Virus record (IMG/VR): IMGVR_UViG_3300035698_024424
Span: 1 to 32,454 of that record
Direction: 5' to 3' (one strand)
DNA length: 32,454 bases
From: a virus
Below the pieces are notes generated by a model. It saw nothing but the letters and a program-made list of their open reading frames with translations, did not search any database and was not told where the DNA came from. The position numbers and the translations under genes were made by a program. Below, in pieces: positions 1-32,454 of the stretch (positions within the stretch are counted from its first letter, which is position 1; each line of letters starts with the position of its first letter).

Positions 1-15
1 AACCTAAAACTAAAG
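1..15. repeat. Terminal 15-bp direct repeat (left copy)
   Basis: AACCTAAAACTAAAG at 1-15 is identical to the last 15 bases, 32440-32454. The capsid frame is continuous only if one copy is removed, so this is assembly overlap of a circular or circularly permuted molecule rather than a physical terminal repeat. Implied circle length is 32,439 bp. Confidence 0.85.
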
Positions 16-65
16 GTTTGTTGAACTGGTGCCGGGAGACCCGACGTAGTCGTTATATTAGGCAT
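1..65 (-). CDS. Major capsid protein, N-terminal part (junction-split)
   Basis: This is the first 21 codons, plus two bases of codon 22, of the major capsid gene whose remainder lies at the far end of the window. The ATG is at 65-63 on the minus strand, preceded by GGAGAG five bases upstream (GGAGAGTTGTTATG). The peptide starts MPNITTTSGLPAPVQQ and continues TFSFRLLAVSVPQ across the joined ends. When the 15-bp terminal overlap is counted once, the frame runs without a break into the reading frame ending at 31551, for about 317 residues. This opening is characteristic of N4-gp56-type capsid proteins as I remember the family. The apparent TTG start at 32441 is therefore an internal Leu codon. 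Confidence 0.9.
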   Translation of the reverse strand, partial: MPNITTTSGLPAPVQQTFSFR

Positions 66-228
66 AACAACTCTCCTTATTCGCTCGTATTATGTTTTTA
101 CACGAAGATGAGACGTGCTACACATACATCTTGATTTGAGGTGATGAAATCCTCAAAGACATCATATGGGTGTACCAAGGCGAACGGTACAAAGATAACG
201 CCTATACTTTAGTAATAATAATAAGAAG
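66..228 (-). promoter_or_regulatory. Long structured leader of the major capsid gene
   Basis: This intergenic stretch lies between the terminator at 229-275 and the capsid ATG. Read on the minus strand it contains two small hairpins: GTACC/GGTAC around 172-190, and TTTGAGG/CCTCAAA around 134-157 (9-base loops). The Shine-Dalgarno GGAGAG sits next to the start codon. Because a terminator separates it from the scaffold-like gene, a dedicated capsid promoter is expected near 195-240, where T/A-rich -10-like words (TATTAT type) occur, but no convincing -35/-10 pair can be fixed. Only a 15-codon ORF is present, so no gene is called. Confidence 0.45.
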
Positions 229-275
229 ATAAAAAAGCAAGAAAAGGGGTGTATGGTTAAACGTGCCATACACCC
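229..275 (-). terminator. Rho-independent terminator between scaffold-like and capsid genes
   Basis: On the minus strand a perfect 10-bp stem, GGGTGTATGG / CCATACACCC (266-275 and 247-256), encloses a 9-base loop and is followed by a T-rich tract (CTTTTCTTGCTTTTTTATC). It lies just downstream of the scaffold-like gene and upstream of the capsid leader. This suggests partial termination of the portal-scaffold transcript and separate strong expression of the capsid gene. Confidence 0.7.
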
Positions 276-305
276 TATAACTAAACAAAAAGGATCAGTT
301 TTATA

Positions 306-1148
306 TTACCACACATCAATATTGTTCCAACTTCTTGTTGCATCATCCATTAACTTGCGCTCTCTTTCTAATATAGAATCTATTGATTCACTCTTAGCAA
401 ATGCATTGGCTTGTGAAAGAGGATTATCACCCTGTTGAGCTGTCCCGCTTACTAATGGTCGTGGCTTTGCAGAGTTTGCCTGAGCTGTCTTCTTATCTTC
501 TTCGTAGTTAGTAGATTGAGGACCAATCATCTTAATTGATTCATAAAGCGCACTTGCGAGTTCATAAGGATCAGGAATAGAAAGAATGCTCTTTAAGAGA
601 CGTGGATTTCTCTCTTTTACTTTTTCTAAATTAGCATTAGTGAGTGTAGAATAGTAATCATTATACTCTCGTGCAAGTCTATCATCTGCTTCTTGAGCAG
701 CTCTTTTATACTGCTCTTGTTGTTTTACAGCTTGATAATGCTTCTCTATCTCTTTCTGCTTTTTTAGCACCTCTTTGAATTGCTTGCCCTCTATGAGTCC
801 ATCATCAGCTATGCCATAATCTTCTTCTTGCTCTGGAGCTGGTTTGGGCTTGAGTGATTGTATCTCTTGCTCAAGACGAGTCATACGGTCCCGGTACTCT
901 TGTGCATCTTTTTCAGCTCGCCTCTTTTCAATATCTAGACGTTCATTGGTCTCACGCAGTTGTCTAAAATTCTTCTCTTGTGGCCGTTCTTCTTGAGTTT
1001 CTTCTTGATGAGGAGCTGATTCTTCCTGGACAGCTTGAATTGTTGGATCAATAGGAGCCTGATCATTCATTGGATTGTTCTGGCTATCTCCTGACACTTC
1101 CCAGGTGCTTGAAGATTCTGTTACTGTTTGTTCATCTTCTTGATTCAT
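306..1148 (-). CDS. Scaffold-like protein
   Basis: This 280-residue protein has low complexity and is very rich in Glu, Gln and Lys. The first 60 residues are acidic and probably disordered. Residues about 60-175 form a long predicted coiled coil (Leu/Glu/Lys/Arg repeats such as RRAEKDAQEYRDRMTRLEQE). A more mixed C-terminal third ends in SWNNIDVW. Composition and position, after the portal and directly before the major capsid gene, are those of phage scaffolding proteins, which guide procapsid assembly and then leave the head. It starts with ATG after an AAAGGAGAAT site. Scaffold sequences diverge fast, so the call rests on coiled-coil character and gene order rather than a family motif. No protease is seen nearby. 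Confidence 0.65.
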   Translation of the reverse strand: MNQEDEQTVTESSSTWEVSGDSQNNPMNDQAPIDPTIQAVQEESAPHQEETQEERPQEKNFRQLRETNERLDIEKRRAEKDAQEYRDRMTRLEQEIQSLKPKPAPEQEEDYGIADDGLIEGKQFKEVLKKQKEIEKHYQAVKQQEQYKRAAQEADDRLAREYNDYYSTLTNANLEKVKERNPRLLKSILSIPDPYELASALYESIKMIGPQSTNYEEDKKTAQANSAKPRPLVSGTAQQGDNPLSQANAFAKSESIDSILERERKLMDDATRSWNNIDVW

Positions 1149-1163
1149 AATTCTCCTTTAATA

Positions 1164-1754
1164 TTAATGGTAAATAGATGATATAAGTGCTGGTTGCAGT
1201 AAGCCTTCTTTGCAAAGTTTTCTAGCTTTATCTAAGAGGGTACCATCATAAAAATCTCTTATATGCTGCACGATAAGGTCATATTCTTTTGTTAGATGTT
1301 TTTGGTTCTCTAAAAGATGGTCAGCCCACTCCCTTTTAGGAAGTGACCATAGATATATAAGATCATCAGTTTCATTGTTGAAAAAGAACACTGTCTGATC
1401 AAGGCCCCTACCCATGGTAGGTGTAGGGCATGCAGAATCTACAAAAAACTGCTGTCTTACAGGAGATCTTTCAAAGAATTCTCCAGTATTTGGATCAATC
1501 TCTGTTGTTTTTAATGCATCAACATTTCTTCCTATGCAAACAACATAGAATCCCTTTAAATGAGAATGTGTTTTCTTTCCCTTCTTAACTGCTTCTATGT
1601 ACCATTCAAGGCCATTCTCACCATTTTTACCCATAAAATGGTGAGTAACATCTAATATGGGAACCCATTCTAAACTTTTATATTTCTCTCTATTTTCTAC
1701 TATTTTTTGTCCAGCTGTAGTTTTTTTATTTTCTTTTTTGCTATCCTTTTCCAT
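1164..1754 (-). CDS. Conserved-looking phage protein of unknown function between portal and scaffold
   Basis: This 196-residue soluble protein has a Lys/Glu-rich N-terminus (about 25 residues) followed by a mixed alpha/beta body containing WVPILDVTHHF, GFYVVCIGRN and YLWSLPKREWADHL. It has no signal peptide or membrane segment. It lies 15 bp upstream of the scaffold-like gene in the head operon, and AGGAGA precedes the ATG. The position suggests a role in head assembly, but I do not recognise a family and give no function. Confidence 0.7.
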   Translation of the reverse strand: MEKDSKKENKKTTAGQKIVENREKYKSLEWVPILDVTHHFMGKNGENGLEWYIEAVKKGKKTHSHLKGFYVVCIGRNVDALKTTEIDPNTGEFFERSPVRQQFFVDSACPTPTMGRGLDQTVFFFNNETDDLIYLWSLPKREWADHLLENQKHLTKEYDLIVQHIRDFYDGTLLDKARKLCKEGLLQPALISSIYH

Positions 1755-1781
1755 ATATTCTCCTACAGTACTTAGGGCTTC

Positions 1782-2525
1782 ATGTTTTACTTAATTATGA
1801 TCTTCTCTTTATCGTTTTTATCGGGTACCGATATTATTAGTCATTACGAGCATAGTGAAATTGTTAATAGAGAGCTACCCGCTATAAATTTTACTTTAAC
1901 TTACACCTGTTTTGATCACTTTATCAATCAAGTTACAAAGAACGTACTCGCTAAAGAAGAAGTGATCCAGTACATAGAACGTATAAAGAAAGATGATGAT
2001 GCAGTAATACGGTACCGTTCACTACTCCTTGACTCGAGCGATCCCATTGAAGACTATCAGCATAGAATAGACGAGTTCTATTTCCTGTACTCAGATGCGA
2101 CCCATCAACATATTAATGATCTTTCATTCTATAAAGATGAATCAAAGAAGCTCTTTGATCTATTAAATGATATTAACAACAAAGCACAATGGGTATTTGA
2201 GGATCAGATAAATGAGATGGAGACCCGATTGCCGGGTATAAAATATCTTCTTTATGGAGAATCAAAAAATATAACAGTCGCCACTAAGATAATTAGATAC
2301 GATAAACATAAAAGCTACCAAAGAGTAATACCCTATAATCTGATAGGAACTAGTATTATATGGAAAGAGCGGTTAGTGATACTATGGGATATAGGATGTA
2401 GTAATTATCATAGTAATAAAAGCTACTGTTATATGCTCTTGTCTTATTGTCTCATTCCGGGACATATCCCTTCCACTATAGAATTTCCTCGTAAAAGAAT
2501 AATCTCCCCTAAGGAATATCCTTAG
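1782..2525 (+). CDS. Secreted or membrane-anchored protein of unknown function (moron-like)
   Basis: This 247-residue protein lies on the plus strand inside a leftward head operon. The first 15 or so residues (MFYLIMIFSLSFLSG) form a hydrophobic signal-like segment. The rest is a charged, largely helical region (about 50-170) followed by a part with several Cys and Tyr residues (CSNYHSNKSYCYMLLSYC). No family is recognised. Its opposed orientation, export signal and insertion between virion genes fit a moron expressed from its own promoter that acts on the host envelope; this is inference. A TATATT word around 1757-1762 could serve as -10. The ribosome site (AGGG) is weak. Confidence 0.6.
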   Translation: MFYLIMIFSLSFLSGTDIISHYEHSEIVNRELPAINFTLTYTCFDHFINQVTKNVLAKEEVIQYIERIKKDDDAVIRYRSLLLDSSDPIEDYQHRIDEFYFLYSDATHQHINDLSFYKDESKKLFDLLNDINNKAQWVFEDQINEMETRLPGIKYLLYGESKNITVATKIIRYDKHKSYQRVIPYNLIGTSIIWKERLVILWDIGCSNYHSNKSYCYMLLSYCLIPGHIPSTIEFPRKRIISPKEYP

Positions 2526-2530
2526 AGGAG
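2504..2530. other. Strong hairpin at the end of the 247-residue gene
   Basis: CTAAGGA-ATA-TCCTTAG with a further CTCC/GGAG outer stem and one mismatch overlaps the stop codon of the plus-strand gene. On the plus strand it is followed by A rather than T residues, so it is not a canonical intrinsic terminator. It may be a 3'-end stabilising hairpin or a weak bidirectional terminator. Confidence 0.4.
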
Positions 2531-2577
2531 AAAAAAAGAAAAGAAGTATTGAATCCAAATTATTAGTTGATTGACTA

Positions 2578-2745
2578 TTATAGATTCATACGAGCATTGC
2601 CGTACTGTTCTACAAGTATCTTGTCTTTATATTTATCGTTCGTATTTTCAACACGATTTGAAGACTTTGGGTCATTTTGTGTAGTGCCCAAAATAGAATC
2701 AAATATGTCGCGTGCTTTAGTGTTCTGTCTTAGGGTAGCTGGCAT
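2578..2745 (-). CDS. Small 55-residue protein in the head operon
   Basis: A short frame on the minus strand starts at ATG 2745-2743 behind a textbook ribosome site (AAGGAGCGTTATG) and ends TAA at 2580-2578. The product begins MPATLRQNTKARDIFDS and ends VEQYGNARMNL; it is polar and probably partly disordered. It follows the 87-residue gene in the operon after a hairpin-containing spacer. The strong Shine-Dalgarno spacing supports it as a real gene, with the overlapping plus-strand frame as its shadow. Function is unknown; a small head-completion or scaffold-associated factor is only a guess from position. Confidence 0.7.
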   Translation of the reverse strand: MPATLRQNTKARDIFDSILGTTQNDPKSSNRVENTNDKYKDKILVEQYGNARMNL

Positions 2746-2761
2746 AACGCTCCTTATAGAG

Positions 2762-2790
2762 GGAGCACAGCCGATATAAAACCGTGCTCC
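2762..2790 (-). other. Hairpin in the leader of the 55-residue gene
   Basis: GGAGCAC (2784-2790 on the minus strand) pairs with GTGCTCC (2762-2768) across a 15-base loop, ending about 17 bases upstream of the 55-residue gene's start. There is no following T-run, so attenuation or RNA processing is likelier than full termination. Confidence 0.35.
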
Positions 2791-2810
2791 TTCAGAAAGT
2801 AGTATCTATA

Positions 2811-3074
2811 TTAGTACTTACGTCGGAAAGGACCTCTTTTTAGAAGCTTTTCATCTTCCTTGATTTGATAATCAATTCCTTTGATACCATCTGATCTGTT
2901 CAAGTCTTCAGAAGCAGAAGCGCCCGCATACGGATAGTCTTCATGCTTAATCTCTTGTGGAAGATTAGCAAAAGCTGAATAATCAGAATTGATCATCCCT
3001 TCCATGTTTGAATAATGCTGAGCACTAGTCCCAGTAACATCGCTCATACCTTTTTTCTTATATTTCTTAGCCAT
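2811..3074 (-). CDS. Small basic protein after portal, function unknown
   Basis: This 87-residue protein begins MAKKYKKKGMSDVTG and ends LLKRGPFRRKY, so it has basic termini around a polar middle. No membrane segment or known motif is seen. Its ATG overlaps the portal stop region (shared base 3074), with an AGGAG site inside the portal 3' end, so translation is probably coupled to the portal. Such small genes behind portal often encode head-assembly accessory proteins, but no family is recognised. Confidence 0.65.
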   Translation of the reverse strand: MAKKYKKKGMSDVTGTSAQHYSNMEGMINSDYSAFANLPQEIKHEDYPYAGASASEDLNRSDGIKGIDYQIKEDEKLLKRGPFRRKY

Positions 3075-5176
3075 TATAGCTCCTCTTTTAAAATAGTATC
3101 TGATAGTCCTAAATCACCTTGGTTCATTCCTGCAAGTCCTTCAATAGTTGGTTCTTGAGGGGAAGAACCAACTATCGTCGGAGTCTCTATCTCAGTTTCT
3201 TCCTGTTTTAGTAACTGTGATAATAACATTAACTTCTCTATCTGATTTATATCAATTTCATCAATTTCTTTCAATGCCCTTACCTTATTCAGCAAGCCTA
3301 CGTCTCTATCACGCTGGGCTTGCGCTATTCTTTCAACGGCCAACGCCTTGTTCTCATTTACTCGAGACGCTCGCTCTATGCCAAGGCCAGTATCTGCCAC
3401 TGCTTTGGCTTCATCACGTTTAGCTTTAGCTTGGAGTGCTTGTATCTCTGCCTGCATCTGCATGTTCTGTAGTTGTTGCTGCATTTCTGTACGCTGTTTA
3501 ACCGACTCCATAATTTTTGACTTGTTCTGTACCGTGACAGTATCCCAGATAGCGTCCTCTGGTATGTTCATCCCTGCCTCTTTCATAAACATGAGCTGGC
3601 CAAACTGCAATTGTCTTTGTGTAGTAGTATTAAGTCCATCTTCTACTGCAGCGTCATATTTACCGAACGCTTTATGATAAAACTGAGGAGAGGGCTCAGC
3701 CTCTATAATTCTTTTTACTTTACCAGGAGTGAAATTTGCCTGTATTACATCAATCATAAGCTTGCCTAATAACTTTTGAGACTGGTCAAGGTTGTCAAAA
3801 AGGATTTGAAGACTTGTCGTACCAGCTGACATCTTGAGCATCGAATGATAACCGCTTAGGGTATCCTTATTATCAAAGCCAAGCATCTCTTCTGATACTC
3901 CTGATATCTCTTGTATCTCTCTGCCTAATGAGTTAGAGAGTTCCATAGTGCTTGGCGCAATAGAGGGAGGTATAATCTGTTGCACATCTTCCATTGACGC
4001 AGAATCCTTTAAAGCAAGACCTCTGCCCTGTCCTGACATGAAGATATCTTTAGGGTTAACAAGCGCATTTTCCTTGTATTTCCAGCCAGAATTGATTTGT
4101 GACTCCATCATATCAAGCTCAATGATCTTGCGCCTATTGTACAGATACTGTGCATCTCTCAAACCTCTGGTCACTCCCTGAATACGCCAGGAGAAGTAAG
4201 GCATTTGAGGTTCATAGTAAGCAAAAACAGGAACAAAGGGATACTTATCTATATTATAAGGATGAGGACCATCATACATGACGCGTCCCTCAACAACTAT
4301 ACCAAGCTTAACGGTAGGAATCTCTTGATTAATAAGCGTTACTTGCGGATATAAAGAGAGGTAGCGCTTTAATTTTTCTTCATCAGGATGGCTCCACTCC
4401 ATAACCTCACCAGTCTGTGTGTCTACAAGCATTTTTTGGTTGCGATAGGCACGGTACCAGTACTCATCATAGGTAAGTAATGATTTGGGGCCATAGGAAT
4501 AGGCCTCGGGCATAAGTGGGAACTTGCCGTCCCTGTTAGAACCAGAACCGGTTAATGAAGCTATCTCTTGCGCATGGGCAGGAAGATAGGATATTACTGA
4601 ATCTTTAGTTAAGTAGGAACGTTTCCATATAAAGTTACAATCTGAAAGGTCCATCTTCCTAAAATAGGGATCTATCATAAAGCTATTATAGGAACAATTG
4701 TCTACCTTTATATCACCAGAAACTGGGTCTGATCTAAAGTCTAGCCATACCTGAAGCAGGTTAAGGCCTGTTACGAGTGCTCCATCAAAGGCATCAGATA
4801 CGGTCTCTAAAATCCCTTCTCGCTGACTATTCCACATAAGTATTTTAGTGAATTGGTCAGCAGTATCAGAGTCACCGTTCTCTACAGGAACCGCTATAAT
4901 TGATTTACGGTTACGCCGCTGATGGCCACCTATCATGTTCTTTATACGACGGCATCTATTGAAACAAAAGTTATTGTTTTGGTTGGCAGGAACATTACCT
5001 CCAATATAGGTCGACATATCCTGATACCCAGCATTAACGCGAGTGTCAATATCAGCCTCTGCCCAGAATTGTTGGTTTATATTGATCGATTCAGCATAGT
5101 CATTCTCCATCTTCTGCAAGAGAGGACGATGGCGTTCATCATAATAGGTAGTCCCTAGACTAGTAAATATAGACAC
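3074..5176 (-). CDS. Portal protein
   Basis: This 700-residue protein has the size of P22/N4-type portals, the dodecameric ring at the packaging vertex. Recognisable stretches include the N-terminal NNNFCFNRCRRIKNMIGGHQ region (about 67-86), the helix-rich wing DQFTKILMWNSQREG (107-121) leading to GALVTGLNLLQVWLDF, and a region near 330-365 with GVTRGLRDAQYLYNRRKI. A Gln/Ala-rich coiled coil (about 560-640) may form the barrel. It lies between terminase and scaffold, as in other phages. The frame starts with GTG at 5176 behind AAAAAGGAG with only four bases of spacing; an ATG four bases upstream is in another frame and opens only six codons, so initiation may be deliberately weak. Codons 121-131 (GILETVSDAFD) are the 33-bp sequence repeated elsewhere in the genome. 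Confidence 0.85.
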   Translation of the reverse strand: MSIFTSLGTTYYDERHRPLLQKMENDYAESININQQFWAEADIDTRVNAGYQDMSTYIGGNVPANQNNNFCFNRCRRIKNMIGGHQRRNRKSIIAVPVENGDSDTADQFTKILMWNSQREGILETVSDAFDGALVTGLNLLQVWLDFRSDPVSGDIKVDNCSYNSFMIDPYFRKMDLSDCNFIWKRSYLTKDSVISYLPAHAQEIASLTGSGSNRDGKFPLMPEAYSYGPKSLLTYDEYWYRAYRNQKMLVDTQTGEVMEWSHPDEEKLKRYLSLYPQVTLINQEIPTVKLGIVVEGRVMYDGPHPYNIDKYPFVPVFAYYEPQMPYFSWRIQGVTRGLRDAQYLYNRRKIIELDMMESQINSGWKYKENALVNPKDIFMSGQGRGLALKDSASMEDVQQIIPPSIAPSTMELSNSLGREIQEISGVSEEMLGFDNKDTLSGYHSMLKMSAGTTSLQILFDNLDQSQKLLGKLMIDVIQANFTPGKVKRIIEAEPSPQFYHKAFGKYDAAVEDGLNTTTQRQLQFGQLMFMKEAGMNIPEDAIWDTVTVQNKSKIMESVKQRTEMQQQLQNMQMQAEIQALQAKAKRDEAKAVADTGLGIERASRVNENKALAVERIAQAQRDRDVGLLNKVRALKEIDEIDINQIEKLMLLSQLLKQEETEIETPTIVGSSPQEPTIEGLAGMNQGDLGLSDTILKEEL
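4784..4816 (-). repeat. Portal-gene copy of the dispersed 33-bp sequence (probable source)
   Basis: Read in the portal sense, this begins GGGATTTTAGAGACCG and ends TATCTGATGCCTTTGAT, exactly eleven codons in phase (residues 121-131). Seven further copies lie at 8739, 8772, 10159, 12012, 12263, 13558 and 15930. The copy here fits naturally into the portal reading frame and helix pattern, which suggests it is the origin of the others. Confidence 0.9.
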
Positions 5177-5227
5177 TCATCTCCTTTTTATTTTTGAATG
5201 AATGTATGCTTCATATCTATTCTAAAA

Positions 5228-5247
5228 TTGCTATACTGCAATAGCAA
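5228..5247 (+). promoter_or_regulatory. Extended -10 promoter with overlapping palindromic operator
   Basis: TTGCTAT-ACTGCA-ATAGCAA is a perfect 7-bp inverted repeat. It contains TATACT (5232-5237) preceded by TGC, an extended -10 element. No good -35 is present. It lies 33 bp upstream of the secreted C1q-like gene at 5281. A repressor binding the palindrome would block this promoter, fitting expression that is independent of the virion operon, perhaps also outside the lytic phase. Confidence 0.5.
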
Positions 5248-5280
5248 GTAACAAATATATTAAAAAAAGAAAGGGATTTA

Positions 5281-5781
5281 ATGAATAGCAAAAAATCGCT
5301 CATCGCTTTATCGTTACTTTTGTCCTGCACTAACACATTTTCTTATCTTGGCTCTTATGTATCTGCTTATGCGAGCATAGGAGGCCTACAAGTAGTAACA
5401 GAGAGATGGACACCGGTAGCAGTTGATCTAAATGCGCAAGAACATCGCTGGGAGACACAGGATGATTGTCAATTTACGTGTCTAAAAAGTGGTGTCTACT
5501 TTGTACTAGTAACAGCAACTTATAATGCACTTGAATGCGATTCTGATGATGAAGTTCGGATGCGTGGCCTGGTTAATAATAAGTGGATCTGGAGTTCTAG
5601 TGCGGTAGATAAAGTAGGAAATAAAACAAGACTGTTTTTGTCATTTCATGATATTCAAGATCTGAAAAAGGGTGATGTAATTCACTTTGAGCATATGCGG
5701 ACCGGTGAATCTGGCCTTATTTCAAACACTGTTGACATGATAGCTCCTTCAGTAGTAATTACTATAATAAGGGTGAACTAA
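5281..5781 (+). CDS. Secreted C1q/TNF-like jelly-roll protein (moron)
   Basis: This 166-residue protein has a clear signal peptide (MNSKKSLIALSLLLSC, then TNTFS; a Cys at 16 makes lipoprotein processing possible). The mature part has beta-sandwich character: hydrophobic/polar alternation with the GVYFVLVTATYNALEC block (107 downward in C1q-like folds corresponds to the 'G-x-Y-x-F/V' strand) and a final SVVITIIRV strand. It has its own promoter and operator upstream, ribosome site AAAGGG, and an intrinsic terminator downstream, so it forms a self-contained rightward cassette between leftward portal and packaging genes. This is the standard layout of a moron. Export suggests action at the host surface, for example superinfection exclusion or adhesion, but that role is inference. 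Confidence 0.65.
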   Translation: MNSKKSLIALSLLLSCTNTFSYLGSYVSAYASIGGLQVVTERWTPVAVDLNAQEHRWETQDDCQFTCLKSGVYFVLVTATYNALECDSDDEVRMRGLVNNKWIWSSSAVDKVGNKTRLFLSFHDIQDLKKGDVIHFEHMRTGESGLISNTVDMIAPSVVITIIRVN

Positions 5782-5805
5782 CACACTCTTAACTCTCATT
5801 CTTAC

Positions 5806-6333
5806 TTAACGGGACCCTGGTTTCTCTCCATTTCCAGGGTCTTTTTTATTGGACATTTCTAATTTTTGTATTGATTCAACAATAAAAGAATAGGACTCTA
5901 AGAGCTTATCCCTGTCCCAAAAAAGATAATGTAATTTATATATCTTTCCCTCAAATTCAAATCGATCCAACGAAAAGAACATCTTTTTAAATGCATCATG
6001 ATCAGAATTATAAAAATCCTTTACTAAAAAGGTATTATCAGAGGGGATAATCTTCCACTTCTGGAGAAGCCCTATCCTGTTTTTATGAAGCGTAGTATCG
6101 GTCGACATATAGTAAGATACATATGATGATAATGGAATATCAAACAATTCTTTATTTGTTTTTGTGTGTCGCGGAACCTCACGGGTATACAGAGAAGGAT
6201 CAGGTTCAGCCGGGAAGCTTTTAAATAAAGCCCTCTCTTTTGGAGGATATTTCTCCTGATTATCATTATAAAATCTAATAAACAAGCTACAAAAATGGCG
6301 TGTCTTTTCTTTTATCCATAATAATAATTTCAT
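5806..6333 (-). CDS. Unknown protein between terminase and portal
   Basis: This 175-residue protein has a hydrophobic/basic N-terminal helix (MKLLLWIKEKTRHFCSLFIR), possibly amphipathic and membrane-associated. A body rich in aromatic and charged residues follows, with KIYKLHYLFWDRDKLLESY near 132-150, and a polar tail (KKDPGNGEKPGSR). It begins four bases after the terminase stop and so belongs to the packaging operon. Its last codons are embedded in the terminator of the opposing C1q gene, so the C-terminus may have been reshaped by insertion of that cassette. No family is recognised. Confidence 0.6.
   Translation of the reverse strand: MKLLLWIKEKTRHFCSLFIRFYNDNQEKYPPKERALFKSFPAEPDPSLYTREVPRHTKTNKELFDIPLSSYVSYYMSTDTTLHKNRIGLLQKWKIIPSDNTFLVKDFYNSDHDAFKKMFFSLDRFEFEGKIYKLHYLFWDRDKLLESYSFIVESIQKLEMSNKKDPGNGEKPGSR
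5813..5847 (+). terminator. Rho-independent terminator of the C1q-like gene
   Basis: GACCCTGG (5813-5820) pairs perfectly with CCAGGGTC (5834-5841) across a 13-base loop, followed by TTTTTT. It lies 32 bases after the stop codon of the secreted gene and inside the 3' end of the opposing 175-residue gene. Confidence 0.85.
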
Positions 6334-6336
6334 ATA

Positions 6337-8706
6337 TTACCTAAAGAAACGGGGAAGGTTACCTTGATCGCCATAGCGTGATTCTCTATAGTTTCTATCT
6401 ATATCTTCTGGGGTCAAGCCTTTTCGTTCTATCTTAGGGATTGCGATACACAGATAGCGCATCGCATCAGCAGCGTCTGAGTTATGGTCATGTAACGGAT
6501 TACGATGATACGTTTTTAAACGATGATCATATTGCTGTCTATAATTCTCTAATGCCTTTATAAGAACGCGACACTTATTCTGATCTATCTTCATACGAGG
6601 AAGTGTTAATCTGACACGCTCTATACCATCATTTATTGGTATATTATAAGGATCAGAAAAGTGAATGCCTAGGTTTCCATACATCTCACGATAGGTAAGG
6701 CCTGTTCCCTGCTCATGTTTCATTATGTCATGTGGCGGAAAATGTTGGCCATAGGTATACGGTTTAGACTTAATAACCTGAGCAAAATGGTCTATCTTCT
6801 CAAATGATTTCTGATAATAATCTATTACATGAATCGCTGTCCCTATAACTTGGAAGAATATGATACATGTTGGATCATTATAACCTATGTCCCAAGCAGT
6901 ATGCACTTTATGCTGCGGGTCCCAGGGTATTTCTGTTATACCATTTGATAGCCTGAGATCGTTAATATATTTAGCATAGTAGGCACCGTCTGATCCTACA
7001 TCAAAAGAACAATAGAACTCCTGTTGTATCATGTCCTCTGACATCTCTTTCCTAATCTGATCCATCTCAATGTCATCGATATGTTTTGTATCATCAAGAG
7101 TAAGCCTATAAGAGAACCAGTATGGTGATTCTAATGATGTTTTATAGAGATCATAGAAATGATTCCTTCCTTTCGGCGTTCCCAAAAATACTGCCCAGCC
7201 CTTGTTAGCGGCAAGGATAGGCCTAATAACCTCATTCCATGCCTGCGGGTACTGTTCAGCATATTCAGAGAATATTACACCTCTTGGATTAGTACCACGA
7301 AGTGAGTTCCCGGACCAACATTCTTTTCCGTTTCGACGAACTTTTATAACTCCTGAATCAGTAGAAACACAATATACCTTTCCGTCATAATCATGCGTAG
7401 TAATGTACTTCTTTATAGAAGAACAAAGTCGTTTAAATTTAGATTTTCTTACAAAAACGGCAAAATGAGGACGGAGTGACTTTATTCTTCTTCCTTTTAT
7501 GAATCCTATGGATTGCTTCCTTTGATACACATTTCCACTCTGGCCAAGTTTAATTATAATCTCTTGAACATCATCAACAAGTCTTTTAGAACTTGAATAA
7601 AACGCTGTATAAGTGGAACATGAATGACCATCTCCATCAATGAGCCATTCAAATAATACTTTGAGATATTCTCTGGAAAGATTTTTTATTTCTTGAGGTA
7701 TAAACCGTTCATGTTGCAAACCAAATTGAGAGAAATACAAATACATCTGTTGATCGGTAAAAGTAAATCTATCTTTATCTTCATAAAAATTAATATTGGC
7801 TCGCGTTAAAAGATCTCGGATCTTATCCCTTATAGCAATCTTTACTTGAGAAATAGTAATTCTATATGTTTTACTACTTTTATAAACACTACCTTCAGAT
7901 AAATAAATACCTAAAAGAGATACAAAATCTTTCATATCTAAAGAACGATTATATTCCTTTACTACTCGTCGACCTTTTCCACATACCCATTCTTTCTTGA
8001 GATGAGGGAATGTAAAGACGCTTTTATTAGCTCCATTCCAATCACATTGTGAGGGTATTGCGTCATGTATTATTGTTGGATCATCTATTCGCTTAAACTT
8101 ATAAACTCCCTTAGTGGATTTAACGAAGAATCTATGATTAGGTGTTACGACACAATCCAATGAATTATTTTTTATATGGTACATAGTTCCGCTATAGTCA
8201 TATTCCATCTTTTTATTAGGCTTCTTATACTCTAAGAATCCATCCTTTAATGTTGCTACCTTTTGGTCGCCCACATCTTTAAATAATTTCCATCCGTACT
8301 CAGTAAGTATTTCTGTCTTATCATCAAAACAAGCATAATTATCAGAGCCTACAAACTGTAAAAAAGAGCCATTTATAAGTTTTATTTTTAACTCTTGTGA
8401 ATTTTTTGAGAATATGGTCTCTGATGGTATAAAATCAAGCATCTGATTGCCTTGAATAGTAATGGCATCCCAAATAGCTTTCTTAGCCTGAGAATAGGTG
8501 GGAAATATATAGTAGTATGTTCCCACATGTGCAAACATCTCTGGTATCATGATGAGGTTGAATGCGCTTATATCTTTACCTGAACGACGAGGTTTTAAGA
8601 TTAATAAGCGTCTGAATCCGTCTATATGAAACGCTTTCCATATAGGTAATTGATAGGGCCTTGGTATAAACTTATCAAGTACTATATTTTTTACTGTTTC
8701 TGTCAT
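6337..8706 (-). CDS. Large terminase subunit interrupted by an intein
   Basis: The 789-residue precursor is the ATPase-nuclease motor that packages phage DNA through the portal. The N-extein carries a Walker A-type motif LKPRRSGKD (37-45). The C-extein carries Walker B GVIFSEYAE (476-484, catalytic Glu481), the coupling motif LGTPKGRNHF (509-518), and a nuclease domain with Asp606 (TAWDIGYNDP) and DHNSDAADAMRYL (Asp744, Asp747). Residues 126-467 are an intein, so the spliced protein would be 447 residues, normal for TerL. Splicing joins VGSDNYA to SLRGTNPRG, next to the ATPase active site. The start at 8706 has an in-frame stop just upstream and no good ribosome site; two tandem 33-bp repeats lie where leader signals would be expected. 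It follows the small-terminase candidate. Confidence 0.93.
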   Translation of the reverse strand: MTETVKNIVLDKFIPRPYQLPIWKAFHIDGFRRLLILKPRRSGKDISAFNLIMIPEMFAHVGTYYYIFPTYSQAKKAIWDAITIQGNQMLDFIPSETIFSKNSQELKIKLINGSFLQFVGSDNYACFDDKTEILTEYGWKLFKDVGDQKVATLKDGFLEYKKPNKKMEYDYSGTMYHIKNNSLDCVVTPNHRFFVKSTKGVYKFKRIDDPTIIHDAIPSQCDWNGANKSVFTFPHLKKEWVCGKGRRVVKEYNRSLDMKDFVSLLGIYLSEGSVYKSSKTYRITISQVKIAIRDKIRDLLTRANINFYEDKDRFTFTDQQMYLYFSQFGLQHERFIPQEIKNLSREYLKVLFEWLIDGDGHSCSTYTAFYSSSKRLVDDVQEIIIKLGQSGNVYQRKQSIGFIKGRRIKSLRPHFAVFVRKSKFKRLCSSIKKYITTHDYDGKVYCVSTDSGVIKVRRNGKECWSGNSLRGTNPRGVIFSEYAEQYPQAWNEVIRPILAANKGWAVFLGTPKGRNHFYDLYKTSLESPYWFSYRLTLDDTKHIDDIEMDQIRKEMSEDMIQQEFYCSFDVGSDGAYYAKYINDLRLSNGITEIPWDPQHKVHTAWDIGYNDPTCIIFFQVIGTAIHVIDYYQKSFEKIDHFAQVIKSKPYTYGQHFPPHDIMKHEQGTGLTYREMYGNLGIHFSDPYNIPINDGIERVRLTLPRMKIDQNKCRVLIKALENYRQQYDHRLKTYHRNPLHDHNSDAADAMRYLCIAIPKIERKGLTPEDIDRNYRESRYGDQGNLPRFFR
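7306..8331 (-). mobile_element. LAGLIDADG-type intein within the large terminase
   Basis: This 342-residue insertion spans residues 126-467 of the precursor. It starts with Cys (CFDDKTEILTEYGWK, block A), has block B with TPNHRFF (188-194), and has two LAGLIDADG-like helices, LLGIYLSEG (264-272) and LFEWLIDGDG (351-360). It ends VYCVSTDSG, then VRRNGKECWSGN, followed by Ser+1. Splicing chemistry is therefore Cys1/Asn-end/Ser+1. The usual penultimate His is Gly (GN), a tolerated variant in some inteins. Both homing-enzyme motifs retain acidic residues (E271, D359/D357), so the endonuclease may be active. The 5' and 3' exteins are in frame and complete. Confidence 0.92.
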
Positions 8707-8738
8707 TTTTTTTCATCTTCATTCAATCTTTTCAGTCC

Positions 8739-8804
8739 GGGGTTTTTCAGACCGTATCTGATGCCTTTGATGGGGTTTTAGAGACCGTATCTGATGCCTT
8801 TGAT
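8739..8804 (-). repeat. Tandem pair of the 33-bp portal-derived sequence
   Basis: Two units abut exactly, 8739-8771 and 8772-8804. Both start GGGGTTTT and end CTGATGCCTTTGAT on the plus strand. The first reads TTTTTCAGACC and the second TTTTAGAGACC; the second differs from the portal sequence at one position and the first at three. They occupy the leader between small- and large-terminase genes. The minus-strand transcript would carry the complement of portal mRNA twice. Confidence 0.9.
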
Positions 8805-8821
8805 ATGGCAGTGTACAGTTT

Positions 8822-8843
8822 ATAAAAGCTAAAAAGCTTTTAT
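8822..8843. other. AT-rich hairpin between terminase genes
   Basis: ATAAAAGCT (8822-8830) pairs with AGCTTTTAT (8835-8843) with a 4-base loop. A T-rich run (CTTTTTCTTC) follows on the plus strand, opposite to local transcription, so it could stop rightward antisense transcripts. On the minus strand it is only a leader hairpin. Confidence 0.35.
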
Positions 8844-8879
8844 CTTTTTCTTCTGAAAGAGTAAAAGGATATATATAAA

Positions 8880-9401
8880 TCATGAATCTTTTTCATCTTT
8901 TTTATCCTTTCTAAAGTCTGGTATAATTACATTAATAGTTTGTTCATTGTCACTGTTCTTGGAATCACGCTTGATCCGTATGAACTCTTTTAACATCTCC
9001 ATATAATCATTATCATATTTTGGTAAAAGCCTTGTTACAAAGGAAGAATACGAAGGGTCATTATAGGCAAGCGCATACAGACGAGAAGCAATATTAGCCT
9101 TAACTATTTCTCGTGCTGCTCCAAGGTATGGATGTTCTACACATTTTGTTTTGAAGAGCCGTTCAGTTACTCGTTGCTCTGCACAAAACTGGATCAAAGA
9201 ATAGCCATCTGCTCTTTCAGAAAATAGAAGTAGTTCATAAGCAAGCGCCCATATATTATCTTCATTTCCTGGACTATCACTTTTAGTAGGATCAAATAAT
9301 GAGAAGTAGTTCTTTACCGCTCCTTCACAATTAGATTCTCTCTTCCATGCATCTCTTTCAAGGGGAACTTTCTGTAGAAAGCCATTCTTCTTTTTTGCCA
9401 T
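8880..9401 (-). CDS. Small terminase subunit (candidate)
   Basis: This 173-residue protein is mostly helical. A central segment resembles small-terminase or DNA-binding helices: VTERLFKTKCVEHPYLGAA, then VKANIASRLYALAYNDPSY and FVTRLLPKYDNDYMEML. A highly charged C-terminal tail (FRKDKKDEKDS) follows. Size, helix content, 'ARLYALA' type helix and position directly upstream of the large terminase support TerS, the subunit that recognises packaging sites and regulates TerL. No canonical HTH is obvious, and the alternative is an unrelated DNA-binding protein. The ATG follows a weak AAGAG site. Confidence 0.6.
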   Translation of the reverse strand: MAKKKNGFLQKVPLERDAWKRESNCEGAVKNYFSLFDPTKSDSPGNEDNIWALAYELLLFSERADGYSLIQFCAEQRVTERLFKTKCVEHPYLGAAREIVKANIASRLYALAYNDPSYSSFVTRLLPKYDNDYMEMLKEFIRIKRDSKNSDNEQTINVIIPDFRKDKKDEKDS

Positions 9402-9420
9402 TAACTACTCTTTTAATGAC

Positions 9421-9783
9421 TTATAATTCTTTTATCACTATATGAGTTCTTTCTGTATCACTATACCTTTTCATACTTTTAACCCAGCATACCTGGCAAT
9501 CATCCTTAAATACAATATTAGTAAAGCAGTCCTCTATAAACTTTTGACAGTTTGTAGTATCTGGTCGTGATATATACCAATCATTCTCTTTAACCCCACG
9601 CTTTGCAGCTGCTTTAGATATCTTAAAATAGAACTCTATAGATACATAAACAGGCCCAAGAAGAAGAGGTTTTCTAATATACTGAATGGCTATAAGGCTC
9701 TTTAAAACACACATCTGTTTATAATGGGTATTAACAAAACGGCCCCGGTACTCTCTATAATTGAAAGGGAGAGGGCGGCCCAA
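9421..9783 (-). CDS. rusA: RusA-family Holliday-junction resolvase
   Basis: The 120-residue frame shows the RusA signature: RPDTTNCQKFIEDCFTNIVF followed by KDDCQV (about 74-98), with the acidic residues Asp75, Asp92/Asp93-type positions and a Lys used in junction cleavage. RusA enzymes resolve four-way junctions, in phages clearing branches before packaging; the gene lies directly upstream of terminase. The annotated start is TTG at 9783. However, codons upstream continue KFTLL before GRPLPFNYR, which matches the usual RusA N-terminus. The true start may therefore be an ATA at 9798-9796, overlapping the previous gene's stop (ATAA) behind AAAAGGAAAAGAA. This would be a non-canonical initiation codon. 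Confidence 0.85.
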   Translation of the reverse strand: MGRPLPFNYREYRGRFVNTHYKQMCVLKSLIAIQYIRKPLLLGPVYVSIEFYFKISKAAAKRGVKENDWYISRPDTTNCQKFIEDCFTNIVFKDDCQVCWVKSMKRYSDTERTHIVIKEL

Positions 9784-9794
9784 TAACGTAAACT

Positions 9795-10115
9795 TTATTT
9801 TCTTTTCCTTTTACAGCAACAATACAGGATACAGGCAACGACAGGTACAGATAAGGGAATCAGTGACATCTCTGCTGATGGTTTATTGTCTATTAAAGGA
9901 CAGGTGTCAGTAGGGGTATATACCGGATTAAATGGGTTATGATCAATATAGGTTGGAGTAACCTGCTTCTGCTTAACCTTTCTCTTATGGGCCGGGCATG
10001 GATTCCAGTCCTGGTCTCTTGGATCATAGCCATGATAGTAGCCCTGATTATTAATAATAGGAGGTTTCTCTGCACTAAAAAGGGGAAGTGATACAAATAG
10101 TAGTAAGTATCTCAA
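9795..10115 (-). CDS. Single-pass membrane protein with signal peptide
   Basis: This 106-residue protein has a cleavable signal (MRYLLLFVSLPLFSAEKPPI). A Tyr/Pro/Asn-rich exported segment with CPAHKRKVKQKQ follows, then a C-terminal membrane helix (SLIPLSVPVVACILYCCC) and a basic stop-transfer tail KRKRK. It would be a type I membrane protein with an outside domain of about 60 residues. The start is TTG at 10115 behind AAAGGAATTAATT, and the gene lies between the tRNA and rusA. Its topology could serve a lysis role (spanin-like) or receptor masking, but no family is recognised. Confidence 0.55.
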   Translation of the reverse strand: MRYLLLFVSLPLFSAEKPPIINNQGYYHGYDPRDQDWNPCPAHKRKVKQKQVTPTYIDHNPFNPVYTPTDTCPLIDNKPSAEMSLIPLSVPVVACILYCCCKRKRK

Positions 10116-10136
10116 ATTAATTCCTTTACGTTTTGA

Positions 10137-10241
10137 GGCCCTGCCGGGAATTGAACCCGGGGTTTTAGAGACCGTATCTGATGCCTTTGATTGGGTTTTT
10201 GGAATGAAACTCCAACGTCCTAACCACTATACTACAGGGCC
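10137..10241 (-). tRNA. tRNA-Glu(TTC) interrupted by a 33-bp insertion
   Basis: On the minus strand the acceptor arms GGCCCTG / CAGGGCC, D-arm GTATAGTGGTTAGGAC, anticodon arm TTGGA-GTTTCAT-TCCAA (anticodon TTC) and T-arm CCGGG-TTCAATT-CCCGG are all present. The span is 105 bases; removing a 33-bp insert leaves 72, normal for tRNA-Glu. The insert sits between the anticodon stem and T-stem, in the variable region. It is the portal-derived repeat (10159-10191), flanked by AAAACC-like duplicated bases. CCA is not encoded. The gene may be dead, may yield a tRNA with a very long variable arm, or may be an assembly error. Confidence 0.85.
10159..10191 (-). repeat. 33-bp portal-derived sequence inside tRNA-Glu
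   Basis: On the plus strand it starts GGGGTTTTAGAGACCG and ends ATCTGATGCCTTTGAT, one base different from the portal copy. GGGTTTT occurs again immediately after it (10193-10199), so the insertion could have created a short target duplication. The tRNA transcript strand would be complementary to portal mRNA. Confidence 0.9.
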
Positions 10242-10245
10242 ATTT

Positions 10246-10626
10246 TTATTCCCTATCTTTCTTTATCCATTTATCTCTATTTACCTCTGCTTCTAGCCAT
10301 ATCACTATCTCTTGTATCTGTCTTTTATGGATCTCATAGTTTCCTATACAGTTACTTACATTGTGAAGCGCAATAGAAAGGTGAGAGTACAACTGTCGTT
10401 GTACCTCCGTGTCAGATAAGCTCGAAGCATGTTTGTCAGTATATGAATAATAATATTCTTTTCTACAAAGAGAACATTTCCACAGATAAGTCTTGTTTAC
10501 GTTAATGTAGCGCCACCTATTAAAAGAAGAGTCGTTTATTGTAATGGTTGCGGGCGGCAACAGGGTAGGATGGTCGTGGCATCTTAAACTAAAAGAGTAT
10601 ATGGTAGGCTTCTTTCTCATTATCAC
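10246..10626 (-). CDS. Small protein with a possible zinc-binding site
   Basis: This 126-residue protein has an N-terminal CHDH near 15 and WKCSLCRKEYYYSY around 49-62, giving one clear CxxC pair. It continues with His-rich segments (HLSIALHNVSNC) and a C-terminal amphipathic helix (QIQEIVIWLEAEVNRDKW). The CHxH plus CxxC arrangement resembles a small zinc ribbon or finger, but the second ligand pair is only a guess. It sits five bases from the tRNA in the early region. Start may be GTG 10626 or the ATG two codons later. Function unknown. Confidence 0.6.
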   Translation of the reverse strand: MIMRKKPTIYSFSLRCHDHPTLLPPATITINDSSFNRWRYINVNKTYLWKCSLCRKEYYYSYTDKHASSLSDTEVQRQLYSHLSIALHNVSNCIGNYEIHKRQIQEIVIWLEAEVNRDKWIKKDRE

Positions 10627-10679
10627 TCTCTCTTTTTATAGTACTAGCTCTCCCCTTTTAACTCTATGTCCATTATCCC

Positions 10680-11117
10680 TCATATGGTAAACCTTATTCT
10701 CAACAGATTGTAATCTTTATCAGACAATAAAATTGAATAAACCTTATCGCCGTTCATTGATTTAGTATTCTCATGATTTTCATAAGAAGTGAACCATATA
10801 TTGACACAGATGTCATCTTTAGAGCCCAGATTAATTACTGAGCCATCATCTCCTTTTATAACAGATGGCATAAGCCTTTCTTTGGAGATATGAGGCGCAA
10901 TAATAGAGACAGGCTTTGACTTATGGACCAACGAAAATGATTCATAGGCCTCTAAGATATCCAGCACTGTTATAGAGCATGGCATATCAGTTGATTCTTT
11001 GTCATAGAAAGCATTAAAAAAATCAAGACTGTCTAATAAGTGCATAGAGTTAGAGAATGTATCTTTATCTTTGGATAATAAAGTAGCAACGATATCTTTT
11101 CTTTCAGACTTTTTCAC
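10680..11117 (-). CDS. Unknown early-region protein
   Basis: This 145-residue protein has a charged N-terminus (MKKSERKDIVATLLSKDKD) and an alternating strand-rich C-terminal half ending YSILLSDKDYNLLRIRFTI. No signal peptide, membrane helix or known motif is visible. Its ATG overlaps the stop of the preceding gene by four bases (ATGA), so the two are translationally coupled and belong to the leftward early operon. No function is proposed. Confidence 0.6.
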   Translation of the reverse strand: MKKSERKDIVATLLSKDKDTFSNSMHLLDSLDFFNAFYDKESTDMPCSITVLDILEAYESFSLVHKSKPVSIIAPHISKERLMPSVIKGDDGSVINLGSKDDICVNIWFTSYENHENTKSMNGDKVYSILLSDKDYNLLRIRFTI

Positions 11118-11329
11118 TCTTCATTCCAAAAAGCATAATTCTCTTCTTTTAGTTCCTTATAGTCAGATTCCATCTTTTCTTCGTCCATATAAGATTTAGG
11201 GAACGTTTTGTTAACCCATTCATCAACAGAACACTTGCAACCACCACGTGAAACGGCAAAACACTCTCTTAATGAACCATTACACTTAGAACAAAGTCCA
11301 GATAGATTAGAGTTTGTTGTTTTAGTCAT
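11114..11329 (-). CDS. Cys-rich putative zinc-binding small protein
   Basis: This 71-residue protein has an N-terminal Cys cluster: CSKC (13-16), a single Cys near 23, and CKC (31-33). This is enough ligands for one structural zinc. An acidic C-terminal tail follows (EEKMESDYKELKEENYAFWNEE). The ribosome site AGGAAG precedes ATG at a good distance. It overlaps the next gene by four bases. Small zinc proteins of this type are common in phage early regions, sometimes binding host polymerase, but nothing here proves a target. Confidence 0.65.
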   Translation of the reverse strand: MTKTTNSNLSGLCSKCNGSLRECFAVSRGGCKCSVDEWVNKTFPKSYMDEEKMESDYKELKEENYAFWNEE

Positions 11330-11336
11330 TTACTTC

Positions 11337-11765
11337 CTAAAAAGGTAAGTTGCTTTGCCAGTCAGAAGGAGGCCTAAGGGGAGCAGCGGGTCTAGCCAGA
11401 GATTCCCTGTCATATACGCCTGACGATGAAGGTATTAACTCTAATACTTCTGATACATTTTTCTTTACTTCATTCTGTGTCCTCGGATCTTTCTCATTTA
11501 TTCCGAGCTCTATGGTCTTATCTCTTCTAAGGCTCCACTCTGGTTGTAGATCATGTTCCTTGCAGTAGCTATAGGCAACCTTAGCAAAGTATTTAAACGG
11601 GACTGAGAGCGGCCCACGGTTCTTCTCTGTCGCTCTTCTAAGGGCCATATTAGCCTGTTTTATAGCTTCCTTAGGATAAGCCATAAGGTCTACCATGCCT
11701 GCAACGGTAAGGTCCAAGGATGATATGTTCTTAATATAGTCTGGTATAAAATCTGGTATGTTCAT
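11337..11765 (-). CDS. Unknown early-region protein with conserved-looking C-terminal tip
   Basis: This 142-residue protein has a helical N-terminal body (SLDLTVAGMVDLMAYPKEAI, then ALRRATEKNRG and FAKVAYSYCKEHDLQPEW). A disordered Pro/Ser region leads to the tip DWQSNLPF. The aromatic/proline tip vaguely recalls protein-docking tails such as those of SSB proteins, but it lacks their acidic run, so no replication role is claimed. AGGAT lies at the expected distance from the ATG. It sits between the zinc-binding gene and an 84-codon frame, downstream of the replication initiator. Confidence 0.55.
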   Translation of the reverse strand: MNIPDFIPDYIKNISSLDLTVAGMVDLMAYPKEAIKQANMALRRATEKNRGPLSVPFKYFAKVAYSYCKEHDLQPEWSLRRDKTIELGINEKDPRTQNEVKKNVSEVLELIPSSSGVYDRESLARPAAPLRPPSDWQSNLPF

Positions 11766-11813
11766 TTATTATCCTAAATACACTTTTTCTTTTTCTCTTC
11801 CATCAGTCTTCCT

Positions 11814-12068
11814 TCAACTCTTCTTCCGTAAGCGTAGGAATAACAGAATCTTTAACAAATTACGAGGATCGTCTAGTACTTCAGGGTGAAGGTTTAACTT
11901 ATCGAAGCCCTGTAACGACAGCTTACCCGTGGGATATCCTGATCGTCGCATCAGAAATCTATATCTATTCTTTTTCACATTTATTCTCCCTATCCTAAAC
12001 TCATTCATTCCGGGGTTTTTCAGACCGTATCTGATGCCTTTGATTTCGTCTAGTATACCAAAAATCAT
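11814..12068 (-). CDS. Small basic protein whose N-terminus contains the 33-bp repeat
   Basis: This is an 84-residue frame. Residues 9-19 (IKGIRYGLKNP) are encoded entirely by the repeat at 12012-12044. The remainder, from MNEFRIGRINVKKNRYRF onward, is basic and ends LKILLFLRLRKKS. No good ribosome site precedes the ATG at 12068 or the internal ATG at 12008. The original gene may have started at 12008 (64 residues) and acquired an N-terminal extension or lost its leader by the insertion. No family is recognised, and expression is uncertain. Confidence 0.45.
   Translation of the reverse strand: MIFGILDEIKGIRYGLKNPGMNEFRIGRINVKKNRYRFLMRRSGYPTGKLSLQGFDKLNLHPEVLDDPRNLLKILLFLRLRKKS
12012..12044 (-). 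repeat. 33-bp portal-derived sequence in the 84-codon frame
   Basis: It is identical to the first unit of the tandem pair (8739-8771), including the GGGGTTTTTCAGACC variant. The shared three-base deviation from the portal copy shows that these two copies are related to each other. It is open in the local reading frame. Confidence 0.9.
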
Positions 12069-12102
12069 GTTTATGTTAAGGAATAGCCCCTATGAGGGGT
12101 CG

Positions 12103-13248
12103 CTATCGATTAATAAAAAGAGATTTTAATAAATTGCCTATAGATTTGGGCGCCCGGCCCATTCCAGTCTTAGCAGGAATCGCTAAACCTCTGGTTGCAA
12201 CAGCCAGTTTAATAGCTTCTTTTCTACAAAGGGATACAGGGGGCTTCTCAGGCTCAACAGTCGGGGTTTTAGAGACCATCTGATGCCTTTGATAGCGCTC
12301 GTTACACTCCTGCTCATACTCCAACAAGAGACTAAAATCAGTCTCATCCTCAGGTCCAACGGCATTCGGGCGCTCTTGCGGATTTTGCCCCTTAAGACTT
12401 TCTAACTCAAAGCATCGACAGTTAAAAATAAGTTCATGATCACAGGAAATGCCCTCTGCAGCCCATTGTTCCTTCACATGCTTTGTTAAAGATTCTGTTC
12501 TTCTCTTTGCAGAAAACTCTCTATCTTCTTGCATATACAACTCACTTGACCAAGGTCCTCGCGGCTGCGGGGCCGAAGGTGCAAAAGCGGCAACATTTTC
12601 TTCCTGGCAATCTATTTCTTTAAATAAACGACCTCTTATAATCTTATCTAGGGTGGTCAATTTCAGATGGCCATATTTTTCTGTGCTACCTGGGTAGCTT
12701 TTGTAGGTCAGGTAAGGCCTAATAGTTTCTATTTGTGTATAGTTACTGTTTGAATTAAATAGTACTTGTTTTACTGTCTTTTTGTTTAGAGCTGTTGGTA
12801 ATAGAAGTACTCGTCTTCCTGCATACTGCAGAGGTGACCCCGGAGAGTTTGGGGTCCAGCAGTGATCTGTTGAGAACAGGAAGACGAGCGGATAGAAAGC
12901 CCAAGAGCGTATGAGCTTTCTAAGTTTATATCTAAATGATTGTTCTCTTAATATTGGATTTAATAGGTAGACGCGAGATCTAATGTCTGGATGTAGATTT
13001 TGTAGCAGTATACCTCTTTCATTGAGCTCTTTTATTACTTTCTTTACGGTCCTTATATGAACGCCTGCTAGTCGAGCTATGGTCTTTATGGCAGGGAAAC
13101 TAATTTGATAATTATCGTCAAACCAGCCGAATTTCTCTAAAACATTGAGGTATGCAGGTGTTTGAGTGTTTAGCCATTCTAATAGTTTTTTTCCATCTTT
13201 TTCAAAACCAGCTTGACTAGTCGGGTTTTCTATGCTACTTTTATTCAT
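12103..13248 (-). CDS. Winged-helix replication-initiator-like DNA-binding protein
   Basis: This 381-residue protein has an HTH of the winged-helix, initiator type at about 51-82 (FPAIKTIARLAGVHIRTVKK, then VIKELNERGIL). A hydrophobic/basic region (100-125) and a long, variable and partly disordered C-terminal half follow. The AAAGGAAA ribosome site is next to the ATG. Directly upstream lies a non-coding, AT-rich block with tandem 26-bp repeats and palindromes, so a role in binding the origin and starting replication with host enzymes is plausible. The alternative is a transcription regulator. Residues about 319-328 are encoded by a 31-bp variant of the dispersed repeat, which keeps the frame open. 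Confidence 0.65.
   Translation of the reverse strand: MNKSSIENPTSQAGFEKDGKKLLEWLNTQTPAYLNVLEKFGWFDDNYQISFPAIKTIARLAGVHIRTVKKVIKELNERGILLQNLHPDIRSRVYLLNPILREQSFRYKLRKLIRSWAFYPLVFLFSTDHCWTPNSPGSPLQYAGRRVLLLPTALNKKTVKQVLFNSNSNYTQIETIRPYLTYKSYPGSTEKYGHLKLTTLDKIIRGRLFKEIDCQEENVAAFAPSAPQPRGPWSSELYMQEDREFSAKRRTESLTKHVKEQWAAEGISCDHELIFNCRCFELESLKGQNPQERPNAVGPEDETDFSLLLEYEQECNERYQRHQMVSKTPTVEPEKPPVSLCRKEAIKLAVATRGLAIPAKTGMGRAPKSIGNLLKSLFINR
12263..12293 (-). repeat. 31-bp variant of the portal-derived sequence inside the initiator-like gene
   Basis: It starts GGGGTTTTAGAGACC and continues ATCTGATGCCTTTGAT, lacking two bases (GT) relative to the 33-bp form. The reading frame of the host gene is retained through it (local peptide RYQRHQMVSKTP). 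Confidence 0.88.
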
Positions 13249-13271
13249 GAAATTTCCTTTATATTGGTCAT

Positions 13272-13329
13272 TTCCATAAAAAGAGATTTTATGGAATTTC
13301 CTTAAAAAGAGATTTTATGTAATTACCTT
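13272..13329. repeat. Two tandem 26-bp iteron-like repeats with palindrome
   Basis: Units at 13278-13303 and 13304-13329 share AAAAAGAGATTTTATG followed by K-AATT-W-CCTT, differing at two positions. The first unit lies within a perfect inverted repeat, TTCCATAAAA-AGAGA-TTTTATGGAA (13272-13296). It lies 24 bp upstream of the initiator-like ATG, suitable for both origin binding and autoregulation. Confidence 0.75.
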
Positions 13330-13443
13330 GTGCTTCAGGGTATTTTACTTTCTTCCTAAAGGATTGAGCGTGTTCCTTCATTGAGAACCTCTCTTTCTTT
13401 TTTCCTCTTTCATGGAGGAATAGTTAATTCTTTTCTTTTTTTT

Positions 13444-13535
13444 AAAAAGTAGTCAATTGTTTGTCAATTGTAAAGAGAAGTTTATACCATACTCTTTCAT
13501 TTTACTACTGATTCTCGGACAATTGGCTACTTTTT
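13444..13535. repeat. 17-bp imperfect inverted repeat with internal direct repeats
   Basis: AAAAAGTAGTCAATTGT (13444-13460) and its complement ACAATTGGCTACTTTTT (13519-13535) match at 16 of 17 positions (the exception would be a G-U pair in RNA), separated by 58 bp. TCAATTGT is repeated with 11-bp period at 13453 and 13464, i.e. on the same helix face. Confidence 0.7.
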
Positions 13536-13557
13536 TTTGTATATTTTTCTTATCCAT

Positions 13558-13591
13558 GGGGATTTTAGAGACCGTATCTGATGCCTTTGAT
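13558..13591 (-). repeat. Intergenic copy of the portal-derived sequence (exact match)
   Basis: Bases 13559-13591 are identical to the 33 bases of the portal gene, including GGGATTTTAGAG. This is the only dispersed copy without a substitution. It lies in the 3' flank of the HTH regulator gene. Confidence 0.9.
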
Positions 13592-13642
13592 TTGGTACTA
13601 CCCCAATAAATGCAGCGGCCTCTTTTGTCTTCATGAAATCAG

Positions 13643-13882
13643 TTAGTTTTTTAATAAAGTATCCTGTCCTGCCTGTTCTGCCTCTGCCTGATCTAGAAAT
13701 CTCTCTACCTTAATAAGTGTCTTTCTTTTGACGTCCAGTCCATCCAGTAGCCTAGTTATCGTAGCAGAAGTCAGGCCTGTCTTTTTACCTATCATACGGT
13801 CAGCTAGAGGTTCCTTTAGATCTTTTAGATACTTCCATAACCGTTCATGAACACTATTGAACATATCTTTCTTTGTAGTCAT
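13643..13882 (-). CDS. Small HTH regulator (XRE-like)
   Basis: This is a 79-residue protein if started at ATG 13882 (MTTKKDMFNSVHERLWKYL). That start follows AAAGGAT at good spacing; the longer frame to 13975 would be translated through a terminator and is rejected. The HTH is around 35-62: MIGKKTGLTSATITRLLDG with DVKRKTLIKVERFL behind it, typical of Cro/CI-type DNA-binding domains. It faces the strong rightward promoter at 13902-13929 that drives the SPFH-ERF operon, so it is a candidate repressor of that divergent promoter. Confidence 0.7.
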   Translation of the reverse strand: MTTKKDMFNSVHERLWKYLKDLKEPLADRMIGKKTGLTSATITRLLDGLDVKRKTLIKVERFLDQAEAEQAGQDTLLKN

Positions 13883-13901
13883 ATTTATATCCTTTATTTT
13901 G

Positions 13902-13929
13902 TTGACATATCTAATCATATATATATAAT
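13902..13929 (+). promoter_or_regulatory. Consensus sigma70-type rightward promoter
   Basis: TTGACA (13902-13907) and TATAAT (13924-13929) are perfect hexamers with a 16-bp spacer, ahead of the operon starting at 14020. It lies between the HTH regulator and that operon, so probably an early promoter under control of the regulator. The AT repeats in the spacer (CATATATA) could be part of an operator. Confidence 0.8.
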
Positions 13930-13941
13930 TGATTAAGTAAA

Positions 13942-13982
13942 GAAAATAAAACCCCCGCCCGTAGGGAGACCACAAGCGAGGG
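13942..13982 (-). terminator. Leftward rho-independent terminator
   Basis: On the minus strand CCCTCGC (13976-13982) pairs with GCGGGGG (13952-13958, one G-U) and is followed by TTTTATTTTC. It would stop leftward transcripts arriving antisense through the SPFH-ERF operon before they reach the regulator. In rightward transcripts the same stem forms a hairpin in the operon's leader. Confidence 0.65.
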
Positions 13983-14019
13983 ATGAAAACATACAGCTTA
14001 TCACACTAAAGGACAAGCT

Positions 14020-14439
14020 ATGAACAATACTACCAGAACTCACACTATATACAAAGACCAAGAATGGGACCTCGAGTCAGTCGTTGATGAAATCACAGAC
14101 CAAGAGATCCAAGAACACCAAGAAAAACTTGACGCAGAAAGAGAACGACTAGACAATCTCGATAAACTAAAAACAACACAGTGGAAACGAGAAGCAGAAA
14201 AGGCGTACAAACTTCAATCATTAGCAAAGCAATATAAAGAAGGGTACATCAGACAAATAAACATACTAAAGACTCTCTCAGGGGGACGGTCATTCTCTTG
14301 TGGAGACTATTGGCTAGAGAAGAGCTATAGAAAAGGATCTATAGATTATGGAGTCATACCAGTGCTTAAAACAATAAATCTTGACCTATACCGTAAGGAT
14401 AATGTTGAGGCATGGAAGCTTAATAAGATAAATGATTAG
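14020..14439 (+). CDS. First gene of the early operon, coiled-coil protein of unknown function
   Basis: This 139-residue protein has an acidic, strongly helical first half (DEITDQEIQEHQEKLDAERE) continuing to about residue 80. A compact second half follows, containing SGGRSFSCGDYWLEKSYRKG and DYGVIPVLKTINLDLY. No membrane segment is seen. It is the first gene after the consensus promoter and a hairpin leader. Leading early genes are often host-takeover or nuclease-inhibitor proteins, but no family is recognised. It partly resembles helical recombination-associated phage proteins only in composition. Confidence 0.65.
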   Translation: MNNTTRTHTIYKDQEWDLESVVDEITDQEIQEHQEKLDAERERLDNLDKLKTTQWKREAEKAYKLQSLAKQYKEGYIRQINILKTLSGGRSFSCGDYWLEKSYRKGSIDYGVIPVLKTINLDLYRKDNVEAWKLNKIND

Positions 14440-14476
14440 AAGTGAAAAACAAGTGATCAATTATAGAGTATAAAAT

Positions 14477-15322
14477 ATGAGCTGGGATAATAATTACAAT
14501 TCACCAAATAAAGAATCAATAAAAGAAACACTCCTAATTATATGGAATTCAAAGATTGTAAAGATACTTTTTAGAAGCATCACGTTTCTTTCAGTAATGG
14601 TAGCTCTGTACATTGCTGGGCCATGGTACATCATTATGCCAGGATTCTCAGCTATTCATTTGAGGCTAGGAAGCGTAAAGAAAGTTCACTGTATACCAGG
14701 GTTTCACTTAAAGGCACCACTTATAGACAGTATTGTTCCTATGGACATGCGTATCAAGAAATCAGTCATAAAAACTGAAGCATTCTCCCATGATCTACAA
14801 ATAATAGATGTTGAAGTAGCTATAAACTATAGAATCGATAACCCTCTGAGCGTATACCAAAATATTGGCTCTTATTACGAAGAGACCGTTATTGATCCTT
14901 TTACTCAAGAATCACTCAAAGCAGTCATTGCTATGTTTACTGCGGAAGAATTGACCCAACAGCGAGAAAAGGCTAAAGGGATAGTAAAGAAGGATCTTGC
15001 TAACGCTTTAAAAAACGTAAACATAATCCTTGTTGACTTTAACTTTATCCATGTTGATTTCCATGCTGAGTTCATAAAATCAGTAGAGCGAAAACAGATA
15101 GCACAACAACGGGCCAAAGAATCAAAGTTTGATACTATGAGAATAAAAGAAATAGCAGCACAGACAAAAGAACAAGCCGATGCTAACGCATATGCTCTTA
15201 AGGTGCAAAAAGATATGGCTACGCCTCAATTAGCATTGCTAAAAGCCATAGAGAAATGGAATGGAAAGCTGCCACGCATAATGACATCTAATCTTGCTAA
15301 CTTTATAGAAGGAATCCAATGA
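14477..15322 (+). CDS. SPFH/prohibitin-like (band 7) membrane protein
   Basis: This 281-residue protein has a single N-terminal membrane helix (about 31-53: ILFRSITFLSVMVALYIAG), then an SPFH domain. The domain shows GFSAIHLRLGSVKKVHCIPG, FHLKAPLIDSIVPMDMRIKK, and a typical strand VEVAINYRIDNPLSVYQNI. A coiled coil follows at about 190-250 (ERKQIAQQRAKESKF onward, AKEQADANAYALKV-type). Cellular family members form ring scaffolds in membranes and regulate FtsH-type proteases. In T4, an unrelated-looking early region also carries membrane modulators. A phage copy might protect early proteins or modulate lysis timing. Its ATGA end overlaps the next gene by four bases. Confidence 0.82.
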   Translation: MSWDNNYNSPNKESIKETLLIIWNSKIVKILFRSITFLSVMVALYIAGPWYIIMPGFSAIHLRLGSVKKVHCIPGFHLKAPLIDSIVPMDMRIKKSVIKTEAFSHDLQIIDVEVAINYRIDNPLSVYQNIGSYYEETVIDPFTQESLKAVIAMFTAEELTQQREKAKGIVKKDLANALKNVNIILVDFNFIHVDFHAEFIKSVERKQIAQQRAKESKFDTMRIKEIAAQTKEQADANAYALKVQKDMATPQLALLKAIEKWNGKLPRIMTSNLANFIEGIQ

Positions 15323-15645
15323 GCATATTAAGTGAACTGTTCGGAAAAGATAATCCGAACGAAGCAAACGAACCATACGAAACATTAAAAAAAATAGGGG
15401 GGCTTCCTTTATTAGTTTATGGGTTAGCAGATAGAACTAAAAACACTCCATTCGAACAAGAAGCAGTATCTATCTATGAAAAATCAAAAGAATTAGCAGA
15501 GAAGTCTTACAATATGATAAAAGATCCACTGAAATTTAATAATTGGAAACAACTTACAGAAGAAACTAGAGAGATGGTGGAGAAATATTTTAACATAGAA
15601 GAAAGGGCTGGAGAATATATAAAGAACAACAAGGACTTATTATAA
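15319..15645 (+). CDS. Small helical protein coupled to the SPFH gene
   Basis: This 108-residue protein starts within the last codon of the SPFH gene (ATGA overlap). It is amphipathic and helical (KKIGGLPLLVYGLADRTKN, then ELAEKSYNMIKDPLKF) with no membrane helix, and ends EYIKNNKDLL. Tight coupling suggests a partner of the SPFH protein. No family is recognised. Confidence 0.65.
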   Translation: MSILSELFGKDNPNEANEPYETLKKIGGLPLLVYGLADRTKNTPFEQEAVSIYEKSKELAEKSYNMIKDPLKFNNWKQLTEETREMVEKYFNIEERAGEYIKNNKDLL

Positions 15646-15679
15646 AACATTCAAAAACAAACTAGAGGCAGAACTAACA

Positions 15680-15979
15680 ATGCCAGTAGAAATGCCCTAT
15701 ATAGGGCCTAATGCTATCTACTATATAATTATAGAACTGTTCTGCTTAGCAGGTATATGGTTTATCTTAGAAGGATTAAGTAAACAAACCCCAAAACTCA
15801 AAGGACTCACTATGACTCTTTTAGGAATAGTACTTATTGTAGGACCTCTTTCTTATCTACCCCTTATAGGATCAGAGGAAAAGCCTCGTCTTGATAGGGG
15901 CAATGAATTCAGAAACGAAAAACAACAGAATCAAAGGCATCAGATACGGTTCCGGTTGCCACTACATACAATAGAATAA
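15680..15979 (+). CDS. Two-helix membrane protein with repeat-derived C-terminus
   Basis: This 99-residue protein has two predicted membrane helices, about 14-30 (YIIIELFCLAGIWFILE) and 42-62 (LTMTLLGIVLIVGPLSYLPL), joined by a short basic loop (KQTPKLKG). A charged C-terminal tail follows. The tail segment QRHQIR near residues 85-90 comes from a 21-bp core of the portal-derived repeat. Small size and two helices would suit a holin, but no endolysin is linked to it, so this is only a possibility. It lies in the SPFH-ERF operon. Confidence 0.55.
   Translation: MPVEMPYIGPNAIYYIIIELFCLAGIWFILEGLSKQTPKLKGLTMTLLGIVLIVGPLSYLPLIGSEEKPRLDRGNEFRNEKQQNQRHQIRFRLPLHTIE
15930..15950 (+). repeat. 21-bp core of the portal-derived sequence, inverted relative to other copies
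   Basis: ATCAAAGGCATCAGATACGG plus one T on the plus strand is the complement of the portal coding sequence. The neighbouring GGGGTTTTAGAG part is absent. This copy is flipped relative to the others, matching the reversed transcription of this operon. Confidence 0.85.
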
Positions 15980-16027
15980 ACATAAGAGCCATAAGTAACT
16001 AATGATTAAAAAAATAGGGTCTTCTTA

Positions 16028-16228
16028 ATGAAAAGTCTGACTGATATACTTACTGCCCCTGTGTTCCATTTATTTGTCCTGTGTTTTTCTGGTTCACTCT
16101 GTTTTTTTACCTTTTTACTACAGACTTTTATATTGGCAATATTTTTTCTGGAATTACCTTGGTTATTTTTGACTATAAAACTTGGAATAGAGCTATACCG
16201 ATACATAAATAACCAAGATGAGATATGA
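16028..16228 (+). CDS. Small hydrophobic membrane protein
   Basis: This 66-residue protein is almost entirely hydrophobic, with two likely membrane helices (FHLFVLCFSGSLCFFTFLL and FILAIFFLELPWLFLTI) and a short charged tail (YRYINNQDEI). Its end overlaps the ERF gene by four bases (ATGA), so it is probably translated with it. The ribosome site is weak. Small membrane proteins in phage early operons often modulate the host membrane; a holin role is possible but unsupported. Confidence 0.55.
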   Translation: MKSLTDILTAPVFHLFVLCFSGSLCFFTFLLQTFILAIFFLELPWLFLTIKLGIELYRYINNQDEI

Positions 16229-16866
16229 CTGTAAAAAAAGAATCTAACTTTATTAGGGCTAGCTGGTTATGGGATCTTATAAATGCTAGAAGAGAAATAG
16301 GCATCATAAAAAAAGATACAAAGGGCTATAACTATAAGTACACAAAGATAGAAGATCTTATAAAGGCTATAGAAGAACCCCTCTTTAATCATGGCTTTAT
16401 GATAACCCAAGAACTTGTATCAAAAGATGACGGATGTGACTATCTAAAAACATCCCTTCATCATGTATCTGATAAAAAGCTAGAGAGTGACATTAGAATA
16501 CCCCAGAGCAAACAGGGACAAAATTCAAAGATAAACGAACTTCAATCATTCGGCAGTGCAATTACATACCTGAGAAGATACAGCCTCTTAGCGTTGCTAT
16601 TTTTGGCTACCGAAGATGATGATGGGTCATCCTTTACTGGATCAAACAACAAACAAGAACCTAAGCGCGTAGAGCCTCAATATCTTACTGAATTAGAGAT
16701 AGGGTATATACGCAACGCTCTTGAAGGAAGAGACGATCTTTCTCAAATAATCAGAGATCATTACCAAGTAAATTCTTATGGTGAGATACCCTTTCAAGCT
16801 TATGGTGCCATAAGGAAATGGATAGAGATGAAAAAGAAAGAGACTCAAGAGGTAAGGAGTAGTTAA
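16225..16866 (+). CDS. erf: ERF-family single-strand annealing protein
   Basis: This 213-residue protein shows the ERF signature. It has an N-terminal YNYKYTKIEDLIKAIEEPLF (37-56), then NHGFMITQEL and the core GSAITYLRRYSLLALLFLA (about 111-129), followed by acidic TEDDDGSSF. A variable C-terminal part follows. ERF proteins bind single-stranded DNA, anneal complementary strands and drive phage recombination, here possibly with RusA and the initiator-like protein. It is the last gene of the rightward operon and ends nine bases from a convergent tail gene. Confidence 0.88.
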   Translation: MTVKKESNFIRASWLWDLINARREIGIIKKDTKGYNYKYTKIEDLIKAIEEPLFNHGFMITQELVSKDDGCDYLKTSLHHVSDKKLESDIRIPQSKQGQNSKINELQSFGSAITYLRRYSLLALLFLATEDDDGSSFTGSNNKQEPKRVEPQYLTELEIGYIRNALEGRDDLSQIIRDHYQVNSYGEIPFQAYGAIRKWIEMKKKETQEVRSS

Positions 16867-16874
16867 TATATACT

Positions 16875-17261
16875 TTATTTGTCTAAATAGTAACCAACTA
16901 ACTGGATCTCTGAGTCATTATTAAAGCTTGCTCCAGTTAGGTTAATTAGTGCTTGGCCAGGGCCGCCCTCTACTAACCTAATTGCAGTTACGCCAGCTGC
17001 ATCAACCACCCATCCAAAATAGGTATAGTTAATAGTTCCGTTCAGGTTATGACCTATCATAGCTCCTCCTGCAACAGAAGCGCCGGAAGATCTTGGAAGA
17101 GTAACAATGGTAGCATCACCTGTAGCAGATCCTTTGCTCGTTAACACAACCTTTATAATAAACCATTGAACAGTCCCTATATTAATTATTATTCCTTGTT
17201 GGAATGCATAGGTTATACCTGTTGATAAACCACCAAACTGTATTTCTGGAGTAAACGCCAT
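16875..17261 (-). CDS. Small beta-rich virion protein at end of tail-fibre block
   Basis: This 128-residue protein has alternating strands and Gly/Thr-rich loops (FGGLSTGITYAFQQGIIINI, then GSATGDATIVTLPRSSG). It lacks a signal peptide. The style matches the adjacent tail-fibre-like genes, with the ATG behind an AAGGAGA site. It is the last gene of the leftward run, facing the end of the ERF operon. It is probably a fibre head or tip module; no known fold can be named with confidence. Confidence 0.6.
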   Translation of the reverse strand: MAFTPEIQFGGLSTGITYAFQQGIIINIGTVQWFIIKVVLTSKGSATGDATIVTLPRSSGASVAGGAMIGHNLNGTINYTYFGWVVDAAGVTAIRLVEGGPGQALINLTGASFNNDSEIQLVGYYLDK

Positions 17262-17270
17262 ACAATCTCC

Positions 17271-18008
17271 TTATAAATCAAATAACTTAGAGCCTGTCAT
17301 AAATGTTCTGGTTGGAGGTCCACCACTTCCTATGCTTAATCTTACTGTTTTAGGACCGACACCAACAGCTACTTCTGCACTAACGGTATCTCCGGCTGCC
17401 AACTCCACTGTAACAGAACCATTCGCCCTCCAGGAATCTGTAACAGAATCGGATACAGCAAAGGCATTTAAACGAGCGAATGACCATTCACCAACACATG
17501 GACCGGTTCCCTTTATATCAAAAGACATAAGACCAATACTGTAGGTTACATCATCTATTAGTTCAACGCTTATCGTGGAACTAAATTGATATACCCCATT
17601 AACAGGTGCTACGTAATAGCCATTAATAGTGTCAAAATCGCCACCAATATTGTATATAGTTCTATTAAATATTATCTCATAGATAGTTCCATCACCGGTT
17701 ATACCAGGTATGGCAACTGTTATATCTGCTCCAAACGCTGAAAAGGGATGAGAAGTAAGCACTCCGGTAGGGCTTGCTTGAACAATTCCTCCATCAGGAG
17801 TTGTCTCTTGAGGGAGCTCAACCTTGTCTAATGCGGGATCTACTGCTAACTGATCAGTTCCTTGTGGGTCAGTGTCAGCAATAGGAGATATCGATATTTT
17901 TAATTTACCATCAGAGCTATCAAGACCGACCGCAGACGATACCCCAGAGTCTAATTCTTGATACAGATACTGATTTCCTTGCGTTCCCCTTAGTCCTTGC
18001 TTTCCCAT
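17271..18008 (-). CDS. C1q-like tail-fibre protein with collagen-like start
   Basis: The 245-residue protein begins MGKQGLRGTQGNQY, a short Gly-x-y pattern often preceding trimeric fibre heads. From about 95 it has the C1q/TNF-like block: PGITGDGTIYEIIFNRTIY, FDTINGYYVAPVNGVYQFSS, and a final strand TRTFMTGSKLFDL. Family knowledge: C1q-like domains form trimeric beta-sandwich heads used in phage fibres for receptor binding. It lies in a co-oriented block with two other fibre-type genes and ends ten bases from the next gene. Confidence 0.7.
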   Translation of the reverse strand: MGKQGLRGTQGNQYLYQELDSGVSSAVGLDSSDGKLKISISPIADTDPQGTDQLAVDPALDKVELPQETTPDGGIVQASPTGVLTSHPFSAFGADITVAIPGITGDGTIYEIIFNRTIYNIGGDFDTINGYYVAPVNGVYQFSSTISVELIDDVTYSIGLMSFDIKGTGPCVGEWSFARLNAFAVSDSVTDSWRANGSVTVELAAGDTVSAEVAVGVGPKTVRLSIGSGGPPTRTFMTGSKLFDL

Positions 18009-18009
18009 C

Positions 18010-18741
18010 TTACGTACTCTCTATTTGTAGGGCAACAGAAGCGCGCCAATTAAAGGTAGTAGCAGCAACACCTGTTACATTAAGTTCTAAACTATTACCA
18101 TCAATTTCTATATCTATACGAGGAACTCCTACAAAGTCATGAGACCAATTGGTTACCGGAGAACCTATGAGCACCGTAGCACCGGCTCCTGGCTTTCTTG
18201 CTGCACCATAAAAGGTACCAAAGAAACCACTTGCATAGGTATCCTGCCCCATGACAATATAACCTTCAATAATAGCAACGGTATTATCTGTCACCGTATG
18301 AGAAAATATATTTGTCTTTACTGCATCGGTAGTTTGTACCGTATAGATAACTCCAAGACCGGGAGCAGTCCAGAGCATCTGATTATTTCCAGGATCTTCA
18401 GTAACAAAGATAGAGCCATCACCATAAAGCCTTATATTACTAGTTGCAGACGGTGAGACTATGATATCTTGGTTACCACTCAGAGTAATAAGATCACCCT
18501 GTCCGCCAACAAATTTGACCCAGTTGCCCTCTATATTACCTGTTACTGCACTACGCTTTTTATCTACTAATACCCACATATCAGGAGGAGCTGCACTTGT
18601 GTCTCGCCATTGGTCAAAGACAAAGAACTCTTTCCAGTCATTAATAGTAGGAGGTCTATTTACTGAGCGAGCATCAGGAGGATTAACGGCGCGAGTACCT
18701 ACATAGGCCCTAGGATCTCTGCTTTGATTATGAATTGCCAT
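18010..18741 (-). CDS. Tail-fibre-like protein with virion-attachment N-module
   Basis: This 243-residue protein has, at about 25-80, the module PPTINDWKEFFVFDQWRDTS, WVLVDKKRSAVTGN and WVKFVGGQGDLITLSGNQ. A related layout (SPTTNDKKGVSQGQTWVNE then AAWVTLGGGTVSLEQLSGD) is in the 394-residue protein at 19937, so both probably attach to the same virion site. The C-terminal half is beta-rich with a C1q-like ending (RIDIEIDGNSLELNVTGVAA). ATG follows AGGAGAT. Confidence 0.68.
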   Translation of the reverse strand: MAIHNQSRDPRAYVGTRAVNPPDARSVNRPPTINDWKEFFVFDQWRDTSAAPPDMWVLVDKKRSAVTGNIEGNWVKFVGGQGDLITLSGNQDIIVSPSATSNIRLYGDGSIFVTEDPGNNQMLWTAPGLGVIYTVQTTDAVKTNIFSHTVTDNTVAIIEGYIVMGQDTYASGFFGTFYGAARKPGAGATVLIGSPVTNWSHDFVGVPRIDIEIDGNSLELNVTGVAATTFNWRASVALQIEST

Positions 18742-18807
18742 CTAATCTCCTAAACAAAATATACCCCACTCCCTACAGAAAATGACATTACTTATCCTTT
18801 ATGATAA

Positions 18808-19308
18808 TCATCCCAAATATATTCCTTTTAGATATGTTAGAACAAACGTAGTTTGCGGAGCCCCGTTGACGGTAACAGCGAGCGCACCGTTAAAAACTTC
18901 CAGCTGCATGAACATGGTATTGCCGGCCGTTAACATACACTGCAAAGATCCTGCAATAACTACAATGTTGGCATTGCTGCGGATCACTCCATAGCTTGAT
19001 CTATCTATCTCATATCGGAAAGGGGTGGTCGTAAGGCGTGTGATTCCCGTTGTGTGAGATGCGCTAAGCCCTCCCATTTGGATACACCAGTCAAAGACCC
19101 ACATTCCTGAAAGTGCTGCGGGAACGGTAAAAATACCCGTCCCAATATCGAAGGCATTTTCGGTGTCGGTAACCTCCGTATCATACTGGACTACGTAGAC
19201 CGTACCGTCACCAGTAACGGCTGCGCTGTTCGCATTGCGCTTTACAAAGAACCTCGGGCGGTTGGGAAATGGAGTTGATCCCGTTATATATTTTCCAGCT
19301 TGTGACAT
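18808..19308 (-). CDS. C1q-domain protein (receptor-binding candidate)
   Basis: This 166-residue protein is essentially a C1q-type domain: PRFFVKRNANSAAVTGDGTV, YDTEVTDTENAFDIGTGIFT, VPAALSGMWVFDWCIQMGG and the last strand TTFVLTYLKGIYL. These are the ordered strands of the TNF/C1q fold as used by phage appendages and some animal proteins. It has no signal peptide, in contrast to the secreted C1q-like moron. Base composition looks slightly richer in G and C than its neighbours, which could hint at recent acquisition. A ribosome site AGGAGAA lies upstream. Confidence 0.78.
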   Translation of the reverse strand: MSQAGKYITGSTPFPNRPRFFVKRNANSAAVTGDGTVYVVQYDTEVTDTENAFDIGTGIFTVPAALSGMWVFDWCIQMGGLSASHTTGITRLTTTPFRYEIDRSSYGVIRSNANIVVIAGSLQCMLTAGNTMFMQLEVFNGALAVTVNGAPQTTFVLTYLKGIYLG

Positions 19309-19317
19309 ATTTTCTCC

Positions 19318-19653
19318 TTATTGTTGTCTTTTATGCCACATTGATACATCTATGGTTCCCGTTGCAGGAACTACACCATCATGCTTAACCGATATAATCG
19401 TACCTTTCTTAATCCATGGATCATTACCAAGGGTAACATCAAGCAATAAGAAAGAATTAGCCACAAGGCGAACCTTATTATTTGTACCATCATCGGTTAA
19501 TATAACCGTCTGATTAGATAGATTCTGAAAAAGAACCTTTATAGCAGCAAAACCAAATGCTGTTCCAATAGCTTGATAGTTAGCTGTAAGAGTACTTGCA
19601 GATATAGATCTAAGAGTATCCCAAATGATAGGTTGTGAACCAGTTTTCATCAT
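19318..19653 (-). CDS. Small structural protein of the fibre block
   Basis: This 111-residue beta-rich protein contains AIKVLFQNLSNQTVILTDDG and a closing GTIDVSMWHKR strand. No signal or membrane segment is seen. Its start overlaps the stop of the 81-residue gene by four bases (ATGA). Such short beta proteins beside fibres often form connectors or tail-tip decoration, as the strand pattern suggests; no named family. Confidence 0.6.
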   Translation of the reverse strand: MMKTGSQPIIWDTLRSISASTLTANYQAIGTAFGFAAIKVLFQNLSNQTVILTDDGTNNKVRLVANSFLLLDVTLGNDPWIKKGTIISVKHDGVVPATGTIDVSMWHKRQQ

Positions 19654-19895
19654 TGTGATTCCTCATCAGCTGATTTGGTCTCTTCTGGCTTTGATTCATT
19701 TCCACTCTTTTGAGCTCTTTTTGCCTGAGATACAACCTCTTCTAAGAATTCATAAAGAGCATCATTGACAAGCTTGAGAGGTACACCGTAAGGCATAGAG
19801 AGTTCAAACTCAAACAAATGGTTCTTTTTCTCACCATTAACCTCAACTTCTGCTTCTTTTTTTACTCTAAGTATAACAACCGCTTTAGATTCCAT
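19650..19895 (-). CDS. Small acidic protein of the fibre block
   Basis: The 81-residue protein starts MESKAVVILRVKKEAEVEV, has a short alpha/beta core (LFEFELSMPYGVPLKLV, then ALYEFLEEVVSQAKRAQ) and a disordered acidic tail (PEETKSADEESQ). It overlaps the following gene by four bases. It might be a fibre assembly chaperone, judging from size and position, but no family is recognised. Confidence 0.6.
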   Translation of the reverse strand: MESKAVVILRVKKEAEVEVNGEKKNHLFEFELSMPYGVPLKLVNDALYEFLEEVVSQAKRAQKSGNESKPEETKSADEESQ

Positions 19896-19936
19896 ATATT
19901 CCTTTGTTAGAGATTATTCTATTGTATTATCTTAGA

Positions 19937-21121
19937 CTAAATTTCTCTTACAATGAAATAGAAAATTGTTGAAACATCAGCAGCGTTTGCTGAGGTAATA
20001 ATAAAATTAACACCAGCATTTATAACATAGGTCAAATCACCTATTGCACCTCCTACAGTAACCCTTTGAATAAGTATTCCGTCAGTGGCATCAATATTGG
20101 TGTTTAAAATTGTTACAGTACCCGCTACTAATGTAGCTGTACCTATAAAGTCAGTGACTGCGCCACCTTTAACCTGTAACTGTTTTCCTGTTGCTGCAAT
20201 TGAAATATTTCCAGTAAGCGCACTTACATCACCAGTAGTTTTAGTAATAGAAAGAGCAGGAGCTGCAAGTGAAGGTCCTTCTCCTATTATAAAGTCACCA
20301 CTTGTTCTAGCAAGTCCGACACCAAAAGCGTCACCTGAATCAAACTGCTCAAAAACTGCCAACGCATCTCCTTCACCTGTTTGTACGAAAAGCCGTGCTC
20401 CAGAGCTCGGATCTGGTGAGCTATTTCTCACAATTGCATCAACGTTTGAACCAGACTCCACTCTAGAAACAAGGAAGTTACCAATAGGAATTGTTACCAG
20501 TCCTGTTACATAATCTATAAGAAAGCTAGGCGTTCCATCCAAATCAGTGTCTGCTGAAATTGCAAATGAATCAGCATCATCAACTACACCAAAAGAGAAT
20601 ACGGTACCAGTATTGATTGCTGTTGTAGTTACATAGGCATCAGCAACTGCACCGTTAGACACAATAGATACAATGGCATCATCGTCAGCCGTGAGGCCTT
20701 CATTCTCTACTGTAAAGACAACAGATCCATTGACCGATCTTCTTACGGCAACATCACCCTTAGAGAATACGACATCATTAACAAACCCTACAGTAATATT
20801 ATCTGCAGAACCTACTGTTACTAGCTCGTTTGCAGTGCCAATAATGTTAATGTTACCTGCGACAGGAGTAGCTATACCAGTGTCTCCAGACAGCTGTTCT
20901 AATGAAACAGTGCCACCTCCTAAAGTAACCCAGGCAGCCTGTCCTGCTGAAACCTTAGTAAGACAAAAAACTGACATGGCGAGCTCGTTTACCCATGTTT
21001 GTCCCTGACTTACACCTTTTTTATCATTGGTAGTTGGTGACCTTCTGGATATAATTGGATCTGGGAATATACCAGCAAAAGGTGTTGCACTACCCGGTGC
21101 TGACGTTCTATTTTTAGCCAT
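19937..21121 (-). CDS. Long tail-fibre protein
   Basis: This 394-residue protein has an N-terminal attachment-type module (25-85: SRRSPTTNDKKGVSQGQTWV, AAWVTLGGGTVSLEQLSGD). A long repetitive beta region rich in Val, Thr, Ser, Asp and Gly follows (NITVGFVNDVVFSKGDVAVR style), typical of beta-helical or triple-stranded shafts. The C-terminus ends NAADVSTIFYFIVREI. Asp/Gly/Thr-rich repeated strands with little Cys and few Lys are characteristic of extracellular fibres. ATG lies behind AGGAGAT in the divergent intergenic region at 21122-21245. Probable host-recognition appendage. Confidence 0.72.
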   Translation of the reverse strand: MAKNRTSAPGSATPFAGIFPDPIISRRSPTTNDKKGVSQGQTWVNELAMSVFCLTKVSAGQAAWVTLGGGTVSLEQLSGDTGIATPVAGNINIIGTANELVTVGSADNITVGFVNDVVFSKGDVAVRRSVNGSVVFTVENEGLTADDDAIVSIVSNGAVADAYVTTTAINTGTVFSFGVVDDADSFAISADTDLDGTPSFLIDYVTGLVTIPIGNFLVSRVESGSNVDAIVRNSSPDPSSGARLFVQTGEGDALAVFEQFDSGDAFGVGLARTSGDFIIGEGPSLAAPALSITKTTGDVSALTGNISIAATGKQLQVKGGAVTDFIGTATLVAGTVTILNTNIDATDGILIQRVTVGGAIGDLTYVINAGVNFIITSANAADVSTIFYFIVREI

Positions 21122-21245
21122 TACGCATCTCCTATATAATATTTATACTAATCGTAGTTAAGATGTGGACTATCAGTCAATTTATTTTTAAAAATCATGT
21201 ACATTTCAACATAGATATGTTACTATTGTTTTAGGAGATAATTGA
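21122..21245. promoter_or_regulatory. Divergent promoter region between fibre and RHH genes
   Basis: This intergenic stretch separates the leftward fibre operon from the rightward RHH cluster. For the rightward side, TGTACA and TACTAT lie 17 bp apart around 21200-21228, ahead of AGGAGA and ATG. For the leftward side, TTGACT near 21174-21179 could be a -35. Neither pair is fully convincing. The small RHH protein encoded here is a likely autoregulator of the region. Confidence 0.35.
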
Positions 21246-21407
21246 ATGGAACAAACTATTGAAAAGAAAAGAATTTCTGCAGATATACAGAGAGACCTCC
21301 ATAATATGATGCGTATATCAGCCATGAAAAATAACTGTACCATGACCAAGTGGCTCCAAAGGGCAATCATGGGCAGACTCAAATGGGAAGAGAAATATGG
21401 AAAGTAG
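21246..21407 (+). CDS. Small ribbon-helix-helix DNA-binding protein (Arc-like)
   Basis: This 53-residue frame starts at 21246 behind TTTAGGAGATAATTG. The sequence begins MEQTIEKKRISADIQRDLHN and ends in MTKWLQRAIMGRLKWEEKYG. The pattern fits an RHH fold: a short beta strand (KKRISADI), helix A (IQRDLHNMMRISAMKN), a turn, then helix B (TMTKWLQRAIMGRL). RHH proteins of this size are phage and plasmid repressors. Its stop is past the ATG of the next gene, so the two are translationally coupled. It may repress the divergent fibre/RHH promoters. Confidence 0.7.
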   Translation: MEQTIEKKRISADIQRDLHNMMRISAMKNNCTMTKWLQRAIMGRLKWEEKYGK

Positions 21408-21861
21408 GAAAAGAGGCCGACCTCGTAAAGACAGGGGTGTTAAAAAGACTGTCTGTGAAGAGTGTAACCATATCTTTACGGTAAACAAGCTAGACAAGGA
21501 CATACGGTTCTGCAAAAAAGAATGTGAACGTAAAGCATCTAATATTGCTGAAGAACCTGTACAAGACGTTAATATAACAAATATAGATAAGTTACTAGAA
21601 GAGCATGAAAGACATAAGAAAGAACATCCTGTTATGAATGATGAAGACAAAGAATCATTTTTGACACCATTCATGGTTCATGCGGCAGTTGCGATGAGTC
21701 TTGGTCTCTTTTTAAGTATGATGTTGTGCTACTATGATATATGCATAAAATCGTATGCAGCACTTATAGGGATAGCGATATCGGTCTGTGTAGTGATAGC
21801 ACTACCGACGCTCATTGCTCTAGGTCTTAAATGGATTTATAAACTACTTCAGGGAGACTGA
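21397..21861 (+). CDS. AT-hook, zinc-finger and two-membrane-helix protein
   Basis: This 154-residue protein has an unusual domain order. An AT-hook (RKRGRPRK, 4-11) contains the GRP core that binds the minor groove of AT-rich DNA. A Cys4 site (C20-x2-C23 ... C39-x3-C43) is probably zinc-binding. An acidic linker follows, then two membrane helices, about 90-113 (HAAVAMSLGLFLSMMLCYYD) and 119-147 (ALIGIAISVCVVIALPTLI). Such a protein could tether AT-rich phage DNA to the membrane. It is coupled to the RHH gene upstream. Start is the ATG inside that gene's end. Confidence 0.72.
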   Translation: MESRKRGRPRKDRGVKKTVCEECNHIFTVNKLDKDIRFCKKECERKASNIAEEPVQDVNITNIDKLLEEHERHKKEHPVMNDEDKESFLTPFMVHAAVAMSLGLFLSMMLCYYDICIKSYAALIGIAISVCVVIALPTLIALGLKWIYKLLQGD

Positions 21862-21932
21862 TGACTTTTTATTCATATATGGTTAATGGTATTATTCCAT
21901 TAATGGAGGCAATAGAGAGACTAAAATGGTAG
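21861..21932 (+). CDS. Possible 23-residue leader-like peptide
   Basis: An ATG overlapping the stop of the AT-hook gene (TGATG) opens a 23-codon frame (MTFYSYMVNGIIPLMEAIER, ending LKW). Its only support is stop-start coupling and the next frame beginning in its end. It may be a translational coupler or noise. Confidence 0.3.
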   Translation: MTFYSYMVNGIIPLMEAIERLKW

Positions 21933-22036
21933 GCAATATATTTAACAAACTGTTTGATTTTATTGCAGAAACAGTTTGTATACTCGGTACAATATTCTTT
22001 TACTTTTTGTTTATCTGGTGTTTATTGAATCTATAA
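21926..22036 (+). CDS. 36-residue single-helix membrane protein
   Basis: ATG at 21926 opens MVGNIFNKLFDFIAETVCIL followed by GTIFFYFLFIWCLLNL. This is one hydrophobic helix of about 20 residues behind a short amphipathic N-terminus. It begins within the end of the 23-codon frame (ATGGTAG) and completes a chain of overlapping starts (21246, 21397, 21861, 21926). It overlaps the convergent ejection gene by six bases. A tiny holin or toxin-like membrane peptide is possible; the call rests on hydrophobic character and coupling. Confidence 0.5.
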   Translation: MVGNIFNKLFDFIAETVCILGTIFFYFLFIWCLLNL

Positions 22037-23449
22037 ATCAACTTCAATAAATTCTCCAGAAGTCGGTACCTGTACATTTGCATCTTTTGCCTTTTTATCA
22101 AAATGGTGGGCTTTTTGTATAACAACATGGGTTGGAGCCTTTCCTACTGCTGAGAAAAAATCAGCCATAGCTATCCCCATTCCTGGTCTTCCTTTCAGTA
22201 GGTTTAGAAATGAAAGCAATGCTAAGGGAAAAAAGGCTTTTTTAGCAAGTTTAGGATAGTTATAAGCAAGAGCACCACCAATTAGGCTCGTTCCTGCAAG
22301 AGATTTCATAACATCACTTTTAAAATTCTGTCCCTTGAGTAGGCTTGCAATGTAATTATTACTATTGATTGCCTTATAGATATCGTCTGCATCTTTTATT
22401 GATTTACGCGCAAATTGAGGCCACTCCTTAGCAGCACTATCAAGAGCAGTATCTAATGTTTTTATTGCCCCCCCCAGCTCTTTCCGTGCTAATGATTTAC
22501 CTCTAAATGTAGGGCTGCGTAGCCAGTCGTTGAGTTGTTGTTTTGAGTCTATAATGTCGTGAACAGTCATGGTGCCAGAAGATTTTATCTTTCCTAGAAC
22601 ATTATTTACCCTTTTGAGAAGATCGTCTCCTCCTGGTATATCCAATACTTTTGATCGATAAGCTGGACTTTCTGTCAAATTTTTAGCAAGTTTTTTTAAT
22701 TCAGTTTTTACTGGACGAGCTACGGTTAATAAATCAGGACCAACGCTTGATTTACCGAGATCATAGAAACTACGTGCCTTATTAATAAAATAATCTAATC
22801 CTCCCGCATCATATAATGACACACCAAGCATAGTACCAACCTCAGCAATATCTCCTCCTAATTCTTCCGTACCACCAACCTTTTGAACAAGAAACTTACC
22901 GATCTTTCCTAAGCCCGCCAATTTCAATGCCTTATTCCATGGAATGGATCCTAAAGGAGAAAATGGAGTTACCATTGCTGCTACATTAGAAGCAAAGCTT
23001 CGTGCCTGTTCTTCTATATAGCTTTGAGGATCATATGATCCTTCACCAAAAACAGATTCTACTATAGGCTTAGATAGGTTTTCTTGAATTCTTCCTATAG
23101 TAGGAAGACCCAATCCTTCTTCTCTCTGTGCCATTTTTTCTTCAACAAAAGAAGACGTTCTTCGGGTTTTTTTGAGTAACCATTCAGAAGCAGTAATTTC
23201 AGGCGATGCTGGAATACGTATTTCTTCTGGTAATTGAAAGCCAGTTAGTTTCTCTATAGGATATTTACCTACTTTATAAACCAAATCAATTATAGTAGGG
23301 GTCATTCCAATGGCTGTTGATGCAACATCTCCTAGTGTTGCCGCCAATGGACGCAAGAAATTGTTTACAATGCCTGAAGTTTCTTGTTTAGGGCTAGCTG
23401 GTTGTTGATCTTGATTTTCTCCTAAGAGATCGATCTCTTGAAATGCCAT
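22031..23449 (-). CDS. Putative internal virion (DNA ejection) protein, 472 residues
   Basis: The protein has an N-terminal disordered segment, a long helical middle (residues about 80-300, with ITASEWLLKKTRRTSSFVEE and AKEWPQFARKSIKDADDIYK), and a hydrophobic stretch near 395-425 (LIGGALAYNYPKLAKKAFF, FPLALLSFLNLL). No enzymatic motif is seen. Alanine/leucine-rich helices with a membrane-active region, in a run of three after the tail hub gene, fit the ejection proteins that exit the podovirus head to form a transenvelope channel. The ribosome site AAGGAG lies within the last codons of the preceding gene. Confidence 0.6.
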   Translation of the reverse strand: MAFQEIDLLGENQDQQPASPKQETSGIVNNFLRPLAATLGDVASTAIGMTPTIIDLVYKVGKYPIEKLTGFQLPEEIRIPASPEITASEWLLKKTRRTSSFVEEKMAQREEGLGLPTIGRIQENLSKPIVESVFGEGSYDPQSYIEEQARSFASNVAAMVTPFSPLGSIPWNKALKLAGLGKIGKFLVQKVGGTEELGGDIAEVGTMLGVSLYDAGGLDYFINKARSFYDLGKSSVGPDLLTVARPVKTELKKLAKNLTESPAYRSKVLDIPGGDDLLKRVNNVLGKIKSSGTMTVHDIIDSKQQLNDWLRSPTFRGKSLARKELGGAIKTLDTALDSAAKEWPQFARKSIKDADDIYKAINSNNYIASLLKGQNFKSDVMKSLAGTSLIGGALAYNYPKLAKKAFFPLALLSFLNLLKGRPGMGIAMADFFSAVGKAPTHVVIQKAHHFDKKAKDANVQVPTSGEFIEVDL

Positions 23450-24631
23450 CTATGCTCCTTTAAATCTTTGAGCCAACTGAGTTGCTTGCTCTCTATTTTT
23501 CGCCGGTACGTTCTTGGTACCATCACTAACAAACCACTCATTTGTGTTTCGATTGAAATACGCCTTCCCTTTATTTTCAGGAGTTCCTGATGGGAGTTCT
23601 TCATGAGAAGCAGACCCTTCTCCAAGAACAAATGGATTCTTAATAAGCTCTAAAACATTAGTTCCATGGCGATCTTTGTTATCATTAACATATTTATTAA
23701 TCTGTTCTTCAAAATCTAACGGAAGATCATCTCCATAACGTGATCGAATATCACGTATAGCATATGCTTCTAACCTATCTGCCATTGCCTCTTCTTCTAA
23801 TATTTTTAGGATAACTTTACGTGCAATGGGACTCTGTGAATAATTAGGGAACTGTTTTAAGAATGCCTTCATCTGATTATCAGATACTTTTCCTACAAAC
23901 GTTTCTCCTATTCGCTGTATAAACCTACTATTTAGCTTTTCAGCTATAGAAGTTGCAGGATTCTTTAATATGTCAAAATCAATATCCATCGATTTTAAAA
24001 ACTGTAAAAATGCAGGATGATTAAGTTGTCCTAATGATTCAAGATCGAGTTGTTTACGTATATTTTCAACTTCTTTCTGTGAGCTAATATCTTTTTTAAA
24101 AGCTTCAGTTATTCGTGGCTGAAATATTTTCTGTTTTTCTATCTTTCGTCTCTCTGAAGACTGTGTATCTCTTTGTTTCATTTCTGCAAAAAAACGTTGG
24201 TCTTCTGTTTTTAATGTTGGATCTCCTATTTTTGGTGGGCCACCAGGTTGAACAGGTTGTGTAGGTTGGCCAAAAGGTTCTTGTCCCGGGGGCGGCTGCT
24301 CTTGTCCAGTAGGAATTGTGCTTCCTGTTTCTTGGAGCGCGTCTTGAAATGCCTTAGCTCTTCCCTGTTCTGAAACTATCTTAAAGTAGTCACTTAACTG
24401 CTTCTCGCTTAATCCTGACAATGCATATGCTCTTTCTTGAGTAAGTCCTGGAATTACCTCCATGAGTCCTCCCGAAACACGGTTTCGTGAAGCACGATTT
24501 GTGAGCTCATTTAATCTGTTCTGTGCTAAAGACTGGAGTCCTTGGCCTAAGCCAGCACCAAGCTCTCTTCCTAAGGAGCCCTGTTCGTCTTGTTTTTGAA
24601 ATACTGGAGCAAATGCTCTTTGTAGTGCCAT
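23450..24631 (-). CDS. Putative internal virion (ejection) protein, 393 residues
   Basis: This 393-residue protein begins MALQRAFAPVFQKQDEQGSL with a Gly/Leu-rich N-terminus (ELGAGLGQGLQSLAQNRLNE). A Pro/Gly/Gln-rich linker (near 100-140) follows, then helices to the end, which is KNREQATQLAQRFKGA. It is placed between two other probable ejection proteins. GGAGG precedes ATG at a good distance. The function is inferred from neighbours, repetitive helical structure and absence of transmembrane secretion signals, as in other podovirus internal core proteins. Confidence 0.6.
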   Translation of the reverse strand: MALQRAFAPVFQKQDEQGSLGRELGAGLGQGLQSLAQNRLNELTNRASRNRVSGGLMEVIPGLTQERAYALSGLSEKQLSDYFKIVSEQGRAKAFQDALQETGSTIPTGQEQPPPGQEPFGQPTQPVQPGGPPKIGDPTLKTEDQRFFAEMKQRDTQSSERRKIEKQKIFQPRITEAFKKDISSQKEVENIRKQLDLESLGQLNHPAFLQFLKSMDIDFDILKNPATSIAEKLNSRFIQRIGETFVGKVSDNQMKAFLKQFPNYSQSPIARKVILKILEEEAMADRLEAYAIRDIRSRYGDDLPLDFEEQINKYVNDNKDRHGTNVLELIKNPFVLGEGSASHEELPSGTPENKGKAYFNRNTNEWFVSDGTKNVPAKNREQATQLAQRFKGA

Positions 24632-24632
24632 G

Positions 24633-25205
24633 CTATCCTCCCATGTTGTTAAATAGTGCGCTTAGACCACCACTTGCTGCAGCTCCTCCTGCTGCACCTG
24701 CCGGTCCTCCTGCCATAGCACCAATAAGGAGTGGCAATAGCTTTAGAAGTATTGGTCCTAGTTCTCCTGCAAACTGAGATAATCCACCTCTTTGCCCAGG
24801 TATTACATTTGTTTGTGACTGAGGCGTTAATCCCATTCCTAACAGGCTCTGTAAGAAGTTCATGTCTTGTCCTCTTTGCTGTTGACCAAACTGAGACTGC
24901 ATAGCAGCAAGGCTAGACTCAAGGCCTGCGCCGGCTTGACCTAGTGATTGTTGGAATCCAGACGATTGGCGTGCTCCTCCTCCAAGAGAGGTAAATCTTT
25001 CAGCAAGAGAAGGAACGGTCTGTTGATTAAACTGTTCTCGTACCTGTTGAGCTATAGGTTGAAAATTATTCTGTCCCATACCGCCAAGAAGGCCCTGAAG
25101 GCCGCCCATACCTGATTGTAACATGCTTTGAAATGCTTGAGTCTGTTGAGGGTTATATCCAACTGGTATCTGTTCTGTCCGTTGAGGAGTACTAAAAAAT
25201 GGCAT
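24633..25205 (-). CDS. Gln/Gly-rich virion protein with C-terminal hydrophobic segment
   Basis: This 190-residue protein is dominated by Gln, Gly and Ser (FQSMLQSGMGGLQGLLGGMG). A hydrophobic region follows at about 145-175 (LGPILLKLLPLLIGAMAGG then PAGAAGGAAAS), ending in a short polar tail. AAGGAGAT precedes ATG. Composition resembles small phage ejection proteins that first enter the outer membrane. It lies first in the putative ejection operon, 97 bp from a divergent gene. Confidence 0.6.
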   Translation of the reverse strand: MPFFSTPQRTEQIPVGYNPQQTQAFQSMLQSGMGGLQGLLGGMGQNNFQPIAQQVREQFNQQTVPSLAERFTSLGGGARQSSGFQQSLGQAGAGLESSLAAMQSQFGQQQRGQDMNFLQSLLGMGLTPQSQTNVIPGQRGGLSQFAGELGPILLKLLPLLIGAMAGGPAGAAGGAAASGGLSALFNNMGG

Positions 25206-25301
25206 ACCTGATCTCCTTTTTAAGTAGAATCTGTTATGTACTTTATATACTATAGTAAGCTAGAAGTCCTGAGTAAACATCTAACCAAAAAAGGAGATTT
25301 G

Positions 25302-25850
25302 ATGTCGAGCATTCCTCAACAAAGCGGATTTGGTTCATTCATGCCCACTACTCAGATATGGATAGACGCATCCACTATATTACAGATGGATGTTACCTCT
25401 TCTGAGTTTAAGAGCCTTATAGTAAATCTCTATCAAAATATTAACTTAATAGCTCAAATACTAAACACCAAGGAAAGTGGTTATTATGTACAGGAAGAGT
25501 TTGTTAATGGTAATGTATGGTTTCCTAATCCTGCATATAATTCAAGCACTCCTAAGACGCCCGTGTTGCGGCAAGAATTCACCAAGGTCATTAACTTTGG
25601 GGCATTACCAAACTCAACAAGTAAATCAGTAGCGCATGGTCTTACAATAACGCCCGGGTATGCCTTTACACAGATATGGGGCTGCGGAACCAATCCGAGT
25701 ACTTCTTTTATACCTATACCTTACGCAAGTCCTACATTAGCTAATAATATAGAGATATCAGTTGATGCTACTAATGTAGTAATAACAACTGGAAGTAACA
25801 GGACAGCATATACCACTACGTTTGTGGTATTGAAGTATATTAAGGAATAA
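25302..25850 (+). CDS. Virion appendage-like protein on opposite strand
   Basis: The 182-residue product starts at ATG 25302 (MSSIPQQSGFGSFMPTTQIW) behind AAAAAAGGAGATTTG; an earlier start at 25236 lacks a site. A helical N-part (EFKSLIVNLYQNINLIAQIL) precedes NGNVWFPNPAYNSSTPKTPV. A beta C-part has SKSVAHGLTITPGYAFTQIW and TTFVVLKYIKE. This two-part layout recalls short phage appendage proteins with an N-terminal virion-binding helix and a C-terminal receptor-binding fold. Its plus-strand orientation, flanked by the tail protein on one side and ejection genes on the other, implies separate regulation. It ends one base from the tail protein stop. Confidence 0.65.
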   Translation: MSSIPQQSGFGSFMPTTQIWIDASTILQMDVTSSEFKSLIVNLYQNINLIAQILNTKESGYYVQEEFVNGNVWFPNPAYNSSTPKTPVLRQEFTKVINFGALPNSTSKSVAHGLTITPGYAFTQIWGCGTNPSTSFIPIPYASPTLANNIEISVDATNVVITTGSNRTAYTTTFVVLKYIKE

Positions 25851-28070
25851 CTAACGGTCAGAAGTGCTCATTCCGTACGCTAAAAACGCGTTAAGCGTAA
25901 AGTCGTTGAACGGTATAGCAACTTTTCCTTCCTCAGGAACAATAACCATTTGTTCGTCAGTATGATATAAGTGTATTTGTACAAGCTCGCCCTCTGCTTG
26001 GAAATAGACTGATTTCCAGAACTTGTTCTGTTGTGCTTCAAAGGTATCAGGTAGAGGAAACATCTCAAGAACACTGGTTCCGATCAACGCGCCCGTAGCA
26101 GCACCTCCATCAACCAAAGAAAGAGAAGAATCTGACACCCACATATCAGCAAGAAGTTGTCCATTGTTGGTATTATTTACATAAAACTCTATACGAGGAA
26201 GATAGACGTTCATGCCCTGCTTATTGTAGAAGTTATACTGCTTGGTAAGTATATCAATACGAGATACTCGTTCAACAGTTCCACCACCAGTATACGTACC
26301 TGTAAAGGTACCCAGTATAGTTATATTATCAGCATTTACAAAGGTAACCTTATAGATAAACCCATTAATATCTGTGGTGCCCTGTACATTATCTATAAAG
26401 ATAAAATCGTTACTGTTAAGGTTATGATCAATAATAGTAATAGTATTAGTTACAATATTAATATCAGTAATCTGCAAAGAAGGAGAATTACGAGAGATTG
26501 AGTTGGGCCTAATGTTAAAGGTATAGCCTTCCTGGTTGCCCGCTACTACGTTTCTGAAATCTGTTTGTGTAGCGCCCGTATTCCACGCAAAGTTAGATGA
26601 TTCCCAGGTAAAGTTCCAGGTAGCCCATGTTAATTGAGAAGGATTATTAAAATAGCCCCAGGCTGTTATAGAGTCGTCATTGAATGCCCATGTACCATTA
26701 GTATAGTTATACACTAATATACGATTAGGAAATGTTGGAGATCCCTGTGCTGATGGAAATGACCAATATACCTGCTCTGCTTCAAAATCACGTACACCAT
26801 GCACTCTTAATGGACCATCATTAGAATTATGTATCTCAAATACTTCGTTAGGTATCTTCTGATCAACACGGTCAACAGAAGCACCAGATGTTGCATGGAT
26901 ACCTACTTGCCCTATACCAAGAACTACCTTATCAAAGTTAACAATAGAGAAGGTAGATTCAGCACCAATCTCACTATTAAGCTTCTGCCATACGAAAGGG
27001 AGTACTTGATTGCCTGTATAGACGAGCTCCCAGGTAGATTTCTCAAAATATACAATTAATCTGTCTTTCAATATTGAAGCCGATACAATAGATTCCTTTG
27101 TAGGAGCATCAACATAGCCACCTCTTCCTGGCGTATCTTCTAGCCATGCTAATGTTACTGTAGGAAGGGCCTGTATTGGACTTCCATTTTGAGGGAAACG
27201 AGCTCTATTAACAAAAGTAGTATATCCCGTACGATCCTCTATGGTATTTAAAGCAACTAATCGGTCCTTAAAAGGGATAATAATAAGAGCAGTCTCAAGC
27301 GTATCGCCTGCTGCATTAATAATAGGGTTTATGGTGGTCCATGCAGCACCGTCCCAGTATTTTATCTGATCAGCAGCTATATAATTTGTAGTAAAGAGAA
27401 ACTGTTCTTCAGAAGTGTCACCTCTCCAAGTTCGTGACCAAAAGAAGTCAGAGTTAGTACCAGTCCATAGAGCAGTACCTAACCTGTTCCAGCCTCCACC
27501 GGTATATTGATAGGCAAACTGGGTATCAAAGGCATACGTAGGATCCTGGTTTATAGCGCCTTGTTCATGAATAGTAAATCCCATAACAGATTCTGCTGGA
27601 TAGAAAAAGATTTGAGTGCTTGCAGTAGCACCTGCAAAAACATACGCACCCGGTGTTCCGCTAACAGCAGTATGATAATTACCAGTACCTGTTCCTGTAT
27701 TTAGCATTAATACGGGCGCACCATCATCTTGAACAGTGAAAATCTGGGTACCAATAGAGAACATTTGTCCTATCTTAAAGACTGCGCCAGGAACTGTTCC
27801 GGTAGCATTACCAGCTCCATCAGTCTGACCAAATCCTGATCCACCAGTAAGTGCTATTCTTAGCCTACTATTTAACTGCTCAAATCCTGGGACTGGCGGT
27901 GAAGTGGAATCAAAGAGTAGCTCTGCACCGAATCGTTTTCTGATACGGCCTCTAAAGTTGTAAGCATTTCTAAGACGAGCATATGCATCATCTGCAATAA
28001 GGAATGATTCCAGATTACGCTCTAATCCAGACTCAAGAGGGCCTATCCAAAAACGATCATATTTAGCCAT
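25851..28070 (-). CDS. Large tail protein (tail nozzle/hub candidate)
   Basis: The 739-residue protein begins MAKYDRFWIGPLESGLERNL, then AYARLRNAYNFRGRIRKRFG. The repeated beta segments (WNRLGTALWTGTNSDFFWSR, YWDGAAWTTINPIINAAGDT, NGTWAFNDDSITAWGYF) suggest a beta-propeller-like core as in P22 gp10 / T7 gp12-type tail nozzles. An FCCH-like module lies at about 532-602 (IIDHNLNSNDFIFIDNVQG, then INGFIYKVTFVNADNITIL). It is immediately downstream of the appendage and connector genes. I am fairly sure it is a tail protein, less sure of the exact part. Confidence 0.7.
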   Translation of the reverse strand: MAKYDRFWIGPLESGLERNLESFLIADDAYARLRNAYNFRGRIRKRFGAELLFDSTSPPVPGFEQLNSRLRIALTGGSGFGQTDGAGNATGTVPGAVFKIGQMFSIGTQIFTVQDDGAPVLMLNTGTGTGNYHTAVSGTPGAYVFAGATASTQIFFYPAESVMGFTIHEQGAINQDPTYAFDTQFAYQYTGGGWNRLGTALWTGTNSDFFWSRTWRGDTSEEQFLFTTNYIAADQIKYWDGAAWTTINPIINAAGDTLETALIIIPFKDRLVALNTIEDRTGYTTFVNRARFPQNGSPIQALPTVTLAWLEDTPGRGGYVDAPTKESIVSASILKDRLIVYFEKSTWELVYTGNQVLPFVWQKLNSEIGAESTFSIVNFDKVVLGIGQVGIHATSGASVDRVDQKIPNEVFEIHNSNDGPLRVHGVRDFEAEQVYWSFPSAQGSPTFPNRILVYNYTNGTWAFNDDSITAWGYFNNPSQLTWATWNFTWESSNFAWNTGATQTDFRNVVAGNQEGYTFNIRPNSISRNSPSLQITDINIVTNTITIIDHNLNSNDFIFIDNVQGTTDINGFIYKVTFVNADNITILGTFTGTYTGGGTVERVSRIDILTKQYNFYNKQGMNVYLPRIEFYVNNTNNGQLLADMWVSDSSLSLVDGGAATGALIGTSVLEMFPLPDTFEAQQNKFWKSVYFQAEGELVQIHLYHTDEQMVIVPEEGKVAIPFNDFTLNAFLAYGMSTSDR

Positions 28071-28634
28071 TTAGTACCCTATCACAAGCCAATAAACTTG
28101 TACGGTAACATCAGTTGCAATAGTCAATATAGTATTACCAACATTCTGAATATATATACCCCTATGGGCAAGCTCTGAAGATATTTGAGCATTAGGAACA
28201 AAAGGTGCAGTAAATCCAGGGAAGGTAGGTTGAACAGTTGCGAATACTATATTTGCTGTAGGAACTGGAACATTAGTTCTTCCCCATATCATTCTTATAC
28301 CAGATGGAAGATAGGTCCATCCAGCTCTGTCTTGACTTGGAGATTTTTCAGTCATATTGCTCGCAGTGGCAGCAGCATCTCGTTGAAAAAAGAGCTCTGT
28401 TCTACCAGATGAAACACCTGCGTTTGAGAACAATATTAACTCATTCGCTAATGGTGCTCCCGCTGGCAATCCTTGAGGAAAAGTAACTTTAGCATGCTTG
28501 CCCTCATTTGCTGCTCCAAAGGTAACATGATCAACAATGACAAGGCTTTGTATAGCTGCCCAGTTGTCCTTAATAAGGGGTTGAGAGTTTGAGGGAAAGT
28601 CTGTTGCTAATGGTATATTAGGATTCCAAGCCAT
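28071..28634 (-). CDS. Tail appendage protein (receptor-binding type)
   Basis: This 187-residue protein begins MAWNPNIPLATDFPSNSQPL, IKDNWAAIQSLVIVDHVTFG and AANEGKHAKVTFPQG. It then has a beta-rich body with PSGIRMIWGRTNVPVPTANI and a final strand VTVQVYWLVIGY. The first 60 residues are typical of an attachment module of podovirus tail fibres, and the C-terminal domain has compact receptor-binding style. ATG follows AGAGGAGGC. It lies between the connector and the large tail protein, as an appendage expected on the tail nozzle. Confidence 0.65.
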   Translation of the reverse strand: MAWNPNIPLATDFPSNSQPLIKDNWAAIQSLVIVDHVTFGAANEGKHAKVTFPQGLPAGAPLANELILFSNAGVSSGRTELFFQRDAAATASNMTEKSPSQDRAGWTYLPSGIRMIWGRTNVPVPTANIVFATVQPTFPGFTAPFVPNAQISSELAHRGIYIQNVGNTILTIATDVTVQVYWLVIGY

Positions 28635-29612
28635 TTAAAAGCCTCCTCTTCCATTGTAATCGCCATAACCATTTGACGTATTTTCAGTGTACATGGTAGC
28701 AACCCGTTCGTTTGAAAGTTGTACTATAGTACGTCTTAATACCAATAATTCTTGTTGTTTAAACTCAGGCATAATCGCTTGAACACTCTCCATATCTGTT
28801 CGATTCTCAAATATCTTCTTTGCAGTGCCATAGGCTATATATTGCCACCACTGATTTAGCCCAGGACTCTGTGAGGTTAAGAGCAGCTCAGTTGGAACCC
28901 TGTAGGCTTCAAGCTCGACCCGATACGGTTGATCAGGGATCGGTCTAAGGAAAAAGGAGTTATCAAAATAGAGGAGAGTATCGGGTCGAGCAGCGGAGTA
29001 AGGATATGTTTGACTATTTACATCAATGTTAGCACCAGGCGCTGTATTAAAATTAAGAGAATAAGCGCCTGTTTCATAATTTATTGTTCCAAAACCGTCA
29101 CCGGTTAATATAGAACTACCATTATCACTGAGTACCAATCCAGTAGAAAGGCCAAGTACATTAAGATATGATGAAGAAAAGGTAACATTGTTCCTTTGAA
29201 CCGGTCTGTTAGTAAGTGTTCCTGTAAATGCTACCGTTACGCCATCACCCGTTGCCTCTCGTGCTATAAAGCTTGTCTTTGGGTACAGGTTATAAAACTT
29301 CGCCTCAGATTGTATAAGGAGTGATTTATAGCCTGCTATGTAAACAGGGTCATGGAAGGTGATATATTTCTGAACAATAGGATCGCCATCCTCATCATTA
29401 GTAGTTGATAAAGGATAAAAGTCCTTGTTTGGTTGAGCAAAGAAGGTTAGCTTGGTCCGCAAAGCAAGGAGTCGAAGATGCTCGGGCATATCATAGAGAA
29501 AGAATGTATTCACATACTCGATAATAGTAGCATCAGATATTTGAGCGCTAGAAAGTGATCGAGTAAGTATTCGTACTTTAGTAATAATAGCCGTCAATGT
29601 AGATACGGGCAT
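28635..29612 (-). CDS. Head-tail connector/adaptor protein
   Basis: This 325-residue protein starts at ATG 29612 (six bases after AGGAG; a GTG one codon upstream is less well spaced). The N-terminal helical domain (STLTAIITKVRILTRSLSSA, then ISDATIIEYVNTFFLYDMPE) is of the kind found in tail-tube adaptors. The middle contains a beta module (TGDGVTVAFTGTLTNRPVQR, SILTGDGFGTINYETGAYSL). The C-terminal helix region ends with EFKQQELLVLRRTIVQLSNE. Position between head and tail genes supports adaptor or tail tubular protein. Confidence 0.65.
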   Translation of the reverse strand: MPVSTLTAIITKVRILTRSLSSAQISDATIIEYVNTFFLYDMPEHLRLLALRTKLTFFAQPNKDFYPLSTTNDEDGDPIVQKYITFHDPVYIAGYKSLLIQSEAKFYNLYPKTSFIAREATGDGVTVAFTGTLTNRPVQRNNVTFSSSYLNVLGLSTGLVLSDNGSSILTGDGFGTINYETGAYSLNFNTAPGANIDVNSQTYPYSAARPDTLLYFDNSFFLRPIPDQPYRVELEAYRVPTELLLTSQSPGLNQWWQYIAYGTAKKIFENRTDMESVQAIMPEFKQQELLVLRRTIVQLSNERVATMYTENTSNGYGDYNGRGGF

Positions 29613-29635
29613 CACTTTCTCCTTTTAAAAAGATC

Positions 29636-30004
29636 TTATCTATAAGGTAATACGTTTTGTGTCGCTCCGGCAAGAGTATCGCCAACTTCTCCTACCGGTA
29701 TAGTTAAAGCACAGGTATTACTATGCGGCGGTGGAGTAACCGGTACAACAAAAGGGGTGAAACTAGTCGCATCAATATCAATGATAAACGTAGTTTCACC
29801 CGTTATACTCACTATCCCCTTTTTTCCATCGATCTCTTTCATACCGTAGATCTTTGGCACCTGTAAACGTATTACTTGGCTTTCAGTATAACCATGATTA
29901 AACGTAGTTGTAACTACTGCTGGATTAGTAGTAGTTATAGCTGCTATTAATCGATATGCTGGCGTAAATGTAGGTTGAACTATTGCGTCACACAAGAGTG
30001 CCAT
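29636..30004 (-). CDS. Small FCCH-like beta protein of head/tail junction
   Basis: This 122-residue protein is built mostly of one module (about 20-90): VVTTTFNHGYTESQVIRLQV, PKIYGMKEIDGKKGIVSITG, ETTFIIDIDATSFTPFVVP. It resembles the segment VKFIVPESFGMTQLDGVSAT to FTVDVNTTTFTAF in the 331-residue protein, so the two are paralogous in part. No ribosome site is evident. It is probably a virion decoration or connector; function inferred from position. Confidence 0.6.
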   Translation of the reverse strand: MALLCDAIVQPTFTPAYRLIAAITTTNPAVVTTTFNHGYTESQVIRLQVPKIYGMKEIDGKKGIVSITGETTFIIDIDATSFTPFVVPVTPPPHSNTCALTIPVGEVGDTLAGATQNVLPYR

Positions 30005-30008
30005 TATA

Positions 30009-30497
30009 TTACGATATCATTCCAAGAGGTACCGAATAGTCTTCTACAAGGCCACCTACAAAGTCAGTAGATTGAAAGCCAAAGCGATGTATCTTTTTAG
30101 CTATATACATTTGAGCATTATTAGGACCAAGACCTGCATGCAATGAAGAAGATCCTTTGAGGTGTCCATACTCTGGGTACCATCCATTCATCTCCAAATG
30201 GCGACCAACTCCACGTGGTATCTTATAGCTATTGCCATCCATTAGTTTATATGACTCTACGTGGTCACCCTTATGAATCTTTATATCAAATTCTAAAAGG
30301 CCTCCTGGACATTCATAAAACCTAAAGACCCCCTCTATAATCTCACTGTCATAGTCACGAAGCCATTCCATATAGCGTTCCTGCTCAGTCTTTGACATCT
30401 TCTTTACATCAGCAGGCTTCAAGTTTTTGTACATGCTCTTATCATGCACTGCAGGCATAACTACTTTTTCTTCTATTTCTTTACTTTTTGTTGTCAT
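30009..30497 (-). CDS. Unknown virion-region protein of 162 residues
   Basis: The start is placed at ATG 30497 behind GCAAGGAGAAAAA; a start at 30521 would begin before the ribosome site. The product, MTTKSKEIEEKVVMPAVHDK, has a basic helical N-part (ADVKKMSKTEQERYMEWLRD), then a compact part with YECPGGLLEFDIKIHKGDHV and GNSYKIPRGVGRHLEMNGWY. Small alpha/beta proteins at this position often complete heads. No known family can be named; role inferred from gene order. Confidence 0.6.
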   Translation of the reverse strand: MTTKSKEIEEKVVMPAVHDKSMYKNLKPADVKKMSKTEQERYMEWLRDYDSEIIEGVFRFYECPGGLLEFDIKIHKGDHVESYKLMDGNSYKIPRGVGRHLEMNGWYPEYGHLKGSSSLHAGLGPNNAQMYIAKKIHRFGFQSTDFVGGLVEDYSVPLGMIS

Positions 30498-30545
30498 TTT
30501 TTCTCCTTGCAGAGGGGGCACAAGGCCCCCTCAATATTGATTGTA

Positions 30546-31541
30546 CTAGTCAGCAAATCTTCCTGCGACCCAATACATAACGTCAAGATTAGCACCACCA
30601 GGGTTTTGTGCACCACCACCTAATTGCATTGCACGTACACCAACGTTCTCAACGGCATCGTCAAGAAGGTTTTCATACGGGCTCATAGCTGTTTCACCGA
30701 AACAGAATACATGCGCATAGTTAGTAGCACCATCAGCCACTACTGGATAACTGAATGCAGTAAAGGTTGTAGTATTAACATCCACCGTGAAGCTTTGGCC
30801 ATTAGCCGCAACTGCAACAATAGTTGCTGATACTCCGTCAAGCTGTGTCATTCCAAATGATTCAGGAACAATAAACTTAACCTTTTGTCCTACAACAAAG
30901 TTAAGCTTATTGTTACCAGTACTTGCAGTGATATCAGTTGCTGGAGTCACTACCGCTTGTGCTGCTTGGGTAATGTTATTAATCCATCTTCTTTGCGGAT
31001 ACCAATATGCAGGCCATCTTACTTTAGCCCAGATACCTGCACCACCTATAGCTCCAGGAGCATTAGCAAGCGCGTTCTGAATTCTAAAGCTCGTGTTCCC
31101 AATTACAGTATCAATAGTAAAATCAAAACCTGCACCAAGGTTAGGTACGTTAGCAATGTTGTACAGACGTACCACATCACCTGCAACCAAATCTTGGGTA
31201 TCGCCAGTTGCAATAACAGGCTGAACCGCGTTAGTAGTTGATGTAATAGCTACCGGTGTCCCTAACGGATTAGTAGTAGTATCAATAAGCGTAAAGCCGT
31301 TAGGTGCAGCTAAGACAGCCTTGCTTGTAGCGTTACCGCCACCAGCCTTAAACTCTCTTACCCCAGTGCTATTCGCCATACCACGCTGCCAGTAAAACCA
31401 GACACCATCATCACCAGTTGCACCAGTGTTAGTGTAGTTAGTAACCGTCATCCAATCAGGATTCCACGGTAACGTCATTAATGTTGTAAGACCAGTGGAG
31501 ACAAATGAGCCTCCTTTAGTTCCACTTAGATAACCAGCCAT
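30546..31541 (-). CDS. Virion protein with repeated FCCH-like modules (decoration candidate)
   Basis: This 331-residue protein begins MAGYLSGTKGGSFVSTGLTT and shows two similar beta modules. The first is at about 105-160 (DLVAGDVVRLYNIANVPNLG, then FTIDTVIGNTSFRIQ), the second at about 195-270 (KLNFVVGQKVKFIVPESFGM, TQLDGVSATIVAVAANGQSF). It ends GGANLDVMYWVAGRFAD. It lies next to the capsid gene (nine bases downstream), a common place for decoration or minor head proteins. AAGGAGA precedes the ATG. Function is inferred from order and composition. Confidence 0.65.
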   Translation of the reverse strand: MAGYLSGTKGGSFVSTGLTTLMTLPWNPDWMTVTNYTNTGATGDDGVWFYWQRGMANSTGVREFKAGGGNATSKAVLAAPNGFTLIDTTTNPLGTPVAITSTTNAVQPVIATGDTQDLVAGDVVRLYNIANVPNLGAGFDFTIDTVIGNTSFRIQNALANAPGAIGGAGIWAKVRWPAYWYPQRRWINNITQAAQAVVTPATDITASTGNNKLNFVVGQKVKFIVPESFGMTQLDGVSATIVAVAANGQSFTVDVNTTTFTAFSYPVVADGATNYAHVFCFGETAMSPYENLLDDAVENVGVRAMQLGGGAQNPGGANLDVMYWVAGRFAD

Positions 31542-31550
31542 CGCATCTCC

Positions 31551-32454
31551 TTATGTTAATTTTGTGCAACGTAGATTATTTATCCACGCATCGTTGAGAA
31601 TACGACTCGCATCTGAAAACTTATAACCAACAGTAACGTTAAGCTCTAGCGGTCCATCAAACTGCGCAGGATGGAATATTAAACGAGAGCTGTAGCCGTT
31701 CTGCTTGATACAAGCAATGGCTTCTCTACCAACACAGAACACGTTATAAACTTTTGATCCAAGCGATGATGGGAAGAAGCTTTGAGATCCTACAGAAGAG
31801 AGTAAAAACCTAAGGTTGTTTACTGATCCCCATTCAGAGTACAAAGTTCGATTCTGGTTAGGGTAGTTCCACTTACTAATAAATCCAGCAACATTCTGCA
31901 AATCAGCCATAATGTCAGTATGCGCAAGCGCAAAGTAGGCATCACGAGTTGGTGCAGTACCGAATTTATTCTCAGCACCTACTCCCTCTAAGAAGGTATA
32001 AGCATTGTTGCCAAGCAAGCGCTGGATAACAATATTAATATCACTCAAAGTGATTTCAGTAGGCTGGTCACCATTAAGACCACCAGTACAATTGATAAAC
32101 GCCGCTGTTGAGCGAAGCATATCTCGAGTTAGCTGGTCTTCTGTTTGTCTTAACGAGACTCCAAGCCGTTTGGTTATCTCATTTAAAACAGGGTCCTGAT
32201 TTTGAAGCGCCACCTGCTCACTTAAGACTACAAAGGTTCCATAGAATGACATTTTTGCATCTATGTTAACCGATGTTATCTGTTGAGCAGGAGGATGCTC
32301 TCCGCTATTCCCCAAAGGAACCACAGCAACCCCTAACGGGTCATACCGTCGCATACGAAGAGTTGTGCCACCATTACGGGGCAGCTCTTTTTCCATGGCA
32401 GGTATTCTGTGGATTAATTGAGGAACAGATACAGCCAACAACCTAAAACTAAAG
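31551..32454 (-). CDS. Major capsid protein (N4-gp56-type), main part
   Basis: This is codons 22 to 317 of the major capsid protein, ending at 31551; the first 21 codons are at 1-65. Recognisable stretches are IPAMEKELPRNGGTTLRMRR, YDPLGVAVVPLGNSGEHPPA, NIDAKMSFYGTFVVLSEQVA, VSLRQTEDQLTRDMLRSTAA and FHPAQFDGPLELNVTVGYKF, followed by DASRILNDAWINNLRC. This is the HK97-like fold group known as N4-gp56 family, the shell subunit of many podoviruses. The length is normal for that family. The gene has its own leader and terminator-separated context upstream. Reading through the circular junction is required for a complete protein. Confidence 0.92.
   Translation of the reverse strand, partial: FSFRLLAVSVPQLIHRIPAMEKELPRNGGTTLRMRRYDPLGVAVVPLGNSGEHPPAQQITSVNIDAKMSFYGTFVVLSEQVALQNQDPVLNEITKRLGVSLRQTEDQLTRDMLRSTAAFINCTGGLNGDQPTEITLSDINIVIQRLLGNNAYTFLEGVGAENKFGTAPTRDAYFALAHTDIMADLQNVAGFISKWNYPNQNRTLYSEWGSVNNLRFLLSSVGSQSFFPSSLGSKVYNVFCVGREAIACIKQNGYSSRLIFHPAQFDGPLELNVTVGYKFSDASRILNDAWINNLRCTKLT
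32440..32454. repeat. Terminal 15-bp direct repeat (right copy)
   Basis: The 15 bases AACCTAAAACTAAAG duplicate positions 1-15. This marks the assembly cut of a circular map within capsid codons. Confidence 0.85.

Follow-up and report, generated by a model that had tools for sequence, protein, structure and literature searches.

A 33-bp fragment of a portal gene recurs in early genes and a tRNA gene of one tailed phage

How did a short piece of a portal gene come to recur in the early half of the same phage genome, and does its dispersal serve a function? The question is raised by a single metagenomic record, IMG/VR IMGVR_UViG_3300035698_024424, whose 32,454 bp (38.7% G+C) form the whole stretch of DNA analyzed here, called the window below. 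It carries a tailed phage gene set, comprising a portal gene (phrog_156, E 4.5e-70), a large terminase gene with an intein, and genes for a major head protein, an Erf-like annealing protein and RusA. A replication-initiator-like gene (12103-13248, with matches to initiator PHROG profiles) and a gene for an SPFH/Band-7 protein are also present. A sequence-only reading of this DNA had noticed the repetition, and offered an antisense system, a 33-bp mobile or gene-conversion unit, or an artefact as its possible meaning.

The large terminase gene (6337-8706) contains an in-frame intein with LAGLIDADG motifs (PF14528). The SPFH/Band-7 (stomatin/prohibitin) protein is encoded in the rightward operon at 14477-15322 (PF01145), and similar genes are known in other phages.

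Copies of the portal fragment and their source

Portal codons 121-131 were found again at all the places listed by the sequence-only reading (Table 1), with coordinates that were correct except at 13558, which is one base off (13559). The seven copies fall into six loci within the 8.7-16 kb interval, since the units at 8739 and 8772, previously listed separately, are both real but form one tandem locus. The unit had been described as 33 bp long. This length holds at several loci, but the copies are not always 33 bp or exact (31 bp at 12263, 21 bp at 15930). A 14-mer core has eight exact occurrences, and one 16-mer is common to all eight places; apart from the listed copies, nothing in the window comes closer than 13 mismatches. 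Among 100 Markov-simulated genomes, none contained a k-mer longer than 14 in three copies, and the longest k-mers present in duplicate measured 14-19. The dispersed repetition of this portal piece is thus confirmed as real.

Table 1. Portal source, its copies in the window, and three of the genes or reading frames that contain copies.
Feature	Position	Strand	Description
Source	4784-4816	-	Portal codons 121-131, GILETVSDAFD, GGGATTTTAGAGACCGTATCTGATGCCTTTGAT
Copy 1	8739-8771	+	Variant GGGGTTTTTCAGACC...; 3 mismatches to portal; first of tandem pair
Copy 2	8772-8804	+	1 mismatch to portal; in tandem with copy 1, spacing exactly 33 bp
Copy 3	10159-10191	+	1 mismatch to portal; within variable loop of tRNA-Glu(UUC)
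Copy 4	12012-12044	+	3 mismatches to portal; TC variant as in copy 1; ORF 11814-12068
Copy 5	12263-12293	+	1 mismatch and 2-bp internal deletion (31 bp); replication-initiator-like gene 12103-13248
Copy 6	13559-13591	+	0 mismatches to portal over 33 bp; small ORF 13527-13634 (-)
Copy 7	15930-15950	-	21-bp core only; rightward ORF 15680-15979
54-aa ORF	8719-8883	-	Between putative small terminase gene and TerL; C-terminal half made of both tandem units (YQRHQIRSLKPHQRHQIRSEKP)
tRNA-Glu(UUC) gene	10136-10241	-	Rfam RF00005, 49.9 bits; all stems paired
Small ORF	13527-13634	-	MKTKEAAAFIGVVP[NQRHQIRSLKS]PWIRKIYKKK; copy 6 inside

The occurrence in portal was compared with 24 portal relatives (46-63% identity), all of which have a homologous peptide at the same place without gaps, e.g. 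GILETISESFE, NILHTISDAFE or VLETVSDAFR. Because the peptide is conserved gap-free in portals this divergent, we take the portal copy to be ordinary inherited coding sequence, from which the other copies derive.

The sequence-only reading had also suggested looking at related phages for presence or absence of each copy. No comparable dispersed family was detected in 82 other related phage loci scanned at 16-mers, nor a family dispersed like the portal unit in 25 portal relatives scanned at 14-mers. Likewise, the proposed search for the unit in phage and host genomes, performed in GTDB genome contigs, in phages and plasmids and, with exact and degenerate queries, in viral contigs, gave no relevant match at the sensitivity used in collections that may lack records very close to the window, and the 21-mer core was absent from all GTDB genome contigs searched. 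Matches in Klebsiella and Escherichia phages had E values of ~0.1-1, which fit chance, and were rejected.

Insertion into a tRNA gene and open reading frames

One point absent from the sequence-only reading is that the 10159 copy sits inside a tRNA gene, and that the other copies lie inside ORFs, not between genes. The variable region of this tRNA-Glu is 38 nt long versus a canonical 5, a net gain of exactly 33. Once 33 bp are taken out the tRNA is canonical again, which makes this copy a net 33-bp insertion. ARAGORN made no call on the gene as it stands and called tRNA-Glu once the insert was removed; the program tolerates removal of 29-36 bp, and the exact value of 33 follows from the canonical variable region together with the intact T stem. 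Read on the minus strand, AAAACCC stands on both sides of the foreign part, which constitutes microhomology with the unit end. Moreover, five copies start with GGGGTTTT, which is also what the tRNA itself has at this place; other copies may therefore have been seeded from the tRNA as an early recipient. The anticodon arm of the tRNA was searched for elsewhere and was not found.

Another unusual tRNA was predicted on a related phage contig (L091, 4998-5071): a tRNA-Phe with anticodon AAA, which is uncommon in bacteria.

ORFs read through the unit without a stop at 8772, 12012, 13559 and 15930. The 12263 copy, in the replication-initiator-like gene, reads YQRHQMVSKTP, and the frames that flank it on either side agree with codon usage. 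The 12012 copy lies near the start of its ORF, in frame as IKGIRYGLKNP, and only the TC variant is stop-free in this frame. In the rightward ORF, the 21-bp core is located near the end and encodes NQRHQIRF. The frame through 8739/8772 does not rejoin the probable old stop codon, and this insertion may break the old frame. The small ORF around 13559 is possibly an interrupted excisionase-like HTH gene, with an HTH match that is weak (E 0.22) and appears only with the insert removed and the frame changed after an A-run; the candidate gene broken by the unit would span 13457-13634, its second half being in the other frame past the A-run.

The frame giving QRHQ occurs five times against a single use of a different frame, which makes a conserved peptide function unlikely. 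A peptide tag was ruled out, as the 12012 copy departs from this frame and the 10159 copy belongs to a tRNA. Altogether, insertion is solidly supported for the tRNA copy, well supported for the 12263 copy and less so for the other loci. Insertion was deduced from the tRNA and the reading frames only, an empty-site relative having been found for no locus: viral contigs searched with the portal, terminase, replication gene, 15680 ORF and putative small terminase sequences held none close enough (the best portal identity was ~62%), with three queries giving no match at all, and genome contigs held no portal relatives.

Ends and orientation of the unit

As the sequence-only reading had claimed, the end ...CTGATGCCTTTGAT (3' on the sense strand) is fixed in all eight occurrences, and the sequences diverge immediately past it. 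The opposite end varies, from 21 bp at 15930 to 31 at 12263, 33 at 13559 and ~35-41 shared among the copies starting with GGGGTTTT. The 8739 and 12012 copies have in common a two-base TC variant (AG to TC) and 7/8 further flanking bases (P 0.0006 for a random pair). From this shared variant and flank, one of the two probably derives from the other, which suggests that copies can seed copies.

Features typical of transposition were looked for in the same sequences. The unit ends GGGGTTTT and CCTTTGAT are not complementary and form no terminal inverted repeats. No target-site duplication was seen at five loci, where the flanks differ; the 7-bp AAAACCC repeat, present only at the tRNA, is part of the unit end. 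Neither a palindrome nor a stable fold was found (antisense unit -1.2 kcal/mol, z +0.97; sense unit z -1.87), and the ORFs tested yielded no transposase, reverse transcriptase or nicking enzyme. A C at the fourth position ahead of the unit, shared by all six loci (P ~0.017 over ten columns), was not convincing as a flank motif. One fixed end, a variable opposite end, no general duplication and neither inverted ends nor a strong fold suggest that a defined end was joined on one side only, as opposed to cut-and-paste transposition.

The orientation described in the sequence-only reading was correct: five loci lie in leftward genes and one, with a flipped copy, in a rightward operon, all six being complementary to portal mRNA (6/6 in the same orientation, two-sided 0.03). 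However, two antisense frames of the unit are stop-free versus one sense frame, so survival in ORFs alone predicts an orientation bias; once stop codons are allowed for, the value becomes ~0.07 (hand arithmetic). In addition, the T-A skew turns at ~14 kb, where gene direction turns, and replication direction may therefore be co-oriented with the copies too. Single-strand annealing at forks would yield the same orientation pattern. Stop codons and replication direction may thus explain the bias.

It had been proposed that the copies form an antisense system that keeps portal synthesis low or late. In such a system, early transcripts with up to 33 nt complementary to portal mRNA would repress portal through duplex formation and cleavage. 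Such regulation is possible but unsupported, is not needed to explain the data, and seems to us quite doubtful. In its favor, all six loci are antisense relative to local transcription, and the copies lie in the early half while the target is a late gene. Against it, there are only six independent loci, with the values given above, and replication direction could be co-oriented as well. The target lies ~360 nt inside the portal coding sequence, away from the ribosome site, and one copy is buried in a tRNA. The 2-bp deletion, the AG-to-TC change and the shortening to a 21-nt core all make pairing weaker, with no sign of preserved complementarity.

Possible origins of the dispersed copies

We favor, with a probability of about 0.58, a recently dispersed micro-repeat that came from portal in one phage lineage through one-sided template switching or ssDNA capture, and that was retained where insertion was tolerated. 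During DNA synthesis or repair, a nascent strand would have joined to the same portal-derived end, copied ~33 nt and then returned to its original template. Joining might have been aided by microhomology at the tRNA (AAAACCC), and perhaps by the Erf ssDNA-annealing protein that the phage encodes along with RusA. Some copies may then have acted as source for others, as the variant and flank common to 8739 and 12012 suggest, and copies would persist only in tolerant places, namely the variable loop of a tRNA and those positions in poorly conserved early genes where no stop arises. A regulatory role would be unnecessary. The net insertion in the tRNA, the exact 33-bp tandem spacing, the stop-free passage through ORFs, the copy-of-copy variant and the presence of Erf and RusA favor this explanation. 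Against it, a fixed end at many unrelated targets is atypical of random microhomology events, microhomology is clear only at the tRNA, the unit at 12263 is 31 bp long, the 8739/8772 frame is not rejoined to the probable old stop, and neither an empty-site relative nor, among the ORFs tested, one of the enzymes listed above was found. The earlier interpretation found partial support: among the three meanings first offered, the mobile or gene-conversion unit is the one that fared best, on account of the tRNA insertion, tandem spacing, stop-free ORFs and copied copy, although it is not palindromic as the Rickettsia elements are.

A more specific version appears unlikely on present data: a phage or host enzyme would repeatedly capture a portal-derived strand with the 3' end ...CTGATGCCTTTGAT-3' and write ~33 nt into other genes, including a tRNA, with no target duplication. 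The template of such an undescribed one-ended micro-mobile unit could possibly be portal mRNA. Equally, we think it improbable that the unit is a non-autonomous mobile element (Rickettsia palindromic element (RPE), MITE, REP or one-ended IS91-type) served by an enzyme from the host or from outside the window. Such an element would account for a fixed end, for insertion that happened repeatedly and reached ORFs and a tRNA, and for copies of copies; the portal origin, a length of only 33 bp, the weak folding and the lack of terminal inverted repeats, of a general target-site duplication and of a transposase among the ORFs tested speak against it. IS91-type one-ended transposition is characterized by one fixed end, a variable other end and no target-site duplication. 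The portal unit resembles it in these three respects (no duplication being general), and differs in that no transposase, hairpin end or common target tetranucleotide was found. RPEs are palindromic, measure 100-150 bp and insert in frame into ORFs already present, which are not destroyed (PMC3767692, PMC10969869). In the phage, ORFs read through the copies, which may have entered them in a similar way, although the pair at 8739/8772 may break the old frame; the unit is 21-33 bp long (at most ~41 bp shared) and weakly structured. Moreover, RPEs form many families in bacterial chromosomes, whereas the portal unit stems from a known phage gene and is also found in a tRNA.

An assembly or library artefact, the third meaning offered, is also improbable, and rather more so. 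The sequence comes from a single metagenomic record and has no match in any other collection searched, but the seven copies have different flanks, each unique, as well as point variants, and one is surrounded by an otherwise perfect tRNA; a contig running through eight occurrences would also imply k-mers longer than the unit. Protein-binding sites like mycobacteriophage stoperators are very unlikely. Stoperators are asymmetric dispersed 13-mers in intergenic spaces and promoters, with an orientation that correlates with transcription (PMC9283540), and the portal copies are likewise dispersed, asymmetric and co-oriented with transcription (6/6 loci); in addition, 13643-13891 reads from its sequence as a repressor-like gene, with no Pfam match. 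However, the portal units are longer, lie within genes and a tRNA instead of intergenic spaces, and are accounted for by portal coding; none lies in the divergent promoter region (13.89-14.02 kb) when up to 3 mismatches are allowed. The least probable alternative, which we hardly credit, is off-target integration of a CRISPR prespacer of 33 bp preceded by AA (AAG-type PAM). Type I-E spacers are ~33 bp in size with an AAG-type PAM, and the length of 33 and the portal flank (boundary at GAGAA|GGG) would agree with this. Yet Cas1-Cas2 integration duplicates a repeat-sized target, and no such duplication was present at the compared flanks. The same piece at six places would be unexpected, the PAM match is weak given the many possible PAMs, and the 21-mer core was missing from the GTDB contigs, as noted above.

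Three further candidates were discarded. No phage RNA polymerase was found among the ORFs tested and one copy is inside a tRNA, which excluded promoters for such an enzyme; other short repeats at 13270-13321 fit replication iterons better; and the intein, as a possible cause of a homing site, is in the terminase gene and not in portal.

Template switching and microhomology-mediated replication are known to leave short copied fragments: a yeast study describes templated inverted duplications as mostly 5-34 bp (PMC11724301). The portal unit is similar in its short copied fragments, its lack of target-site duplication and its microhomology at one site. It differs in that many loci share the one fixed end and that copies apparently served as source for further copies, and the literature found concerns eukaryotes. 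Neither RPEs, stoperators nor templated inverted duplications match the unit in full.

Repeats this short usually have no traceable birth. Here the source, the products, a copy-of-copy variant and a clean tRNA insertion are found in one small genome, so this phage would allow direct study of how a dispersed repeat arises. The case further demonstrates that part of a structural gene can disperse into early genes and a tRNA. An enzymatic joining mechanism, should there be one, would amount to a new way of moving very short sequences in phages.

Other short repeats were observed around the replication-initiator-like gene. Near-identical repeats of 26-27 bp around AAAAAGAGATTTTA, at 13270-13321 and 12113-12139, lie upstream of this gene and at its 3' end, and are iteron- or operator-like. 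A second short inverted duplicate in the same region (11838-11859 and 12482-12503, 18 bp exact) is at the edge of chance.

Follow-up and report, generated by a model that had tools for sequence, protein, structure and literature searches.

How did a piece of a phage structural gene come to lie inside a tRNA gene, and does it serve any purpose there? The window analysed here is the whole of a linear virus record of 32,454 bases (IMGVR_UViG_3300035698_024424), which carries on its minus strand, at 10137..10241, a tRNA-Glu(UUC) gene with an interrupted variable region. This gene is 105 nt long, and 72 nt without the insert. The covariance search (cmscan) places RF00005 on 10136-10241 of the minus strand at 49.9 bits, against a cut-off of 29 bits, spanning model positions 1-71, with 34 inserted columns that separate the anticodon arm from the T arm. 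ARAGORN does not report the interrupted gene in the intact window, but calls a clean tRNA-Glu(ttc) of the standard 72 nt once 33 nt are excised. The sequence-only reading had placed a tRNA-Glu at these positions, with a variable segment enlarged from 5 to 38 bases and all arms still pairable; the two callers bore this out, cmscan calling the 105-nt form and ARAGORN only the excised one, and the same two lengths of the variable region were obtained. Three stems are intact, the acceptor with 7 bp and the anticodon and T stems with 5 bp each; their predicted pairing probabilities exceed 0.9 except at the outermost pair of the T stem (0.67). With or without the insert, the predicted D stem is weak, and in the predicted minimum fold with the insert part of it pairs with the D loop. 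By its cloverleaf arms and its score above the cut-off, the gene belongs to the tRNA family (RF00005), isotype Glu, and the insertion in it is confirmed as real. Glutamate is encoded 212 times by GAA and 151 times by GAG among the 6217 codons of the main genes, counts that do not by themselves tell whether the phage needs this tRNA.

The exact register of the insertion has some play. Direct reading and the excision test place the 33 nt at 10160..10192 on the minus strand, and this register can slide to 10167-10199 because AAAACCC (GGGTTTT on the plus strand) stands on both sides. Bases 10159-10191, which had been named as the inserted element, are correct for the repeat unit as aligned with its other copies (copy C), but are one base off for the insertion, base 10159 being part of the T stem of the tRNA. 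The flanking GGGTTTT had been likened to a target duplication. It is indeed present on both sides, but it is the repeat's own end and also the tRNA's own sequence, and is therefore ambiguous and a poor witness of such a duplication; the direct repeat of 7 nt is found at the tRNA only, the other loci having none, and thus no flanking repeat of constant length accompanies the insertions. Without the insert the tRNA reads AAAAACCCCGGG, which has AAAACCCCGG in common with the copies at 8739 and 12012.

The insert is one member of a repeat family whose source lies in the portal gene (3074-5176), at 4784..4816 on the minus strand, codons GILETVSDAFD. In 23 related portal genes (46-63% identity) this segment is ungapped and its residues are kept (ILETVSDAF-like), with different DNA, so the portal copy is native and the others are ectopic. 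Seven ectopic copies occupy six loci in the stretch from 8.7 to 16 kb; copies A, B, D, E and F are given on the plus strand. Copy A (8739..8771, variant TTTCAG) stands in tandem with copy B (8772..8804), between TerL and the upstream gene; copy B is identical to the tRNA copy over 33/33 nt. Copy D (12012..12044), also of variant TTTCAG, has 36 nt in common with A, and on the minus strand it starts 7 nt after the -10 box of a promoter-like TTAACA-16-TATACT. Copy E (12263..12293) is 31 nt long, with a deletion of 2 nt, and lies in the open frame of a replication-initiator-like gene (12103-13248). Copy F (13559..13591) matches the portal at 33/33 positions and has a fourth G at its end, and copy G (15930..15950, minus strand) retains 21 nt only, at the C-terminal end of ORF 15680-15979 (plus strand). 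Apart from the single 2-nt deletion the copies are identical over a 21-nt core, which occurs 7 times in the window and in none of 100 dinucleotide shuffles; one of their ends (...TTTGAT) is fixed, and the opposite end, save in copy G, consists of a run of G/C. The unit has no palindrome and is predicted to fold at -1.2 kcal/mol on the transcribed strand and -8.5 kcal/mol on the other.

Some neighbouring features were also seen. Some 342 codons are inserted in frame in the TerL gene (6337-8706); this intein-like stretch has a LAGLIDADG match and is absent from the terminases of relatives. Three ATAAAAAGAGATTTTA-type repeats at 13270-13328 and 12113-12139, at both ends of the initiator-like gene, are possible candidates for initiator-binding sites.

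The small differences among the copies suggest an order of descent. The portal, read in antisense, has ...CTCTAAAATCCCTTC; the copy at 13559 reads CTCTAAAATCCCC, combining the portal's AAAAT with the family's fourth C; those at 8772, 10159 and 12263 read CTCTAAAACCCC, with AAAACCCC; and those at 8739 and 12012 read CTGAAAAACCCCGGA, with AG added to TC. By these letters, copy 13559 appears as an intermediate between the portal and the remaining copies, and copy F is the likely founder of the dispersed set. The simplest order, from parsimony and not as proof, would run from the portal to 13559, then to the AAAACCCC set and finally to the CTGAAAAA pair, although the shared CCGG could also make 8739 and 12012 descendants of the tRNA copy. 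The sequence-only reading took the tRNA element to be portal-derived. The relation to the portal holds, with 29 nt of contiguous identity to 4784-4816 and 32/33 over the unit (one base different), but a direct origin was given up for probable descent via copy F: since the tRNA copy is identical to that at 8772, it probably arrived through the dispersed family and the AAAACCCC shared with the tRNA.

Searches of other genomes found the family nowhere else. The exact 21-mer core is in no other IMG/VR record and, by exact matching, in none of 84,980 species genomes; plasmids searched for distant matches to the 33-mer unit gave none, matches to Klebsiella tail-fibre sequences (E 0.08-0.3) were taken as chance, and there are no such copies at the loci of 25 relatives. 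In a related phage (L024:1176-1298), AAAACCCC and AAAATCCC motifs resembling the unit ends lie in a tandem repeat of 62 nt, in which no further likeness to the unit was seen. A search of viral contigs for tRNA-Glu with an enlarged variable region gave 31 matches; none of the 16 loci checked with Rfam is a tRNA-Glu with an insert, most overlapping a tRNA of ordinary length, and the remaining loci were judged by eye. The tRNA's own sequence, with or without the insert, is in no other record searched, and related phages with the identical tRNA lacking the insert, which would have spoken against the original reading, were looked for and none was found. The nearest phage tRNA-Glu, that of Synechococcus phage S-CREM1, is 76% identical, and its alignment to the excised tRNA has no large gap. 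No empty site came to light among relatives of the initiator-like gene or of ORF 10680-11117, in collections that may leave out records very near this one. The multiplication is accordingly no more than presumed to be recent.

At all six ectopic loci, the strand antisense to the portal is the one that follows local transcription (two-sided sign test, p = 0.03): five are in leftward genes, and that at 15930 is on the opposite DNA strand, in a rightward block that starts after a 12/12 sigma-70-like promoter at 13902. The loci also span just 7.2 kb of 32 kb (p = 0.003); both p values are subject to the reservation that, had copies spread locally, the loci would depend on one another. The tRNA transcript would, as had been proposed, contain the strand complementary to portal mRNA, with a predicted duplex of -56 kcal/mol over the element, and the predicted duplexes of the copies with portal mRNA range from -37 to -60 kcal/mol. 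The suggestion that the tRNA acts as an antisense scaffold is unsupported. With the repeat family masked, two inverted matches and one direct match remain in the window, where a Markov null gives 0.03 per orientation. A possible second case of antisense copying is an exact inverted copy of 18 nt from the tail gene 25851-28070 (13260..13277, plus strand, vs 26753-26770), located in the leader of gene 12103-13248 and antisense there to the tail sense strand, near its YWSFPS codons. A possible third is an inverted copy of 22 nt with 1 mismatch in ORF 11814-12068 (11838..11859, plus strand, vs 12482-12503), its counterpart lying inside gene 12103-13248. Both are antisense to local transcription, and no inverted matches were found in 33 other phage loci covering 5.4 times the pair space; as short matches picked out post hoc, they are suggestive of extra antisense gene copies. 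The direct match (8193-8213 / 11158-11178; 21 nt, 1 mismatch) pairs the intein-like insert of the terminase with ORF 11114-11329.

The explanation that we consider best, and to which we give about an even chance, is that the insert belongs to a short dispersed repeat that was seeded by the portal gene, multiplied recently and spread by short-homology recombination. An 11-codon piece of the portal gene would have been captured in antisense near 13.56 kb as copy F; one base would then have been lost (AAAATCCCC to AAAACCCC), and the 33-nt unit would have reached five further loci in the non-structural region. The gene for tRNA-Glu would already have had AAAACCCCGG at the junction of variable region and T stem, the same letters as the unit's end, and short-homology recombination or template switching at AAAACCCCGG may have brought one unit into the variable region. 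An ERF-family annealing protein (6e-22) and a RusA-like resolvase (6e-18), for both of which the phage has genes, plausibly assisted. A unit at this position would leave the acceptor, anticodon and T stems intact, and it is probably tolerated because the phage tRNA is dispensable. Undirected spread predicts neither the antisense orientation nor the clustering, which therefore argue against it, although the clustering could be explained by intolerance of structural genes; the additional pair of short inverted copies, which come from other genes, and the lack of an empty site in any near relative searched are likewise counted against it.

The chief rival is a selected RNA element. On such a reading the early transcripts, including the tRNA, would be complementary to portal mRNA or would mimic a host RNA, tuning portal expression or neutralising an RNA-based host defence, as in phage PhiTE, which expands 36-nt pseudo-ToxI repeats and thereby escapes ToxIN (PMC3475682). 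The antisense placement of all six loci, with G on the other strand, the identity of the 21-nt core, the stability of the predicted portal duplexes, the start of copy D just behind a promoter-like box and the two additional inverted copies would all fit, but the target is portal codons 121-131 and not the gene start, two or three copies lie within open reading frames, and silencing its own portal would be costly to the phage. The transcribed strand of the element has no stable fold, nor is the element clearly more unpaired than its surroundings. Thus weighed, a selected RNA is possible but rather unlikely. A broader version, which we hold to be unlikely, is that short antisense stretches of the phage's structural and replication genes are kept in its early transcripts, one of them in a stable tRNA, with the portal represented many times and perhaps the tail and initiator genes as well, for RNA-based timing of late genes or for RNA shielding from host defence.

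The remaining readings are less probable still. Copies might act as DNA, binding a phage or host protein as operator, origin or packaging site, with the portal match marking such a site there; they are oriented within the control and replication region and contain an imperfect dyad, which becomes TCAGA-CCGTA-TCTGA in copies A and D, but identity over 21 nt without degeneracy is unusual for operators, and the portal codons are conserved for the protein, the DNA of relatives differing at this segment, so that we think a DNA-level site improbable. Equally improbable is an artefact of assembly or library preparation that put the 33-mer of the portal into a metagenomic contig: the source is a single uncultivated contig, and the 21-mer's absence from other records and the empty plasmid search with the unit would agree with this, yet each of six loci would need two false joins where the flanks are continuous, and an ordered set of changes common to the copies is not expected from a copying artefact. 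Enzymatic integration of one defined short DNA, for instance an off-target 33-bp CRISPR prespacer placed by host Cas1-Cas2, would suit the 33-nt length, the fixed end and the integration-like flanking repeat. That flanking repeat is seen in the tRNA only, however, one sequence was used repeatedly, the changes common to the copies look like descent of one from another, and no cas gene is among the proteins scanned, which makes this reading highly improbable.

Measured against the reviews cited below, an insert that derives from a gene and sits in the variable region of a tRNA would be without precedent in bacteria and their phages. The family offers a snapshot of a short gene stretch turning into a dispersed repeat. 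It also offers a way to test directly for antisense sequences that phages embed in stable RNAs.

Class II tRNAs (Leu, Ser, Tyr) also have a long variable region, one compatible with function, but the present isotype, Glu, is class I, and the insert, unlike theirs, forms no proper variable arm in the predicted fold. Group I and group II introns have a catalytic core of about 100 nt or more, and archaeal-type protein-spliced tRNA introns have a bulge-helix-bulge at the exon-intron junctions. Inspection of the predicted folds of the interrupted tRNA, as distinct from a dedicated motif search, revealed no bulge-helix-bulge. A review describes the tRNA genes of bacteria as uniform, the one significant exception being introns of groups I and II at 37/38, and the known bacterial tRNA introns are self-splicing and mostly at that position (PMC4033280). 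A self-splicing intron of either group was rejected, as 33 nt is too short, the variable region is not 37/38 and no Rfam intron matched. The archaeal tRNA-Thr intron at 45/46 occupies the same region of the tRNA as the present insert, and integration of mobile elements has been proposed for intron gain there (PMC3293823). Splicing, or a tRNA-intron identity of the insert, is unsupported.

Rickettsia palindromic elements are repeats found inside the open frames of functional genes (PMC6649704) and, like the present unit, are short and dispersed both in intergenic DNA and within open frames, which makes them the closest parallel to a repeat lying in reading frames. They are palindromic and transposable, whereas the present unit of 33 nt barely folds (-1.2 / -8.5 kcal/mol), is non-palindromic and comes from a gene of its own genome, and identity with them was rejected. 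The pseudo-ToxI of PhiTE is likewise a repeat of about 36 nt multiplied in a phage genome, with a non-coding RNA strand implied, but it is tandem at one locus and resembles a host antitoxin (PMC3475682), whereas the present repeat is dispersed and portal-derived, with no known antitoxin match. Racrs are also short single units in phage genomes (PMC10651486); they resemble CRISPR repeats, whereas the present core matches the phage's own portal and, compared exactly with 84,980 species genomes, matches none of them. PhiTE pseudo-ToxI and the Racrs would be the nearest precedents for a selected RNA.
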